DNA from: Croceibacter atlanticus HTCC2559
GTDB lineage: Bacteria; Bacteroidota; Bacteroidia; Flavobacteriales; Flavobacteriaceae
Direction: 5' to 3'
DNA length: 64,000 nucleotides
Assembly (NCBI RefSeq): GCF_000196315.1
Contig: NC_014230.1
Span: forward strand, 1,178,001-1,242,000
Within the stretch, counting starts at the first letter, position 1. Every line of letters begins with the position of its first letter. The notes beneath the pieces were generated by a model. The model did not search any database, had not been told where the DNA came from, and saw only the letters and a list, made by a program, of their open reading frames with translations. The translations under genes and the position numbers were made by a program. Of this stretch, positions 1 to 64,000 are shown one piece after another.

Positions 1-2
1 AT

Positions 3-128
3 CAAGGAAGCGCAGGACAAAACACAGCTTCATTCACGGTTTATGATGCGAATAACAATGTTTTATACACTAACGAATGGAAAATAAATACAGGGTTCAA
101 AGGCACATTACTACTAATTAAACTATAA
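3..128 (+). CDS. C-terminal end of a truncated unknown protein
   Basis: The only open frame entering from the left edge encodes about 41 residues and ends in KGTLLLIKL and a TAA three bases before the next ATG. The residues alternate polar and hydrophobic (FTVYDANNNVLY), which fits a beta-sandwich end. The family cannot be named from this fragment. A decayed copy of its last codons appears to lie just before the gene at 1149. Confidence 0.5.
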   Translation, partial: QGSAGQNTASFTVYDANNNVLYTNEWKINTGFKGTLLLIKL

Positions 129-130
129 AT

Positions 131-1018
131 ATGAAAAAGATTATCATATTAACAGCACTCACATTAATTTCAATCACCAATATTTTCGCTCAAACTAAAA
201 ATGATCAAGCAAGAGCTTATTACATTGAGGCTGAAAAAAATTATGAGTTAAAAGACTATCTATCTTCATTAGCTAATCTGATAAAGGTTGAAGAGATATT
301 AGGTGCAACCAATGCTCGTGTTTTAGCTTTAAGAGTTAAAATTTCTTATGAAGCAAAAGATTATGACTACGCAAAAAAGTATTTAAAACAATTTTCTAAC
401 TATGATTCATCAGAAGCGCTGAAAAATGAGATTTTATCATACATCGTTAAAGTTGATAATAAATTAGAGGAGGCTTTAAGTATAAAAGAAAGAGAAATTA
501 TTGCCGAAAATGAAAGTAAACAAGCTGAAGCTATAGATAAAGGGAATTGGGAGAAAGCGCTTTCAGAGAATAACTTTAATAGCTTTAAAAACTATTTATC
601 AAATGAAAATAATATTCTTTTTAGAATAGAGGCCGAGAAAAAAATAAAAAGACTCTTCTTAGCGACGCCTGAAGGGATAGAAAAGTTTATTAAAGAAAAT
701 GGTCATAAGGATAAAGGACATGCTTTGTATAAATATAATTATTCAGCAACTGTAACACCTTATGTAATTAAAATAAAGAGTCAATGGCGAACTATGAAAA
801 ATAAAATAGAATATTTTACAGATAACTTATATCTAGAAGGTGAAATAGAACTGACAGGAGGAGGAAAAAAAGGGGATTATTATATTTGGGGTCCTTATGG
901 AAATCGTTTAATTACTTTAAATCCGAATTGTGATGCTGTAGCATTTTTTGAAGGCCTTGAAGCATATGTAAATTCTACTGATAATAAAAAAAAGCCCAAA
1001 TTTATCACTAAGCTATAA
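131..1018 (+). CDS. secreted TPR-like protein, paralogue 1
   Basis: The 295-residue product starts with a clear signal peptide (MKKIIILTALTLISITNIFA, then Q). Residues about 25-115 are helical and resemble tetratricopeptide repeats (EAEKNYELKDYLSSL, then YAKKYLKQFSNYDSSEALKN). A unit near residue 145 (NWEKALSENNFNSFKNYL) resembles the W-A-T-SY-YL spacer repeat found in bacterial caspase-like and TPR proteins. The C-terminal 120 residues have no family I recognise. The first 40 codons are almost identical in DNA to the gene at 1149, pointing to recent duplication or gene conversion. Function unknown; probably periplasmic or outer-membrane associated. Confidence 0.8.
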   Translation: MKKIIILTALTLISITNIFAQTKNDQARAYYIEAEKNYELKDYLSSLANLIKVEEILGATNARVLALRVKISYEAKDYDYAKKYLKQFSNYDSSEALKNEILSYIVKVDNKLEEALSIKEREIIAENESKQAEAIDKGNWEKALSENNFNSFKNYLSNENNILFRIEAEKKIKRLFLATPEGIEKFIKENGHKDKGHALYKYNYSATVTPYVIKIKSQWRTMKNKIEYFTDNLYLEGEIELTGGGKKGDYYIWGPYGNRLITLNPNCDAVAFFEGLEAYVNSTDNKKKPKFITKL

Positions 1019-1148
1019 ACAAAATATACCAGTAGAATTCAAAACTAACTGTTTACAAAAACGTTTGTATTCCATTACGGCTGAATGATATTTGCGTACC
1101 ACTTCGTAAATAAGCCAAAGTCACATGATTATTAATTAAGTTATAAAG

Positions 1149-2102
1149 ATGAAAAAAATTATCATATTAACAGCACTCACATTAATTTCAATCACCAATA
1201 TTTTCGCTCAAACTAAAAATGATCAAGCAAGGGCTTATTATATAGAAGCTGAAAAAAATTATGAGTTAAACAATTATCAATCTTCTTTAAATAACTTGAA
1301 TAAGGTTGAAGAGATATTAGGTGCAACCAACGCTCGTGTTTTAGCTTTAAAAGTTAAAAGCTCTTATGGCGCAGAAGATTATATCAATGCAAAAAAGTAT
1401 TTAAATAAATTTTCTAACTATGATTCATCAGAAGCGCTAAAAAATGAGATTTTATCATACATCGTTAAAATTGATAATAAAATAGAAGAAGCTAAACTAG
1501 AAGCTGAAAGAAAAAAAGAGCTAGATGAACGAAATTGGTTAAAAGCCACATCTAATCACACTATACAATCTTATGAAACTTATTTGAACAACTCTAAAAA
1601 CACTCTTTATCGCTCTGAAGCTAAAAGAATACTAACTGAAGATGAAGGTTTTAAAGAAATTCGTCTTGCAAAAAAACAGTTAGCAACACCCAAAGGTTTA
1701 ACTGATTTTTATTTCAAAAACAAATCATATTCGTCTCCTAAAGATTTTGAGCTATCAAAATCTACGGGAATGTTGAAATTAGGCAAAAACGAAAGCTATC
1801 GAGAAGGTCCAGCTTATGAAGTTCATGAAATCTATTTAGCTCAGTTAAATAAGGTTAAAATTAACATAAAGAAAGGTAGTTATTATGATATAACATTTTA
1901 TGGTGAAATAGATAGAACAATTTATAAAAGAAAAAAAAGAGGTTTAGTATTTGATTTTAAAAGACGCTTAACTCATCATACTGAAAAATATTACTCTCCA
2001 TCAATTGATTTTAAAAATGAGAAAAGTCTCGAACAATTTTTAGAAGCTTTTAAAAAGTATTTAAATAATTCAGGATATTACCCAAGTTTTGTAAAAGGGT
2101 AA
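1149..2102 (+). CDS. secreted TPR-like protein, paralogue 2
   Basis: This 317-residue product has the same signal peptide and helical repeat region as the protein at 131, including SNYDSSEALKNEILSYIVK. It shares the spacer repeat (NWLKATSNHTIQSYETYL), then diverges completely: the last 150 residues are rich in Lys and Tyr and predicted beta. The pattern of a constant N-terminus with a variable C-terminus suggests a common export and docking region with a changed effector or ligand part, which is inference. Its ATG is preceded by about 32 bases resembling the sequence before the ATG at 131, so the duplicated unit began upstream of the gene. Confidence 0.8.
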   Translation: MKKIIILTALTLISITNIFAQTKNDQARAYYIEAEKNYELNNYQSSLNNLNKVEEILGATNARVLALKVKSSYGAEDYINAKKYLNKFSNYDSSEALKNEILSYIVKIDNKIEEAKLEAERKKELDERNWLKATSNHTIQSYETYLNNSKNTLYRSEAKRILTEDEGFKEIRLAKKQLATPKGLTDFYFKNKSYSSPKDFELSKSTGMLKLGKNESYREGPAYEVHEIYLAQLNKVKINIKKGSYYDITFYGEIDRTIYKRKKRGLVFDFKRRLTHHTEKYYSPSIDFKNEKSLEQFLEAFKKYLNNSGYYPSFVKG

Positions 2103-2302
2103 GTATTCTATATAAGTATTAAAAAAAGATAAATAACACCAAATAAGCTGATTATGATGTTAATGAGCATATGTGATTTTTATGCATTAATAATGACCCA
2201 AAAGATAAAACAACCGATTTATTTAAACATATTAATATCGAATTGTAATATTAAGATAATAAAGGGGTGCATAAAAGTTGATGAATTTTATAATCATTAA
2301 CT

Positions 2303-2785
2303 ATGAAGTCAACCAAAGTATTATCTACAACTTTTCTTTTATTCTTTTCAATTTTATGCAATGCACAAGAACAACAAAATGATGAGACCATTAGAGAAAA
2401 AATTAGTTGGATAAATAAATTTGGTTTTAAAAATACCGTTCCGATAAACGATACACTATTAAAGCCAAAACAAATTTTCTTTGGTGAAGCGGTTAGGGAT
2501 ATATTTTATTTTTATGATACGAAAGACAACAAATCAGTTACGGTTGCTTTTGAGGATAAATTAACTAACAAGATGACCCTTACTTGTATTAATGGAGAGT
2601 ATAAAATTTATATTTCCGATTTATTTACAGCAGGATATACTGTTATATCAAATGAAGATCTAGGAACAATTAATTTCGGAACAAATAAAGAAAATGCTTT
2701 AAAAACCTATAAAACGTTCGAAGATTTGTTTTATTTATTAAAATGGGAAGTTGAGTGTATCAATAAATTAAGCGATAACAAATAA
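2303..2785 (+). CDS. small secreted protein of unknown function
   Basis: The 160-residue product has an N-terminal signal peptide (MKSTKVLSTTFLLFFSILCNA before QEQQ). The mature part has no lipobox cysteine and no recognised domain; it alternates short strands (DKLTNKMTLTCINGEYKIYI) and ends in a helix. It lies 20 bases before the next secreted-protein gene on the same strand, so the genes from 2303 to 4365 probably form one transcript. The preceding 200-base gap (2103-2302) is A+T-rich and holds no gene that I can see. Confidence 0.7.
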   Translation: MKSTKVLSTTFLLFFSILCNAQEQQNDETIREKISWINKFGFKNTVPINDTLLKPKQIFFGEAVRDIFYFYDTKDNKSVTVAFEDKLTNKMTLTCINGEYKIYISDLFTAGYTVISNEDLGTINFGTNKENALKTYKTFEDLFYLLKWEVECINKLSDNK

Positions 2786-2805
2786 ATTTTAAAACCAATA
2801 CAAAT

Positions 2806-3294
2806 ATGAAAACAATACAGTTTGTAACCTTAACATTTCTATTAGTGTTTGCCACGGTGATGCAGGCACAAGACATACATAACCCATACGATAACTGTGA
2901 GTGCACAGATAGGATGGAACGAGACTATGTTTTTGGCGGCTCAAATATTGTTACTTATAAAGGCGTGCGGTATATGTTTTATGATTATTACAAGCCAGAA
3001 AAAAATACGTGTTTTCAGAATTACCTGAATGAATCTAGCAGCATAACTGTAACAGCTTTTAAAGAAAAGCTATTAGAGCACCCAACATTTAAAATGCTGG
3101 TCGAAGCTGGCGTGGTACGTCAAAAAAGTATTGTAGGTAAGATATATTGGAAAGCTTCATCGGTAAGTGAGGTTGAGGAAGCTCAAAAGGAAAAAGCTAT
3201 GGAATACAATTATAGCAATCTTACTCTAAAAGCTATTGACCTAGATGTAGATTTTGAAACACCTTTTAGCAAATTTAAAACCTGTAGTAATTAA
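2806..3294 (+). CDS. small secreted cysteine-containing protein
   Basis: The 162-residue product has a signal peptide (MKTIQFVTLTFLLVFATVMQA, then Q). The mature region has four cysteines, at NCECTD, NTCFQN and the C-terminal KTCSN, which could form disulfides outside the cytoplasm. No family was recognised. It is 12 bases from the following gene and 20 from the preceding one, so it is most likely cotranscribed with both. Confidence 0.7.
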   Translation: MKTIQFVTLTFLLVFATVMQAQDIHNPYDNCECTDRMERDYVFGGSNIVTYKGVRYMFYDYYKPEKNTCFQNYLNESSSITVTAFKEKLLEHPTFKMLVEAGVVRQKSIVGKIYWKASSVSEVEEAQKEKAMEYNYSNLTLKAIDLDVDFETPFSKFKTCSN

Positions 3295-3306
3295 AAATCA
3301 CTAACT

Positions 3307-4365
3307 ATGAAATTCTTAAATGTAGTTGGTCTTTTAATTATAACATTTACAATACAGGCTCAGCATCTCATCATAAATCCAGATCTTATTTCTCATAATG
3401 TAGAAGAAGTTATTCTGCCGGTTTCAAATAACGCATATGTCTTAGTTAAGGATAGTACAGCTTATGTTTACAATATAGATGCTGTTTTACCATTTAAAAA
3501 AGGTAACATAAAAGAGAACTTCATATTAGATATAAATAATAATAGGCTATTAACCATCGCATTAGTTCCTGAGTATTTTGATAAAGCTGATGAAAATATG
3601 AATATCGTGACACTGGTTTCCTATAAATATGAAATTAACTATAGTGTTGTAGATAGTATCAAGGCAAATAATTTAGTTGATAAATACGATTATTTCATCC
3701 CTAAGTCAGTTGTTCATGAAACTATTGAGAATCGCGAAACATTGAATTCAGAAGATTTATTTGTCACGAGTATTTATAGTTCTTCAGGTAATTTAGCGCT
3801 TCCATCACATTATTTAAGAATAGATAAAAACCAATCTCTATCTGTTTTAAACAATGGGTATCTTACGCTTTCTGAAGTTAAAAATAACAAGGTAGTTAAA
3901 GACAAATCTTGGGGATTTTTTAATGGATCAATTAGTCTTCAACGTAGTATAAAAATAGGAGATTTTGCTCGAATTAATTTTCAACGCTATAAGGAAGATT
4001 CAGATATCTTAGAAAATTTTTGGTGTATAATAGATTTAAAAAAACAAATTTTCGCTCCTATAGATTTAAAGCAATTTTATAGTAATCTAGAAAATATAGA
4101 GGCACAGGACATCTCGTTGATTAATAGTACACCATTCTTTTTCAGGTCTTTAAATGATAATAATGTAAGAATGTACGTATTGCCAGATAATAATTACGTT
4201 TGGTTAGATGACCAATCCTACTATTATAGTTCTGGAGACCTATCTAATTATGCACAAATTAAAGTGAGAGATAAATCTTTAAGCCCTAATGTAAATGTGC
4301 ACCATTATAACCATCCAGACAATATTCTAAAAGCTATTGCGCCGTACGAACCTGAAAAAAATTAA
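3307..4365 (+). CDS. secreted protein of unknown function, possible WG-type repeats
   Basis: The 352-residue product has a short signal peptide (MKFLNVVGLLIITFTIQA, Q). The mature part is dominated by short beta strands with repeated VLVKDSTAYVYNID-like blocks, somewhat reminiscent of propeller or WG-repeat proteins, but no repeat unit is regular enough to name. It is the last of three closely spaced secreted-protein genes. The role is unknown. Confidence 0.7.
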   Translation: MKFLNVVGLLIITFTIQAQHLIINPDLISHNVEEVILPVSNNAYVLVKDSTAYVYNIDAVLPFKKGNIKENFILDINNNRLLTIALVPEYFDKADENMNIVTLVSYKYEINYSVVDSIKANNLVDKYDYFIPKSVVHETIENRETLNSEDLFVTSIYSSSGNLALPSHYLRIDKNQSLSVLNNGYLTLSEVKNNKVVKDKSWGFFNGSISLQRSIKIGDFARINFQRYKEDSDILENFWCIIDLKKQIFAPIDLKQFYSNLENIEAQDISLINSTPFFFRSLNDNNVRMYVLPDNNYVWLDDQSYYYSSGDLSNYAQIKVRDKSLSPNVNVHHYNHPDNILKAIAPYEPEKN

Positions 4366-4435
4366 AGCGTTATCAAAGAGCAATGAAAACATTTAAAAAG
4401 AAATACCTTTTATAAAAAGTTTAAAATTTGAATAA

Positions 4436-4828
4436 ATGAATTTAAAACTCTCAATCGAGGAAAATAAAAGTAAATTTTTAGATGAAATGATAACCTTTGA
4501 AAAAAAGTTTATTCTTCAGCATTATTTTAAAACCAAGAAGGTCATCAATAATGCAGAAAGAGAGATTTTAAAAAAATCACCTAGCAATGAAATTGAAACT
4601 ATTGCACTTATAGGAGTTCTACTTCTAGAAAAAGATGCTTTAAATATGTTTAGATTAAGAATAGGGTCTGTATTTAAAAGTGATGTTGAGTTAGCAGAGT
4701 CCTGTCAAAGATTAATAGACACCAAAAGCATTATAAAAGCCGAAACTGAGTTATTTCATTATGAGTATGAATACGAAGAATCTATAGAAGTGCCTATTAT
4801 CGATTATTATATCAAATTTTTTAAATAA
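4436..4828 (+). CDS. hypothetical cytoplasmic protein
   Basis: The 130-residue product has no signal peptide, unlike the five genes before it. It is mostly helical with many Lys and Glu residues (EENKSKFLDEMITFEKKF) and ends in an acidic, tyrosine-rich stretch (FHYEYEYEESIEVP). It might be a cytoplasmic partner of the secreted cluster, but only position suggests this. No family recognised. Confidence 0.6.
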   Translation: MNLKLSIEENKSKFLDEMITFEKKFILQHYFKTKKVINNAEREILKKSPSNEIETIALIGVLLLEKDALNMFRLRIGSVFKSDVELAESCQRLIDTKSIIKAETELFHYEYEYEESIEVPIIDYYIKFFK

Positions 4829-5016
4829 GAAAAAGTTTCTTTAAAAGGTATTTCTGATTTACTAATTGTAAAAGTAACTGAGTAGTCAAATGCTACTACA
4901 AACAATACCAAATTCTTACGTTAAGCTTGTTTTGTATTTATCTAATAGGTAGTGCAGAATAACTTTAATCTGCGCCTTAAAAACTTTAAAATTTTTAAAT
5001 CATGAGGTTTTGGGCT

Positions 5017-6291
5017 TTATTTTTTCTTACGTCTATTATTTCCGCCACCTTTTTGAGAGCCTTTATTCTTCTTTCGGTTTGCAAAAAATTCCTGTTTTAT
5101 ACGTTGCTTCTCTTTTTCAGCAGCTTTCTTCTCAGAAGTTGTCATAGGTTTGTCTGTCTGCGGAAAAGGATTGTCTTTTATAACCGTAATTTTTTGCTTA
5201 ATTAGCTTTTCAATGTCTTTTATGAACTGTATTTCTTCTGGCTCACCAATAGATATAGCTATACCATCTTCTCCTGCACGACCACATCGGCCAATTCTAT
5301 GAACATAAGTTTCTGGTTCATTAGGAATGTCGTAGTTAATCACGTACTCTAATTTGTCAATATCAATTCCTCGAGCTGCAATATCTGTAGCAACCATTAC
5401 CCTTATGTTGCCATCTTTAAATGCTTTTAATGCTTTTTGTCTTTGATTTTGAGATTTGTTTCCGTGTATGGCAGCACTTTTTATCTTTTTCTTTAAGAGT
5501 TTACGTACCGTACGGTCTGCTCCGTGCTTAGTTTTAGAAAAAACGAGAACTTGGTCTATCTTAGGATCTTCTAAAATATGAAGCAGCAAGTCTCCTTTAT
5601 TGGTTTTGTTGGTGGTGTATAAATACTGTTGAATAGTTTCTGCAGTAGATGAAACTGGATTTACTTCAACTTTTTTAGGGTTTTTAAGAATTTGATTAGA
5701 TAGTGTCAATATATTCTTTGGCATTGTAGCAGAGAAAAATAAAGACTGTCTGTTCTTAGGAAGTTTTGTTAGTAGTTTTTTAATATCGTGAATAAAGCCC
5801 ATATCCAACATTCTGTCGGCTTCATCTAAAACAAAGTACTTAACGTCTTTTAAAGAAATATAACCTTGGTCCATAAGGTCTAACAATCTTCCTGGTGTCG
5901 CAATTAAAACATCAACACCGCTTTTAAGCTTATTAGTTTGCGCACGTTGAGGTACACCTCCAAAAATGACTGTGCTTTTTAATGATGTATATTTTCCATA
6001 GGCAGAAAAATTCTCACCTATCTGTATTGCAAGCTCTCTAGTTGGTGTAACTATTAGTGATAATATTTTACGCTTACCTTTAGCATTTTCTAAATCGTTT
6101 GCTAAATGCTGAATAATAGGAATTGCAAAAGCACCTGTTTTACCTGTTCCGGTTTGTGCACTTCCTAAAACATCTTCACCTTTTAGTATAAGTGGAATTG
6201 AACGTGCCTGAATAGAGGTAGGCTTCTCATAGCCTTGTTCATCAAGAGATTTTAAAATAGGGGAAATTATGTTTAGATCTTCAAATGTCAT
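5017..6291 (-). CDS. DEAD-box RNA helicase, RhlE type
   Basis: The 424-residue protein carries the full DEAD-box motif set: Q motif region (GYEKPTSIQ), AQTGTGKT, PTRELA, TPGR, DEAD (VLDEADRMLD), SAT, and the second RecA domain ending in HRIGRCGRAG. The C-terminal 60 residues are Lys/Arg-rich (KGSQKGGGNNRRKKK), typical of RNA-binding tails. Proteins of this type unwind RNA in ribosome assembly, RNA decay or cold adaptation. It is monocistronic, with no close same-strand neighbour. The exact paralogue is uncertain because flavobacteria carry several. Confidence 0.93.
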   Translation of the reverse strand: MTFEDLNIISPILKSLDEQGYEKPTSIQARSIPLILKGEDVLGSAQTGTGKTGAFAIPIIQHLANDLENAKGKRKILSLIVTPTRELAIQIGENFSAYGKYTSLKSTVIFGGVPQRAQTNKLKSGVDVLIATPGRLLDLMDQGYISLKDVKYFVLDEADRMLDMGFIHDIKKLLTKLPKNRQSLFFSATMPKNILTLSNQILKNPKKVEVNPVSSTAETIQQYLYTTNKTNKGDLLLHILEDPKIDQVLVFSKTKHGADRTVRKLLKKKIKSAAIHGNKSQNQRQKALKAFKDGNIRVMVATDIAARGIDIDKLEYVINYDIPNEPETYVHRIGRCGRAGEDGIAISIGEPEEIQFIKDIEKLIKQKITVIKDNPFPQTDKPMTTSEKKAAEKEKQRIKQEFFANRKKNKGSQKGGGNNRRKKK

Positions 6292-6516
6292 ACTTCAAAT
6301 GTTTTGAGACTGCTAAGTATTTTGGCAAGTATGCATTAAATATCTTAGAGTTTAGGGTAAGTTTAAAGCACAAAGGTAGTGTTTATAACTACGAGAACAG
6401 ACTAAATGAATAGTAGTAATACTTTAGAGAAGTTATGAGGGACGAGATACAAAAATTTCAAATCGTCTAAAACCTCCCAAGAATTCAAAAATTGATAACT
6501 TATTAGACTTTAATTA

Positions 6517-6969
6517 CTATAAACTATACGAACCTTCTTTGCTTGGAAATGTAGCAATGAGACCTTCATATATATCTTTATGAGCTCTAATTTTAAATTT
6601 ACGTCCGTCATTGCATACGATTACAAATTGAATCTTTTGATTTTTATCCTTAATGTTAATACTGTCAAAACGTTCAACTTCATTAAAATGCAATGGGATA
6701 AATCCAATGTCACTTTTAATGATAAAACCTTGTTTTATAAATGTCATCTTGGAGCGCTTAAAAGTATTATAGCTCATACACCAAATACCTATGGATAATA
6801 AACTAAGTACTACAAAAATGAATATTATATTTTCAGTAAAATTAAATTCTGAAAAACTAGCACTATAAATATAATAGCCAAATAGTAAAAATGATATCAA
6901 AATTATTGGAGTACCAAACCGATTAATGAGATATCTTCCTTTTAACTGAAAGTCTATCATATACTCCAT
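6517..6969 (-). CDS. small membrane protein with PH-like C-terminus
   Basis: The 150-residue product has two hydrophobic segments, about residues 18-34 and 46-66, followed by an 80-residue beta-rich domain (FIIKSDIGFIPLHFNEVERF). That layout is seen in bacterial PH-domain membrane proteins, but the match is only structural impression. It lies 14 bases downstream of the stop-proximal region of the E1 gene's neighbourhood on the same strand and may be transcribed after a separate start. Function unknown. Confidence 0.6.
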   Translation of the reverse strand: MEYMIDFQLKGRYLINRFGTPIILISFLLFGYYIYSASFSEFNFTENIIFIFVVLSLLSIGIWCMSYNTFKRSKMTFIKQGFIIKSDIGFIPLHFNEVERFDSINIKDKNQKIQFVIVCNDGRKFKIRAHKDIYEGLIATFPSKEGSYSL

Positions 6970-6983
6970 ATTACATATATTAT

Positions 6984-9050
6984 TTAATAGTCTAAAAGCT
7001 CCTCAATCTTCACCTTCACCTTCTCCGTACTAGGAATAAACGTCTCTTCTAATACAGAATTCAAAGGAATCGCAGGCATATTTTCACTACCAATGGTCAT
7101 TACTGGTGCATCCAAATATTGGAAACATTTCTCTTGTATTTTTCCTGAAAGCGCTCTTGCAAAAGTATTGTCGCTAGGCTCTTCAGTAACCACTAGGCAC
7201 TTGCCACATTTTCTAACGGAAGCCATTATGGTATCTTCATCAAGTGGATGAAGTGTTCTTAAATCGACAACCTCAATACTGTCTTGCAATCCAAGTTCTG
7301 CAGAAGCATTCATAGCCCAATGCACGCCCATTCCATAAGTGATTATAGAAATGGTTTCTTTCTCTTCCTGTTTCCAGATTTCTTGTAGGACATTCGCCTT
7401 TCCAAATGGTAGCACGTAATCCTCATCTGGCATTAATGAGGTTGCACCTTTTGTGCCTTTTACCTTACTCCAATACAATCCTTTGTGTTCAAAAATAACA
7501 ACAGGGTTTGGGTCGTAATAAGCAGCTTTCATCAAACCTTTTAAGTCGGCACCGTTACTTGGGTAAGCAATTTTAAGACCGCGAATATTAGTCACCACAC
7601 TTTCTACAGAAGAACTGTGATAAGGACCACCACTTCCGTAGGCGCCAATAGGCACACGTAATATCATTGACACTGGCCATTTACCATTTGAGAGGTAATT
7701 GCTTCGTGAAACCTCTGTAAATAGCTGATTGAGTCCTGGCCAAATATAATCGGCAAACTGGACTTCTACAATTGGTTTTAAACCAGTGGCGCTCATACCT
7801 ACAGTACTACCTATAATAAATGCTTCTTGAATAGGCGTATTGAAAACACGGTTATCACCAAACTTTTGCGCTAAGGTTGCCGCTTCTCTAAACACACCAC
7901 CTAAACGGCCACCAACATCTTGACCGTACATCAAACATTCAGGATGTTTGCGCATTAATTCTTCAACTGCAAATAGGGCACAATCCACCATCACGACTTT
8001 ATCGCCGCCTTGCGGTGAGCGTTCGCCTTTCTCTTCAGTAATTGGCGTAGGAGCAAAGTCGTGTGTAAATAAATCTTCTGGTTTTGGGTCTTCGGCTTTT
8101 AATGCTTTTTGATAAGCTTCTTCAACTTCAGATTTAACTTCAGTTTCAATTGCAGTTAAGTCCTTTTCAATAAACCCATTATCCAATAATAATTTTTGAA
8201 GCTTCGGGTATGGATCGCGAGTCTTTGCTTCGTCTAAATCATCACGATAAAACTCCATTCGTACACCAGACGTGTGGTGGTTTAGTAATGGTACTTTAGC
8301 GTGCACTAAAAACGGCCTGCGTTCTTCACGCATTGTTTTAATGACTTTTTGAATGGTACTGTAGCTTTCTTCAAAATCAGTTCCATCTATAGTGACCGCT
8401 TCCAAACCGTGAAAACCTGCTGCATATTCGTAAGCATTTTGCGCTCTTGTTTCAGCTTCATTTGCTGATATATCCCAACCATTATCTTGAACCAAATAGA
8501 GGATAGGCAGTTGTTTTAAAGCGGCCATTTGAAAAGCTTCGGCGATTTCACCTTCGGTAACTGAGGCGTCGCCTAAAGAACAGACTGTTATTGGCAATTC
8601 AGACGTCTTTGAGTCATAACCTAGATTCTGGTCTTCGCGGTACCACATTCCCATAGCCACACCAGTAGCAGGAATCGCCTGCATACCTGTTGCACTACTT
8701 TGATGTGGAATTTTTGGCTTATCAGCATCCTTTAAACTTGGGTGTGAGTAGTATGTGCGACCACCAGAAAATGGGTCGTCTTTCTTTGCCAAGACCTGAA
8801 GCATTAAATCGTAGGGTGTCATCCCAATACTGAGCAAAATAGAGTCATCTCGATAATACGGGAACACATAATCTTGTGGCAGTAATTGCATTCCCACAGC
8901 ATTTTGAATGACTTCGTGACCACGTGATGTGGCGTGAACGTACTTGGAAACGACTTTAAAGTTTTCCTCATACAATTCTGTCATCGTCTTTGCAGTCGCA
9001 ACATTTTTAAACGCTTGTTTTAGTGTGTTTTTATCTATGCTCATATTCAT
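6984..9050 (-). CDS. 2-oxoacid dehydrogenase E1, fused alpha and beta subunits
   Basis: The 688-residue protein joins an E1-alpha half (residues about 1-330, thiamine diphosphate motif GDASVTEGEIAEAF followed by NGW) to an E1-beta half (about 345-688, with AFIIGSTVGMSATG and PIVEVQFADYIWP). It decarboxylates branched-chain 2-oxoacids (or related oxoacids) and passes the acyl group to lipoyl-E2. The ilvE and E2 genes are next on the same strand, which favours branched-chain amino-acid catabolism over pyruvate; a separate pyruvate dehydrogenase lies at 48-51 kb. The alpha-beta fusion is common in Bacteroidota. The spacing to ilvE is filled by palindromic repeats and a GIY-YIG gene. Confidence 0.92.
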   Translation of the reverse strand: MNMSIDKNTLKQAFKNVATAKTMTELYEENFKVVSKYVHATSRGHEVIQNAVGMQLLPQDYVFPYYRDDSILLSIGMTPYDLMLQVLAKKDDPFSGGRTYYSHPSLKDADKPKIPHQSSATGMQAIPATGVAMGMWYREDQNLGYDSKTSELPITVCSLGDASVTEGEIAEAFQMAALKQLPILYLVQDNGWDISANEAETRAQNAYEYAAGFHGLEAVTIDGTDFEESYSTIQKVIKTMREERRPFLVHAKVPLLNHHTSGVRMEFYRDDLDEAKTRDPYPKLQKLLLDNGFIEKDLTAIETEVKSEVEEAYQKALKAEDPKPEDLFTHDFAPTPITEEKGERSPQGGDKVVMVDCALFAVEELMRKHPECLMYGQDVGGRLGGVFREAATLAQKFGDNRVFNTPIQEAFIIGSTVGMSATGLKPIVEVQFADYIWPGLNQLFTEVSRSNYLSNGKWPVSMILRVPIGAYGSGGPYHSSSVESVVTNIRGLKIAYPSNGADLKGLMKAAYYDPNPVVIFEHKGLYWSKVKGTKGATSLMPDEDYVLPFGKANVLQEIWKQEEKETISIITYGMGVHWAMNASAELGLQDSIEVVDLRTLHPLDEDTIMASVRKCGKCLVVTEEPSDNTFARALSGKIQEKCFQYLDAPVMTIGSENMPAIPLNSVLEETFIPSTEKVKVKIEELLDY

Positions 9051-9067
9051 TTCCTATTCCTAAGTTT

Positions 9068-9313
9068 GTCATTCCGTGCTAAGACACGGAATCTTTCACA
9101 TTCTATATTTTCAATTGAACCTTAAAGGTTGTAAGAGATTCTGAATCAAGTTCAGAATGACAAGAGTGTTTTTGTTTTGTCATTTTGTGCTTGACACGGA
9201 ATCTTTCACATTCTATATTTTTAATTGAACCTTAAAGGTTGTTAGTGATTCTGAATCAAGTTCAGAATGACAAGAGTGTTTTTGTTTTGTCATTCCGTGC
9301 TTGACACGGAATC
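9068..9313. repeat. type A paired-palindrome repeats, two full copies plus a half
   Basis: Two units of 94 and 93 bases (9068-9161 and 9179-9271) stand in direct repeat, separated by an identical 17-base spacer, followed by the first hairpin of a third (9289-9313). Each unit opens with GTCATTCCGTG, forms hairpin ATTCCGTG/CACGGAAT, has a central AACCTT-A-AAGGTT palindrome, then hairpin ATTCTGAA-TCAAG-TTCAGAAT, and closes with GAATGAC. The unit ends are inverted complements. The GIY-YIG gene at 9323 follows directly. Confidence 0.9.
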
Positions 9314-9322
9314 TATCGCTTG

Positions 9323-9625
9323 CTAAAAATCCCAATCAATTGCTAAATCGTGCCAATCTTTATTATGTTCTTCAATCAATTCAATTTTCCAATCACGCTT
9401 CCAATTCTTTAACTGCTTCTCTCTTTTGATAGCATCATTCACATATTGAAATTGCTCAAAACACATCAGCTTCGTCAAATTATACTGTTTGGAAAAGCCC
9501 TCAACCAATTTGTTCTTGTGCACAATCATTCGACGTTCAAGGTTGTTGGTCATTCCTATGTAAAGAACACCATACATCTTGTTACTTAAAATATAAACGT
9601 AATATTGATGTTGTCCTTTTAACAT
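9323..9625 (-). CDS. GIY-YIG nuclease, copy 1 (type A palindromes)
   Basis: This 100-residue single-domain GIY-YIG protein starts MLKGQHQYYVYILSNK and has the paired motifs YVYIL and LYIGMTNNLERR, the conserved Arg after the second motif, then CFEQF, a conserved REKQLKNWKR helix and the family ending DWHDLAIDWDF. The family is predicted to nick or cut DNA. It stands alone in the ilvE-E1 spacer with type A palindromes on both sides (9289-9313 and 9638-9730). It has no link to branched-chain catabolism and is best read as a cassette inserted in the operon. Confidence 0.93.
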   Translation of the reverse strand: MLKGQHQYYVYILSNKMYGVLYIGMTNNLERRMIVHKNKLVEGFSKQYNLTKLMCFEQFQYVNDAIKREKQLKNWKRDWKIELIEEHNKDWHDLAIDWDF

Positions 9626-9637
9626 TTTGTCTCACTT

Positions 9638-9844
9638 GTCATTCCGTGCTTAAGATTGAACTTTTTAGGTTTCATATTTTTAATTGAACCTTGTGGGTTA
9701 TTAGTGATTCTGAATCAAGTTCAGAATGACAACTGTTTTCATCTTCATTTGTCATTCCGTGCTACGACACAGAATCTTTCACATTCTCTATTTTCAACTG
9801 AACCTTAAAGGTTGTAAGAGATTCTGAATCAAGTTCAGAATGAC
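9638..9844. repeat. type A paired-palindrome repeats, two copies
   Basis: A diverged unit (9638-9730, first hairpin decayed, second hairpin intact) and a well-kept unit (9751-9844, only the first stem imperfect) fill the space between the GIY-YIG gene and ilvE. Both begin GTCATTCCGTG and end TTCAGAATGAC. The last unit ends only six bases from the ilvE stop codon, so it may also work as a 3' hairpin for that mRNA. Confidence 0.9.
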
Positions 9845-9850
9845 AAAATG

Positions 9851-10912
9851 TTATTTTGTCACCTTCAACATCCAGTCAAATTTATCTTCAACCTTACCTG
9901 TTTTAATGCCATCTAAGGTATTGTTTACTTTCTCGCCTATAGGATTATCATCAGAGACATGAATTGTTCCTCCATCATAACCTATGCTTTCAATCATTGC
10001 AATATTTACAGCAGTTCCTGTACCGAAAGCTTCTTCAAGCGTACCATTTTTTTCTGCCTCAATTATTTCATCAATAGTGATGCGACGTTCAGTTAAATCA
10101 AATCCAAAATCTTTAAGCAACGTCATTACACTTTTTCGAGTTATTCCGTCTAAAACAGAACCATCAAGTTTTGGTGTAATAAACTTACCATCAATCTTGA
10201 AAAAGATGTTCATTGTCCCAACTTCCTGAATGTATTTGTGCTCGTGTGCATCTAGCCATAAAACTTGATTGTAGCCATTAGACTTGGCTATCTCTGTAGG
10301 TCGTATTGCCGCTGCATAATTTCCAGCCGCTTTAGCTTCGCCAGTACCACCTGCTGCAGCACGTATGTATTGCTTTTCTGCCCAAAGTTTTATGCGTTCT
10401 TTAAAAAATGGTCCTGCTGGTGTGGCTATAATTATGAACTTGTAATGTGTGGCGGCGCGCATACCAATATGTGGCTCATCGGCATACATAAATGGTCTTA
10501 AATATAATGTGCTACCGTCTTGTTTTGGAATCCAGTTACGTTCAATATTTACAAGTGCTTTTAAACCTTCAACAAAAATTTCTTCAGGTATCTCTTGCAT
10601 TCCCATGCGGCGAGCACTAAAATTTAGTCGTTTTGCATTATCTGCTGGTCTAAACAACTGCGGATTTCCATCTGCATCAACCGTTGCCTTCATACCTTCA
10701 AAAATCGCCTGACCATAATGTAATGCCATTGCTGCTGGATGTGTTGGTATGGTGTCTAGAGGAACAACTCTTGCGTCTTTCCAAACGCCATCCTCATAGT
10801 CACAAATGAACATATGATCTGTAAAGGCTTTTCCTAATGGGATATTGTTAATGTCAACAGTCTCCAATTTTGAAGTTGTTGCTTTGGTTATTTTTATGTC
10901 TAAAGTTTTCAT
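9851..10912 (-). CDS. ilvE: branched-chain amino acid aminotransferase
   Basis: The 353-residue fold-type IV PLP enzyme has YGQAIFEGMKA near residue 66, RPADNAKRLNFSARRM, and the lysine region YNQVLWLDAHEHKYIQEVGTMN, with GITRKSVMTLL afterwards. It interconverts Leu, Ile and Val with their 2-oxoacids. It lies between the E1 and E2 genes of the oxoacid dehydrogenase, so here it probably supplies the oxoacid for breakdown as well as biosynthesis. The long version (about 355 residues) is the usual bacteroidete form. Confidence 0.93.
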   Translation of the reverse strand: MKTLDIKITKATTSKLETVDINNIPLGKAFTDHMFICDYEDGVWKDARVVPLDTIPTHPAAMALHYGQAIFEGMKATVDADGNPQLFRPADNAKRLNFSARRMGMQEIPEEIFVEGLKALVNIERNWIPKQDGSTLYLRPFMYADEPHIGMRAATHYKFIIIATPAGPFFKERIKLWAEKQYIRAAAGGTGEAKAAGNYAAAIRPTEIAKSNGYNQVLWLDAHEHKYIQEVGTMNIFFKIDGKFITPKLDGSVLDGITRKSVMTLLKDFGFDLTERRITIDEIIEAEKNGTLEEAFGTGTAVNIAMIESIGYDGGTIHVSDDNPIGEKVNNTLDGIKTGKVEDKFDWMLKVTK

Positions 10913-10934
10913 TATTCTATATGATTATGAAAAG

Positions 10935-10987
10935 CATCTCGTCTACGCTCGATGTGACAACGGATGTCAGTTCGAGCGGAGTCGAGA
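10935..10987. repeat. type D repeat pair, inverted
   Basis: Two related short elements face each other: 10935-10958 (catctcgtctacgctcgatg followed by TGAC) and 10966-10987 (GTCAGTTCGAGCGGAGTCGA and following). They fill the space between the ilvE start and the E2 stop. Here the GTCA heads face inward, seven bases apart. Relatives lie at 18183, 18864 and 21588. Confidence 0.7.
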
Positions 10988-10991
10988 TCAA

Positions 10992-12434
10992 TTAAATTTC
11001 TCTATTAGTATCAAACTGCTCCAAATTATCAGCTATCTTCTTTAAGAAGCTTCCGCCAAGAAAACCATCCACTATGCGATGGTCAAAGGATAATGACAAG
11101 TACATCATCGAACGGATTTCGATAGTATCATTACCGTCTTTTGTAATAACTTCTGGTCGCTTTTTGATAATTCCAGTAGCTAGAATCGCCGCTTCCGGTT
11201 GGTTAATGATTGGTGTTCCCATCACACTACCAAAAGTTCCCACATTACTTATCGTAAATGTGCTTCCTTTTATGTCATCGCCACCAAGTTTGTTTTCTCT
11301 GGCGAGATTCGCCATTCGATTAACGTCTGTAGCGAGTTCCTGTAAGTTCTTTTTATCTGCATCTTTCACAACCGGAACGATAAGGTTCCCACTTGGTAAA
11401 GCGGTTGCCATACCAACGTTGATATGTTCTTTAACGATGATGTTCCTCCCATCAACAGACACATTAATCATTGGAAACTCGGTAATCGCATTGGCGACAG
11501 CTTCAACAAATAATGGCGTAAACGTAAGTTTCTCGCCATACGTTTCCTGAAATTTTACCTTGTTTGCGTTTCTCCAATTCACAATATCAGTCATATCAGC
11601 TTCAACATAAGCTGTTACGTGTGGCGACGTATGTTTGCTATACACCATATGGTCTGCAATCATACTGCGCATACGATCCATCTCGACAATCTTGCCAGTA
11701 CCTTTATCCAATTTCAACTGCGGAATTGTGTACGGTTTTGGTTGCTCAACAGCTGGTTGTTCTTTTAAGACTTTTAATTCTGCTAAAGTCTCGTTTAATT
11801 CCTGACCCAATTGCATCATTTGTTGACCGATACTTTCGAACTGTGAACCTATATCGCCAGAGATTCCTGCCTTCGCAGGAATGACAGAGAATTGATAAGG
11901 TCTTCCAGCATCTATATATTTAAAAACATCACTTTTTCGTAATCGGCCATCATTTCCTGTTGCTTCGATTCGAGCCAATTCTTCAAATGAGATATGATGT
12001 TCTTTGGCGATTGAAATGACTAGAGGCGAATAGAATGTATTATTCTGAATGCCTACTGAAGCGGTTTTTTGAAGAGGTTTTTTAGCTGACGATTTTGATG
12101 AAGCTTCAACTTTAATTGATGGTTTTGAGCTAGCTTCTTTTTCTTTCGACTTCAAGTTCGATTTCGATTTCTCTTCAGATTTAGAACCCGAAGAACCTTC
12201 TTCAAGTATTGCAATCTCAGAACCTACCGCAACAACATCATTAGCCTGAGCTTTGTGAGAAATCATAACACCCGAAAATGGTGCAGGCACTTCATTATCT
12301 ACTTTGTCTGTAGCAATTTCAACTAAAATATCACCTTCTTCAAAAGCATCACCTTCTTGAACCACCCAATTTATGATAGTACCTTCTGTAATACTTTCGC
12401 CCATTTTAGGGACTTTAAATGCAGTCTCGCTCAT
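10992..12434 (-). CDS. dihydrolipoyl acyltransferase (E2) of the branched-chain complex
   Basis: From the ATG at 12434 the protein is 480 residues; a TTG seven codons upstream is less likely because MSETAFKVPKMGES is the normal E2 beginning. It has one lipoyl domain (EIATDKVDNEVPAPFSG), an E3-binding domain (YSPLVISIAKEHHISFEELA...GRLRKSDVFKYI) and the catalytic domain ending in SFDHRIVDGFLGG. The linker between the last two contains SVIPAKAGIS, which is encoded by a palindromic repeat (11862-11885) read in frame. It transfers acyl groups to CoA with the fused E1 and is divergent from an Lrp-type regulator. Confidence 0.93.
   Translation of the reverse strand: MSETAFKVPKMGESITEGTIINWVVQEGDAFEEGDILVEIATDKVDNEVPAPFSGVMISHKAQANDVVAVGSEIAILEEGSSGSKSEEKSKSNLKSKEKEASSKPSIKVEASSKSSAKKPLQKTASVGIQNNTFYSPLVISIAKEHHISFEELARIEATGNDGRLRKSDVFKYIDAGRPYQFSVIPAKAGISGDIGSQFESIGQQMMQLGQELNETLAELKVLKEQPAVEQPKPYTIPQLKLDKGTGKIVEMDRMRSMIADHMVYSKHTSPHVTAYVEADMTDIVNWRNANKVKFQETYGEKLTFTPLFVEAVANAITEFPMINVSVDGRNIIVKEHINVGMATALPSGNLIVPVVKDADKKNLQELATDVNRMANLARENKLGGDDIKGSTFTISNVGTFGSVMGTPIINQPEAAILATGIIKKRPEVITKDGNDTIEIRSMMYLSLSFDHRIVDGFLGGSFLKKIADNLEQFDTNREI
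11862..11885. repeat. type B palindrome inside the E2 coding region
   Basis: Arms ATTCCTGC and GCAGGAAT around a four-base loop, followed by GAC so that the reverse strand begins with GTCATTCC. It is in frame in the E2 gene and encodes VIPAKAGIS within the flexible linker before the catalytic domain. Confidence 0.9.
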
Positions 12435-12593
12435 AAGTTTCTTGAATTCTAACAAATTTAATTAATCTTAATGAAGTCTATAGGTATCAACTAAACAATC
12501 TATTTGTAATAGAATAAAATTCTGCCTAATATTAATTAAATATGTTTTTATTCTTAATATTGAATTTTAAACCAAACTAAATAGAAGTTCATT

Positions 12594-13067
12594 GTGATTA
12601 AACTAGATAGTACAGATAAAAAGTTACTGAAATTACTTCAAGAAGATTCTAACAGAACCGTTAAAAGTCTAGCTGAAATTTTAGGAAAAACTACCACGCC
12701 TATTTTTGAACGTATCAAGAAATTAGAAAAAGAAGGTCTAATTGATGGTTATGCTGCAAAGTTGAATGCCAAGAAATTAGGGCTTAAGCAAACCGTATTT
12801 ATTGCCATTACCTTGCAAGGCCATACACGTAGCTTTTTAGAGAAATTTGTAAGCCAAATAAATGATTTTCCAGAAGTGGTAGAGTGCCACCGTATTAGTG
12901 GAACCTTTGATTATTTGCTGAAACTTGTTGTAAAAGATATTGAAGCTTACGAAACTTTTATTGTCTCAAAGTTAACGTTGATACCGTACTTAGGAAGTGT
13001 GCAGAGTTTTATCACATTGAGTACTGGAAAGCATACGAATGAGTTGGATTTGAGTGTGTTGAATTAA
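12594..13067 (+). CDS. Lrp/AsnC-family transcription regulator
   Basis: The 157-residue protein starts at a GTG (MIKLDSTDKKLLKLLQEDS). It has the N-terminal winged helix (RTVKSLAEILGKTTTPIFERIKKLEKEGLIDGY) and the C-terminal RAM effector domain with VVECHRISGTFDYLLKLVV. Lrp-type proteins bind amino acids. Being divergent from the E2-ilvE-E1 genes, 160 bases away, it is the likely regulator of branched-chain catabolism; this is inference from position. Another start downstream is unlikely because the HTH would be cut. Confidence 0.92.
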   Translation: MIKLDSTDKKLLKLLQEDSNRTVKSLAEILGKTTTPIFERIKKLEKEGLIDGYAAKLNAKKLGLKQTVFIAITLQGHTRSFLEKFVSQINDFPEVVECHRISGTFDYLLKLVVKDIEAYETFIVSKLTLIPYLGSVQSFITLSTGKHTNELDLSVLN

Positions 13068-13069
13068 CA

Positions 13070-13090
13070 ATTCCTGCGCAGGCAGGAATC
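13070..13090. repeat. type B palindrome, left flank of GIY-YIG copy 2
   Basis: Arms ATTCCTGC and GCAGGAAT around GCAG, lying two bases after the regulator stop codon and 16 bases from the GIY-YIG stop. It may also serve as a hairpin between convergent transcripts. No T-run follows, so it is classed as a repeat rather than a terminator. Confidence 0.9.
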
Positions 13091-13106
13091 TCTGAGTTAG
13101 GAGAAC

Positions 13107-13430
13107 CTACTTTCGAAACAGCCTAGATTTTCCGATGTCCAAGTTCCAATTCAGACTCAATTCTGTCCAACTTGGATTCATTTCTTCGATGAGATTTATT
13201 TTCCACTCTCTTTTCCATTTCTTCATTTGTCTTTCTCTGGTACTGGCTAGACTCTCATCTTCTAATTCTTCAAAATAGACCAGTTTATCGCAATTGTATC
13301 TAGCGGAAAAGGATTTCGGGTTTACTTTATGTTTGTGTTCAAGAACTCGGCTATCTAAATCATTGGTGTAGCCGATGTACAAAATACCATCGAACTTACT
13401 TGCCATTATATAGACATACCATTTGGTCAT
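13107..13430 (-). CDS. GIY-YIG nuclease, copy 2 (type B palindromes)
   Basis: The 107-residue single-domain protein begins MTKWYVYIMASK and has ILYIGYTNDLDSRVLEHK, the conserved YNCDKLVYFEEL strand, and the C-terminal KKWKREWKINLIEEMNPSW signature. It is close to copy 3 at 14078 and both are flanked by the same palindrome class. Hairpins lie 16 bases from each end of the gene. It sits between an Lrp-type gene and paaY without interrupting either, as a compact cassette of about 400 bases. Predicted DNA nicking or cleavage activity. Confidence 0.93.
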   Translation of the reverse strand: MTKWYVYIMASKFDGILYIGYTNDLDSRVLEHKHKVNPKSFSARYNCDKLVYFEELEDESLASTRERQMKKWKREWKINLIEEMNPSWTELSLNWNLDIGKSRLFRK

Positions 13431-13433
13431 TAC

Positions 13434-14048
13434 TTAATTGTCAGGAGATTCCTGCCTACGCAGGAATGTGTTCAAAGTTTTATAAAAATCCTCCTGCTTC
13501 GGACGGTTTTTAGGAATCTCCCGTAAAGGCTCAACTTCTCTCAAGCTTTCGTGACAATCTGCTGGTAGTTGTTGGTAGAGTTTTGTTCCGGCTGTTTTCC
13601 AAGAAATCATCTCATCAGACACTTCTTTAATAATTTTAGCAGGATTGCCAACAACTAAACTTCGTGCAGGAATCTTCGTTTCACCTTTAACAAATGCCAT
13701 TGCACCAACTATGCTCTCATCACCAATTTCAGCGTCGTCCATAATGACACTATTCATTCCAATTAAGCAATTACGACCAAGGTTTGCACCGTGAATAATC
13801 GCGCCGTGTCCTACGTGTGCGCCTGCTTTTAAAACGATAGATTTCCCAGGAAACATATGCACAGTACAATTCTCCTGTACATTCACACCATCTTCTAAAA
13901 TAATTTCGCCCCAATCGCCTCTAATCGCACAACCAGGACCAATATAACAATCTTTACCGATAATCACATTACCAGTCACAGCCGCAAGCGGATGTACAAA
14001 GCTGGATTCGTGAATTACTGGGATGTGGTTTTTGAAGCTATATATCAT
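13434..14048 (-). CDS. paaY: PaaY-type hexapeptide-repeat thioesterase
   Basis: The 204-residue protein is a left-handed beta-helix made of isoleucine-patch hexapeptides (VTGNVIIGKDCYIGPGCAI) and has gamma-carbonic-anhydrase-type metal histidines (VHMFPG, AHVGHGAIIHG). PaaY proteins hydrolyse stalled CoA thioesters such as ring-1,2-dihydroxy products during phenylacetate degradation, which fits the operon. The last residues, FLRRQESPDN, are encoded by a type B palindrome (13447-13467), so the reading frame has been extended into a repeat. Activity as a carbonic anhydrase is the alternative. Confidence 0.88.
   Translation of the reverse strand: MIYSFKNHIPVIHESSFVHPLAAVTGNVIIGKDCYIGPGCAIRGDWGEIILEDGVNVQENCTVHMFPGKSIVLKAGAHVGHGAIIHGANLGRNCLIGMNSVIMDDAEIGDESIVGAMAFVKGETKIPARSLVVGNPAKIIKEVSDEMISWKTAGTKLYQQLPADCHESLREVEPLREIPKNRPKQEDFYKTLNTFLRRQESPDN
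13447..13467. repeat. type B palindrome, right flank of GIY-YIG copy 2, in paaY
   Basis: Arms ATTCCTGC and GCAGGAAT around CTAC with a preceding GTCAGG a few bases away. The copy is inside the last codons of paaY and just upstream of the GIY-YIG start, so it is both coding and part of a cassette boundary. Confidence 0.9.
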
Positions 14049-14054
14049 AATAAC

Positions 14055-14072
14055 TTCCTGCGGAGGCAGGAA
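14055..14072. repeat. type B palindrome, left flank of GIY-YIG copy 3
   Basis: Arms TTCCTGC and GCAGGAA around GGAG, five bases from the stop of GIY-YIG copy 3 and six from the paaY start codon on the other side. Confidence 0.88.
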
Positions 14073-14077
14073 ACTTT

Positions 14078-14398
14078 TTATTGGTTAGTTCTATGTTTAT
14101 TCAAATCTAAATTCCAATTAAGGCTTAAATCAGTCCAACTTGGATTCATTTCTTCTATTAAATTAATTTTCCATTCTCTTTTCCACTTTTTAAATTGACG
14201 TTCTCTTTTTGAAGCTTCAGCTACTTCACTAAACTCTTCAAAGTAAATCAATTTATCACAGTTATATTTTGCTGTGAAAGACTTTGGATAGAATTTTACT
14301 TTATGTTCAACAACTCGTGAATGTATGTCATCTGTAACACCTATGTATAAAACTCCGTTAGGTTTATTTGTCATTATGTAGACGGTCCATTTGGACAT
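14078..14398 (-). CDS. GIY-YIG nuclease, copy 3 (type B palindromes)
   Basis: The 106-residue protein begins MSKWTVYIMTNKPNGVLYIGVTDDI and ends LNWNLDLNKHRTNQ, with the same KKWKREWKINLIEEMNPSW block as copy 2. The two share most of their sequence. Palindromes at 14055 and 14414 flank it at 5 and 15 bases. It lies between the enoyl-CoA hydratase and paaY genes. Because copies 2 and 3 share a palindrome class while copies 1 and 4 have others, the nuclease subtype and the palindrome seem to have moved together. Confidence 0.93.
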   Translation of the reverse strand: MSKWTVYIMTNKPNGVLYIGVTDDIHSRVVEHKVKFYPKSFTAKYNCDKLIYFEEFSEVAEASKRERQFKKWKREWKINLIEEMNPSWTDLSLNWNLDLNKHRTNQ

Positions 14399-14413
14399 AG
14401 TTATCGAGTCAGA

Positions 14414-14433
14414 GATTCCTGCCTACGCAGGAA
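14414..14433. repeat. type B palindrome, right flank of GIY-YIG copy 3
   Basis: Stem TTCCTGC/GCAGGAA with loop CTAC, preceded by GTCAGAG. It ends four bases from the stop codon of the enoyl-CoA hydratase gene. Confidence 0.88.
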
Positions 14434-14436
14434 GCA

Positions 14437-15189
14437 TTAAGCAAACCGCTTCAATTTCTCCTTTGTAAATTCAGATAATACAAGTCGTCCTGAAACTTTC
14501 GCGCGCTCATTTAATAAGGTGTCCCAATCATCACAACCATCCCAAAAGATTTTCTTCATTTCTTTCATTGCTTCAGGGTTGTAAGTGCATAAATGCTCTG
14601 CGGTGGCTTGAACGGCTTCATCTAATTCTTCAGTTGAATCGTAAACGTGTGTGAATAAGCCTTTATCTTTTGCCCATTCTGGACTATAAAAGGTATTAGC
14701 ATCAATAGCAATTTGAGACATTCCACTGACACCTAATTTACGTGCAACAGCTGGTCCGACCACAAATGGTCCAATACCAATATTCAGCTCACTTAACTTG
14801 ATAGAGGCAAATTTTGTCGCCATACAATAGTCCATCGCGCTAGCAAGGCCAACGCCACCACCAACGGTTTTACCTTGTACGCGACCAATGATGAATTTTG
14901 GACATTTACGCATAGCGTTTATCACATTAGCAAAGCCCATAAAGAATTCTTCGCCTGTCTTTTCATCTTCAATTGATATTAATTCCTTAAAGCTTGCGCC
15001 AGCACAAAAAGTTCGGTCGCCACCACTTTTTAAGATGATGACAAGAACGTTATCGTCTTGGCCTGCTTCAGTGATTGTGTTCGCTAATTTGGCAAGAATA
15101 TCACCTGGCAAACTATTGTGTGCCGGATGAAAAAATTCTATAGTTGAAATTCCGTTTTCTGTATGTTGTTTTACGTATGGACTAGTCAA
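14437..15189 (-). CDS. enoyl-CoA hydratase/isomerase, candidate PaaF
   Basis: The 250-residue crotonase-fold protein has the oxyanion-hole segments FCAGASFKEL near residue 60 and VGGGVGLASAMDYC near residue 110. Its position in the paa operon together with a second, PaaG-like crotonase at 22863 makes it the candidate for hydration of 2,3-dehydroadipyl-CoA (the PaaF step). The typical Glu positions are not obvious by eye (LSELNIGIGPFVVGPAV), so assignment among the crotonases is inference. Both neighbours are GIY-YIG cassettes. Confidence 0.8.
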   Translation of the reverse strand: MTSPYVKQHTENGISTIEFFHPAHNSLPGDILAKLANTITEAGQDDNVLVIILKSGGDRTFCAGASFKELISIEDEKTGEEFFMGFANVINAMRKCPKFIIGRVQGKTVGGGVGLASAMDYCMATKFASIKLSELNIGIGPFVVGPAVARKLGVSGMSQIAIDANTFYSPEWAKDKGLFTHVYDSTEELDEAVQATAEHLCTYNPEAMKEMKKIFWDGCDDWDTLLNERAKVSGRLVLSEFTKEKLKRFA

Positions 15190-15209
15190 GGTGTTGTTTT
15201 TAATGGTAT

Positions 15210-15233
15210 GTCAAAGCGCACTAGATGCGCTTT
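15210..15233. repeat. type C palindrome, left flank of GIY-YIG copy 4
   Basis: GTCA head followed by arms AAAGCGCA and TGCGCTTT around a five-base loop. It is ten bases from the GIY-YIG stop. The sequence differs from types A and B. Confidence 0.85.
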
Positions 15234-15243
15234 CGGTTTATAC

Positions 15244-15565
15244 CTAGTTATTCGTTTCTTGGTTTGGTTCTTCAAAAATACTTAAATCCCATTGAGCACT
15301 CAAATCTCGCCACTCAGGATTTAACTCTGTAATAATATTCTGTTTCCATTCGCGCTTCCACTTTTTAATCGTTTTCACACGCTTTATAGCTTCCTGAATC
15401 CATTGGTGTTCTTCAAAATACACCAACTTGTCAATATTATATCGACCAGTATGCGAACCATAAGTTCCACTCTTGTGTTCAAAGGTGCGACGCTTAATGT
15501 CATTAGTTACGCCGACATAGAATAGATGATTTCTCTTGTGAGTCATACATATAAGTGTAATACAT
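15244..15565 (-). pseudogene. GIY-YIG nuclease, copy 4, with an N-terminal frameshift
   Basis: The longest open frame (15244-15546, 100 residues) begins MTHKRNHLFYVGVTNDIKRR and so lacks the first beta strand with the GIY motif. That strand is present just upstream in another frame: from the ATG at 15565 the codons read MYYTYM, followed by one extra base before MTHK. Removing that base would give MYYTYM-MTHKRNHLFYVGVTND, which aligns with the start of the other copies. The rest of the domain (YNIDKLVYFEEH, KKWKREWKQNIITELNPEW) is intact. Either a one-base frameshift has inactivated the gene or frameshifting restores it. Type C palindromes flank it. Confidence 0.8.
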
Positions 15566-15615
15566 ATGAACTCTTGTGGACATTTACGGTTGACGATTTA
15601 GTTAATCTGGAAGCG

Positions 15616-15639
15616 AATCCGCAATAAATGCGGATTGAC
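15616..15639. repeat. type C palindrome, right flank of GIY-YIG copy 4
   Basis: Arms AATCCGCA and TGCGGATT around ATAAA, ending in TTGAC so that the GTCA head lies on the reverse strand. Together with 15210 this gives heads pointing outward on both sides of the nuclease gene. Confidence 0.85.
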
Positions 15640-15643
15640 ATCG

Positions 15644-18154
15644 CTATAAAATATTAAATTGATTGAAATGATGATTCAAATGCTTTCGCTCTAAAAGCGT
15701 CCACTCAAATCTATCTAAATGCCCAAAAACGGCATTCTTTGTAATAGCCTTTGCATTTTGTTTAAAGTATTTCACATAAGCTTCACGAGCATCTAACAGT
15801 GCTTGTTTTGCAACGTCAAGGTTATCGTGTTCTAAAGGCATCAACTCACCTTTCTTCATTAAAGGCATATGATGACCTTGCGGAAATGGTTTATAGTTGT
15901 ACAACGAATCGTGCACTTTTTCAAGATGCTCTTCTGGTGTGGCAATTTCAAAATCCTGAATCTCTCCTGAAGCCACTTTATAACTCCATTCTAAATGCTC
16001 TACCATATGTTGTGGTGTCATTATTCCCCATTTTGGCTTAGCATCTTCAGTAAGTTTACTCAATGAATTCTGAATAAATTCTTCTGAAATCTCTTCAAAA
16101 ACCGTTTGCTTTTTCTGAACCATCGTTAAAATAGTCGCAATAGCCACCAATGTTTCTTGGTCTTCATCTGGCTCGGCATCAAAAACTTCAACAAACCATT
16201 TCACGATGCCGCTAGGTAATTCTGAACCTTTTTGCTCTCGGTCAACTTTTTGTTTACACGTTAATCGCACATAAACGGTATCGTTATGATAGAGTGGACG
16301 TAAAAATCTAATCTCCTCTAAGCCATAATTCGCGGCAACTGGTCCTTTGTTTGGATACACAAATAATCCTGCTGCCATCGAAATCACAAAATAACCGTGC
16401 GCTGTTCTATGCTCGAAAATACTGCCATCAAGACTAGTGATATCTGTATGTGCATAGAAATGGTCCCAAGTCAAGTTTCCGAAGTTTACGATATCTGTAT
16501 CAGTAATGGTACGCTTGTGGGTTTCCAAAGACATTCCTGGTTGAATGTCTTCCCAATTGTAAGCGAATGGATGCTTAGGCGATTCTTTATAAGCTGAATT
16601 TGGTTGATAAATACCAGTAATTTCAGTCAATGTTGTCGGGCTTCCTTGTATGGCACAACGCTGTAAATAATGTTTGATACCACGCATTCCACCCATTTCT
16701 TCACCGCCACCAGCGCGACCTGGACCACCGTGAATTAGGTTAGGCAACGGCGAACCGTGACCTGTACTTTGCTTCGCACTTTCTCTGTTTAAGACTAGTA
16801 TACGACCGTGATGCGTTGCTGCAGAAACTGTGTAATCTCTAGCAATTTTATTGTCGTTTGTCACGATGGAAGATACCAGCGAACCTTTACCCATTTTAGA
16901 CAACTGAATGGCCTCGTCCAAATCTTTATAATGCATCAAAGTAGATACTGGTCCAAAAGCTTCAGTAATGTGCGCTGCTTCATTTTTCAACGGATTATCT
17001 TCGCGAAGTAAGATTGGTTTGATGAATGAACCACCTTTGGTGTTTTCACCTATAGTCTGTGCTTCGTCAAAATCGCCGTAAACGATATTTGCGGTTTTTG
17101 TGATTTCTTTGACTTGACTATAAACACTTTCACGTTGTTCTTTGGTTACCAAAGCACCCATTCTAACTTCCTTCAATCTTGGGTCGCCAATAGTGATTTT
17201 ATCAAGTTGTTTACCAAGTGCGATTTGCACATCTTCAATTAGATTTTCTGGTACGATGATACGACGAATCGCAGTACATTTTTGCCCGCATTTTACAGTC
17301 ATCTCATTACGGACTTCCTTGATAAACAAATTAAATTCTGGAGTACCTGGTTTAGCATCTTCCCCAAGAATACAAGCGTTTAATGAATCGGCTTCCATAG
17401 TGAATGGTACAGATTCTTCAATAAGTTGTGGGTGGTTTTTAAGCATACGGCCTGTTTTAGCAGAACCTGTAAAACTCACCACATCTTGAGATTGCGTATT
17501 ATCTAAAATATCTTTAGCGGTACCACTAATTAACTGTAATGCACCTTCTGGCAAAATTCCTGAAGCGATGATTTCTTTTACTACAGCTTCCGTGAGATAT
17601 GCGGTTTGTGGAGCAGGCAATACAACTGCCGGAACACCAGCCATCCAATTACACGCACACTTCTCTAACATTCCCCAAACTGGGAAATTGAATGCGTTAA
17701 TGTGAACTGCTACACCTTCACGAGGCACCATAATATGATGTGCCATAAAGCGACCACCACGAGATAAATCGATTGGGTCACCTTCCACGTGAAATGACTG
17801 ATTTGGAAATAACTTTCTTAGCGAAGCATTGGCGAATAAGTTTCCAAAACCACCTTCAATATCTATCCAAGAGTCAATTTTTGTGGCTCCAGTTCTGTAG
17901 CTGATGTCGTAAAATGCTCTTTTTTTCTTCTGAAGATAAAACGCCAATTTCTTAAGCATTAATCCACGCTCTTGAAAGGTCATTTTACGTAACGTATTTC
18001 CCTTTTCTCTTCCGTATTGAAGAATTTCTCCTGTGTTTAAGCCTTCAGTCGTGACGCTGGTAAAGTGCTCGCCAGTCACCGAATCGTAGATTGGGTTACC
18101 GTTGCCTTTACCGTCTTGCCACTGGCCTAATATGTAATGTTGTGTTTTTTGCAT
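15644..18154 (-). CDS. paaZ: PaaZ bifunctional ring-cleavage enzyme with extra C-terminal domain
   Basis: The 836-residue protein has an aldehyde dehydrogenase domain (FTGSAKTGRMLK; catalytic Cys region KCGQKCTAIRR; Glu in PFTMEADSLN) followed by a MaoC-type hydratase (LTWDHFYAHTD, HRTAHGYFVISM). PaaZ opens oxepin-CoA and oxidises the resulting semialdehyde. Usual PaaZ is about 680 residues; here residues about 679-836 add a helical domain with histidines at MTPQHMVEHLEW, GHLDRFEW and HLNHHF, the pattern of DinB/DUF1569-type metal-binding bundles. The extra domain may detoxify or bind a reactive intermediate, which is speculation. Confidence 0.95.
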   Translation of the reverse strand: MQKTQHYILGQWQDGKGNGNPIYDSVTGEHFTSVTTEGLNTGEILQYGREKGNTLRKMTFQERGLMLKKLAFYLQKKKRAFYDISYRTGATKIDSWIDIEGGFGNLFANASLRKLFPNQSFHVEGDPIDLSRGGRFMAHHIMVPREGVAVHINAFNFPVWGMLEKCACNWMAGVPAVVLPAPQTAYLTEAVVKEIIASGILPEGALQLISGTAKDILDNTQSQDVVSFTGSAKTGRMLKNHPQLIEESVPFTMEADSLNACILGEDAKPGTPEFNLFIKEVRNEMTVKCGQKCTAIRRIIVPENLIEDVQIALGKQLDKITIGDPRLKEVRMGALVTKEQRESVYSQVKEITKTANIVYGDFDEAQTIGENTKGGSFIKPILLREDNPLKNEAAHITEAFGPVSTLMHYKDLDEAIQLSKMGKGSLVSSIVTNDNKIARDYTVSAATHHGRILVLNRESAKQSTGHGSPLPNLIHGGPGRAGGGEEMGGMRGIKHYLQRCAIQGSPTTLTEITGIYQPNSAYKESPKHPFAYNWEDIQPGMSLETHKRTITDTDIVNFGNLTWDHFYAHTDITSLDGSIFEHRTAHGYFVISMAAGLFVYPNKGPVAANYGLEEIRFLRPLYHNDTVYVRLTCKQKVDREQKGSELPSGIVKWFVEVFDAEPDEDQETLVAIATILTMVQKKQTVFEEISEEFIQNSLSKLTEDAKPKWGIMTPQHMVEHLEWSYKVASGEIQDFEIATPEEHLEKVHDSLYNYKPFPQGHHMPLMKKGELMPLEHDNLDVAKQALLDAREAYVKYFKQNAKAITKNAVFGHLDRFEWTLLERKHLNHHFNQFNIL

Positions 18155-18182
18155 AATAATATTTTTCAGGTATAACCGTTTT

Positions 18183-18205
18183 GTCGCCTCGAGCGGCGTC
18201 GAGAA
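18183..18205. repeat. type D repeat
   Basis: GTCGCCTCGAGCGGCGTCGA and the following AGAA match the GTC..TCGAGCG..GTCGA pattern seen at 10966, 18864 and, on the reverse strand, 21588. It fills the paaZ-SDR spacer and ends next to the SDR stop codon. Confidence 0.7.
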
Positions 18206-18206
18206 G

Positions 18207-18809
18207 TTATCCTTGCAATCTAATGATTTGTCCGTTTAATCTACTCTCAATGGCTTTAATATAGCCCATTGCTACTTTTTTCATTGGAACAGGAATGTTT
18301 CCTGGAAAGTAGCTCCGATATTTTTCGTAGGCGTCTTCTACTAAATCTGATGACACTGCATTTATACGCAAGCCATTTCCTAATTCTAGAGCAACAGCTT
18401 TTACAAAACTATGAATGCCACCATTTACCATTGCTGCTGAACTTGTCATATATACTGGTTCATCTGCTAAAATTCCTGTAGTTAGTGTAAATGAACCGCG
18501 ATGATTTAAATAGTCCTTACCTATACGAACTAAATTAACTTGCCCCATCAATTTACTCTTAATACCGATGTAGAAATCTTCTTCTGAAAGATTTTCGAAC
18601 ACTTCCCATTTTGCTTCGCCAGCTACACAAATTACAGCATCTAGGTTATCGACTTTCTCATACATCGCCTTGATAGATTCTGAATCTGAGATGTCGACTA
18701 TGACATCAGCTTTTGAGCGACCAGCGACAATAACTTCGTGTTCCTTAGATAAGGTAGTATTTAAATATCTTCCGATGGTTCCGTTACCACCAACTAATAG
18801 GATTTTCAT
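18207..18809 (-). CDS. short-chain dehydrogenase-like protein without the catalytic Tyr
   Basis: The 200-residue protein has the Rossmann start KILLVGGNGTIGRYL and VDISDSESI, and the serine strand SFTLTTGI. Where classical SDRs have YxxxK the sequence reads HSFVKAVALE, so the Tyr appears replaced by His while the Lys remains. It sits between the thiolase and paaZ in the paa operon. It may be a reductase with altered chemistry or a binding protein. The specific substrate is unknown. Confidence 0.85.
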   Translation of the reverse strand: MKILLVGGNGTIGRYLNTTLSKEHEVIVAGRSKADVIVDISDSESIKAMYEKVDNLDAVICVAGEAKWEVFENLSEEDFYIGIKSKLMGQVNLVRIGKDYLNHRGSFTLTTGILADEPVYMTSSAAMVNGGIHSFVKAVALELGNGLRINAVSSDLVEDAYEKYRSYFPGNIPVPMKKVAMGYIKAIESRLNGQIIRLQG

Positions 18810-18863
18810 TTTGTATTGTTTTTTGCGTTAGGGATTGAGCGGTTTGTTTGAACTCTTCTTAAT

Positions 18864-18887
18864 GTCACATTGAGCGCAGTCGAAATG
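18864..18887. repeat. type D repeat
   Basis: GTCACATTGAGCGCAGTCGA followed by AATG, with CATT/AATG ends able to pair. It lies in the 130-base spacer between the thiolase and the SDR gene. Confidence 0.75.
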
Positions 18888-18940
18888 CGGCATTAAAAAA
18901 GTGAGTAGCGAAAGCCCGACCTTTAGGTAACGCCCAAATT

Positions 18941-20155
18941 CTATAAATTCACGTTTTCGATAATCGCCGCATAGCCTTGTCCAACGCCGACGCACATCGT
19001 GACTAATGCGTAACGCTTGTTGGTTTCCTGCAACTCCAAAGCGGCAGAATAGGCGATGCGCGCGCCTGTGACACCAAGCGGATGACCGATGGCAATTGAG
19101 CCGCCATTAGGGTTAATTCTTGGGTCGTTGTCCTCCAATCCCCATTCGCGAATGCAGGCTAAAGCTTGCGCCGCAAAGGCTTCGTTGAGTTCGATGATGT
19201 CTATATCTTCCATAGTTAACCCGGCTTTTTCCAAGGCTTTATTACTCGCCTTTACTGGACCGATTCCCATAATTCTTGGCTCGACACCCACAACGGCAGA
19301 TGAAACGATTCGTGCCAATGGCTTTAAATTGTATTTCTTTACTGCATCTTCTGAAGCGACGATTGTTGCTGCCGCTCCATCATTTAATCCTGAAGAATTT
19401 CCTGCGGTAACGCTACCACCTTCTTTTTTGAAAGCAGGTCTAAGCTTACCAAGAATTTCCTTCGTAGTTGTTGGTTTTACAAATTCATCTTTACTGAATT
19501 GTATTGGGTCTTTTTTGCGTTGGGGAATTTCAACAGTCATTATTTCCTTTGCTAAACGCCCATTTTCTTGAGCTTTGGTTGCTTTCATCTGACTATTATA
19601 AGCAAAGGCATCTTGGTCTTCACGACTGATATTGTATTTCTCAACAAGATTTTCAGCTGTATTTCCCATACCATCTGTGCCGTACATTTCGTGCATTTTT
19701 GGGTTAACAAAACGCCAGCCAAAACTTGAGTCGTACATCTTACTGTCGTTGCCAAAAGCTTTTGAGGGTTTGCTCATCACGTATGGTCCGCGCGTCATAT
19801 TCTCAACACCTCCAGAAATGAATAAGTCGCCGTCACCAGCTTTTATAGCTCGGTTAGCGTGGATGATTGCCGAAAGACCTGAACTGCATAATCTGTTCAC
19901 CGTTTCGCCAGGAACCGAAAACGGCATTCCGGCAAGGAGTGAACACATTCTTGCGACGTTGCGGTTGTCCTCGCCAGCTTGGTTGGCACAACCCATTATA
20001 ACATCGTCGAATGCGTCTTTTGGGATGTTTGGATTTTTTTCTAGTACGTGTTTGATGACCATTGCTCCCAAATCGTCTGTCCTAACAGCAGATAATGTGC
20101 CGTGGTAACTTCCGATTGGTGTGCGTGTTCCGTCTATGATATATGCTTCTTTCAT
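18941..20155 (-). CDS. pcaF: 3-oxoadipyl-CoA / 3-oxo-5,6-dehydrosuberyl-CoA thiolase
   Basis: The 404-residue thiolase has the acyl-Cys motif VNRLCSSGLSAI near residue 90, NGGSIAIGHPLGVTGAR and the C-terminal CVGVGQGYA. In phenylacetate degradation the PaaJ/PcaF-type thiolase performs the two beta-ketothiolysis steps giving acetyl-CoA and succinyl-CoA. The start MKEAYIIDGTRTPIGSYHGTLS is typical of this type. Its DNA is visibly richer in G and C than the flanks, which may reflect import of the gene. Confidence 0.93.
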   Translation of the reverse strand: MKEAYIIDGTRTPIGSYHGTLSAVRTDDLGAMVIKHVLEKNPNIPKDAFDDVIMGCANQAGEDNRNVARMCSLLAGMPFSVPGETVNRLCSSGLSAIIHANRAIKAGDGDLFISGGVENMTRGPYVMSKPSKAFGNDSKMYDSSFGWRFVNPKMHEMYGTDGMGNTAENLVEKYNISREDQDAFAYNSQMKATKAQENGRLAKEIMTVEIPQRKKDPIQFSKDEFVKPTTTKEILGKLRPAFKKEGGSVTAGNSSGLNDGAAATIVASEDAVKKYNLKPLARIVSSAVVGVEPRIMGIGPVKASNKALEKAGLTMEDIDIIELNEAFAAQALACIREWGLEDNDPRINPNGGSIAIGHPLGVTGARIAYSAALELQETNKRYALVTMCVGVGQGYAAIIENVNL

Positions 20156-20160
20156 TTTAT

Positions 20161-20196
20161 GAATTTGAAACTGAAATCGAATTTGAAATCGAAGAC
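20161..20196. repeat. solitary hexamer array (GAAnnn)
   Basis: Six consecutive six-base units all start with GAA (gaattt gaaact gaaatc, then gaattt gaaatc gaagac). It occupies the thiolase-peptidase spacer just upstream of the thiolase start. The same hexamer pattern flanks the S23-like gene at 25103, but here there is no gene. Confidence 0.75.
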
Positions 20197-20211
20197 AGTA
20201 TTAATTATAAT

Positions 20212-21075
20212 TTAATTTAAAATGGCCTTAAACGTATCGTGTTGACTCATATCACCACTTCTGAAGCCTTTCATAAACCACTCCATACGTTGCCTGCTTG
20301 TGCCGTGTGTGAAACTGTCTGGCTGAACATAACCTCTGGTTCTTTTTTGAATGGCATCATCACCAACGGCTTGTGCCGCGCTTAATGCTTCTTCGATATC
20401 GCCTTCGTCCAAATATTTTTTATTGTAATGCGCCCATAAACCTGCGTAAAAATCAGCTTGGAGTTCTTGAGCGACTGATAACTTATTGGCATCTGCCTGA
20501 GAACGCCCTTGTTTTGCTTGTTGAACTTGGCGCGATGTTCCTAATAAGGTTTGAACGTGATGCCCAATCTCGTGAGCTGTGACATAGGCAATAGCAAAAT
20601 CACCACCTTTGGCGCCAAAACGCGTTCGCAATTCTTTGAAGAATGCTAAATCCATATAGACCTTTTGGTCGCCAGGACAATAGAATGGTCCAGAAGCTGA
20701 ACTTGCTTTTCCACAACGTGTGTTTACAACATCGGTAAATAATACCATTTGTGGTTCTTTATAATCGCCCAAATTATTTTGTCTGAATAACTGATTCCAT
20801 ACATCTTCCGTATCTGCTAAAACAGTTGCCATAAAATCGCCCATTTCTTGTTCTGCTGAAGTGAGTTCTCTTGAAGTGGTTTGCTGAGTCGTCGTTCTGG
20901 AATTATTGATTTGCTCAACAATTGGTGCAATCTGTTGTCCTGTTTCGCCTCCAAAAAGTTGGAGTAAGATGACAATAACAGCAATCACGCCACCACCAGC
21001 GGCGACTTTACCTTTGGTACTCATACCACGACGGTCATCGAGATTGCCACTTTTTCTTCTACCTTTCCATTTCAT
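20212..21075 (-). CDS. YpfJ-type neutral zinc metallopeptidase
   Basis: The 287-residue protein has an Arg/Lys-rich start (MKWKGRRKSGNLDDRRGMS), one membrane segment at about residues 25-45 (VAAGGGVIAVIVILLQLFGG), and a metallopeptidase-like domain with TAHEIGHHVQTLLG as metal site and ELQADFYAGLWAHY downstream. It matches the KPN_02809/YpfJ family. The substrate is unknown. It lies inside the paa operon, 48 bases after the thioesterase, although it has no known place in that pathway. Confidence 0.92.
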   Translation of the reverse strand: MKWKGRRKSGNLDDRRGMSTKGKVAAGGGVIAVIVILLQLFGGETGQQIAPIVEQINNSRTTTQQTTSRELTSAEQEMGDFMATVLADTEDVWNQLFRQNNLGDYKEPQMVLFTDVVNTRCGKASSASGPFYCPGDQKVYMDLAFFKELRTRFGAKGGDFAIAYVTAHEIGHHVQTLLGTSRQVQQAKQGRSQADANKLSVAQELQADFYAGLWAHYNKKYLDEGDIEEALSAAQAVGDDAIQKRTRGYVQPDSFTHGTSRQRMEWFMKGFRSGDMSQHDTFKAILN

Positions 21076-21123
21076 ATTTAATCGGTTATGGTTAGTCCTT
21101 TAAAAATACAATTTTCTAAATGC

Positions 21124-21501
21124 TTATTCCCAATCTTTACTCGTTCTGTACACGACACCTTTAAATAGCGCAACAAGTTGGTCGCCTCGCTTAACTTCGA
21201 CAATATTGAATCCCACTTTTTTCTTTGAAACATCTGTGACCGCTTCAGCAGTGATGTAATCGCCTTCTTCAAGTGCTTCAATATGATTAATCGAAGTTTC
21301 AATACTTACCGCATATTTTCCGTGTGTGTTTGCTGAAAAGCCAAAAGCAGTATCGGCTAAACTGTATGAAATGCCGCCGTGTGCTTTTCCCATACTGTTC
21401 AGCATTTCTTTGCGAATGGTCATTCCAACCTTAACGCGACCTATTTCGACACTTATAATTTCTATGCCGAGCCAACTTGAGAAGTGGTCTTGACTTAGCA
21501 T
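21124..21501 (-). CDS. paaI: PaaI hotdog thioesterase
   Basis: From the ATG at 21501 the product is 125 residues, starting MLSQDHFSSWLGIEI, the normal PaaI length. It has the hotdog helix MLNSMGKAHGGISYSLADTAFGFSAN and hydrolyses hydroxyphenylacetyl-CoA and similar thioesters that escape the pathway. The open frame continues 37 codons upstream to 21612, but that part is made from a 14-base tandem repeat and a type D repeat, so it is most likely not coding. Confidence 0.9.
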   Translation of the reverse strand: MLSQDHFSSWLGIEIISVEIGRVKVGMTIRKEMLNSMGKAHGGISYSLADTAFGFSANTHGKYAVSIETSINHIEALEEGDYITAEAVTDVSKKKVGFNIVEVKRGDQLVALFKGVVYRTSKDWE

Positions 21502-21532
21502 TTTATTTGGGATTTTGGTTTTGGAAATAGGC

Positions 21533-21560
21533 ATTTGGGAATAGGGATTTGGGAATAGGG
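21533..21560. repeat. 14-base tandem repeat, two perfect units
   Basis: Two perfect copies of ATTTGGGAATAGGG in a row followed by a partial third (ATTTGG). It lies between paaI and paaH, and is read in the spurious upstream extension of the paaI frame. Confidence 0.85.
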
Positions 21561-21587
21561 ATTTGGTATTAGTGTAATTGGTTTTAG

Positions 21588-21610
21588 TTCTCGACTCCGC
21601 TCGAACTGAC
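21588..21610. repeat. type D repeat
   Basis: TTCTCGACTCCGCTCGAAC followed by TGAC, the reverse orientation of the type D pattern, six bases from the paaH stop codon. Confidence 0.75.
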
Positions 21611-21616
21611 AATGGA

Positions 21617-22780
21617 TTATAAGTTAAATTTCTGATTAGAATCCTTCATCCTACGCAGCATCGGTGAACAACGGTATCTGTCTTCGTGGTATTCATTGTA
21701 TAATTTGTCTAATTCTGTAACGCACCAATCGATGCTCTTTTCATTAGCCCAAGCGAGTAAGCCCTTTGGATAGTTGACACCTTTGGTCATTGCATTATCA
21801 ATATCTTTTGCTGAAGCGACATTCCAAAACAAGGCATCTGCAGCTTCGTTAATAAGCATCACTAAAGTTCTATTGAAGATGTTTTGCCCTAATTCTGAAT
21901 CTTTATTTGGCTCTGGTTTGGTTGCATTTTCTGAATAATCATAATAACCTTTACCAGATTTTCTGCCGAGGTATCCTGCTTCGCTGAAACGTTTTTGCGT
22001 GAATGCTGGCTTATATCTTGGGTCGTAATAGAACGCTTCAAAAACAGTTTCAGTAACTGTATAATTAACGTCGTTTCCTATGAAATCCATTAATTCAAAT
22101 GGTCCCATTCTAAAGCCTCCAAATTCCTTCATCGCCCAATCAATTGTGGCGAAGTCGGCAATGCCTTCTTCATATTGTCTGAGTGACTCGCTATAAAATG
22201 GTCGTGCAACACGGTTGACAATAAAACCTGGCGTATCCTTTGCAACTGCAACGACTTTCTTCCAACTTTCAATTGTATCTACTGAAGTTTTCAACGTTGC
22301 TTCTGAAGTCTGTATTGCAGGAATAACTTCAACCAATTTCATTAGTGGTGCAGGGTTGAAGAAATGAATCCCAACACAACGTTCAGGTTTATTTAGTGAT
22401 GAAGCAATGGAAGCAATCGACAAACTTGAGGTGTTTGAAGCAATGATACAGTTTTCAGAAACTATACTTTCTAACTCCTGAAACACTTTCTTTTTGATGT
22501 CGATATTTTCAACAATAGCTTCAATAGTCATATCAGCATCTGAAAATGATTTCATATCTGAAACATAAGAGATGTTTCCTTGAATACGATTTTTTTCAAC
22601 AGCATCAATTCGACCTTTCTCAATTAATCGATTTAATATTTTCTCTAAAGCTGTTTTTGCTTTATCAAGAGCATCTTGATTTAAATCGAATATTTTGACT
22701 TTACAATCAGCGGTGGCCGCAACTTGTGCAATACCACTTCCCATTGTTCCTGCACCTATGATTCCTACGTTCTTTATCAT
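21617..22780 (-). CDS. paaH: 3-hydroxyacyl-CoA dehydrogenase PaaH
   Basis: The 387-residue protein has an NAD-binding GAGTMGSGIAQVAA motif and the two 3-hydroxyacyl-CoA dehydrogenase domains, with active-site segment CVGIHFFNPAPLMKLVEVI and PGFIVNRVARPFY. It oxidises 3-hydroxyadipyl-CoA (and related acyl-CoAs) in phenylacetate catabolism. The C-terminal part is one copy of the dimerisation domain (FGGFRMGPFELMDFIG) plus a second partial copy, the normal PaaH length range. Confidence 0.93.
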   Translation of the reverse strand: MIKNVGIIGAGTMGSGIAQVAATADCKVKIFDLNQDALDKAKTALEKILNRLIEKGRIDAVEKNRIQGNISYVSDMKSFSDADMTIEAIVENIDIKKKVFQELESIVSENCIIASNTSSLSIASIASSLNKPERCVGIHFFNPAPLMKLVEVIPAIQTSEATLKTSVDTIESWKKVVAVAKDTPGFIVNRVARPFYSESLRQYEEGIADFATIDWAMKEFGGFRMGPFELMDFIGNDVNYTVTETVFEAFYYDPRYKPAFTQKRFSEAGYLGRKSGKGYYDYSENATKPEPNKDSELGQNIFNRTLVMLINEAADALFWNVASAKDIDNAMTKGVNYPKGLLAWANEKSIDWCVTELDKLYNEYHEDRYRCSPMLRRMKDSNQKFNL

Positions 22781-22783
22781 CTT

Positions 22784-22811
22784 GAAAATGTAAAATTGAA
22801 AATGTAAAATT
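22784..22811. repeat. 14-base tandem repeat, two perfect units
   Basis: Two perfect units of GAAAATGTAAAATT lie directly before the paaH ATG on the transcribed side. The unit length equals that of the repeat at 21533 but the sequence differs. Confidence 0.85.
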
Positions 22812-22862
22812 TCAAAGTTCTATGCCTTTATAATTTTACTTTTATCATTTTGAGTTTATTAT

Positions 22863-23648
22863 TTATCTGCCTTTAAATTCTGGTTTGCGCTTATTTACAA
22901 ATGCATCCACACCTTCAGCGTAATCTTCACTTTGGGCAGCTTCAATTTGTAGCTTGCCTTCTAATTCTAGTTGTTCAGTAAGTGTATTGGTCATTGATTG
23001 GTTGAGCAAACGCTTTGTCATTCCCAATGCTTTGGTAGGCATTTGCGATAGGGTTTGTACTGTTTTTTCAGCTTCAGAAAAATAATCTTCCGCAGAAAAA
23101 ACTTTGTATATCATTCCCAATTCTTCTGCTTCTTTAGCTGAAACTTTATCACCTAACATCATTAATGCTGAAGCTTTTTGAAAGCCGATTAACCTTGGCA
23201 AAAAGAACGTTCCAGCGCTATCTGGCACCAACCCAATTTTACTAAACGCTTGTATAAAACTAGCGTGCTCTGACGCAATGACAATATCACAAGCCAAAGC
23301 AATGTTTGCACCAGCGCCAGCTGCAACGCCATTTACGGCACAAACTATTGGTTTTTCAATATTGCGTATAAGTTCAATAATTGGATTGTAATGTTCTTTA
23401 AGAATTTTTTTGAAACCTGGATTTAATTCTGGAGTTGTAACTTCCTTCAAGTCTTGACCCGCACAAAATGCTTTGCCTTCTCCTGTTACTAGAATCGCAC
23501 GAATGCTGTCATCCTTATCACAAGCTTTTAGTTCATCTTGAAACAGCAACGCCATCTCACGATTAAAGCTATTAAAACCTTTTGGTCGGTTTAGAGTGAG
23601 TGTGGCAACGTTTCCGTTTATGGTTTTTAGTATGGGTTGGTCGGTCAT
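22863..23648 (-). CDS. paaG: enoyl-CoA isomerase/hydratase PaaG
   Basis: From the ATG at 23648 the crotonase-fold protein is 261 residues, starting MTDQPILKTINGNVATLTLN. A TTG six codons upstream is less likely. It has FCAGQDLKEV (near residue 60), GVAAGAGANIALACDIVIAS and SKIGLVPDSAGTFFLPRLIG with the acid residue. PaaG isomerises ring-1,2-epoxyphenylacetyl-CoA to oxepin-CoA and also acts on dehydrosuberyl-CoA. It is between paaD and paaH. Confidence 0.92.
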   Translation of the reverse strand: MTDQPILKTINGNVATLTLNRPKGFNSFNREMALLFQDELKACDKDDSIRAILVTGEGKAFCAGQDLKEVTTPELNPGFKKILKEHYNPIIELIRNIEKPIVCAVNGVAAGAGANIALACDIVIASEHASFIQAFSKIGLVPDSAGTFFLPRLIGFQKASALMMLGDKVSAKEAEELGMIYKVFSAEDYFSEAEKTVQTLSQMPTKALGMTKRLLNQSMTNTLTEQLELEGKLQIEAAQSEDYAEGVDAFVNKRKPEFKGR

Positions 23649-23661
23649 ATTTATTTTTTTT

Positions 23662-23743
23662 GTCAACCTGAACTTGATTCAGGTTCTCTTATTTTTCAAA
23701 TTTTGAATAGTATAATGTGATTCTGAAACGAATTCAGAATGAC
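23662..23743. repeat. diverged type A paired-palindrome repeat
   Basis: The unit begins GTCAACCTGAAC with hairpin CCTGAA/TTCAGG and ends with hairpin ATTCTGAA/TTCAGAAT then GAC. It is the same two-hairpin layout as the copies near 9 kb with a changed first stem, located in the paaD-paaG spacer with no nuclease gene. Confidence 0.85.
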
Positions 23744-23782
23744 GGCGAGCTTATATTTTAAAGTTCTCGTTTCTAACATAGA

Positions 23783-23803
23783 GATTCCTGCCTACGCAGG
23801 AAT
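23783..23803. repeat. type B palindrome, solitary
   Basis: Arms ATTCCTGC and GCAGGAAT around CTAC at the end of paaD, touching the stop codon. It has the same sequence as the copies near 13-14 kb, without a nuclease gene beside it. Confidence 0.88.
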
Positions 23804-24309
23804 TAGGTTAAACATTTAAAATAGTCGAACGGCTCTTGGCAATCGTCACATTTAAACATTGCTTTGCAAGCCGTTGAGCCAAACTGACTTACCAAATGTG
23901 TGTTCGTACTTCCGCAGTTTGTGCATTTTACAATCTTGGCATTTCCTAGTAACGCAGCTTTATCTGCTGTGGCGTCCATTGGTGGCGCGATGCCGTACTC
24001 TTCGAGTTTTCTCTTGCCATTCTCGCTCATCCAATCTGTGGTCCAAGCAGGAGAAAGAATCAATTTTACTTTTGATTTATAACCGGCTTCTGTCAATGCT
24101 TTTTCAATGTCGTCACCAATAACATCCATTGCTGGACAACCGCTATATGTTGGTGTGATTTTTACTGAAACTTTTCCGTCGTCTTCAAAATCTGCATAAC
24201 GAACAACACCTAAATCTAAAATTGAAAGCACTGGAACTTCAGGATCGGAAACCGACTCTAGAATGTCTATAAGTTTTTTGTTGATATGTGGTTGCTGCTC
24301 GGCTACCAT
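23803..24309 (-). CDS. paaD: phenylacetyl-CoA epoxidase maturation protein PaaD
   Basis: The 168-residue protein has the MIP18/DUF59 fold (SVSDPEVPVLSILDLGVVRYAD, and TPTYSGCPAMDVIG) and a C-terminal zinc-type cluster (CTNCGSTNTHLVSQFG, then CDDCQEPFDYFKC). PaaD is thought to help assemble the iron centre of the epoxidase. It overlaps paaC by a few bases, so translation is likely coupled. A type B palindrome touches its stop codon. Confidence 0.93.
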   Translation of the reverse strand: MVAEQQPHINKKLIDILESVSDPEVPVLSILDLGVVRYADFEDDGKVSVKITPTYSGCPAMDVIGDDIEKALTEAGYKSKVKLILSPAWTTDWMSENGKRKLEEYGIAPPMDATADKAALLGNAKIVKCTNCGSTNTHLVSQFGSTACKAMFKCDDCQEPFDYFKCLT

Positions 24310-25058
24310 TTCATATTAGGATAGGTGCGTTGCATATATTGCATATCGCTTAATAGATAACCAAGATGTTCTGTATGAATACCTTCTTTGCCACCTTTTT
24401 GCCAGTATTTACTTTCAGGGATTTCGATAGTTGCTTCTTTTAGAAGATTCTCAACGCGATTGTAATAGGTATCTTTTAGTTTTGAAACATCTACACCAAT
24501 ACCAGCTTCAGCAGCTTCTTTGTCTGCTTCAGTCATCATAAATAATTCATTGGTATAACCCCAAAGATTATTCACGGCTTCCTGAATTTTATTATGGCTT
24601 TCTTCAGTTCCATCGCCTAAACGTTTCATCCAATCTCCAGAAAATCGCACGTGATAACTTACTTCTTTAATTCCCTTTTTAGCGATTGCAGCTAAGTTTT
24701 CATCTTTACTATTCTGAAGTTCTTGCATTTGTAAAATGTGGAAAACATCAAACAAATACTGTCTTGCGATGACGTAAGCGAAATCGCGATTTGGTTGCTC
24801 AACCAAAAGCACATTTTTATACTCACGTTCTTTTCTGAGGAATGCGAAATCATCTTCAGTTTTGTCCTCTTCAGATAAATCGGCTGCGTATTGGTAGTAG
24901 CCACGAACTTGTCCGAACAAGTCTAATGAGATGTTAGTGCAAGCGATATCTGTCTCTAAGCTTGGTCCATGACCAGTTAAAGTTCCTAGGCGTTGCCCAA
25001 GGATGAGTGAGTTATCGGCGATGCCAAGGATATAATTTATTAAAGTTTGATTGCTCAT
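24303..25058 (-). CDS. paaC: phenylacetyl-CoA epoxidase structural subunit PaaC
   Basis: The 251-residue ferritin-like helical protein (MSNQTLINYILGIADNSLIL, LGQRLGTLTGHGP) matches PaaC, the structural partner of PaaA in the epoxidase that makes ring-1,2-epoxyphenylacetyl-CoA. PaaC lacks catalytic iron but stabilises the complex. It is separated from paaB by the S23 cassette; in other bacteria paaB and paaC are normally adjacent. Confidence 0.93.
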   Translation of the reverse strand: MSNQTLINYILGIADNSLILGQRLGTLTGHGPSLETDIACTNISLDLFGQVRGYYQYAADLSEEDKTEDDFAFLRKEREYKNVLLVEQPNRDFAYVIARQYLFDVFHILQMQELQNSKDENLAAIAKKGIKEVSYHVRFSGDWMKRLGDGTEESHNKIQEAVNNLWGYTNELFMMTEADKEAAEAGIGVDVSKLKDTYYNRVENLLKEATIEIPESKYWQKGGKEGIHTEHLGYLLSDMQYMQRTYPNMKW

Positions 25059-25063
25059 AGTTT

Positions 25064-25099
25064 TGAAATTGAACTCGAACTTGAAAATGAACTTGAAAT
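25064..25099. repeat. hexamer array, left arm flanking the S23-like gene
   Basis: Six hexamers of form nGAAnn (tgaaat tgaact cgaact, then tgaaaa tgaact tgaaat). Bases 25063-25087 are the inverted complement of 25457-25481 with one mismatch in 25, so the two arrays can pair in the transcript. Confidence 0.85.
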
Positions 25100-25102
25100 A
25101 GT

Positions 25103-25450
25103 TCAGTCCAAATTTTTAATTCGAGTTACTATAATTCTTATAAGTTGGTCATTTTCATCAACTAAAGGTGATGCCTGTTTTTCTGAAATAAGATTAGCTT
25201 TAAACTGAATATTTAAGTTTCTCAAACTCTCTCTTAATTCCTTTAAAACTATCCTTAGTTTATTGATTTTGTCTTTTTGTGTTCCAGCACCTAGTGCTTC
25301 TCCATAATTAAGAGCAGAAGAACAAGCTGACCGAATTAATTGTTTTGCAAGATATTCTCTAGCAAATGACACTGGTTTTTTATCATAAAGCTGAACTATT
25401 TCTGCAGCAAAATCTTCTAGGCGTTCACTTAAATCATATTTCTTTTCCAT
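25103..25450 (-). CDS. four-helix-bundle protein, S23/IVS type
   Basis: The 115-residue helical protein (MEKKYDLSERLEDFAAEIV, AREYLAKQLIRSACSSALNY, KINKLRIVLKELRESLRNL) belongs to the small four-helix-bundle family first seen in intervening sequences of bacterial 23S rRNA. Its molecular function is not known. It sits between paaB and paaC and is flanked on both sides by inverted hexamer arrays, which is very like the layout of an rRNA intervening sequence (open frame inside a stem), but in an mRNA-coding operon. Confidence 0.9.
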   Translation of the reverse strand: MEKKYDLSERLEDFAAEIVQLYDKKPVSFAREYLAKQLIRSACSSALNYGEALGAGTQKDKINKLRIVLKELRESLRNLNIQFKANLISEKQASPLVDENDQLIRIIVTRIKNLD

Positions 25451-25456
25451 ATAGCC

Positions 25457-25492
25457 TTTTCAATTTCGAGTTCAATTTCAAGTTCAGTTTTC
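25457..25492. repeat. hexamer array, right arm flanking the S23-like gene
   Basis: Units ttttca atttcg agttca, then atttca agttca gttttc, the complement of the left arm. It lies between the S23-like gene's start and the paaB stop. Confidence 0.85.
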
Positions 25493-25498
25493 GTCAGC

Positions 25499-25789
25499 TT
25501 ACATATGCTTCACGTCGTCTGGTAAATCGTAAAATGTTGGATGACGGTACACTTTGTCTTGTGCTGGCTCGAATAGCTCACCATTATTATCTGGATTAGA
25601 CGCTGTAATGTGTTGACTCTCTACAACCCAAATGCTTACGCCTTCGCTACGCCTTGTGTAAACATCACGCGCATTTGCTAAAGCCATTTCTGCATCTGCT
25701 GCGTGAAGGCTTCCAAAGTGACGGTGTTCTAATCCATTTTTACTTCTCACGAAGATTTCCCAAACGGGCCAATTTTTCTTAGTGCTCAT
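25499..25789 (-). CDS. paaB: phenylacetyl-CoA epoxidase subunit PaaB
   Basis: The 96-residue protein (MSTKKNWPVWEIFVRSKNGL, SLHAADAEMALANARDVYTRR) is PaaB, a small subunit of the multicomponent epoxidase. It is only four bases from paaA. PaaB is required for activity but lacks redox cofactors. Identity rests on length, conserved WEIFVRSKNGL motif and operon position. Confidence 0.93.
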   Translation of the reverse strand: MSTKKNWPVWEIFVRSKNGLEHRHFGSLHAADAEMALANARDVYTRRSEGVSIWVVESQHITASNPDNNGELFEPAQDKVYRHPTFYDLPDDVKHM

Positions 25790-25792
25790 ATC

Positions 25793-26749
25793 TTAACTTG
25801 CTTTCGCTACTTTTTTATTTTCTTGTTTTTCTGCATAGGCAACAGCTGCATCGCGCACCCATTCGCCTTCATTCCAAGCATTAACTCTGGCGTTCATGCG
25901 TTCTTTATTACAAGGACCGTGACCTTTTACAACTTGCCAGAATTCATCCCAATCAATTTCTCCAAAGTCATAGCTTCCTGTCTCTTCATTAAATTTTAAA
26001 TCTGGGTCTGGAATAGTTAGCCCTAAAATATCTGCTTGAGGGACAGTTTGGTCAATAAATTGCTGACGTAATTCATCGTTGGTTTTACGTTTAAGCTTCC
26101 ATTTCATAGATTGTTCTGTATGTACTGAAGCATCATCTGTTGGGCCTAACATCATCAAGCTTGGCCACCACCATCTATTTAAAGCGTCTTGCGCCATTTC
26201 CTTTTGTTCTGGTGTTCCATTACAAAGCGTCAACATAATTTCATAACCTTGACGTTGGTGAAAACTTTCCTCTTTACACACGCGCACCATTGCTCTTGCA
26301 TATGGTCCATATGATGTGTTACACAATGGCACTTGATTAATAATCGCTGCGCCATCAACCAACCAGCCAATTGCACCCATATCTGCCCAAGTTAATGTTG
26401 GGTAGTTGAAGATTGAAGAATATTTTGCTTCACCAGAATGTAGTTGACGGTATAATTCTTCTCTAGACACACCTAAAGTTTCACAAGCGCTGTATAAGTA
26501 TAAGCCGTGACCAGCTTCATCTTGCACTTTTGCTAATAACGCAACCTTGCGTCTTAATGAAGGTGCACGTGAAATCCAATTACCTTCAGGAAGCATTCCA
26601 ACGATTTCAGAATGTGCGTGCTGAGACATTTGCCTGATGTGTGTCTTGCGATACTTTTCTGGCATCCAATCTTTTGGTTCAATTTTTTCATCATTGGCAA
26701 TGCGTTGCTCAAAGATGTCTTCTAAATTCTTTATTTCTGCGTTGCTCAT
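25793..26749 (-). CDS. paaA: phenylacetyl-CoA epoxidase catalytic subunit PaaA
   Basis: The 318-residue ferritin-like protein carries the diiron ligands in [15 protein letters not shown] and [16 protein letters not shown]. It activates oxygen to epoxidise phenylacetyl-CoA. It is followed by paaB and preceded by paaE. The start [20 protein letters not shown] agrees with PaaA N-termini. Confidence 0.95.
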
Positions 26750-26759
26750 AATATTTTGT

Positions 26760-27833
26760 TTATACGTCGAAATCGACAGTTACTTTATCACTTGTTGGAA
26801 CAGCTTGGCAGCTTAGTACTAAATTTTGAGATACTTCCTTATCATCTAATGCATAATTTATCTTCATCTCGACACTTCCTTCTTTTACCTCACATTTACA
26901 CGTGCTACAAACACCACCTTTACAGGCGAAAGGTAAATCTGCACCTGCGCCAAGTGCTGCATCGAGAATGTTGTCGTAATCTTTAGTCATTGTAAAGTGA
27001 AATTCTTTTCCACCATCTACAATAGTAATTTCTTTTCCTTCAACACTTTGTTGTGCAAGACGTTCTGCTCTTGCTTTGTCTTCATCACTTAATCCTGTGA
27101 CAAACAATTCATAATGCACTAATTCTTTTGGTAAGCCGGCTTTCACTAACTCATCCTGGATCATAAAAATCATATCTTCAGGACCACATATAAATACTTC
27201 ATTAGTATCTTGAATATCTACAAAGGTGTGTGTTATTTGTTGAATTTTCTCTGGTGTAAACCTGCCGTTAAATAATTCAATATCTCGTTGTTCTCTTGTT
27301 AGAAAATAAAAGATGTTTAAACGTCCAAAATATTGATTTCTAAGCTGTTCTATCTCTTCCTTAAAGATAATAGATTTTGCATTCTTATTCAAATAGAATA
27401 GCTTGAATGTACTTTCTGGCTCTAGTGCTAAATGTGTTTTCATCATAGATAAGATAGGAGTAATACCACTTCCTGCTGCAAATACTAAATAGTTTTTGCG
27501 TTTTGAGTTATCTATGTCTACACCAAATGTGCCACTTGGTTCCATAATTTCTAGCATATCGCCAGATTTTAGGGTATCATTTACATATGTAGAGAATTTG
27601 CCGCCGTGAATTTTCTTTACAGCTACTTTCCATTCTTTATCTATTGGGCTAGAACATAAACTATATGATCTTCTTGTGTCTTCGCCATTTATAATAGCTT
27701 TTAATGTAAGGTGTTGACCTTGAGAAAAGTTGAAGGCATTGTGTAGGTCTTCAGGTACATCAAAAGTAATCACCGAACAATCGTCAGTTTCTTTATAGAT
27801 GTCCTTAACTCTTATATTATGAAATTTAGCCAT
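26760..27833 (-). CDS. paaE: epoxidase reductase PaaE
   Basis: The 357-residue reductase has an FAD site ([10 protein letters not shown]), an NAD(P) site ([13 protein letters not shown]), and a C-terminal plant-type 2Fe-2S ferredoxin ([13 protein letters not shown] and LSCQAVP). It passes electrons from NADPH to PaaA. It is the first gene of the operon, about 50 bases downstream of a TetR-type operator. Confidence 0.95.
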
Positions 27834-27878
27834 TTAGAGGTGTAAATTATATGTCTTTATGTTCAATTATTATTCCAA

Positions 27879-27896
27879 AACTAACAAACGTTAGTT
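27879..27896. promoter_or_regulatory. TetR-family operator upstream of paaE
   Basis: Inverted repeat AACTAAC-AAAC-GTTAGTT, with AG following. It is 45 bases before the paaE start and matches, in half-sites and spacing, the site at 28548. The two sites bracket the regulator gene, so the operator assignment is strong by pattern although not tested. Confidence 0.85.
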
Positions 27897-27956
27897 AGAT
27901 GTGCAAGTATTATCTACTCTGTTATATTTATTCCCGTTGTAATTATGCTGTTAAGG

Positions 27957-28532
27957 TTAAGTTCTTATACCATCTAAAAGCACAGAAACCATGTCTGTTT
28001 TAAGGATATTTACATCCATTTTACCACGTTTTTCATACCATAAATACATAGTCTGAAGTGTAGAAAGCATAGAAAACACAATAACTTCTGGGTTTTTATT
28101 TATTATTTCTCCTTGGTTAATACCTTGTTTAATTATAGTTCTGAAATTATTTTCATAGGCATTTCTTAAGGTTACAAAACGTATTAACTCATCTGCTTCA
28201 AGATGTTTCCAGTCGTTATGCATCATTGCCATTGCGCCCGAATTGTTTATGCTAATATCAATATGAAGACCTATTAAATCCTGTAATTTATTTATTGAAG
28301 TGGTCTCTTCATTAAAAATTTGAGTCATACCAACAGTAAAGGCTTCAGCAATCTCAAGTATAATTGTAGAAAGTATTTCCTGCTTATTTGCAATATGGTT
28401 GTATAGGCTAGCTGCCTTTATATCTAAAGCCTTTGCCAAATCTCGCATAGATACAGCATTGTAGCCTTTCTCTGTGATAAGGTCTTTAGCTACTTTAAGA
28501 ATTTCAGATTTACGATTTAATACTTTCATCAT
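27957..28532 (-). CDS. paaR: TetR/AcrR-family regulator of the paa operon
   Basis: From the ATG at 28532 the protein is 191 residues, starting MMKVLNRKSEILKVAKDL; the more upstream frame opens with a GTG inside the operator and is unlikely. The HTH is KGYNAVSMRDLAKALDIKAASLYNHIANKQEIL. The C-terminal ligand domain resembles acyl-CoA-responsive regulators. It probably represses the paa genes and itself through the two operator copies and releases DNA on binding phenylacetyl-CoA; the ligand is inferred from known PaaR proteins. Confidence 0.9.
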   Translation of the reverse strand: MMKVLNRKSEILKVAKDLITEKGYNAVSMRDLAKALDIKAASLYNHIANKQEILSTIILEIAEAFTVGMTQIFNEETTSINKLQDLIGLHIDISINNSGAMAMMHNDWKHLEADELIRFVTLRNAYENNFRTIIKQGINQGEIINKNPEVIVFSMLSTLQTMYLWYEKRGKMDVNILKTDMVSVLLDGIRT

Positions 28533-28547
28533 TACAAATATACTAAA

Positions 28548-28565
28548 AACTAACACTTGTTAGTT
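28548..28565. promoter_or_regulatory. TetR-family operator upstream of the regulator gene
   Basis: Inverted repeat AACTAAC-ACTT-GTTAGTT, followed by AG. It overlaps the expected start region of the regulator gene and lies 130 bases before the divergent hydroxylase gene, so it could influence both. Confidence 0.85.
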
Positions 28566-28647
28566 AGCTCCATATTATTATTCAAATTAATGCTTCTAAA
28601 ATTTAAAGGTTTCACTGTAAAAAATGGTGTGTTACACCGACAACTCT

Positions 28648-28655
28648 TACTTTTG
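28648..28655 (+). promoter_or_regulatory. possible -7 element of the hydroxylase gene
   Basis: TACTTTTG fits the bacteroidete -7 consensus TAnnTTTG, 41 bases before the ATG at 28697. No good TTTG was found at the expected -33 spacing, so this is weak. Confidence 0.3.
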
Positions 28656-28696
28656 AATGTATTTTGTGCTTTGCATGATTTCATAATAATGACAGG

Positions 28697-30457
28697 ATGA
28701 ACGAAACCATACAGACAAACCCACTTATAGATAGATTGCCACCACACTTAAAGCAATTTATAAAACCTCAAAACTACGACGATTATACAGCTATTAATCA
28801 AGCAGTATGGCGTTATGTAATGCGTAAAAATGTTGAATATTTAGGTAAGGTTGCACACGAAAGTTATTTGTCTGGATTAAAGAAAACAGGTATTTCTATA
28901 AATGAAATCCCTAGTATGTATGGTATGAACCGTATCCTTAAAGATATTGGTTGGGCAGCAGTTGCTGTTGATGGTTTTATACCACCAAACGCTTTTATGG
29001 AGTTTCAAGCTTATAAGGTGTTAGTGATTGCTAGTGATATTAGACAATTAGAAAATATTGAGTATACACCAGCACCAGACATCATTCACGAAGGTGCAGG
29101 ACACGCACCTATTATCGCAAGTCCAGATTATGCAGAGTACTTGCGTCGATTTGGTGAAATTGGAAGTAAAGCAATTTCTAGTGCTCACGATATTGAGATG
29201 TATGAAGCAGTAAGAGCGGTTTCTATACTAAAAGAAGCAGAAGGTACACCACAAGAGCAAATTGATGCTGCTGAAGCACTTGTTGAGGAGCTTCAGAATA
29301 AAAAGGTTGAGCCAAGTGAAATTTCATTAATTAGAAATTTACATTGGTGGACTGTAGAGTATGGTCTTGTTGGAACAGTCGAAGACCCAAAGATATATGG
29401 CGCAGGTTTGCTGTCCTCTATTGGAGAAAGCAAGAACTGTATGACAGATGCCGTGAAAAAAATACCATATTCTATTGATGCAGCATACCAAGATTTTGAC
29501 ATCACAAAACAACAACCGCAACTATTTGTAACTCCAGATTTTGCTTATTTACAAGAGGTTTTAGAGGAGTTTGCCAATACAATGGCAGTAAGAAAAGGTG
29601 GTTGGCGCGGCCTTAAAAAACTTATTGAAAGCAAACAATTAGGTACTATAGAATTGAGTACTGGCTTGCAAGTCTCAGGTGTGTTTAAGCGAATGATACA
29701 GAATGAGGATAATGAAGTTGTTTACTTTGAAACCGAAGGTGAAACCGCATTATCTTACCGTGAAAAAGAATTGATAGGTCATGGTATAGAGCGCCATATC
29801 AATGGATTTCGATCGCCTTTAGGGAAATTAAAAGGTATTAATCTCGCCATTGAAAATATGGGTCCACGTGATTTACAAGCTTATAATTTTTATGACGGTA
29901 AGCACATTCAATTTGAGTTTGAAAGTGGCATTACTGTAGAAGGTATGAACGTTACAGGTATAAGAAACCTAAAAAGTGAATTGATGTTGATTCAATTTAC
30001 AGATTGTACCGTGAAATATAAAGATGAGGTATTGTTTAGTCCAGAGGATGGCGATTTTGATTTTGCCGTTGGAAAAGACATTGTTTCAGCCTTTGCAGGT
30101 ATGGCAGATTACAGATCTTTTAATGTAAACACACATAATCCTTCAACAACGACAACGATAAAAACAGAACGTTCTGCAAAACAAAAAGAACTTATCGAGT
30201 TGTATGAGGCTATTAGGAATTACCGCAACGGTGAAACCACTAAGTTTTCACCAGATGCTGTTTTTGATATCTTGAAGAAACACCATAATGAAGATTGGTT
30301 ACTACCTTTAGAGATTTATGAATTAGAAGTTGAGCGAAACACAACTCTATCAAAAGAGGTGTTCAGATATTTAAATGAATTAAAAGAGCGCAGACCAGAA
30401 GTTAGTCATTTAATTGAAGGTGGTTTAGAGCTTTTAGAAACGCCAGAGCATGTTTAG
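28697..30457 (+). CDS. aromatic amino acid hydroxylase (phenylalanine 4-monooxygenase type)
   Basis: The 586-residue protein contains the catalytic domain of pterin-dependent hydroxylases with iron-binding site DIIHEGAGHAPII near residue 130 and a long extra C-terminal region (to residue 586) compared with about 260-300 residues in short bacterial enzymes. It likely converts Phe to Tyr. It is divergent from the phenylacetate regulator and shares the intergenic operator region. The long form is common in flavobacteria; the role of the C-terminal part (residues about 330-586) is unknown. Confidence 0.85.
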   Translation: MNETIQTNPLIDRLPPHLKQFIKPQNYDDYTAINQAVWRYVMRKNVEYLGKVAHESYLSGLKKTGISINEIPSMYGMNRILKDIGWAAVAVDGFIPPNAFMEFQAYKVLVIASDIRQLENIEYTPAPDIIHEGAGHAPIIASPDYAEYLRRFGEIGSKAISSAHDIEMYEAVRAVSILKEAEGTPQEQIDAAEALVEELQNKKVEPSEISLIRNLHWWTVEYGLVGTVEDPKIYGAGLLSSIGESKNCMTDAVKKIPYSIDAAYQDFDITKQQPQLFVTPDFAYLQEVLEEFANTMAVRKGGWRGLKKLIESKQLGTIELSTGLQVSGVFKRMIQNEDNEVVYFETEGETALSYREKELIGHGIERHINGFRSPLGKLKGINLAIENMGPRDLQAYNFYDGKHIQFEFESGITVEGMNVTGIRNLKSELMLIQFTDCTVKYKDEVLFSPEDGDFDFAVGKDIVSAFAGMADYRSFNVNTHNPSTTTTIKTERSAKQKELIELYEAIRNYRNGETTKFSPDAVFDILKKHHNEDWLLPLEIYELEVERNTTLSKEVFRYLNELKERRPEVSHLIEGGLELLETPEHV

Positions 30458-30482
30458 GTTTCAATCATTTTTTTAAGCTTAA

Positions 30483-31520
30483 TTAATTAGAGTATTGCTG
30501 GTAATGCTCTTTTATAAGTTTTTCAACAGGTTTATTCTGTGGTGTAAACCTATTGTTTTGCATACCGCCAACTTCTGAATGATTATGAAACCATTTCCAT
30601 ATAAAACCACCTGCAAACCAAGGCTCATTCCAAAATTCTTTAAATAAAGCGTTAGTTAAATTAAGCTGCGCTTCATGATTTATTTTGCCATCTTCACGTT
30701 GTGATTCCCAAGGCCTATTTCCGGAATAATCAATACTTCTGTATCCATATTCTGTAAATAAAATAGGCCTATTATAGGTGTCACTTAAGTTCTTGAGAGT
30801 TGTTTTCCAAGGTTGCCAAGATTGTCTTGATGCTTTTATAGTTGGAGTCTTATCTTCGGAAATTGGAAAATAAGCGTCTGCACCGATAGCATCCATCTCA
30901 TTCCAAAATGTAACCTTGTCTACTTTATCCCAATTTTCTGCATAGGTTAAATTACCACTATAAATAGTTTTAATTTTCTTAATGAGTTGAGACCAAAATT
31001 TAGGTCTAGCATTTACAAAATTATAAAGTTCTGTACCTATACAAAACCATTCTGCATTGGTGTCTTGAGCTAACTGTGCGTATAATAAAATAAATCCTTC
31101 ATAACTGTTTTCAAGCGTTGTCCAATGTTCTTCAGAAGCCATCATCATATCTCCTGTAAATTCTCCGCGAGAAATCCAAATTTGAGGTTTAAGCATAACC
31201 TTTATGTTAGCATTGTGAAGATGCTTTATGGTTTCTGTCACACCATCTACGCGCTCACCTCGCCATTGTCTGTCTGTGTTGTAAAGAACCTCTGCAGACT
31301 CTAAACTACGTATAAACCCAAAAGGCATAACAGAAGCGTAATTTGCGTTTACATTAGTAATAGGTGTAATATGAGAACTATCTATTGCGTCTCGAGAAGC
31401 CACTAAGCTTACACCATTAATTTTAGCAGACTTTTTTGTGTCTTTAGGTTGGCTCTCGCAAGACCAAATGCATATAAGGCTTAAAATCCCTAAAATTATA
31501 ATTGAAACATGATAACGCAT
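30483..31520 (-). CDS. GH113-like glycosidase lipoprotein
   Basis: The 345-residue product has a lipoprotein signal (hydrophobic segment then IWSC at residue 20). The mature part is a TIM barrel with GTELYNF as a possible acid/base segment and ILFTEYGYRSID as a possible nucleophile strand, plus WKWFHNHSEVGGMQN. This is the pattern of family GH113 (beta-mannanase-like) proteins. Substrate not determined. Alternative: a related TIM-barrel hydrolase with other specificity. Confidence 0.75.
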   Translation of the reverse strand: MRYHVSIIILGILSLICIWSCESQPKDTKKSAKINGVSLVASRDAIDSSHITPITNVNANYASVMPFGFIRSLESAEVLYNTDRQWRGERVDGVTETIKHLHNANIKVMLKPQIWISRGEFTGDMMMASEEHWTTLENSYEGFILLYAQLAQDTNAEWFCIGTELYNFVNARPKFWSQLIKKIKTIYSGNLTYAENWDKVDKVTFWNEMDAIGADAYFPISEDKTPTIKASRQSWQPWKTTLKNLSDTYNRPILFTEYGYRSIDYSGNRPWESQREDGKINHEAQLNLTNALFKEFWNEPWFAGGFIWKWFHNHSEVGGMQNNRFTPQNKPVEKLIKEHYQQYSN

Positions 31521-31553
31521 ATAGAAGCTTTAATGCTCTAAATATAAGACGAA

Positions 31554-31760
31554 TTAATCTACAGTATATTTTAAAATGTCACCTGGTTGGCATTTTAGTG
31601 TTTTACAAATAGCGTTAAGTGTAGAGAAGCGAACGGCTTTTGCTTTACCAGACCTTAAAATAGATAAGTTGGCTTCTGTAATACCTATAGCTTCAGCTAA
31701 TTCTTTTCCTTTTAAATTTTGCGCAGTAAGAATGCTATCTAAATTTATTATGATTGCCAT
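31554..31760 (-). CDS. Cro/CI-type helix-turn-helix regulator, YozG-like
   Basis: The 68-residue protein is almost entirely an HTH domain (LKGKELAEAIGITEANLSILRSGK) with the ending KTLKCQPGDILKYTVD. Such genes usually follow a DUF2975 membrane gene, as here. The pair probably forms a small regulatory unit whose membrane protein affects the DNA-binding partner; this is inference from recurring linkage. Confidence 0.9.
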   Translation of the reverse strand: MAIIINLDSILTAQNLKGKELAEAIGITEANLSILRSGKAKAVRFSTLNAICKTLKCQPGDILKYTVD

Positions 31761-31761
31761 A

Positions 31762-32274
31762 CTAAACTGTTAGATCATTTTCAGATTTTATCTTTAATGC
31801 TTTGTCAAAAGCTTGATTGAGAAGTAAAAAGAATACTCCAATAATAAATAAAAATAAAAGTAATTGATAATTTGAAATGCCGAATTCAATGCTAACTTTA
31901 GAATCCTTTATAAGATTAAATAGAAATAAGAGCACTAAAGATGAGCCTCCAGAGATAGAGAAAAACTGTCCAATTCGTTTCAAATAATTTACAGAAGTTT
32001 TACTAATTAATGACTTCTTTAAAATATGCTTAGACAATTGTCTAAGGTTATGAAAACCTGCAAAAAATAAAACAAACTCTAAAAATCCTATAAACAAAGC
32101 TAGGATATATAATGCGGGAATACCGTTACTTTCAATTGGTATATTGGTTTTGAAAATAGTTTGTTGAGGGAAAAATATTAGATATAATATTGTACCAGGA
32201 AAAAAGATAACAATAGGTATCATTAAGACATAAGCTATGTCTATAAGTGATTTGAATAAAGTAGTAAGTCGCAT
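31762..32274 (-). CDS. DUF2975 membrane protein
   Basis: Starting at the ATG at 32274 the protein is 170 residues with four hydrophobic segments (AYVLMIPIVIFFPGTILYLI, ILALFIGFLEFVLFFAGF, GSSLVLLFLFNLI, LLLFLFIIGVFFLLL). The layout and the HTH gene one base away match the DUF2975-YozG pair. The TTG upstream (32301) was not chosen. Function unknown. Confidence 0.85.
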   Translation of the reverse strand: MRLTTLFKSLIDIAYVLMIPIVIFFPGTILYLIFFPQQTIFKTNIPIESNGIPALYILALFIGFLEFVLFFAGFHNLRQLSKHILKKSLISKTSVNYLKRIGQFFSISGGSSLVLLFLFNLIKDSKVSIEFGISNYQLLLFLFIIGVFFLLLNQAFDKALKIKSENDLTV

Positions 32275-32338
32275 ATTTAAATTATCGATTAACGATAACA
32301 AATATATGCAATTTATCGAAAAACAATAATTTAAGTTG

Positions 32339-33646
32339 TTAATCTGTTTGTTTTGTCTTGCGTTTAAGCTGTATCCTTAAAGCAAAATAACCAACAATAC
32401 CTGCTCCAAATGAACCTATAAGAATACCCAATTTAGAGGCTGTTAGTAAATCGTCTTCTCTAAAGGCCAGCTCTGCTACAAATAATGACATTGTGAATCC
32501 TACACCTCCTAAAATACTTACTGCAAATATGTCTTTAAACTGTATGCCTGCAGGAAGTCTGGCTATCCCTAATTTATAAGCCAAGTAACTAAAGAGACTA
32601 ATTCCAATAACCTTACCTGCAACCATTGAAATTCCTATTTGTGAAATTAAATGCGTAGCGCTAAGAGAATCTAAATTTATAGTGATGCCAGCATTTGCAA
32701 GAGCAAATAATGGCATGATAACAATTGCAACCCAACCACTTAAGCCATGCTCTAATTGTTGCATTGGAGATTGTACTTGATCTGTTACAGCATTAATCTC
32801 ATCTACAGCAACCTGTTGTTCTTCTGTAAGGACATGCTTTTTAGGATCACTTTCTTTTAAGCGTTTTAAGTTGTTGTTAAGGTTTGAAAAAACATCCTTT
32901 AAATTCACATATCTAACTGAAGGTAGTACAAACGCAAGTAATACTCCTGCAATAGTTGGGTGCACACCAGATTTTAAAAATAATACCCAAATGGCAAGAC
33001 CAAATATTAAGAATAGGTACTTGGAGAATATTTGTAAATAATTAAGTAACCATAATATGAGCAATAGGCCAATAGCAACACTTAAGTATTCAACATGAAA
33101 GCCATGACTGTAAAAAATGGCTATAACAACAATAGCTCCTATGTCATCTATTACGGCAAATGTGGTAAGGAAAACTTTTAACCCTAAAGGCACACGTTTA
33201 CCAAGTAATTGTAATATTCCTAAAGAAAATGCAATATCGGTAGCCATTGGTATTCCCCAACCGTGTGTACCTCTGTCTTCTTGGTTTAGTAAAAAGAATA
33301 ATGCAATTGGTACAACAATGCCGCCTAGAGCAGCAAAGACAGGCATAGATGCTTTTTTAAAGGAGGTTAGCTCTCCATCTATTATTTCACGTTTAATTTC
33401 TAAACCTACGTATAAGAAGAATAAGGTCATAAGACCATCATTAATCCATAAGTATAGAGGTTTGGTTATAGCAAACGTTGTATCTGTAAAACCAAGAGAA
33501 AAATCTGATGCCCAAAGTGCGTGGTAAGCATCTTGCCAAGGTGAGTTTGCCCAAATTAGTGCAATAATAGTACACGCTATAAGTATAAAACTTCCAGAAG
33601 TTGAGTGATTAATAAAATTCTCAACGGGGTTTTTTGCTATTTTCAA
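32339..33646 (-). CDS. nhaA: Na+/H+ antiporter NhaA
   Basis: The 435-residue protein has about twelve membrane segments and the NhaA signatures LYVGLEIKREIIDGEL near residue 80, GWGIPMATDIAFSLGIL and TTFAVIDDIGAIVVIAIFY with the paired aspartates. It exchanges Na+ for H+ across the inner membrane, fitting a marine organism. A hydrophilic insertion of about 45 residues (SDPKKHVLTEEQQVAVDEIN) lies between helices, typical of longer NhaA proteins in this phylum. Confidence 0.95.
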   Translation of the reverse strand: MKIAKNPVENFINHSTSGSFILIACTIIALIWANSPWQDAYHALWASDFSLGFTDTTFAITKPLYLWINDGLMTLFFLYVGLEIKREIIDGELTSFKKASMPVFAALGGIVVPIALFFLLNQEDRGTHGWGIPMATDIAFSLGILQLLGKRVPLGLKVFLTTFAVIDDIGAIVVIAIFYSHGFHVEYLSVAIGLLLILWLLNYLQIFSKYLFLIFGLAIWVLFLKSGVHPTIAGVLLAFVLPSVRYVNLKDVFSNLNNNLKRLKESDPKKHVLTEEQQVAVDEINAVTDQVQSPMQQLEHGLSGWVAIVIMPLFALANAGITINLDSLSATHLISQIGISMVAGKVIGISLFSYLAYKLGIARLPAGIQFKDIFAVSILGGVGFTMSLFVAELAFREDDLLTASKLGILIGSFGAGIVGYFALRIQLKRKTKQTD

Positions 33647-33649
33647 GGG

Positions 33650-34075
33650 TTAGTCTTTAAGTGTGTTTTCAATTTTTGTGTCTAATAGTCCAAAGATAAA
33701 GTTTACAATGAGAACAAGCACAGTTATTGTGAGCAGTTCCCAATACATGCCAACAGCAGCCAAACAACCTGCTCCAGCGCTACACCAAATAGTAGCAGCT
33801 GTAGTTAACCCTTTAATATTTGTGCCTTTTTGAATTATAGCTCCAGCACCAAGAAAACCAATACCTGTTACAACTTGTCCCAAAACACGCGTAAGATCTG
33901 TATAGTCTTTATTGCTAAACTCTAATGAAACCAACACGAATATTGATGCACCCAATGCAACGAGCATGTTTGTTTTAAGTCCAGCACTTTTGCTTTTAAA
34001 CTCTCTTTCTAATCCTATTAGAAATCCAGATCCTAAAGCTAGACTTACTCGAATTATAAAATCTTGTAATTCCAT
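33650..34075 (-). CDS. MgtC/SapB-family membrane protein
   Basis: The 141-residue protein has four membrane segments and the motif GFLIGLEREFKSKSAGLKTN, then VVTGIGFLGAGAII and WCSAGAGCLAAVGMYWE. This is the MgtC/SapB family, associated with Mg2+ limitation and membrane potential. It is three bases from nhaA and may be cotranscribed, suggesting a shared role in ion homeostasis. Confidence 0.92.
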   Translation of the reverse strand: MELQDFIIRVSLALGSGFLIGLEREFKSKSAGLKTNMLVALGASIFVLVSLEFSNKDYTDLTRVLGQVVTGIGFLGAGAIIQKGTNIKGLTTAATIWCSAGAGCLAAVGMYWELLTITVLVLIVNFIFGLLDTKIENTLKD

Positions 34076-34130
34076 ACGCTTGTTTTTATAAATATAATAA
34101 GGATTATTAAAATGACCTTATCTTTGAGGT

Positions 34131-35276
34131 ATGTTACCAGAGCGACTACAGAAAAAAATAGATTTAAGAAAAGACAACAATAGTCTAAGAGCTTTAAGGC
34201 TACCTCAAAATTTAATAGATTTTAGCTCAAACGATTATTTAGGGTTTTCAAAATTAATTTCTGATGCTAAAATACATCTTGAAGAACACTCAATTTTAAA
34301 TGGTGCTACAGGTTCTCGATTACTTTCAGGTCATTCAGCTTTATTTGAAAAAACTGAGCAACAAATTGCAGGTTTCCATAATGCAGAAGCTGCATTACTT
34401 TTTAATTCTGGATACGATGCTAATCTAGGTTTACTATCTGCAATTTTAATGCGTGGTGATGTTGTGTTTTATGACGAATGGTCACACGCATCTATCCGAG
34501 ATGGTATAACAATGGGATATGCCAAAGCAATAAAGTTTAAGCATAATAATTTAGATCACTTAAAACAGCTACTTGATAAATTTAAAGGTACTGCAGAATG
34601 TTATATTGTGACAGAGTCTGTTTTTTCTATGGATGGTGATCAACCAGACCTAAACCAAATTGTAAACTTATCTAAAGCATATAATGCCAACCTTATTATA
34701 GATGAAGCTCATGCAATAGGTGTGTTTGGGAATAAAGGTGAAGGTGTAATCCAGGATTTAGGTTTAGAAACACAGGTTTTTGCAAGAATTGTCACGTATG
34801 GAAAAGCTATGGGTTGTCATGGAGCTGCAATTTTAGGAAGTGTAGGCTTAAAGGAATTTCTTGTAAATTTCTCAAGACCTTTTATTTATACAACGGCAAT
34901 GCCACCACATTCACTTTTAGCAATTGGCTCGGCATATAATATATTACAAAACAACAAAGGGATTAATTGCCTAGAAAAGCTTCAGAACAATATTAATGCA
35001 TTTAAACGTGAGGTTGCTAGGCTAAGGCTAGATAAGTTATTTATTGAGAGCTCATCTGCCATACAATCTTGTATAGTTCCTGGTAATAATAGAGTGAAGA
35101 AAGCTTCAGAATTTTTAGGCGAAAAAGGTTATGATGTACGTCCTATTTTATCTCCAACAGTTCCAGAAGGAAAAGAGCGTTTAAGGTTTTGCATACATAG
35201 TTTTAATTCTAAAGTTGAAATCACTCAAGTTCTGCAACACTTAGCTACCTTTGTGTCACATGGCAAACAACTATAA
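34131..35276 (+). CDS. bioF: 8-amino-7-oxononanoate synthase
   Basis: The 381-residue PLP enzyme has the alpha-oxoamine synthase signatures FSSNDYLGFS, SGHSALFEKTE, FYDEWSHASIRDG and the PLP lysine in TYGKAMGCHGAA. It condenses pimeloyl-thioester with alanine in biotin synthesis. It leads a tight operon with a DUF2007 protein, bioD, bioA and a ketoacyl synthase. Confidence 0.93.
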   Translation: MLPERLQKKIDLRKDNNSLRALRLPQNLIDFSSNDYLGFSKLISDAKIHLEEHSILNGATGSRLLSGHSALFEKTEQQIAGFHNAEAALLFNSGYDANLGLLSAILMRGDVVFYDEWSHASIRDGITMGYAKAIKFKHNNLDHLKQLLDKFKGTAECYIVTESVFSMDGDQPDLNQIVNLSKAYNANLIIDEAHAIGVFGNKGEGVIQDLGLETQVFARIVTYGKAMGCHGAAILGSVGLKEFLVNFSRPFIYTTAMPPHSLLAIGSAYNILQNNKGINCLEKLQNNINAFKREVARLRLDKLFIESSSAIQSCIVPGNNRVKKASEFLGEKGYDVRPILSPTVPEGKERLRFCIHSFNSKVEITQVLQHLATFVSHGKQL

Positions 35277-35664
35277 AACTATTGCAGTATATGAATATAG
35301 CTACCAAGCCCAAATTTTAAAAGGGCGTTTGGAGGCAGATGGTATTTCTGTATACTTAGGAGATCTATATTCTGTTGAGGCAGAGCCAGGCGCAAGCCAA
35401 GCAATGGGAGGCATTAAATTAAAAGTAAAAGCCGAAGACGTTATAAGAGCTAAGCATATACTAAGTTCTTTAAATAATAATGATGAAGATTCACAATGTT
35501 TAAGTTGTCCCCAATGCGAAAGTGTGGACATAGAACATGATATTACGGTTAGTGGTACTAGAGATTTATGGGCAAATCTTAAGCATTTTTTTTCAAACTT
35601 ACTTTTAGATAATCCAAAAATGCAATACCGTTGTACCAACTGCAATACTAAATTTATACAATGA
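35260..35664 (+). CDS. DUF2007 protein with zinc-type C-terminus
   Basis: From the ATG at 35260 the protein is 134 residues. It has a DUF2007 signal-transduction-like domain (YKTIAVYEYSYQAQILKGRL, KLKVKAEDVIRAKHIL) and a C-terminal four-cysteine zinc ribbon (CLSCPQCESVDIEHD, CTNCNTKF). It overlaps the end of bioF and is four bases into bioD, so it is part of the biotin transcript. A role there is not known. Confidence 0.88.
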   Translation: MANNYKTIAVYEYSYQAQILKGRLEADGISVYLGDLYSVEAEPGASQAMGGIKLKVKAEDVIRAKHILSSLNNNDEDSQCLSCPQCESVDIEHDITVSGTRDLWANLKHFFSNLLLDNPKMQYRCTNCNTKFIQ

Positions 35665-36278
35665 CACATACATATTTTGTAACAGGCATAGGAACAGATG
35701 TTGGTAAAACTGTTGCTTCTGCTATTCTTACTGAAGCTTTAGAAGCAGATTATTGGAAACCCATACAAGCAGGAGATTTATCTAATAGTGATACTCATAA
35801 AGTTGAACGTTGGGTTAACAACTCTAAAACCAAATTCTTTGATAGTGCCTTTAACCTTAAAACACCTATGAGTCCGCACGCGGCCGCAGAAATTGATGGT
35901 GTAACATTGTCTAAATCTAAAGTTAAACGACCAAAAACATCTAAAAACCTAGTAATTGAAGGTGCTGGTGGCTTATTGGTTCCTATAAGTAATACTCAAA
36001 CAATTGCAGATCTTATAAGTAAAAAAGATAGAGTAGTAGTGGTGTCCAGACATTACTTAGGAAGTATAAATCATACCTTACTAACTATTGAATCACTTAG
36101 GGCGAAAGGACTTGAAGTCTTCGGTATAATCTTTAATGGACCTTTAACCAAAACCACAGAAGATATTATAACTAGAATGACTAAAGTTCCTGTTATTGGT
36201 CGCATTGAAAATGAGCCTTATATAGATAGTCATGTTGTAAAAGAATATGCAGAAAAATTTAAGAATGAGCTTAAGTAA
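35661..36278 (+). CDS. bioD: dethiobiotin synthetase
   Basis: The 205-residue protein has the P-loop YFVTGIGTDVGKTVASAI and the substrate lysine region DYWKPIQAG, plus VIEGAGGLLVPI. It carboxylates 7,8-diaminononanoate to dethiobiotin. It overlaps its upstream neighbour by four bases, so translation is likely coupled. Confidence 0.94.
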   Translation: MTHTYFVTGIGTDVGKTVASAILTEALEADYWKPIQAGDLSNSDTHKVERWVNNSKTKFFDSAFNLKTPMSPHAAAEIDGVTLSKSKVKRPKTSKNLVIEGAGGLLVPISNTQTIADLISKKDRVVVVSRHYLGSINHTLLTIESLRAKGLEVFGIIFNGPLTKTTEDIITRMTKVPVIGRIENEPYIDSHVVKEYAEKFKNELK

Positions 36279-37533
36279 GAGAGATAGCAAAACAATTTGG
36301 CACCCATTAACACAACACAAAACAGCTAAATTGCCATTGGCAATTAGTAAAGCAAAAGCAGCTTTGCTTTATGATGAAAACGGTAAGGAGTATATAGACG
36401 CTATTGCATCATGGTACACTGCAATGTATGGCCATTGTAACGATTACATACTTGAGAGTGCTTTTAAACAAATGCAAACTTTAGATCAAGTTGTATTTAC
36501 AGGCTTTACACATGAACCAGCAGTAAAACTTGCCGAAGAACTTTTATCTATTTTGCCTAAGAACCAAGCCAAAGTAATGTTTAATGACAATGGTTCAACA
36601 TCTGTTGAGATTGGTATTAAAATGGCACTACAATTTCATCATAATAACAACGATAAAAGAGATACACTTTTAGCTTTTGAAAACGGATTTCATGGCGATA
36701 CTTTTGGAGCTATGAGTGTGAGTGGTCTATCTGTTTATAATGGCCCTTTTGATGATCACTTTTTAAAAGTAGTACGTATTCCAACTCCAGACGGAACAAA
36801 TAATGCTGAGGTTTTAAAACAACTAAACGCATTGATTGAAACTCATAATATTGCGGGATTTGTTTATGAACCATTAGTACAAGGTGCTGCTGGTATGAAA
36901 ATGTACGATGCACAAGGTTTAAATGAAATACTTAAGATATGTAAAACAAACAAAATTATAACTGTTGCAGATGAGGTGATGACAGGCTTAGGCAAGACAG
37001 GTACATATTTCGCATCTTTAAATATTAAAGAATTACCAGACGTTATATGTCTTTCCAAAGCACTAACAGCTGGTTTAGTTCCTATGGGTATTACAACCTG
37101 TTCTCAAGATATTTATGATGCCTTTTTAGATGATAATGTTGGTAAAGGTTTATTTCATGCACATACCTATTCTGCAAACCCTATTGCCTGCGCAACTGCT
37201 TTAGCAGGCTTAGAGTTGTTGCAAACTCAAGAAATAAAAGAACAGCAAGCTTACATAATTAAAGCTCACGGAGAGTTTCTTAATAAAATTTCAGCCCATC
37301 CAAAGGTGCTTAATCCAAGGCAAAGCGGTGTTATTCTAGCTTTTGAAATGGATGTAGAAATGGAGCGCTATGGCAATTTAAGAAATAAGCTTTTTCAGTT
37401 TTTTATGGATAAAGGTGTTTATTTAAGACCTCTCGGAAATACAATTTATATTTTGCCACCATTTGTAATTACAGAAGCACAATTAAAAGCTGTTTATAGT
37501 GCTATACTAGAGGCTTTAGAGTCTTTTTCTTAG
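36265..37533 (+). CDS. bioA: adenosylmethionine-8-amino-7-oxononanoate aminotransferase
   Basis: From the ATG at 36265 the enzyme is 422 residues and starts MSLSKRDSKTIWHPLTQHKT, the conserved BioA N-terminus; an ATG six codons earlier is less fitting. It has MFNDNGSTSVEIGIKMALQ, FENGFHGDTFGAMS, TVADEVMTGLGKTG and the PLP lysine in ICLSKALTAG. It makes 7,8-diaminononanoate. It overlaps the end of bioD. Confidence 0.94.
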   Translation: MSLSKRDSKTIWHPLTQHKTAKLPLAISKAKAALLYDENGKEYIDAIASWYTAMYGHCNDYILESAFKQMQTLDQVVFTGFTHEPAVKLAEELLSILPKNQAKVMFNDNGSTSVEIGIKMALQFHHNNNDKRDTLLAFENGFHGDTFGAMSVSGLSVYNGPFDDHFLKVVRIPTPDGTNNAEVLKQLNALIETHNIAGFVYEPLVQGAAGMKMYDAQGLNEILKICKTNKIITVADEVMTGLGKTGTYFASLNIKELPDVICLSKALTAGLVPMGITTCSQDIYDAFLDDNVGKGLFHAHTYSANPIACATALAGLELLQTQEIKEQQAYIIKAHGEFLNKISAHPKVLNPRQSGVILAFEMDVEMERYGNLRNKLFQFFMDKGVYLRPLGNTIYILPPFVITEAQLKAVYSAILEALESFS

Positions 37534-37586
37534 GGCATCTAAATTTTTAAGTTAAGGCCAATAAACTCGGCTACTATTCACGATAT

Positions 37587-38771
37587 TTGCAGTATCAAAT
37601 CTACGCTTTGCAACACCCAATATATATAAAAGGCATATCTACAGTTTCTGCTTTGGGAAGCCATCCTGATGATATTTGGACTAATTATTTGTCTCAACGC
37701 TCTTTTTTAAAATCTAAGAAAATAGATGATATTCCAACATTTGTTGGAGAGCTTTCTAACACAGATAAAGAACGTGTTGAGCAATTAAAACAATCTGATA
37801 AATTATATGCAGAGTTAGATAACTCTGTGTTGTACGCAATGCTATGTGGAAGAGATTTAATTTTAAAAGCACCGCTTAACACAACAGATTTTGGAATAAA
37901 CGTAGGGTCATCTAGAGGTGCCACTACGTTGTTTGAAAATTATCATGAGCAATACATAAAATCTGGACAAACCTCTACATTAAGCTCACCTACTACTACT
38001 TTAGGGAATATATCCAGTTGGCTAGCTCAAGATTTACAAAGCAAAGGCCCTAGGTTTTCTCATAGTATAACATGTTCTACAGCATTTCATGCGATATTAA
38101 ATGGTGTAGCTTGGTTGCAAGCACAAATGGCCGAAGAGTTTATAGTTGGTGGTAGTGAAGCACCATTAACTCCTTTTACCATAGCGCAAATGCGAGCTAT
38201 GAAAATTTATGCTGAGGTTGGTCAAGTAAAAAACCCTAACTATCCAAACCAAGCACTTAATTTAAGTAAAACGCGAAATTCTATGATTTTAGGTGAAGGT
38301 TCTGGTTTAATAACTTTATCTAAAATACAATCTGAACAAAATGTTGGTGAGATTAAAGGGATTGGTTTTGGAACAGAGACATTAAAACATAGTGCTTCAA
38401 TTTCTAAAGATGCGGCTTGTATGCAGGCTTCAATGCGTATGGCAATAAAGCAAATAAACCCAAAAGATATTGATGTTGTGGTATGCCATGCGCCAGGAAC
38501 TGTTAAAGGCGATCAAGCTGAAATAAATGCTATTAAAGATGTCTTTGGAGAACATATGCCAGCTGTAACTTCGAATAAATGGCAACTAGGTCATACATTT
38601 GGAGCTTCAGGAATATTAAGTTTAGAAATGGCGCTTCTTATGCTAAAGCATCAAAAATTTATAGGAGTTCCTTTTATTGAAAATCAAATTCAACCTAAAA
38701 GAATTAAGAACATACTTGTAAATGCTGTAGGTTTTGGAGGAAATTCTGTTTCAATTTTGGTTTCACTTTAA
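37587..38771 (+). CDS. beta-ketoacyl-ACP synthase of the biotin operon
   Basis: The 394-residue ketosynthase has the Cys in HSITCSTAFHAI near residue 170, the first His in VVCHAPGTVKGDQAE and the second in QLGHTFGASGILSL, so the catalytic Cys-His-His triad is present. No ATG was found; a TTG at 37587 opens the frame and a TTG at 37608 (before QHPIYIKGISTVSALG) is equally possible. Its position suggests a role in making the pimeloyl chain, since bioC and bioH were not seen in the window. That role is inference. Confidence 0.82.
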   Translation: MQYQIYALQHPIYIKGISTVSALGSHPDDIWTNYLSQRSFLKSKKIDDIPTFVGELSNTDKERVEQLKQSDKLYAELDNSVLYAMLCGRDLILKAPLNTTDFGINVGSSRGATTLFENYHEQYIKSGQTSTLSSPTTTLGNISSWLAQDLQSKGPRFSHSITCSTAFHAILNGVAWLQAQMAEEFIVGGSEAPLTPFTIAQMRAMKIYAEVGQVKNPNYPNQALNLSKTRNSMILGEGSGLITLSKIQSEQNVGEIKGIGFGTETLKHSASISKDAACMQASMRMAIKQINPKDIDVVVCHAPGTVKGDQAEINAIKDVFGEHMPAVTSNKWQLGHTFGASGILSLEMALLMLKHQKFIGVPFIENQIQPKRIKNILVNAVGFGGNSVSILVSL

Positions 38772-38870
38772 AGCTATGTTAGCATTTAGAAAGAAACTCG
38801 TCTAACACCAAGATTATAAAAACTAACCTCTAATTTTTAGGTAACCCACATTTTCAACTTAACAAACGTT

Positions 38871-39566
38871 TTGAAAGAACCCCATATAAAAGTCATCATT
38901 CCAGCATTTAATGAAGCCAATTCAATTGGTCGTGTTATTGCAGATATTCCCAAACATGTTAATGAGGTTATTGTGGTTAGTAACAACTCAACAGATAAAA
39001 CTATTGCCATTGCAGAAAGTGCTGGAGCTACAGTTTTAGAGGAAAACCAAAGAGGTTATGGTTATGCCTGTTTAAAAGGCTTGGCTTATATAAAAGAACG
39101 TTTGGTAAAGCCAGATATTATAGTTTTTCTAGATGGCGATTATAGTGATTACCCAGAGTATTTAGATGTCATAGTAAGGCCAATTATTAAGTGCGATGTC
39201 GATTTAGTTATTGGTGCTAGGGCAAAAGAGCTTAGAGAAGATGGTAGTATGACAACACCCCAAATCTTTGGTAACTGGCTAGCAACTCGTTTAATGAAAC
39301 TCTTTTTTAAAAGTAGATTTACAGACCTTGGTCCTTTTAGAGCCATAAAATATGAGACATTACTGGGTCTTGAGATGGAAGACAAAACTTATGGCTGGAC
39401 AGTTGAGATGCAACTAAAGGCATTAAAGCAAAGATTGGCATATACAGAAGTTAAAGTGCCGTATAGAAACAGAATAGGTGTCTCTAAAATATCAGGCACT
39501 TTAAAAGGTGCTATATTTGCTGGCGTTAAAATTTTAGGTTGGATCTTTAAATACAGTTTCAAGTAA
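38871..39566 (+). CDS. GT2 glycosyltransferase, dolichol-phosphate-mannose synthase type
   Basis: The 231-residue protein starts at TTG (MKEPHIKVIIPAFNEANSIG) and has the GT-A motifs VVSNNSTDKT, FLDGDYSDYPE and GPFRAIKYETLL. It has no membrane tail beyond a final hydrophobic helix. It probably transfers a sugar from a nucleotide donor to a lipid phosphate. It overlaps the next glycosyltransferase gene by one base. Confidence 0.85.
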   Translation: MKEPHIKVIIPAFNEANSIGRVIADIPKHVNEVIVVSNNSTDKTIAIAESAGATVLEENQRGYGYACLKGLAYIKERLVKPDIIVFLDGDYSDYPEYLDVIVRPIIKCDVDLVIGARAKELREDGSMTTPQIFGNWLATRLMKLFFKSRFTDLGPFRAIKYETLLGLEMEDKTYGWTVEMQLKALKQRLAYTEVKVPYRNRIGVSKISGTLKGAIFAGVKILGWIFKYSFK

Positions 39567-41038
39567 TGGACTTGATTATCATTATTATCTACACATTAGC
39601 TTTACTGTTAATCTTCTTCTACAGTTTGGCGCAGCTCAACCTTTATTTTAATTACTTAAAAGCAAAAAAGAGTAATCAGGATTGTGAAACCTTCAATTTA
39701 AACAATCCACACGAGGTTCCTTATGTTACAATACAACTTCCCTTGTATAATGAAAAATACGTTGTTGAACGTTTGTTGAATAATATTGCAACTATAGAGT
39801 ATCCTAAAGATAGGTTAGAAATACAAGTTTTAGATGACTCAACAGATGAATCTGTTTTGCAAACCAAAGACCAAATTGAAGAATTAAGAGCTAACGGTCT
39901 TGACATTATTCACATAACCAGAGTAAATAGAAAAGGGTTTAAAGCAGGAGCTTTAAAAGAAGGTTTAAAAATTGCAAAAGGTGAATTTATAGCCATTTTT
40001 GATGCAGATTTTTTGCCAAAACCAAACTGGTTACTAAAAACCATTCCCTACTTTAAAGATGAACAAATTGGTGTGGTGCAAACCCGTTGGGGACATATTA
40101 ATAGAAACTATTCTATGCTTACAAAGGTGCAGGCATTTGCACTCGATTTTCATTTTATATTAGAACAAGTAGGCCGAAATTTTGGAAACCATTTTATAAA
40201 TTTTAATGGTACAGCAGGCGTTTGGAGAAAATCCTGCATTTTAGATGCTGGTGACTGGCAAGGCGATACCTTAACTGAAGATTTAGATTTAAGCTATCGT
40301 GCACAGCTAAAAGATTGGAAGTTTAAGTATTTAGAAGATGTTGAGACTCCAGCTGAATTACCGGTTGTTATAAGTGCAGCAAGATCTCAACAATTTAGAT
40401 GGAACAAAGGCGCTGCAGAAAACTTTCAGAAACTGTATTGGCGTTTGTTTACAGACAAAACAGTCTCTGCAAAAACTAAATTTCATAGCTTTTTTCATTT
40501 ACTTAACAGTAGCATGTTTTTACTAGTATTGTTGGTGGCTATATTAAGTGTACCTGTACTATTTATAAAAAACAACAATCCAGACTTTAGCTGGTATTTT
40601 AATGTTATTGCTTTTTTTGGATTAAGTACACTTATCTTTTTTATAAGCTATTGGCTTACTTACAAAAAAATTCATGGTGGCGGATTTAAAAATTTTATAA
40701 GCTTCATTGCCATGTTCTTTACTTTCTTTTCAGTTGCAATGGGTTTTTCTGTACATAATTCGGTTGCGGTGATAGAAGGTCACTTAGGAAAGAAATCTGA
40801 GTTTGTAAGAACCCCAAAGTTTAATATTAATAGTATTAAGGACTCTTGGAAAGGCAATAAATATTTGAGTCAAAATGTATCTGGAAACACCATAATCGAG
40901 TTGGTTTTAATGCTGTATTTTGGATATGCTATTTATAGTGCATTTACCACAGGAGATTTTGGTCTTATTATTTTTCACCTTATGCTTTTTGCAGGATTTG
41001 GGTTTGTCGGTCTAAAATCGTTATTTGCAAAAGGCTAA
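39566..41038 (+). CDS. membrane GT2 glycosyltransferase
   Basis: The 490-residue protein has an N-terminal membrane helix, a GT2 domain (VTIQLPLYNEKYVVERLL, VLDDSTDES, AIFDADFLPKP, LTEDLDLSYRAQ, QQFRWNKGAAE) and about four more membrane helices from residue 310 on. This is the processive or CESA-like arrangement, used for cell-surface glycan or glycolipid synthesis. The QxxRW motif is present (QQFRW). Confidence 0.9.
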   Translation: MDLIIIIIYTLALLLIFFYSLAQLNLYFNYLKAKKSNQDCETFNLNNPHEVPYVTIQLPLYNEKYVVERLLNNIATIEYPKDRLEIQVLDDSTDESVLQTKDQIEELRANGLDIIHITRVNRKGFKAGALKEGLKIAKGEFIAIFDADFLPKPNWLLKTIPYFKDEQIGVVQTRWGHINRNYSMLTKVQAFALDFHFILEQVGRNFGNHFINFNGTAGVWRKSCILDAGDWQGDTLTEDLDLSYRAQLKDWKFKYLEDVETPAELPVVISAARSQQFRWNKGAAENFQKLYWRLFTDKTVSAKTKFHSFFHLLNSSMFLLVLLVAILSVPVLFIKNNNPDFSWYFNVIAFFGLSTLIFFISYWLTYKKIHGGGFKNFISFIAMFFTFFSVAMGFSVHNSVAVIEGHLGKKSEFVRTPKFNINSIKDSWKGNKYLSQNVSGNTIIELVLMLYFGYAIYSAFTTGDFGLIIFHLMLFAGFGFVGLKSLFAKG

Positions 41039-41047
41039 ATTCTAATT

Positions 41048-42433
41048 ATGAATGCTTTTGTGAAGCACCACATACTTACTGGGTTTTTAACCTTAAGTCT
41101 CTTGGCAATGTATGCCACTTTTGCATATGATTTAAATAGAGCAGATTTTCCTAAATTAATATCCTTAATTGTAGGTCTTTTCTTTTTATCCTACGCTCTA
41201 TATAAAAGAGCTCGTGTTTATTTCTGGTTTTTAGTTGGTGTTGCTTTTACAGCAAGACTGGTGTTTATTGGTACGTTGCCAGGTTTATCACAAGATTTTT
41301 ACAGATTTTTATGGGATGCCAGGTTGCTAGCTCAAGGTATAAATCCCTATTTGCAAACTGTACAATCTTTTATAGATCAAGGTTTACAGCCAGTAGCACA
41401 GTCTGATGCTTTATATAAAGGTATGGGCGCTTTAAATGCAGGACACTACACAAATTATCCACCAATAAATCAACTGTTTTTTCTTATATCTGGTTGGTTA
41501 TCACCAAACTCGATACTTGGCGGAGCTGTTATACTTCGCCTTACTATTATATTGGCAGACTTAGGTATTCTGTATTTTGGGAGTAAGCTATTAAAATCAC
41601 TTAAATTACCAAGGCATTTTATTTTTTGGTTTATATTAAATCCATTTGTCATCATTGAGTTTTCTGGGAATTTACATTTTGAGAGTGTTATGCTCTTCTT
41701 TTTTATGTGGGCCTTATATTTATTGCATAACAAACATTGGGCTTGGGCTGCTGTGTTAATAGGCGTGTCTATTTCAGTTAAATTATTGCCGTTACTTTTG
41801 TTGCCTTTATTATTAACTTATTTTAATACTAAAGACCTTAAAGAGGCTTCGTTTCTACATCGAATAGCTTCAATAAACATTAAAACGTTAGTATGTTTTT
41901 ACGGTATAGTAATACTAACCACACTCGTTACTTTTCTTCCGTTTTTATCAATAGAATTCATCACTAATTTTCTAAATACTATTGGACTTTGGTTTCAAAA
42001 TTTCGAATTTAATGCTAGTGTATATTACATAATAAGATGGATTGGCTTTCAAACTATAGGTTGGAATATTATTGGTACAGTTGGAAAAATATTACCAATA
42101 GTAGTTGTTTTGAGCATTCTTGCTATTGCTATATTTAAGCGTATAGAAACCACAGCACAATTATTGGTTGCTATGTTATTTTCTGTAAGTGTTTACTTTT
42201 TACTTTCTACAACAGTGCATCCTTGGTATGTGGCAACGCCGTTGTTGCTGTCTGTATTTACAAGGTATAGATTTGCAATAGTTTGGTCTCTGTTAGTTAT
42301 GCTAAGCTATAGTGCATATGGCGAAGAATTTAACGAAAACTTGTGGCTGGTAGCTGTTGAGTATTTGGTTGTTATAGGAATGGCAGTATATGAAATTTGG
42401 ATAGTAAAACACAAGAGGCCTTTATTAACCTAA
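41048..42433 (+). CDS. GT-C type membrane mannosyltransferase-like protein
   Basis: The 461-residue protein has about eleven membrane helices and the early loop SQDFYRFLWDARLLAQGINPYL with acidic residues, as in GT-C glycosyltransferases that use lipid-phosphate sugars. It follows two GT2 genes, one of the dolichol-phosphate-mannose type, so it may consume the lipid-linked sugar made by that enzyme. Specificity is inferred. Confidence 0.75.
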   Translation: MNAFVKHHILTGFLTLSLLAMYATFAYDLNRADFPKLISLIVGLFFLSYALYKRARVYFWFLVGVAFTARLVFIGTLPGLSQDFYRFLWDARLLAQGINPYLQTVQSFIDQGLQPVAQSDALYKGMGALNAGHYTNYPPINQLFFLISGWLSPNSILGGAVILRLTIILADLGILYFGSKLLKSLKLPRHFIFWFILNPFVIIEFSGNLHFESVMLFFFMWALYLLHNKHWAWAAVLIGVSISVKLLPLLLLPLLLTYFNTKDLKEASFLHRIASINIKTLVCFYGIVILTTLVTFLPFLSIEFITNFLNTIGLWFQNFEFNASVYYIIRWIGFQTIGWNIIGTVGKILPIVVVLSILAIAIFKRIETTAQLLVAMLFSVSVYFLLSTTVHPWYVATPLLLSVFTRYRFAIVWSLLVMLSYSAYGEEFNENLWLVAVEYLVVIGMAVYEIWIVKHKRPLLT

Positions 42434-42436
42434 GCT

Positions 42437-43414
42437 TTATTTTTTACGCTCTATCACGTAATTTACCATAAGTTCTAAACTTTCTTTATAAGGTGAAGGC
42501 GGAAATTTTTCTAATAGTGCTAAAGCTTCTTTTTGAAACTGTTTCATTTGCATAACTGCATACTCTAAGCCTCCATTTTCTTTTACAAATTCAATAACCT
42601 TATTTACACGAGCCTTGTCCTTGTTATGGTTTTTAACGGAGTTAATTAACCAACGTTTGTCTTCTTTACTTACAGTATTAAGTGTGTAAATAAGTGGCAG
42701 TGTCATTTTCTGTTCTTTTATATCAATTCCGGTAGGTTTACCAATAGCAGTATTTCCATAATCAAACAAATCGTCTTTAATTTGAAAAGCCATACCTATC
42801 TTCTCACCAAATAAACGCATAAGCGTAACATCATCAGAATTTGGGTTAACAGATGCAGCGCCCAAACTACAACAAGCGGCAATTAAAGTGGCCGTTTTCT
42901 TCTTGATTATGTCGTAGTATACATCTTCAGTTATGTCTAAACGGCGCGCTTTTTCAATTTGTAAAAGTTCACCTTCACTCATTTCTCTTACTGCAACCGA
43001 AATAATTTTAAGTAAATCAAAATCATTGTTGTCAATAGATAATAATAAACCTTTAGATAGCAGATAATCCCCTACAAGAACTGCAATTTTGTTTTTCCAA
43101 AGCGCATTAATAGAGAAAAAACCACGACGCCTATTAGAGTCGTCTACAATATCATCATGTACCAATGTGGCCGTATGTATAAGCTCAATAACAGCCGCAC
43201 CACGGTAGGTACGATCGTTTACAGAACCTTCACTTACCATCTTAGCCACAAGAAACACAAACATTGGGCGCATTTGCTTTCCTTTTCTATTAACCACATA
43301 ATGGGTTATGCGATTTAGGAGTGCCACTTGAGAAGACATAGATTGGCGAAAACGCTTTTCAAAGTCTTCCATTTCCTGTTCAATGGGCTGCTTTATTTTA
43401 GATATTACTTTCAC
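42437..43414 (-). CDS. trans-polyprenyl diphosphate synthase
   Basis: The 325-residue protein has the two Asp-rich motifs of prenyl synthases, TLVHDDIVDDSNRRRG and MAFQIKDDLFDYG, with GKQMRPMFVFLVAK near the start. It extends isoprenoid chains, probably for menaquinone. It is convergent with the glycosyltransferase operon, four bases apart. Confidence 0.93.
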   Translation of the reverse strand: MKVISKIKQPIEQEMEDFEKRFRQSMSSQVALLNRITHYVVNRKGKQMRPMFVFLVAKMVSEGSVNDRTYRGAAVIELIHTATLVHDDIVDDSNRRRGFFSINALWKNKIAVLVGDYLLSKGLLLSIDNNDFDLLKIISVAVREMSEGELLQIEKARRLDITEDVYYDIIKKKTATLIAACCSLGAASVNPNSDDVTLMRLFGEKIGMAFQIKDDLFDYGNTAIGKPTGIDIKEQKMTLPLIYTLNTVSKEDKRWLINSVKNHNKDKARVNKVIEFVKENGGLEYAVMQMKQFQKEALALLEKFPPSPYKESLELMVNYVIERKK

Positions 43415-43526
43415 TATTACAAAGATACATAAGCCAAATTGAATAATTTATATTAAAATAAAGTAAACAAAATCCGATGAAATGTTTACATTTATAGATG
43501 AAATACTAAACTTTAAACTATTTATT

Positions 43527-44432
43527 ATGAAAAAAATTACTTTGTTAGCAGCTTTACTGGTTGCTTTCTATTCAAATGCGCAAATTGAAACCTCTTTTGA
43601 AACAGGAGAAGGATTCACTGTTGGTGCTCTAAATGGTCAAAATGGTTGGGCTAATACAACCGGTGCCGACGCAAATTTTTCAATCTCTACAGACCAAGCT
43701 ACAGATGGAACACAATCTTTGCAATTAATTCCAACTAATGGTCAATCTAACTTAGTTGCATTAGGGCCAACAATTACATCTTCTGCAGATGTAGTAGTAT
43801 TTACCGTTGATGCATTTATTGAAGCTGCTCCAACTGGAGGTGAAAATTCAGATGTTCAGATTATCACCCAATCTCCATCTCAAGAATTGGTTACGGCTCG
43901 TGTAAATTTTGATTTTCAAGGCAATGTTTCTGTATTAGACGATGATGGTACTGGTACTGAAACTTTAGCATTTATTCCTGCAGGTACATTTGTTAGAAAT
44001 GCATTTTTCGAATTTAAAATAGAGCATAGGTTTGCTGATAATGAAATTCTATATTACATAGATGATTCTCTTATTTATACAGGAGAAGCATTTGGAGCAA
44101 CTAATGTAGAGTCTGCTGTTTTCTTATTTGATAATTTTGAAAGTGGAGCATACTTTGATAATTTAACTTACGCAGAAAATCCACTTGCTGTTGAAGAATT
44201 TGCAGCATTAAATTTCACGCAGTTTGTAGACTCAAATAATACTCTGTATATGTCTTCTAATGAAGTGTTAGAATCTGTAGAACTATATAATGTATTAGGT
44301 AAACAAGTAAAAACTGTGAAGCTAGCTTCTCAAGAAGCACAAGTAAGTCTTGCAGATCTTTCTTCTGGAATTTACTTAGCTAAAGTAACTGTAAATGGTC
44401 AAAACAAATCTTTCAAGCTAATTAAGAAGTAA
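43527..44432 (+). CDS. secreted protein with T9SS C-terminal sorting domain
   Basis: From the ATG at 43527 the product is 301 residues; 15 upstream codons were discarded because MKKITLLAALLVAFYSNA is a signal peptide. The middle resembles a laminin-G or concanavalin-like beta sandwich (ETGEGFTVGALNGQNGWANT). The end (VELYNVLGKQVKTVKL ... LADLSSGIYLAKVTVNGQNK) is a T9SS type A sorting domain. It is probably exported by the porU/porV system encoded in the window. Ligand unknown. Confidence 0.85.
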   Translation: MKKITLLAALLVAFYSNAQIETSFETGEGFTVGALNGQNGWANTTGADANFSISTDQATDGTQSLQLIPTNGQSNLVALGPTITSSADVVVFTVDAFIEAAPTGGENSDVQIITQSPSQELVTARVNFDFQGNVSVLDDDGTGTETLAFIPAGTFVRNAFFEFKIEHRFADNEILYYIDDSLIYTGEAFGATNVESAVFLFDNFESGAYFDNLTYAENPLAVEEFAALNFTQFVDSNNTLYMSSNEVLESVELYNVLGKQVKTVKLASQEAQVSLADLSSGIYLAKVTVNGQNKSFKLIKK

Positions 44433-44453
44433 TTTTATTAGACTTAAAATTTA

Positions 44454-44483
44454 AAAAGCGATCCTAATAGGATCGCTTTTTTT
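44454..44483. terminator. bidirectional intrinsic terminator
   Basis: Stem AAAAGCGATCCT/AGGATCGCTTTT with a three-base loop and T-runs on both strands. It serves the T9SS client gene (+) and the DUF389 gene (-), which end on either side. Confidence 0.9.
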
Positions 44484-45942
44484 ATTGAATTCGATTAATG
44501 GCTATGGTATCCATATCAAATTTTTCATAGAGCCAAGCCCTAAGTCTTTTTTGGTCTTTTATTATAGTTTGTTGCGGAATACTATCTACCCACTTTACAG
44601 AAAAGGTAGGAATGGTATCTAGAGTTGTATTAATAGAGTCTGTAGCAGAAAATGTACTAACCAATTCATTTGAAAATGAAAACCGCTGAATGTTAGGGTA
44701 GTTAATTTTTGTTTCTCTACTTAGACCTTCAAAAGGGATTCCTGCACCTTTTAGTTTAGAAAGTTGATCTTCTAACAATAGGATACGTGCATCTTTACTT
44801 TGAAGTGCTTCTTGATTTTTAAGATAAAGATCTTCTAATATTCCAGCTTTTACAGAAGAGCTCAGTTGTTCTGCCAAATCACTACTTTGATCTGATCCTT
44901 GATGAATTTTAAGATTAGCATCTTTAAGAGCTTCATCTTTCTTAAGTTCAGCAATCCAACTATTTATTTTACTGCTAGGAACTGGTTGTCCTATTAAGTA
45001 CACATTAATATCCTTTGATTTAAAATCTTGAGTAGATTTTACAACTTCTGTACCTTCATACTTAATAACATTGGTTACAAAATCGTTTGTTTTAGTTTCA
45101 AAGACTTGTATTCTAAGCAAGTTTATAAATAAGTAGACACTTGGTACCATAACTATAATTGCAATTAGTGAAGCAATAAAAGCTATACGCTTACGGCGTT
45201 TTTGGTTGGCATACTTTACTAATGGAAAACCAAGTAACTTAGATACTAAAAATGTAGATAATGCTATAAATACTGCATTTATAGAAAATAAATACATAGC
45301 ACCACTAGCATAGCTCCAATTACCAATAGCTAAGCCATAACCTACAGTACATAATGGTGGCATTAAAGCAGTAGCAATAGCAACACCAAATATTACACTT
45401 GCAATGGTTCCTTTTTTAGTTTTAGCTACAATAAGAGCCAAACCACCAAATAAGGCAACAAGTACGTCTAATATTGTTGGGTAAGTTCGAGCCAATAATT
45501 CTGGAGTAGCCTCGGTTATAGGCGATATTTTAAAATAGATAAATGCAGTAATAACACTTAGGAAAATCATAACACCTAAGTTTACTAAAGATCGTCTTAA
45601 GGTGTCAATATCATTAATAGCAACAGACAACCCAATACCTACAATTGGTCCCATTAATGGAGAAATAAGCATTGCTCCTATAACAACAGCAGTACTGCTA
45701 ACGTTAAGCCCGATAGAAGCTACAAATATTGAAAAGATAAGAATCCAAGCGTTATGCCCTTTAAAAGGTATGTCTTTCTTAACGGCTTCAATAGTCGAAT
45801 CCCGATCGGTATCATTTTTTATATTCAGAAGCTCTGAAACAAAAATTTTAATTTGTTGCCAAAGACCTTGTGCTTCTTTACGTAAGTCTTTGTTTTCCTC
45901 ATCTAAAGGAGGATTGCTACCTATATTAGGTTCGTTTGCCAT
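44482..45942 (-). CDS. DUF389 membrane protein
   Basis: The 486-residue protein has several membrane segments in the N-terminal half (IFVASIGLNVSSTAVVIGAM, GPIVGIGLSVAINDID, VLVALFGGLALIVAK) characteristic of DUF389, and a soluble C-terminal half. Function is unknown; transport or envelope roles are suggested for the family. It overlaps the next gene by one base. Confidence 0.85.
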   Translation of the reverse strand: MANEPNIGSNPPLDEENKDLRKEAQGLWQQIKIFVSELLNIKNDTDRDSTIEAVKKDIPFKGHNAWILIFSIFVASIGLNVSSTAVVIGAMLISPLMGPIVGIGLSVAINDIDTLRRSLVNLGVMIFLSVITAFIYFKISPITEATPELLARTYPTILDVLVALFGGLALIVAKTKKGTIASVIFGVAIATALMPPLCTVGYGLAIGNWSYASGAMYLFSINAVFIALSTFLVSKLLGFPLVKYANQKRRKRIAFIASLIAIIVMVPSVYLFINLLRIQVFETKTNDFVTNVIKYEGTEVVKSTQDFKSKDINVYLIGQPVPSSKINSWIAELKKDEALKDANLKIHQGSDQSSDLAEQLSSSVKAGILEDLYLKNQEALQSKDARILLLEDQLSKLKGAGIPFEGLSRETKINYPNIQRFSFSNELVSTFSATDSINTTLDTIPTFSVKWVDSIPQQTIIKDQKRLRAWLYEKFDMDTIAINRIQ

Positions 45943-47024
45943 TAATTTAAGTTTTTACCTAATTTTTGCTGTACAGATTTACTAATAGATTTTATGTCTT
46001 GTTCTTTCTCCTTTGGAACAATCATTAAAACATCATCTCTATCTACAATGATATAATCTTCTAAACCATCTATTACCACAGCTTTGTTAGACTGTGTGTG
46101 TATCATATTTCCTTGGCTGTTGGGTGCAAATGTTTCAGCATTTACAATTGCATTATTCTGAAAATCTTTGGTAAGCTTTTCATATAAAGATCCCCAAGTA
46201 CCAAGGTCATTCCAGTCAAAAGTAGCGGGTAGTACTCTTACATCAGCAGCATTTTCCATTATACCAAAATCTATAGAAATGTTATCTGCTTTAGGATATG
46301 TTCTTGATAGGAATTTTGTTTCACGTTCTGTATTTAAAGCATCAATTCCTCTAAAAAACAGATGATGCATATCTGGCATTTGTTTTTCAAAAGCTTCGAC
46401 AATAGTATTAGCACTCCAAATAAAAATTCCGGCATTCCATAAGTAATTGCCGTCAGCTAAAAATTGTTTTGCAAGCTCTTTATTAGGTTTTTCGGTAAAA
46501 TGCTTAACTTTCTTTATTGGTGTAGAAGTGTCTTCTATATAATTTATATAACCATAACCCGTATTTGCAAAAGTTGGCTCAATACCAAGAGTCATAAGAA
46601 TAGGTTGTCTTTGGCAAGCATCAAAAGCCGTACGAATATTATCGTTAAAAGCATTTTCATCTTCTATCCAATGATCACTAGGAGCTACGAGCATTAATGC
46701 ATCAGGATTTTCTTTCTGAATTTTTAAAGCTGCTAATAATATACAAGGTGCCGTATTTCTCATTACAGGCTCTAGGACTATTTGTCTATCTGTTACATTA
46801 GGTAACTGCTCTTTTACCAGGTCTTCATATTTTGAGTTGGTGAGTATAAAAATATTCTCTTCTGGTACAGTTTTAGAAAGCCTTGCAAAGGTTTTTTGTA
46901 TTAATGAAGAGCCAGTGCCTAGCATATCATGAAATTGCTTTGGGAAACTAGTAGTGCTTACAGGCCAAAATCTTGATCCAATACCACCAGCCATTAGCAC
47001 AGCATAGTAATTTTTATTTTCCAT
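45942..47024 (-). CDS. manC: mannose-1-phosphate guanylyltransferase
   Basis: The 360-residue nucleotidyltransferase has the signature LMAGGIGSRFWPVSTTSFPK at its start, then PSDHWIEDENAFN, VKHFTEKPNKE and YLWNAGIFIWSA. It makes GDP-mannose. It lacks the phosphomannose isomerase domain found in long ManC forms, so it is the short type. It lies between SprT and DUF389 genes. Confidence 0.9.
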   Translation of the reverse strand: MENKNYYAVLMAGGIGSRFWPVSTTSFPKQFHDMLGTGSSLIQKTFARLSKTVPEENIFILTNSKYEDLVKEQLPNVTDRQIVLEPVMRNTAPCILLAALKIQKENPDALMLVAPSDHWIEDENAFNDNIRTAFDACQRQPILMTLGIEPTFANTGYGYINYIEDTSTPIKKVKHFTEKPNKELAKQFLADGNYLWNAGIFIWSANTIVEAFEKQMPDMHHLFFRGIDALNTERETKFLSRTYPKADNISIDFGIMENAADVRVLPATFDWNDLGTWGSLYEKLTKDFQNNAIVNAETFAPNSQGNMIHTQSNKAVVIDGLEDYIIVDRDDVLMIVPKEKEQDIKSISKSVQQKLGKNLN

Positions 47025-47030
47025 TAATAG

Positions 47031-47630
47031 TTAGTTTTTAATAAATTCAACTTCTGCATTAGGTTGAAACAGGTATACTTTTCCTGTTGCTATTTCAACA
47101 CATTCATAGCGTTTTACACGCTGTAATCCTTTTTTGAAAACTTTACCATTGTAAATTTTGAAGATACTTCCGGTAGGTATTTCAAATATATAATTTTTAT
47201 CAGTTGGAGGATCGTAAGACTTCAGTTTAATAGCTAGTTGCGTATCTGTATCACTACTTGCTTTGGGGTTTTTAAAATGTCTTGCGAGATAGGGTAGCAG
47301 CTCTTGAGGAAAAATATTAGGATTAATAAATGGTAACATTAACAAAGTAAATGTACGTTTCCACTCTTTGCCGTGTGGCTTTATTTGAAATCCAAATTCC
47401 TGAAATGCTTTTAAATGAGCAATTTCATGTATTAAAGTAATTAAAAACCGATATGGGTTTAAGTTGGCATTAACAGTAATCTGTAAGGTGCCATCTGGCA
47501 TTTTCCTATAATCGCCGTGGCGCGTCTTACGTTCGTTTACAATTTTAAGGTGTACGCCATAAGTCTTTATAAGATTAAACGCTGGCTCTACAGCCATTGG
47601 TGGTAAATATTTAGTTAAAACATTAGCCAT
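47031..47630 (-). CDS. SprT-like zinc metalloprotease
   Basis: The 199-residue protein has the metal site HEIAHLKAFQEFGF followed by KPHGKEWKRTF, which is the SprT/SPRTN core. The C-terminal 70 residues lack a complete zinc ribbon and read KRYECVEIATGKVYLF. Related proteins act on DNA-protein crosslinks, but that function is not shown here. One base overlap with the SDR gene upstream. Confidence 0.85.
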   Translation of the reverse strand: MANVLTKYLPPMAVEPAFNLIKTYGVHLKIVNERKTRHGDYRKMPDGTLQITVNANLNPYRFLITLIHEIAHLKAFQEFGFQIKPHGKEWKRTFTLLMLPFINPNIFPQELLPYLARHFKNPKASSDTDTQLAIKLKSYDPPTDKNYIFEIPTGSIFKIYNGKVFKKGLQRVKRYECVEIATGKVYLFQPNAEVEFIKN

Positions 47631-48313
47631 TAAGGTGTGGTGCTTGAAACCTGTAATATTTTTCCATTATAAAACTGTTGTCCAGTTAAAGCAAAATTAG
47701 CAATATATTCTGCCATTTCTTCTGCAGTTACTGGAGCTTGAAAACCAGGAAAAGCTTGCTCTAACATTTCGGTTTGAACAGCACCTAAAGCCAATACATT
47801 AAACGACGGTCCTGTTTCCTTATACTCTTCTGCTAAAAGCTCTGTTAATGTAATGAGTGCACCCTTGCTAGAACTATAGGCAGATAATCCTGCGAATTTC
47901 ATACTTCCTTGTATGCCGCCCATACTACTTATATTAACAACATGGCTTTTGTTGTTCATATAAGGTAGTGCTTGTTGGGTCATATTTACAACTCCATAAA
48001 CATTAGTATTGTAAACACTTTTAAAGGTATCTAAAGAAGTAGTGTTGAAAGATGAATTTGCTAACAGGCCTGCATTGTTTATTAATATGTCTACACGATT
48101 ATTAAACACATTTTTTATAGCATTGTTAAGAATGTTGTTTTGCTCTTCTTTTGTAATATCAAGATCTAAACAAGTAACATTATCTAGGGATAAAGACTTA
48201 AGGTGAGATGTGTTTCTAGATAGCGCAATAACCTTGTGATTTTGTATGGAAAATAGTTTTGCCAACTCTAAGCCAATACCTTTACTTGCGCCAGTAATTA
48301 TTATGTGTTTCAT
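47630..48313 (-). CDS. short-chain dehydrogenase/reductase
   Basis: From the ATG at 48313 the protein is 227 residues (MKHIIITGASKGIGLELAKL). The NAD(P) motif TGASKGIG, NNAG (LINNAGLLA), the Ser (VVNISSMGG) and YxxxK (YSSSKGALI) are all present, so it is a classical SDR. The 32 codons before this ATG are not typical and were left out. Substrate unknown. Confidence 0.88.
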   Translation of the reverse strand: MKHIIITGASKGIGLELAKLFSIQNHKVIALSRNTSHLKSLSLDNVTCLDLDITKEEQNNILNNAIKNVFNNRVDILINNAGLLANSSFNTTSLDTFKSVYNTNVYGVVNMTQQALPYMNNKSHVVNISSMGGIQGSMKFAGLSAYSSSKGALITLTELLAEEYKETGPSFNVLALGAVQTEMLEQAFPGFQAPVTAEEMAEYIANFALTGQQFYNGKILQVSSTTP

Positions 48314-48410
48314 GTATGATAATTTTACAAAAAATAAACATTCTAGAATTAAAAACCTGATGTTGTAATTATTAATATCAGATTGTAATATTATATGAGT
48401 TAAGAGCATA

Positions 48411-48444
48411 AAAAAAGGTCCGTAAAAATTACAGACCTTTTTTT
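48411..48444. terminator. intrinsic terminator near the E2 gene end
   Basis: Stem AAAAAAGGTC..GTAA/TTAC..GACCTTTTTT with small mismatches and flanking A/T runs. It lies in the spacer between the pyruvate E2 gene stop and the SDR gene start, and stops transcription from the pdh side (minus strand). Confidence 0.85.
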
Positions 48445-48459
48445 ATTTACCCAAAAGAG

Positions 48460-50133
48460 TTAGGCCAGCATTGTAACTGGGTTCTCCATATAAGTTTTAA
48501 AGGTTTGTAAGAATTGTGCTCCTGTTGCACCATCCACAGTTCTATGATCATTTGCCATAGTAACTTTCATAGTATGTCCAACAACAATCTCACCGTTCTT
48601 AACTACAGGCTTTTCAACGATTGCACCTATAGATAGAATAGAAGAATTAGGCTGATTAATAATACTAGTAAATTCTGTAATACCAAACATTCCTAAGTTA
48701 GACACTGTAAAAGTGCTGCCAGACATCTCATCTGGAGTGATTTTCTTGTTTCTAGCTTTGCCAGCTAAAGATTTTACATTACCACCAATTTGGGTTAGAG
48801 ACATTTGGTCTGCAAATTTAAGTACAGGCACCAATAGGCCTTCATCTACAGCAACAGCAACGCCCATATGTATGTGGTTAGCTACTTTTGTTTTGTCGCC
48901 ATCCCATTGAGAATTAACTTGTGGATGTTTGCGTAACGCCATAGCAGCAGCTTTTATAACCATATCGTTATAAGATACTTTTACATCTGGCATTTGATTA
49001 ATTTGAGATCTAGAAGACATTGCGTGCTCCATATTTATCTCTACAGTTAAGTAGTAATGTGGTGCCGAGAATTTAGATTCGCCTAAGCGTTTTGCAATTG
49101 TCTTACGCATTTGAGAATTCTTAGTTTCCTCAAAAGACTCCTCACCAGCAGGTACATAAGGTTGTATTGTTGGTGCCTCATTAGTTTGAGACTCTTTAGC
49201 TTGAGCAGTGTCTTTTTTAGATGTTGCTGAAGGTTTAAAGTTCTCTATATCTTTCTTTACAATACGGCCATTATCTCCACTACCATTTACTTCAGATAAA
49301 TCTATTCCTTTTTCTTCTGCCATTTTCTTAGCTAAAGGAGATACAAAAATTCGTTTTCCGTCTGAAGTTGTACTGCTTTTAGATGAAGTTTCTTCTTTGT
49401 CGGTATCAGCCTTTGCGTCTTTTTCTTCTTTAGAAGATTTTGTTTCTGCTTTAGAAGCTTTAGGGCTGTCTCCAGAAATTCCAGATACATCTGTTCCTTC
49501 AGGTCCTATGATAGCTAATAACTTATCTACTTTTGCAGTTTCACCTTCTGCTACGCCAATTTTTAAAAGGGTACCAGAGTAAAAAGATTCAAACTCCATT
49601 GTAGCTTTATCGGTTTCTATTTCTGCAAGGATATCACCTTCTTCAATAGTATCGCCTTCTTGTTTCAACCAAGTTGCAACAGTACCTTCTTCCATAGTAT
49701 CAGAAAGGCGAGGCATTGTGATTATTTCTACACCTTCTGGTATGCCTGAATCGTCTGAAGAAGACTCTTCTTTCTCGTCAGTTTTCTCCTCATCATTTGA
49801 TTCTTCATTATCGCTTTCAGAAGATTTTTTATCTTCTTTGTCGCTTTTAGAACCTGAAGCACTAGAACCATTTAGTAGGTCTGAAATATCTTCACCTTCT
49901 TCACCGATAATTGCCAAGAGTTGGTCTACAGGAGCAGTTTCGCCTTCTTCAACACCTATATGAAGTAATACGCCTTCATAAAAAGACTCAAACTCCATAG
50001 TAGCTTTATCTGTCTCTATTTCAGCAAGAATATCACCTTCTTCAACTTTGTCTCCTTTTTGCTTTAGCCATTTAGCAACAACACCTTCTTCCATGGTGTC
50101 ACTTAATCTTGGCATATTTATTACTTCGGCCAT
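48460..50133 (-). CDS. pyruvate dehydrogenase E2 with two lipoyl domains
   Basis: The 557-residue acyltransferase has two lipoyl domains (each with EIETDKATMEFESF), acidic/Ser-rich linkers (DKEDKKSSESDNEESNDEEK), an E3-binding domain (RIFVSPLAKKMAEEKGIDLS ... NGRIVKKDIENF) and the catalytic domain with DHRTVDGATGAQFL. It follows the E1-alpha gene closely. It is the classical pyruvate complex, separate from the branched-chain E2 at 11 kb. Confidence 0.94.
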   Translation of the reverse strand: MAEVINMPRLSDTMEEGVVAKWLKQKGDKVEEGDILAEIETDKATMEFESFYEGVLLHIGVEEGETAPVDQLLAIIGEEGEDISDLLNGSSASGSKSDKEDKKSSESDNEESNDEEKTDEKEESSSDDSGIPEGVEIITMPRLSDTMEEGTVATWLKQEGDTIEEGDILAEIETDKATMEFESFYSGTLLKIGVAEGETAKVDKLLAIIGPEGTDVSGISGDSPKASKAETKSSKEEKDAKADTDKEETSSKSSTTSDGKRIFVSPLAKKMAEEKGIDLSEVNGSGDNGRIVKKDIENFKPSATSKKDTAQAKESQTNEAPTIQPYVPAGEESFEETKNSQMRKTIAKRLGESKFSAPHYYLTVEINMEHAMSSRSQINQMPDVKVSYNDMVIKAAAMALRKHPQVNSQWDGDKTKVANHIHMGVAVAVDEGLLVPVLKFADQMSLTQIGGNVKSLAGKARNKKITPDEMSGSTFTVSNLGMFGITEFTSIINQPNSSILSIGAIVEKPVVKNGEIVVGHTMKVTMANDHRTVDGATGAQFLQTFKTYMENPVTMLA

Positions 50134-50136
50134 CTC

Positions 50137-51138
50137 TTAAACTGGTTTATGTGATAAAAATGGATAGTCTTCTTGCTCGTAAACAACGTCATACATCACG
50201 TTCTTTTCTGGGAAGTCTGAGTTTTCTGCAAACTCTTCACATTCCTTAACAAGATCTTTAACTCTCTGATCTATTTCTTTAACTTCATCTTCTGTAGCAT
50301 ATTTTTTATCTAAGATAATCTCTTTTACTTGCGTTATAGGATCTATCTTTTGGTATTCTGCTACTTCGTCTTTAGTTCTATATTTTTGAGCATCACTCAT
50401 TGAGTGTCCTCTATATCTGTATGTTTTTAACTCTAAGAAAGTTGGGCCACCACCAGTTCTTGCACGCTCAATTGCTTCAGACATTGCTTCTGCAACCTTA
50501 ACAGGGTTCATAGCATCTACTGGTCCGCAAGGCATTTCATATCCTAAACCAAGTTTCCAGATATCTGTATGGTTTGCTGTTCTTGCAACAGATGTTCCCA
50601 TGGCGTATCCATTGTTTTCAACACAAAATACTACAGGTAAATTCCATAGCATAGCCAAGTTAAAGGTTTCATGAAGTGAACCTTGTCTTGCAGCACCATC
50701 TCCAAAATATGTGATGGTAACATTGTCTCTATCATGATACTGGTCTGCAAATGCTAAACCTGCACCTAGAGGAATTTGACCACCAACAATACCGTGACCA
50801 CCATAAAAACGGTGTTCTTTAGAGAAAATATGCATAGACCCACCAAGACCTTGTGAGGTACCTGTGCCTTTACCATATAATTCTGCCATTACACGTTTAG
50901 GGTCTACACCCATACCAATTGGTTGTACGTGGTTTCTGTAAGCGGTTATTAAACGATCCTTATCTGTATCCATAGCATGCAATGTACCTGCAAGGATAGC
51001 TTCTTGACCGTTGTAAAGGTGTAAAAACCCTCTAACTTTTTGTTGTATATATACTTGTGCTAATTTGTCTTCAAACTTTCTCCAAAATAGCATGTCTTCA
51101 TACCACTTTAGGTAGGTAGCTTTTGTGATTTTCTTCAT
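50137..51138 (-). CDS. pdhA: pyruvate dehydrogenase E1 alpha subunit
   Basis: The 333-residue protein has the thiamine diphosphate motif ITYFGDGAARQGSLHETFN followed by VVFCVENNGYAMGTS, and the phosphorylation-loop-like YRGHSMSDAQKYR. It is the alpha subunit of heterotetrameric pyruvate dehydrogenase. The E1 beta gene was not seen adjacent, which is usual in this phylum. It is three bases upstream of the E2 gene. Confidence 0.94.
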   Translation of the reverse strand: MKKITKATYLKWYEDMLFWRKFEDKLAQVYIQQKVRGFLHLYNGQEAILAGTLHAMDTDKDRLITAYRNHVQPIGMGVDPKRVMAELYGKGTGTSQGLGGSMHIFSKEHRFYGGHGIVGGQIPLGAGLAFADQYHDRDNVTITYFGDGAARQGSLHETFNLAMLWNLPVVFCVENNGYAMGTSVARTANHTDIWKLGLGYEMPCGPVDAMNPVKVAEAMSEAIERARTGGGPTFLELKTYRYRGHSMSDAQKYRTKDEVAEYQKIDPITQVKEIILDKKYATEDEVKEIDQRVKDLVKECEEFAENSDFPEKNVMYDVVYEQEDYPFLSHKPV

Positions 51139-51230
51139 AGTGATCGTGTTAGCATTTCAAAATTCTTGAAATGGGTAACAAAAATAAGATAATAAGGGTG
51201 ATTAAAAAATTTACGACAAGGAAAGAATGC

Positions 51231-51713
51231 CTATAAATAAGACTTATCAAAAGCTAATGGTAATAAGTCTGATAATGAGCTAACTTTTACAACTTTTCCT
51301 GTTTGTCCCATAAAGTAAATTTCTATAGGTGTTTCTTGTTTTATCTCGTATTCGGATATAGATTGTCTGCACGCGCCACAAGGTGGAATAGGAGTCATTA
51401 CCGTATGGTTTGATGAAGATGCAGATAATGCCATTCTCGTTATTTTTTTGTCAGGATATTGTGAGCCAGCATAAAATATAGCAGTGCGTTCTGCACATAA
51501 ACCTGAAGGGTAAGCTGCATTTTCTTGATTGTTCCCAGTTACAATTGTACCATCTTCTAATATGAGTGCTGCTCCAACTAAAAATTTTGAATAGGGTGCA
51601 TAAGCTTTATCTCGAGCTTCAAAAGCTTTATGCATTAGTCCTTGAATATCTTCTGGACACTCTTCTAAATTATCGTAAACGTGTAGGGTAGCGGTAATGT
51701 TAACTTCTTTCAT
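51231..51713 (-). CDS. cdd: cytidine deaminase
   Basis: The 160-residue protein has the zinc and catalytic motifs of cytidine deaminase, GLCAERTAIFYAG and TPIPPCGACRQSISEY, together with YSKFLVGAALI. It deaminates cytidine and deoxycytidine. It sits between pdhA and porV, the gene order usual in flavobacteria. Confidence 0.93.
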   Translation of the reverse strand: MKEVNITATLHVYDNLEECPEDIQGLMHKAFEARDKAYAPYSKFLVGAALILEDGTIVTGNNQENAAYPSGLCAERTAIFYAGSQYPDKKITRMALSASSSNHTVMTPIPPCGACRQSISEYEIKQETPIEIYFMGQTGKVVKVSSLSDLLPLAFDKSYL

Positions 51714-51726
51714 ATATGATAAAGGT

Positions 51727-51753
51727 AAAAAAAGCTCCCAAAAGGAGCTTTTT
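51727..51753. terminator. intrinsic terminator after porV
   Basis: Stem AAAAAGCTCC/GGAGCTTTTT with a five-base loop and flanking T/A-run. It lies between the cdd start and the porV stop, ending the porU-porV transcript. Confidence 0.88.
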
Positions 51754-51776
51754 GTATATCTATTTAATTAGAGATT

Positions 51777-52949
51777 TTAATATTCATCCCAAGTATCTCC
51801 AAAATTAAAGGCTAAGCTAAATCTTAAAGTGCCTTCTAATGGGTTTTGAGTTTGAGATGTAGAGAATAGATAAGAAACATCTATAGTTGCTAAGCTGTAC
51901 CTAAAACCTGCACCAATTGTTGCAAATTTTCTAAACCCTTTTTCATCACTTTCATTAAAATAACCAGCTCTAAAAGCAAAGCTATCTTGGTACCAATATT
52001 CTGCACCAATAGCCCAAGTAAATTCTTTTAATTCTTCACTAAAACCATCTGGAGCATCTCCCCAAGAAGAGAAAATAGCACCAAAAGAACTTGTATTATT
52101 GTAATCTCTTATTGCTTGCTCATCTTCTTCAGATAACTGTCCGTCCATATCCTCATCGACAGCTGGTGGCGTTGGTACTAATAGCTTGTTAACTTCAACT
52201 ATTGCAGAAATCTTATTGTCGAAATCTAGTATAAAGTCGTGCCCTACACCTAGTCTAAAGTTTGTAGGAATAAAGCTTTCTTGTCCTGCATCATCATATT
52301 TAATTTTAGGGCCTATATTACTTATGTTAACACCAGCTCTCCAGCGTCCATCAAAATTATTATAAGCAATTTCTTCACTTTGATAATAAGCAGAAACATC
52401 TACGCCAAAGGTATTTGCTGCAGAAGCGTCATTGTTAGTACTTTGTATTTGTAAGTCTGATCTTATATAGCGACCTGTAACACCCATAGAAAAACGCTCA
52501 CTTAATTTAAGAGAGTATCCAAGGTCTAAGGCAAGCTCATTTGGTTTTACTAATAGTGGTTGTTGGTCTGGTGTTTCTCTTAACTCAATATCACCATAAC
52601 TCGAATATTTTAAAGATCCTGCAACAGCACTACGTTCGCTAAATCTATTGTAATAGGTTAGCGTACCTATATTTATATCATTAACCAACTCTCTTAGGTA
52701 TGGTGTGTATGAAACTGCAATACCTTGTTGGTCAAGTGCAAATGCATATTTTGCTGGGTTCCATTGCTGTGAGTAGGTGTCTGGTGAAGACGCTGCTCCC
52801 ATATCACCAATACCAGATGCTCTTGCGTCTCCTGAAATTAATAAGAAAGGAACACCTGTTGTAATAACTCTGTTGTTTTCACTTTGCGCGTTAGCTTGTA
52901 TGTTGAATAACAGAAGGGTGCCAAATAAAACAAATGCTGCTTTTTTCAT
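51777..52949 (-). CDS. porV: T9SS outer-membrane shuttle protein PorV
   Basis: From the ATG at 52949 the protein is 390 residues and starts with a signal peptide (MKKAAFVLFGTLLLFNIQANA). The mature part is a beta barrel with the PorV start GVPFLLISGDARASGIGDMG and SPDTYSQQWNPAKYAF. PorV binds the sorting domain of type IX cargo and brings it to PorU. It lies next to porU. Confidence 0.95.
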   Translation of the reverse strand: MKKAAFVLFGTLLLFNIQANAQSENNRVITTGVPFLLISGDARASGIGDMGAASSPDTYSQQWNPAKYAFALDQQGIAVSYTPYLRELVNDINIGTLTYYNRFSERSAVAGSLKYSSYGDIELRETPDQQPLLVKPNELALDLGYSLKLSERFSMGVTGRYIRSDLQIQSTNNDASAANTFGVDVSAYYQSEEIAYNNFDGRWRAGVNISNIGPKIKYDDAGQESFIPTNFRLGVGHDFILDFDNKISAIVEVNKLLVPTPPAVDEDMDGQLSEEDEQAIRDYNNTSSFGAIFSSWGDAPDGFSEELKEFTWAIGAEYWYQDSFAFRAGYFNESDEKGFRKFATIGAGFRYSLATIDVSYLFSTSQTQNPLEGTLRFSLAFNFGDTWDEY

Positions 52950-52989
52950 GTAGTTCAAAATTTTAACAAATATAGATTTTTAATTGTAT

Positions 52990-55900
52990 TTATAGAATGA
53001 CCAGTTTTTCAAATTTGCTGAAACTCTTATTTGTAACTGTAGATTTAACCGAAAGTTTATAAATATAAACCCCTTTTCCTATACGGTCACCAAAATCATC
53101 TCTGCCATCCCAAGTTATATCTCTGGATAATTCTGAAACACCTGTATTCACTATTTGGTTAGTTGTCCAGACCACTTTTCCGGAAACAGTCATAACTTGT
53201 ACTTGTACTTCTAAAGGTTCAAATGGGCGATTATGTTTAAACCAAAACTCTGTATAATTTGTAAATGGGTTTGGGTAATTTAAAACCCTTGTAATTGCAA
53301 GCTCATCATCACCAGTTACAATAAACTGTATGTCTGCAGTAGATTTATTATTGTAGGTGTCCCAAGCTGTAAAGGTTAATGTATGTAAACCTTCTTCTAG
53401 TCCTCTTAGCCTATAAACAACTTCACCTTTAGAGTAGTCATCTACTTCTGCTTCATAGTAGTCATTAAGGATTATAGGATCTATTTCTTCGCCATCTAAA
53501 ACAGCTGTAATGTCATGGCCAATACCACTCGCCGTATTTATACCATTAAGGTCCTCTAATTTTGCTAATATAAATGGAGAGCTATTTGTTATGTCTCCAG
53601 ACACAAAACTCTCATCATTCATAAAGAGATTTATAATTGGAGGCTCGTTATCTTCTGGCGCATTTTCATTTATTCCACCTACTAATATCTGTTCATTAAA
53701 ACCGGATTGGTCATCTAGCTCTCCTTCTTTTTCAGCATAAAAACTAATTCTACCATTACCAACAGGAATACCTATATCTTGTGGAACTATAAAATCAAAC
53801 TCAAACTCACCGTTAGTGACAGAGGCTTGGCCTCTAAAAATTGTATTTCCTAACGTTGTGAAATCTAGTAGGAGTAATTGCCCATCATCATCTCTCACAT
53901 TATCATTTCCTAATGTTGTGCGTTGTATCCTTTTATCAAAAATGGTAACTTCTAAATTACCAGTGTAGTTATTTAACAATCCGCCAGAAGGTGTAGTTAC
54001 TTGACCTCTCATTTTTACATAGCTTAATGCTTTTAGGGTATCTGTAGGTTGAGAAATAGGAGTGTCATTAATATGTGTTAATCTCACATTTGGTTTAGGG
54101 TTAGAGAGTTTCATTGCAGGATCTCCTAAATAAAACACAACACGTTTTCCGTTGTTGTTTATTTCGTTCTTAGTTTTCCTTAAAGCTTCTGCAACAGAGT
54201 CGTCATTACCATCATAGTCGAATAGGAATGGTGCCAAGATTGCATTAAAATCTACACCATTTACTACGGTAATTTCTCTTGTTGTAGTAATCATAGCTAC
54301 AGAACCGCCAATTGGATTTTGTAGTGTTAACTCTCCAGCAGCAATCCTTAAAGGGTTGTCAAATTTTGTAAACTCACAAGTTACAGTAACAAACATGGTG
54401 TACCTGTTTGTATTTGCCCAATTATTAATTCCTGGTTGTGTAACAATAAATTCATTAGCTAAGCCATCTTCTCCGCCGTGACCAAAATAATTTGTTACAG
54501 TGGCACCTCTTTCTATTGCATTTGTAATGGCTTCGTTTACATCTGGATACCTGTTTCCTCCAGCTGTTGATTCTTGTTGAAATGCATCTGAGTGAATTTT
54601 ATATACATTTAAGCTAGGTTTGTTTTGTCCTATTTCATCTCCCAAGGCATCTAGTTGTACCTCGATACCTTCATATTCAAACTCAACATCTACATCATCT
54701 GAAATTAGTAGAAAGTTATTTCGCCATCTTCCATAAGATACTTTGCTTTCGTAATCAATAATTTTGTCTACTAACGTTCTTGCTAATTGAGGTGTGTCGG
54801 CTAAAATTCTACCAATAGCAATATCTAGTTTGTCAAAGTTCTGAAAGGTACCTTCGTTAGGGTCTATCATCCCAAAATAATCATCTGAAGCAAACGAGCT
54901 TAATAAAGAGAAGCTACGAAGCCTTTGGTAGGTAGGTATGATAAGGTTGTTATTTTGAAGTCTGTCTTTATAATCTACAGAGCCTTCACCAAACAAACAC
55001 ACGTATTTTAAACGGCTTGCTGGAGATGAGGCGTTGTCATAAACATATTTAACAAAATTTCTTATTGCAGAAATGTCTTGTTGTCCAGAGCTAAATTCGT
55101 TATAAATGGTTTGTAGCTGCACTACTTTTACATTAAGGCCATCTCTATCTCTTCTGTATTGAGCAAGCCTATTAGCTTCAGAAATTAAAGTATTATCTAC
55201 CAGCATTAGATAATCTACATCTTCAAAATTCGCTGTATTGCTGTTAAATATTGTGCCTTTAAGATTTTGATTAATTACCTGTGATTGTGATTCTCTCAAA
55301 GGTGTGTAATAGTCTGTTGGTGAAATAGCCACATAGTTTCTCTCTTCACCTAATGTGGTTTTAAAAGATAATGTATTTGCGTTAGTAGTATTTGCAATAC
55401 TTGTAACTTGTTGTGCATTGGTGATATCCCAAACCTGAGATATGTTTTGTGAATTCTGAATTATATATTCTCCAATGCCAGAGGCTGATATAGCGTCACG
55501 ATTTTTAAATTTAAACTGAATATTGTCTGCAATGAGTTCTCGTCGTGCTTCTATACTTATGTAATCTAAGTAGCCTCTACTGGCAGGATTACCATTATTA
55601 TTGTAATTGAGATTAACTGAAACATTATCTGAAGTTGCATCTACATTGCCGACAAATTGATTAGCACTTCCTAAGGATGTTCCTGCAATGGCTCCAAAAA
55701 AGAGATTATCTACATCTTCACCATTAATATTTACATTTAATGTGGTAGAGCTTTCTGAAGCTGCTGCTGCATAAACTTTTACGAGCATTTGCTCAGAATT
55801 TACAATGTTGGGGAAGTTAAACTCATAAGTTCTGTCATTCTCAACATCAAAACGATCTCCAAACCAACGTCTTCCTACTAAAACAGGAGAAAACCTGTCT

Positions 55901-56829
55901 TCTTCAACGAACTTGTAATCATCAAATGTTGTAAAAGTTACGTCTGGTGTTCCTGTAGGCTGAGTAAAAGGAAAAATACGATTACCTAAATCACCATCGG
56001 CTGTGATATAGTAGTAAGCACGTTCTGCATACGGATTAATATTGCTGTTGTTTTCCTCTACAAAACCATTAATACTTTCGGCGTAAAAAAGAACACTGTC
56101 ATTATTATCAAAACTGCCGTCTTCTTCGCCAATAACTTGAATGCTAACTTGTGGTGGATCAAAATGTTCATTTTCTGAAACTAATAATGGTAACGCTCTT
56201 CCGCCATGTCCATAAATCTTTAAACGTCTAGGATCTATGTTATTCACATTCATACCTAAATCTTGGAGGAAACTACGGGTAAGTTGATGCACACCATCCT
56301 TTTCAACATAAAACTTATAAATATTTCCAGATGCTAATACAGAATTTGTTACTGCTTGAGACTGTGTGTTATTAGTTGCTCGTTGAAGTGATGGGTTGTT
56401 GGTGTAATTAACCGTAAAAGAAGTAAGTCTCTTGTAAGTGTTTTTGTCTTTAATAATTGGGCTTAATCGTAATGTAGCATAACCAATGCCTCTTGCGTAT
56501 GAAATTTTAAGTTCAGGATTATGGTTAGTTGGTATTTTCGAAGTATCTAGGTTAGATAGTAATGTCTTATTAATAGTTTGGTAAGATACATTACTTAAGG
56601 AAACAGAATTTTGTGAAATATATCCAGATTCTTTCCATTGTGTGCTATAATGTATTGTTTTTAAAACATCATCAAATTCAAAATTCTTGGTTTCAAAACC
56701 TGGTACTGTAAATGAAGATCTAGAGGTTGCAACAGCTTTTTCATCTTCCCAAACAATAGAAAACTGCTTAGATTGTGCGGTAACAACGACAGTAAATAAT
56801 AAAAAAGTAAAGAATAAAGATATTTTCAT
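52990..56829 (-). CDS. porU: T9SS sortase PorU (C25 peptidase)
   Basis: The 1279-residue protein has a signal peptide, a gingipain-type C25 peptidase domain with the His in NYFGHGGEDG and the Cys in FVTVTCEFTKFDN, and a C-terminal sorting-type domain (NYPNPFTNYTEFWFKHNRP). It cleaves the sorting signal of exported proteins and joins them to surface lipopolysaccharide. It is followed by porV and divergent from gldJ. Length agrees with PorU proteins in flavobacteria. Confidence 0.95.
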   Translation of the reverse strand: MKISLFFTFLLFTVVVTAQSKQFSIVWEDEKAVATSRSSFTVPGFETKNFEFDDVLKTIHYSTQWKESGYISQNSVSLSNVSYQTINKTLLSNLDTSKIPTNHNPELKISYARGIGYATLRLSPIIKDKNTYKRLTSFTVNYTNNPSLQRATNNTQSQAVTNSVLASGNIYKFYVEKDGVHQLTRSFLQDLGMNVNNIDPRRLKIYGHGGRALPLLVSENEHFDPPQVSIQVIGEEDGSFDNNDSVLFYAESINGFVEENNSNINPYAERAYYYITADGDLGNRIFPFTQPTGTPDVTFTTFDDYKFVEEDRFSPVLVGRRWFGDRFDVENDRTYEFNFPNIVNSEQMLVKVYAAAASESSTTLNVNINGEDVDNLFFGAIAGTSLGSANQFVGNVDATSDNVSVNLNYNNNGNPASRGYLDYISIEARRELIADNIQFKFKNRDAISASGIGEYIIQNSQNISQVWDITNAQQVTSIANTTNANTLSFKTTLGEERNYVAISPTDYYTPLRESQSQVINQNLKGTIFNSNTANFEDVDYLMLVDNTLISEANRLAQYRRDRDGLNVKVVQLQTIYNEFSSGQQDISAIRNFVKYVYDNASSPASRLKYVCLFGEGSVDYKDRLQNNNLIIPTYQRLRSFSLLSSFASDDYFGMIDPNEGTFQNFDKLDIAIGRILADTPQLARTLVDKIIDYESKVSYGRWRNNFLLISDDVDVEFEYEGIEVQLDALGDEIGQNKPSLNVYKIHSDAFQQESTAGGNRYPDVNEAITNAIERGATVTNYFGHGGEDGLANEFIVTQPGINNWANTNRYTMFVTVTCEFTKFDNPLRIAAGELTLQNPIGGSVAMITTTREITVVNGVDFNAILAPFLFDYDGNDDSVAEALRKTKNEINNNGKRVVFYLGDPAMKLSNPKPNVRLTHINDTPISQPTDTLKALSYVKMRGQVTTPSGGLLNNYTGNLEVTIFDKRIQRTTLGNDNVRDDDGQLLLLDFTTLGNTIFRGQASVTNGEFEFDFIVPQDIGIPVGNGRISFYAEKEGELDDQSGFNEQILVGGINENAPEDNEPPIINLFMNDESFVSGDITNSSPFILAKLEDLNGINTASGIGHDITAVLDGEEIDPIILNDYYEAEVDDYSKGEVVYRLRGLEEGLHTLTFTAWDTYNNKSTADIQFIVTGDDELAITRVLNYPNPFTNYTEFWFKHNRPFEPLEVQVQVMTVSGKVVWTTNQIVNTGVSELSRDITWDGRDDFGDRIGKGVYIYKLSVKSTVTNKSFSKFEKLVIL

Positions 56830-56915
56830 GGACTACAATAACGCAAATTTTTATGGAGTAGTATTTGTTAAGACAACAAAAACAAAATTAAGTATTTATA
56901 CGAATCTTAACCTAT

Positions 56916-56947
56916 TTTCGTTCTTCTAATAATATAATGTATGTTTG
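56916..56947 (+). promoter_or_regulatory. candidate gldJ promoter
   Basis: TATGTTTG at 56940-56947 fits the bacteroidete -7 consensus TAnnTTTG. A TTTC at 56916-56919, 20 bases upstream, approximates the -33 TTTG. It lies 80 bases before the gldJ start in the divergent porU-gldJ region. Confidence 0.4.
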
Positions 56948-57026
56948 TACTTCAATTAACGTAAAATAATCTTGAAAAGTTTGCGTTAATTATTATATTG
57001 CAAACCCAAATTTCATAAACCTAATA

Positions 57027-58727
57027 ATGCGTATGAAAATTAAATTAACCTATAGAGTGCTTGCTGCCATTACATTATGTCTTGGTTTGGTAAGTTGTAA
57101 CAACTCGCGAGAATATAGAGATTCTTCAAGAGCTACTGGCTGGAATGTTAACGGAAAAGATGGTGGTTTTCAATTAAACACAGATTTTCAAGAACAAGAA
57201 ACAGGTCCAGGATTAGTTTTTGTTGAAGGTGGTACTTTTACAATGGGTCAGGTACAGGATGATGTTATGCATGATTGGAATAACACTCCTAACCAACAAC
57301 ACGTTCAGTCTTTTTATATGGATGAGACCGAGGTGACCAATGCAATGTATTTAGAGTATTTAGATTGGTTGAAAAAAGTATTTCCTCCAACTGAAGAAAG
57401 CTACAGAAACATATATAATGGTGCATTACCAGATACTTTAGTTTGGAGAAACCGTTTAGGTTATAATGAAACAATGACCAATAACTACCTACGCCACCCA
57501 GCATATGCATTTTACCCAGTAGTTGGTGTAAACTGGATACAGGCAGTTGAATTTAGTAAATGGCGTACAAATAGAGTTAACGAGTCTATTCTTGAGGAAG
57601 AAGGCTTTACGCAAAGAGGCGCAAAATATAATGTAGACGCAGGTTCTACTTTTGATACTGAGACTTACATAAATTCTCCAACATCTACTTACGGTGGAAA
57701 TGATGAGATTACTCGTGGTGGTAAGATGTCTGAGCGTTTAGAAAAAAATAATACACCTCGTACCAATAAAGATGGTACTGGTGGTGGAGAAGCAACAGAT
57801 CTTTATGTACAACGTAAAGATGGTCTTTTATTACCAGAATACAGATTGCCAACAGAGGCAGAGTGGGAATACGCAGCACTTGGTTTAGTTGGAATTAGAG
57901 ATTATAATGTTTATAGAGGACGTAAGAAATATCCTTGGGATGGCCAGTACACACGTTCTGGAAACCGCAGATCTCGTGGAGACCAATTAGCAAACTTTAA
58001 GCAAGGTGATGGTGATTATGGTGGTATTGCTGGTTGGAGTGATGATGGTGCAGATATCACTGCAGAAATTAAAACTTATGAGCCAAACGATTACGGTCTT
58101 TATGATATGGCTGGTAATGTTGCAGAATGGGTAGCAGATGTTTACAGACCTATTGTAGATGATGAGTTTAACGACTTTAACTACTATCGTGGTAACGTTT
58201 ATACTAAAAACGATATTAATGAGGATGGTACAGTTAAGCTAGTAACTACAGAAGATATTGTTTATGATACTTTAAGCAACGGTAAAATTATAGCTAGAGA
58301 TTTACCTGGAGAAATTGTTAGCGTACCTGTTGATGAAAAAGAAACTTACTTAAGAACTCAATTCTCAACAAGTGACAACCGTGACTTTAGAGATGGAGAT
58401 AAGCGCTCTACAAGATATTACACAACTTTTGGAGATGAAGAAGTTTCTGATACTAAGCGTATGTATAACGCTCCAACACACCAAGTATCTGCAGATAGCT
58501 CTGGTTCTTTATTAAGAGAATACGATGAGTCATCTAAAAGAACAACTTTAGTTAATGACCAAGTACGTGTTTATAAAGGTGGTAGCTGGAGAGATAGAGC
58601 TTATTGGCTAGATCCTGCAAACCGTCGTTATTTCCCTCAAGATATGGCAACAGATTACATTGGTTTTAGAAATGCAATGTCACGTGTTGGTTCTAAATCT
58701 AAACAAGGAAAACGCGCTAGAAACTAA
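57027..58727 (+). CDS. gldJ: gliding motility lipoprotein GldJ
   Basis: The 566-residue lipoprotein has a signal with lipobox LGLVSCNNS at about residue 25 and a formylglycine-generating-enzyme-like fold (FVEGGTFTMGQVQDD, ATEWV-type DMAGNVAEWVADV, and ending YKGGSWRDRAYWLDP ... GFRNAMSR). GldJ is required for gliding and for type IX secretion. It lies divergent to porU and ahead of murF. Confidence 0.94.
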   Translation: MRMKIKLTYRVLAAITLCLGLVSCNNSREYRDSSRATGWNVNGKDGGFQLNTDFQEQETGPGLVFVEGGTFTMGQVQDDVMHDWNNTPNQQHVQSFYMDETEVTNAMYLEYLDWLKKVFPPTEESYRNIYNGALPDTLVWRNRLGYNETMTNNYLRHPAYAFYPVVGVNWIQAVEFSKWRTNRVNESILEEEGFTQRGAKYNVDAGSTFDTETYINSPTSTYGGNDEITRGGKMSERLEKNNTPRTNKDGTGGGEATDLYVQRKDGLLLPEYRLPTEAEWEYAALGLVGIRDYNVYRGRKKYPWDGQYTRSGNRRSRGDQLANFKQGDGDYGGIAGWSDDGADITAEIKTYEPNDYGLYDMAGNVAEWVADVYRPIVDDEFNDFNYYRGNVYTKNDINEDGTVKLVTTEDIVYDTLSNGKIIARDLPGEIVSVPVDEKETYLRTQFSTSDNRDFRDGDKRSTRYYTTFGDEEVSDTKRMYNAPTHQVSADSSGSLLREYDESSKRTTLVNDQVRVYKGGSWRDRAYWLDPANRRYFPQDMATDYIGFRNAMSRVGSKSKQGKRARN

Positions 58728-58746
58728 TTTTTAGTAACACATATTT

Positions 58747-58780
58747 AAAAAAGTCCTAAGTTTACATTAGGACTTTTTTT
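58747..58780. terminator. intrinsic terminator after gldJ
   Basis: Stem AAAAAAGTCCTAA/TTAGGACTTTTTT with a seven-base loop and T-run, 20 bases after the gldJ stop. It separates gldJ from murF. Confidence 0.92.
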
Positions 58781-58800
58781 ATACCCAATTTCCAAATTTA

Positions 58801-60069
58801 ATGACACTTCATCACCATTTTTTAAACAGTACAGGTATAAGTACAGATACCAGAAAGATTAAAAAGGATAATATATTCTTTGCCCTAAAAGGAGATAACT
58901 TTAATGGTAATACTTATGCAGATTTAGCTATTGACCAAGGTGCATCTTATGTGGTAATAGATGAAGAGCAATTTAAAAAAGATGATAGATACATCTTGGT
59001 AGATGATGTTTTACAAACCCTACAGGAATTAGCTTCTTTTCATAGAAACTACTTAGGAATACCTATTATATCATTAACAGGAAGTAATGGGAAAACCACT
59101 ACAAAAGAACTTATAAATGCAGTACTTACTAAGGGTTATAAAACAGTAGCCACAGTAGGAAATTTAAATAATCATATTGGTGTGCCGCTAACATTGCTTT
59201 CTATGTCTAAAGACACAGAGTTAGGAATAGTCGAGATGGGAGCAAATCATATTGGTGAGATAGAGATGCTTTGTAATATTGCACAACCAGACTATGGTTA
59301 TATCACTAATTTTGGCAAAGCTCACTTAGAAGGATTTGGTAGTGAAGAAGGTGTAGTTATTGGTAAAAGTGAATTATATAAACACTTAAAAAGCCACGAT
59401 AAAATTGTCTTTGTTAACTCTAATGATGCAAAGCAAGTTGATTTAACTAAAGGAATGAAAACCTTTACTTTTGGATTAAAACAATCTGATGTTTGGGTGT
59501 CCTTTAAAAATGTAAATCCTTTGGTTGAAATGAATTTAGACAACCTTACTATAAAAAGTAACCTTATAGGAGTTTACAATTCAAATAATATTGCGGCTGC
59601 CGTTGCAATAGGAAGATATTTTAAAATTTCAGATAAGCATATAGTTGAAGCTGTTGAGAATTATGTGCCTTCAAACAACAGATCTCAAATTATCAAAAAA
59701 GATAACTTGACAATATTATTAGATGCCTATAACGCAAATCCTAGTAGTATGAAAGTTGCTTTGGAAAACCTTCAGGCATTAAACGACACTCCTAAATATG
59801 CAATTCTAGGCGATATGTTTGAGTTGGGTGCTTCAGCTAAGAAAGAGCATATGAGTATTGCTAAGTTAGCAGCATCAATACATTTAGATGGTGTTTTATT
59901 GGTAGGTGAAAATTTCAGCAATTTAAATTTTGATGCGCCAGGTATAGCATATTATACTTCAACAAAAGAGCTATTGGAAAACGAAGATTTTTCAAAATAT
60001 AAAACAGGAACATTGCTTGTAAAAGGATCCCGAGGAATGGCTTTGGAACAAATCCTGGATAAACTTTAA
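58801..60069 (+). CDS. murF: UDP-N-acetylmuramoyl-tripeptide-D-alanyl-D-alanine ligase
   Basis: The 422-residue Mur ligase has the N-terminal domain (GISTDTRKIKKDNIFFALKG), the ATP loop SLTGSNGKTTTKELINAV, EMGANHIGEIEMLCNIA and NNRSQII. It adds D-Ala-D-Ala in peptidoglycan synthesis. It follows gldJ on the same strand after a terminator and is thus on its own transcript start. Confidence 0.94.
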   Translation: MTLHHHFLNSTGISTDTRKIKKDNIFFALKGDNFNGNTYADLAIDQGASYVVIDEEQFKKDDRYILVDDVLQTLQELASFHRNYLGIPIISLTGSNGKTTTKELINAVLTKGYKTVATVGNLNNHIGVPLTLLSMSKDTELGIVEMGANHIGEIEMLCNIAQPDYGYITNFGKAHLEGFGSEEGVVIGKSELYKHLKSHDKIVFVNSNDAKQVDLTKGMKTFTFGLKQSDVWVSFKNVNPLVEMNLDNLTIKSNLIGVYNSNNIAAAVAIGRYFKISDKHIVEAVENYVPSNNRSQIIKKDNLTILLDAYNANPSSMKVALENLQALNDTPKYAILGDMFELGASAKKEHMSIAKLAASIHLDGVLLVGENFSNLNFDAPGIAYYTSTKELLENEDFSKYKTGTLLVKGSRGMALEQILDKL

Positions 60070-60135
60070 AAACTTCAAAATTTATACTTATTCAAACAAT
60101 AAATAGGTGTCTTAATTAGTTACTAATGTTTGAGT

Positions 60136-60732
60136 ATGAATTTAGAGTTAATTTCCAAAGTAAGAGCTTACTGCAAATCTTTAATAGATAATAGTAAGTG
60201 TAAAGAATTGCCATTTCACAATTGGCAACACACAGAAGATGTAGCAATACAAACAGCGTTAATATCTTCTTTTGAAAATTTAAAAGATACTGAAGCAGAA
60301 GACTTAATTATTGCTTCTTACTTTCACGATACAGGAAATATTGAAGACGTTTGTAACCACGAGCATTTTAGCTGTGAGTTTGCAGCATCTTTTCTAGCCA
60401 ATGAAGATTTTCCTGAGCATAGAATTAAAAATGTGGTAAGTGCAATAAAAGCCACAAAGATGCCACAACAACCAGTAAGTAAATTACAGCAAATAATTTG
60501 TGATGCAGATTTGGCACATCTTGGTAAAGCCAATTTTATTACTAAAAACTTAAAATTAAGATTTGAATGGGAAACCTGTAATAATATTAAGTTTACAGAT
60601 GTTGAGTGGGCAGATTTAAATATTAAATTCTTAGAAGGGCATAAATTTCATACGCCATTTGCACAACGAAATTTTACTGTACAAAAATCAAAAAATATTG
60701 ATAGTTTGAAGACTATGTTAGCTCAAGCATAG
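60136..60732 (+). CDS. HD-domain phosphohydrolase
   Basis: From the ATG at 60136 the protein is 198 residues. It has the HD metal motifs HNWQHTEDVAIQTALI and SYFHDTGNI, then CDADLAHLGK. Such proteins hydrolyse nucleotides or related phosphates; the substrate is unknown. The frame could start two codons earlier at a TTG. Confidence 0.85.
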   Translation: MNLELISKVRAYCKSLIDNSKCKELPFHNWQHTEDVAIQTALISSFENLKDTEAEDLIIASYFHDTGNIEDVCNHEHFSCEFAASFLANEDFPEHRIKNVVSAIKATKMPQQPVSKLQQIICDADLAHLGKANFITKNLKLRFEWETCNNIKFTDVEWADLNIKFLEGHKFHTPFAQRNFTVQKSKNIDSLKTMLAQA

Positions 60733-60738
60733 CCCTAA

Positions 60739-60767
60739 AAAAAGCCCCATTTAAAATGAGGCTTTTT
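60739..60767. terminator. intrinsic terminator after the HD-domain gene
   Basis: Stem AAAAAGCCcCAT/ATGaGGCTTTTT with one mismatch, then T-run. It is convergent with the gene at 60802. Confidence 0.85.
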
Positions 60768-60801
60768 GGCTAATTCAAATCAATTATCACTTCTTTTTCA
60801 A

Positions 60802-61251
60802 TTATCTTCTACGGTTATGAGAATCTTTACCGCCACGTTTTCCTTTCATCTTTCGTGGAGATTTTTTTGATGCTTCCCACTTTTCAAACTGTTCAGCATT
60901 TAAGATAGATTTCATTTCATTTTTCATCTCTATCTTATGATCTAGCATTGCAAGCTTTTGATCATGGCGTTCTTCTTTTGTAAGTCTTTTGCCGTCTTCT
61001 CTATTTGCTTTTAGTTCTTTTCTCTTTGTTTCCATTTTAGAAAAGTTATCTAAGTGTAAAGCCATTACTTTATCCTGTTGTGACTTGTTAAGGTCTAACT
61101 TTAACGTCATCTTTTTAGTGATAAGTTCAGCTTTCTGTTCTGCAGAAATTTCTGTTCTATCTCCTTTTCTGTTAGGACGGTCTTTTCTGTCTTGCGCCAT
61201 TGCTGTACCCATTAATAATATGGCAAGCATTACTGTGATTTTAGTTTTCAT
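60802..61251 (-). CDS. periplasmic DUF4890/Spy-like protein
   Basis: The 149-residue protein has a signal peptide (MKTKITVMLAILLMGTAMA, Q) and a helical mature part rich in Lys, Arg, Glu (KMTLKLDLNKSQQDKVMALH, KNEMKSILNAEQFEKWE), with a basic tail (KGKRGGKDSHNRRR). It resembles DUF4890 and CpxP/Spy-type envelope proteins that sense or hold unfolded proteins. Assignment is by pattern only. Confidence 0.75.
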   Translation of the reverse strand: MKTKITVMLAILLMGTAMAQDRKDRPNRKGDRTEISAEQKAELITKKMTLKLDLNKSQQDKVMALHLDNFSKMETKRKELKANREDGKRLTKEERHDQKLAMLDHKIEMKNEMKSILNAEQFEKWEASKKSPRKMKGKRGGKDSHNRRR

Positions 61252-61307
61252 AATTTTTTATTTTAAGTTATAATACTATGACTCTTAAAAACTTAAATGG
61301 TTTAAAT

Positions 61308-61338
61308 AAAAAAAGCTACTTTAATTAAAAAGTAGCTT
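61308..61338 (-). terminator. intrinsic terminator after the phosphatase gene
   Basis: Stem AAGCTACTT/AAGTAGCTT with T-run on the minus strand. It is 23 bases past the phosphatase stop. Confidence 0.85.
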
Positions 61339-61360
61339 GGTATTAACAAATAAGAGGTGT

Positions 61361-63385
61361 TTACTTGATAATAATTTGTTTTGAAATGGTAGTGTCTCTT
61401 GTTGAAATGTTTAAAATATAGTTACCATTAGCTATTGCCGGTAATGTAAAACCGCTAAAGAAAATTCCTTGTGGCGTCTCCTTATTATAAAATGTGTGAA
61501 CTTGTTTACCTTGTAAGTTGTATAAACTTATTTTTATTCTGGTATCATTCTTAACACCATATTGTAAGTATAAAATGTTGTTACTATAAAGTGGGTTAGG
61601 GTATAGGCTAAATACTGCTAAATCTTTTGAAGTAAACTCATCATTTGAAAGTGTACCAAAATCTGGAACTTCAACAGGTGCTAATTCTGGTTGTTCATTT
61701 TTTTCTGGTGCGGCTTCAGTTGCTTGTGTTAGGTGGTTATCTAACGTATTTGTAAACCAACCTTCATCAAAAGCTTCAGTGTTAGAGTCAGAATTCAATA
61801 TATCTATAAAGTAGTAATCTGCCTGTGCTTTAGTGTTAGTTAAGTCTAGTATATAGTAACCGTGATCGTTTAGGTTAGTATATTTCATGTGCGGATTAGG
61901 ATTAGAAAAACCGTTAGCAACGCTTGATTGGTTTATGCCAGAAGCAATATAGGCAGATCCTGCTGCAGTTAAAACTTCATCAAAATTATCTGAAGTAACA
62001 CTTGGTCCAACAAATTCAACTGCTATAGATCCATTTCCGGTATTTGGATCATAATCAACCATAAAGTCTTGGTTATCTGCATCTGGATGGTTGTCTGTTG
62101 GCCTCTTAGAAACATCATAAGAAAACGAAGTGTGAATATCTCCAGTTAAAAAAACGACATCATTAATATTGTTGTCTTGTATATGATCTAAAATTTTATC
62201 TCGTTCTGCAGGATATCCATCCCATATATCTAAGAAGGAACTCTCAAGTTCATCACCACCTAACCCTAAACCACCAGAAGCCCAGCCTAAGTTAAATTCA
62301 GCAAGCATTACTTGGTTAGAGACTATTTTCCATTTTGCGGTTGAGTTGCTTAGTTCATCAAAGAACCAATCTCTTTGTGGCTCACCAAGCATTGTGCGAT
62401 TTACATTGTATAATTCTGGATCGTTTACATCATCTATTTGTAGTTCTCTGCCTTCAAGGCGTGTGTCTAAGTTAATTATAGTTGCAAGATTACCATAATT
62501 AAGTGTTCTTGAAATTTTATTATCTGGATGATTTCTTATAGGCAACCATTCGAAATAAACCTGTTTAGAAATGGCTTTGCGGTCTTCCCATTCGCCTTCA
62601 CCATCATTATGGTTTTCTGCACCATCTTTGTAACTGTCATTAGTGCTTTCGTGGTCATCCCAAATTGTAATGAATGGGTGTTGTTGGTGCACAGCTCTTA
62701 AATCTGGATCTAACCTATATAATGAGTAACGTGTTCTGTAATCTACTAAAGAAATAATTTCATTAGAAGGTTCATTTGCTCTATCTGGTCTTTCTGCGCT
62801 ATAACCATATGTTCCAGGTCCTGAACCATATTCATAAATATAGTCTCCTAAATGTATAACAGCATCTAAGTCTTGGCGTTGGGCAATTTTCTTATACGCA
62901 TTAAAATATCCTGCTTGATAGTTTGAGCAGCTTGTTATAGCAAACCTTAGTTGATCTGCATCTGCACTTGGTGCTGTTCTAGTTCTACCTATGATTGAGC
63001 TTCTTTCTAAAGCAAAAAAGTGATAGTAGTATGTAGTTGCAGGATTAAGACCAATAGCATCTACTTTTACAGTATAATCTACAGTTGCATCTGTAGTGGT
63101 AGCTCCTTGTAACACTACATTTGTAAATTCTATATCTGTAGCAACTCTCCATTGCACATCAATAGTTGTCTCATTGTTTTCTGGAGTTACACGAGTCCAA
63201 ATTATAACACGATCTGAAAGCGGATCACCAGAGGCAACGCCATGATAAAATGGTTGTAAATCTTCATTAAATACTGCTGTAGAAGATTGTGTGGCTAAAT
63301 TGTTTGAGGAACGTTGGTATTGAATGTTTTGTCCTTTCGATGAAAGTACAATTATTAGAAAACCTAATAGTAAAATATGTTTCAT
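61361..63385 (-). CDS. PhoD-like alkaline phosphatase with T9SS sorting domain
   Basis: The 674-residue protein has a signal peptide (MKHILLLGFLIIVLSSKG), a Fn3-like N-terminal domain (HGVASGDPLSDRVIIWTRVT) and the PhoD metallophosphatase core (VIHLGDYIYEYG, IWDDHESTNDSY, DVVFLTGDIHTSFSYD). The C-terminus (SLYPNPLYSNN ... ISLYNLQGKQV ... NGNYILNIS) is a type A sorting domain. It probably releases phosphate at the cell surface, exported by the PorU/PorV system. Confidence 0.92.
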   Translation of the reverse strand: MKHILLLGFLIIVLSSKGQNIQYQRSSNNLATQSSTAVFNEDLQPFYHGVASGDPLSDRVIIWTRVTPENNETTIDVQWRVATDIEFTNVVLQGATTTDATVDYTVKVDAIGLNPATTYYYHFFALERSSIIGRTRTAPSADADQLRFAITSCSNYQAGYFNAYKKIAQRQDLDAVIHLGDYIYEYGSGPGTYGYSAERPDRANEPSNEIISLVDYRTRYSLYRLDPDLRAVHQQHPFITIWDDHESTNDSYKDGAENHNDGEGEWEDRKAISKQVYFEWLPIRNHPDNKISRTLNYGNLATIINLDTRLEGRELQIDDVNDPELYNVNRTMLGEPQRDWFFDELSNSTAKWKIVSNQVMLAEFNLGWASGGLGLGGDELESSFLDIWDGYPAERDKILDHIQDNNINDVVFLTGDIHTSFSYDVSKRPTDNHPDADNQDFMVDYDPNTGNGSIAVEFVGPSVTSDNFDEVLTAAGSAYIASGINQSSVANGFSNPNPHMKYTNLNDHGYYILDLTNTKAQADYYFIDILNSDSNTEAFDEGWFTNTLDNHLTQATEAAPEKNEQPELAPVEVPDFGTLSNDEFTSKDLAVFSLYPNPLYSNNILYLQYGVKNDTRIKISLYNLQGKQVHTFYNKETPQGIFFSGFTLPAIANGNYILNISTRDTTISKQIIIK

Positions 63386-63550
63386 GGTAGCTTGCTTTAG
63401 TTATTTTGCAAAATTACCTTCAAAGCAAAGTAGATGCAGTTACCTTAAGATGATGACTGTGTAAACGTTCTTTAATCCTAATACTAACAATGTTAGAGGT
63501 TGATTAATATTTAACAACACCTATGCACTTAATCGTAGTTTTATGCATAA

Positions 63551-63582
63551 AAAAAGCTTCCTCGGTATAGAGGAAGCTTTTT
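63551..63582. terminator. intrinsic terminator after the truncated metalloprotease gene
   Basis: Stem AAAAAGCTTCCTC/GAGGAAGCTTTTT with a six-base loop, 22 bases from the stop of the gene on the minus strand. The 219-base spacer 63386-63604 otherwise holds no gene. Confidence 0.88.
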
Positions 63583-63604
63583 AAAAGTATAACCTTAAGT
63601 TAGA

Positions 63605-64000
63605 TTAAGGTTTTGTGATAGGATTTAAAATTAAATCTATACGTTCGGCTAAATCTTTAAGATGATATTTTGTCATCTTGTCTCCAGTTCTGTTTGAAGC
63701 TCTTTTAACTTGCCCTTGTAATGTTTCTAATTCTCCTCTAACTACTGGGCGAATATCACTTTGAGACACATCTATATTACTTCTAGATACATAACGTCTG
63801 TAAGCTGCAGGAATAGCAGATTGTTCTTCTGTCATTAACATTTCTAAACGCTCTATATATGCACGTTGAAGATTTCTTCTGTAGCGATTAATAGTTTTTC
63901 CATTTCTCACCTCATTAAATAAGCCTTCACGTAAGTCTGTCATCATATCTAACAAACCATATGCTTTGCTGCCATTTACCTCTTCATTTTCAAGTAATCT
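63605..64000 (-). CDS. C-terminal part of a DUF5117-type zinc metalloprotease, truncated by the window
   Basis: The open frame runs off the right edge; about 131 residues are visible. It contains LREGLFNEV, the helix RRNLQRAYIERLEMLM, DIRPVVRGELETLQGQVKRA and the C-terminal HLKDLAERIDLILNPITKP. This ending is that of large DUF5117/DUF5118 zinc-dependent metalloproteases. The metal site lies outside the window, so the activity cannot be checked here. Confidence 0.8.
   Translation of the reverse strand, partial: RLLENEEVNGSKAYGLLDMMTDLREGLFNEVRNGKTINRYRRNLQRAYIERLEMLMTEEQSAIPAAYRRYVSRSNIDVSQSDIRPVVRGELETLQGQVKRASNRTGDKMTKYHLKDLAERIDLILNPITKP

Follow-up and report, generated by a model that had tools for sequence, protein, structure and literature searches.

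S23 proteins are encoded in intervening sequences (IVSs) of 23S rRNA, whose ends pair and which are removed by RNase III. In these IVSs S23 has been an orphan for three decades, and in flavobacterial genomes, which may carry up to 18 copies, its genes are annotated only as 'four helix bundle protein'. The helix 45 IVS of Coxiella burnetii has a 28-bp terminal stem that is cut by RNase III, and ahead of its S23 ORF lie tandem heptamers (GACAGAT) that were treated as strain variation (PMC4990558). The S23p protein of Xanthomonas has been described as a homopentameric torus (PMC4990558), and in F. columnare an S23 gene separates gmk from nadD (PMC5524665), occupying an operon spacer as at the locus described here. 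A search of open-access journal papers found no link between S23 genes and flanking word arrays in operons.

The window is the whole stretch of DNA that was analysed, 64,000 nt of Croceibacter atlanticus HTCC2559. Like an rRNA IVS, the locus has an S23 ORF enclosed by terminal inverted repeats of comparable length that are able to pair, but it lies outside the 23S rRNA gene, between the protein genes paaB and paaC of an operon with the minus-strand order paaA, paaB, S23, paaC, paaD. The features of interest are:

25499 to 25789, minus strand: paaB, the upstream host gene (TIGR02157, E = 6e-45)
25457 to 25490, minus strand: 5' arm, upstream of the gene, with five GAA words (25459-25485) at 6-nt spacing, from word and inverted-repeat search
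25103 to 25450, minus strand: S23-family ORF, 115 aa (TIGR02436 / PF05635 and a predicted four-helix bundle)
25063 to 25099, plus strand, read inwards: 3' arm, downstream of the gene, with six GAA words (25065-25097) at 6-nt spacing, inverted relative to the 5' arm
24303 to 25058, minus strand: paaC, the downstream host gene (TIGR02158, E = 1e-82)
20157 to 20193, plus strand: solo GAAnnn array with no S23 gene, a candidate relic of a lost cassette

The first-pass annotation had described an S23 gene placed between paaB and paaC and bracketed by inverted 25-base repeats with one mismatch, built of GAA hexamers, and this description was confirmed, the two neighbours by their family matches. The arm cores (25063-25087 and 25457-25481) are 25 nt long, 96% complementary with a single mismatch, and separated by 369 nt. 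In gene sense the 5' arm (CTGAACTTGAAATTGAACTCGAAATTGAAAAG) has five GAA words, and the 3' arm read inwards (TTGAAATTGAACTCGAACTTGAAAATGAACTTGAAAT) has six, in both cases at a spacing of exactly 6 nt; together the arms account for most of the sequence between the S23 ORF and its two neighbours. The sole ORF between the arms is the S23 gene (PF05635, E = 2e-13, 50.7 bits, cut-off 33.8; TIGR02436, E = 5e-21, 74.9 bits, cut-off 24). No transposase is present within the element, no enzyme able to move it was identified, and pattern and family searches found no second S23 gene in the 2.95-Mb genome.

By sequence and predicted fold the locus protein is a member of the S23 family. Its AlphaFold monomer model (pLDDT 94.4) is a four-helix bundle, for which the best PDB match was 2RLD (Bacteroides BT_0352; Z 18.1, rmsd 1.7 over 109 residues), with 2GSC (Xanthomonas XCC0516) at Z 16.7. 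Both share the fold and have five chains per entry, but arrays are not described for either in the papers that were found. The median dN/dS over 148 S23 pairs was 0.096, indicating purifying selection on the operon ORFs, whereas the ORF of rRNA IVSs is decaying.

The link between S23 genes and arrays is more general than the paaB-paaC locus. A paired-array test, which scores an identical 3-mer at identical spacing in both 100-nt flanks, gave a score of at least 6 for 85% of 196 S23 genes and for 7% of 275 other genes drawn from the same kinds of loci; the samples, chosen for their top scores, contain close relatives, and the percentages hold for these samples. Several of the few control matches were themselves paa-gene spacers with solo arrays. 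In 122 of 138 S23 elements the array score was above 99% of shuffles. S23 genes with inverted arrays are a recurring feature of mRNA operons, outside rRNA, in Bacteroidota, and the absence of flanking arrays from S23 genes of other flavobacteria, which the first-pass annotation had named as a point against its reading, did not emerge: most of those sampled have arrays. The repeat consists of a short word of 3-4 fixed and 2-4 loose bases, recurring every 6 nt (58 of the scored elements), 7 nt (90) or 8 nt (17). Genes of other S23 clades, sampled from the order, one S23-rich genus and the phylum, have words such as AGGTnnn, GGCTnnn, GATTnnn, CAATnnn and AAAGnnnn, among others.

The median number of words per arm is five (n = 165), but the mean falls from 5.4 to 4.5 and 3.9 for periods of 6, 7 and 8 nt, while the array span stays at 32.4, 31.8 and 31.1 nt, respectively. 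A constant span with a varying word number argues against a strict one-word-per-subunit rule, and a rule of five words for five subunits was rejected; the median of five is suggestive, and the constancy of the span is the more solid pattern. About 32 nt corresponds to approximately three turns of B-DNA and, by our own estimate, also roughly to the single strand needed to encircle a ring as large as S23. Read inwards, the words are G-rich at both ends (147 to 14).

The spacing of an array belongs to its S23 clade and does not follow the insertion site. Mapped on a 194-protein S23 tree, the period shows seven changes, where shuffled labels give a mean of 62.5 and a minimum of 55, and the anchor word changes 23 times, against at least 74 in shuffles. 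Among the paa elements alone the period changes once and the site nine times. One clade keeps GAA6 across paaA-B, paaB-C, paaC-D and greA-HIT, and the paaC-paaD spacer, represented by six elements only, holds three S23 clades with three words (GAA6, AAT7 and GAT7). Within a clade the words turn over (GAA, CAA, TAA, AAG) and the period stays at 6. Only 3-4 positions per repeat are conserved and the remainder is loose; the detection 3-mer is conserved by the test's own selection, so the observation is its contrast with the other repeat positions. A few fixed positions with a loose rest look like a word that is read, followed by a spacer, unlike the copying of whole units. Since the period tracks the protein family, a protein that reads the arrays is suggested, part of this link being explained by common descent, as arms and gene are inherited jointly. 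The arms accompany the gene when one clade occurs at different sites, which makes the cassette the unit.

Of the 54 S23 relatives that a scan of named genomes found, almost every one lies in a paa operon of Flavobacteriaceae, in genera that include Bizionia, Winogradskyella, Gelidibacter, Mesonia, Aequorivita and Psychroflexus. In the paa cluster S23 genes occur at paaA-B, paaB-C, paaC-D, paaF-H and after paaI, always in operon sense and with up to three copies per cluster. The clade of the present locus is also found in three Dokdonia-type loci (L134, L142 and L147), in the spacer upstream of a HIT-family gene; the gene upstream of S23 there, read by eye, is presumably greA. S23 genes are present in unrelated operons as well (fadB-A, metH, hemE-hemN and greA-HIT). 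Both neighbours were codirectional with S23 in 88 of the 92 loci with close neighbours, and both antisense in one, an orientation that makes S23 readable from the host transcript.

Decay is common, and includes single-base deletions, truncations and arms-only hairpins (L126, L087); L136 retains arms and filler with no S23, and L135 is a one-arm relic. The order's 30 best PaaB loci include six with S23 between paaB and paaC, one of these frameshifted; only the 3' end of S23 and its arm are left in L080, only the arms in L087, and 22 show no trace, with spacers of -4 to 153 nt. The spacers of filled and empty relatives were too diverged for alignment, and no target-site duplication was seen. Judged from the sequences compared, the paaB-paaC copy is an old insertion that was inherited across many genera and has repeatedly decayed, and no recent movement was seen among the compared loci. 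The first-pass annotation had proposed that a mobile element entered the paa operon. Mobility of the family is borne out by its several sites and its arms-only remnants, but the paaB-paaC copy is old and no recent transposition was caught. The combination of purifying selection and common decay suggests that the protein is useful in the long term, to the cassette or to the host, yet finally dispensable.

It is probable, in our assessment, that the locus carries a sense-oriented cassette that rides in operons, and that its ring protein would recognise the arrays around its own gene. The cassette comprises a gene for a four-helix-bundle protein, probably ring-forming, and two inverted word arrays, each of about 32 nt, and by sitting in sense between codirectional operon genes it can have its S23 read from the host transcript. 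The S23 ring would recognise the arrays that bracket its gene, their repeat spacing being set by the protein; the ligand would more likely be DNA or single strands than an RNA hairpin, and array binding could serve both upkeep and spread of the cassette. A wider proposal, that S23 rings read a protein-set word spacing, and that S23 with its arrays forms phylum-wide operon cassettes of Bacteroidota, with the IVSs of rRNA as the special case housed in 23S, is a serious but more tentative possibility. The GACAGAT heptamers of Coxiella look like the same architecture at 7-nt spacing within a real IVS, the word period at the paaB-paaC locus being 6.

The first-pass annotation had offered RNA-level excision or processing as the reason for the arms. 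In such an IVS-like element the arms would pair in the paa mRNA, in a stem of about 25-30 bp, RNase III would cut it, and the S23 segment would be freed and the polycistron split. The predicted transcript fold does pair the arms (24-bp terminal stem, -98 kcal/mol, z -3.2), S23 lies in operon sense, and the Coxiella IVS combines a stem cut by RNase III with heptamers before its S23 ORF (PMC4990558). In the whole set, and at paaB-C and paaF-H taken singly, arms are also more complementary to their own partner than to arms from elsewhere; at paaA-B they are not. If excision lacked religation it would part paaB from paaC, and in 20 sampled S23 loci there was neither an Rfam match nor rRNA. Among the mismatches between arms, in the first set G.U and A.C numbered 144 to 161, and in a larger set the G.U share was 0.41-0.44 under four alignment settings, in a wobble test that had no positive control. 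A.C mismatches are as frequent as G.U or more so, and pairing is thus not apparently maintained in RNA; the operon arms differ from those of an IVS in carrying no wobble signature of RNA pairing, at least in this uncontrolled test, and RNA pairing is disfavoured as what holds the two arms to the same sequence. The likeness of the arms would fit better with one reader of a shared word, or with correction at the DNA level, than with an RNA stem. As a description, the first-pass picture of an IVS-like cassette within an mRNA operon stands, but excision is unsupported as the reason for the arms, there being no G.U excess although the RNA can fold. The new point is that array spacing goes with the S23 clade; the cassette view holds, and RNA excision is weakened and now unlikely.

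TRAP, the trp RNA-binding attenuation protein, is a ring that reads short words at fixed spacing, and by analogy a domesticated S23 might bind the 5' arm of the paa mRNA and tune paaC or its own processing or translation. TRAP is, however, an unrelated protein whose gene is not flanked by inverted copies of its sites. Long retention between paaB and paaC, a dN/dS of about 0.1, spaced words together with a ring fold, and multiple S23 copies in a single paa operon would suit a domesticated regulator, but we consider it quite improbable given the frameshifts and truncations, the absence from paaB-paaC in relatives (22 of 30 without trace) and an RNA model that lacks wobble support; the occurrence of S23 in fadB-A, metH, hemE-hemN and greA-HIT further argues against a paa-specific role. 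A spread by reverse transcription, in which an Avd-like S23 would recruit a reverse transcriptase, is very improbable. After the S23 structures, the fold search next returned DGR Avd (4DWL, Z 13.2), including Avd in a reverse transcriptase ribonucleoprotein structure (8UB7, Z 13.5), scores that are near or below the chance level for helical bundles, aside from the sequence links in PMC10053308. Operon-sense orientation would agree with an RNA intermediate, but is explained by selection for expression too, and the reverse transcriptase family PF00078 has no match in this genome, which in this differs from DGR systems, or in 27 of the 55 genomes that carry eight or more S23 genes. With half of the S23-rich genomes lacking a match, a reverse transcriptase was rejected as a requirement. 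An origin of the arrays as simple repeats in AT-rich spacers, lying beside S23 by slippage or accident, is scarcely credible: the words are short and of low complexity, and arrays do occur at a few non-S23 genes and in the radA spacer, but both arms share word and spacing, only 3-4 positions per repeat are conserved rather than the whole unit, the period follows the S23 tree, and the shuffles and the 275 control genes (7%, against 85% at S23 genes) led to rejection of chance and slippage.

The preferred reading, an operon-riding S23 cassette with arrays recognised by its own protein, would add a kind of small cassette to the selfish elements of bacteria. Its inverted ends and its internally deleted, arms-only copies (L126, L136, L087) resemble those of MITEs and other short inverted-repeat elements, but the ends are quasi-repeats that vary by element, not a fixed terminal repeat, and, unlike MITEs, it has no transposase partner known to us; an autonomous DNA transposon or IS differs in having a transposase. 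The rule that spacing follows clade joins rRNA IVSs, the S23 genes of operon spacers and the Avd fold, and because it is measurable it turns the orphan S23 into a testable system of nucleic-acid recognition.

Solo arrays were also seen. The array at 20157-20193 lies in the same cluster, between a ypfJ-like peptidase gene and a thiolase gene, and is of the 3'-arm type for minus-strand genes. Elsewhere in this genome, five GAAnnn words directly follow the radA stop codon (C1:378543-378577; L032 1500-1535), with neither S23 nor a second arm beside them, and in 29 relatives the position after radA is free of arrays and of S23. Such solo arrays, with the relatives lacking both, suggest that arrays may arise or persist without the gene. 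In L141, L143, L148 and L161, 7-nt arrays stand on both sides of paaD with no adjoining S23 found, and are perhaps relics of two cassettes. An array near 12145 was rejected as a relic; by reading, it falls within the linker-coding part of a dihydrolipoamide acyltransferase-like gene.

In Bizionia paragorgiae, the S23 genes at paaA-B and paaB-C (L127 2995-3342 and 3766-4113) share 96.6% protein identity with a dS of 0.14. Their ORFs are alike and their arms unlike, as would follow from gene conversion confined to the ORF or from very fast arm turnover; recent transposition was rejected here, conversion of the ORF being as likely. S23 ORFs of different clades, with their own words, lie directly upstream of paaB in L020 (G022) and between paaC and paaD in L197 (G377). 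Several kinds of small element seem to settle in paa spacers. Between paaA and paaB of Winogradskyella eckloniae (L130 2245-2680), a short ORF that reads as GIY-YIG-nuclease-like replaces the S23 of relatives, and the S23-less paaB-paaC spacers of L068, L069, L071, L079 and L133 contain pieces of another repeat, 'TGTCATCCTGAACT...TTTCAGGATCT' and 'CACCTTGAGCGCAGTCGAAAGGTCTC'.
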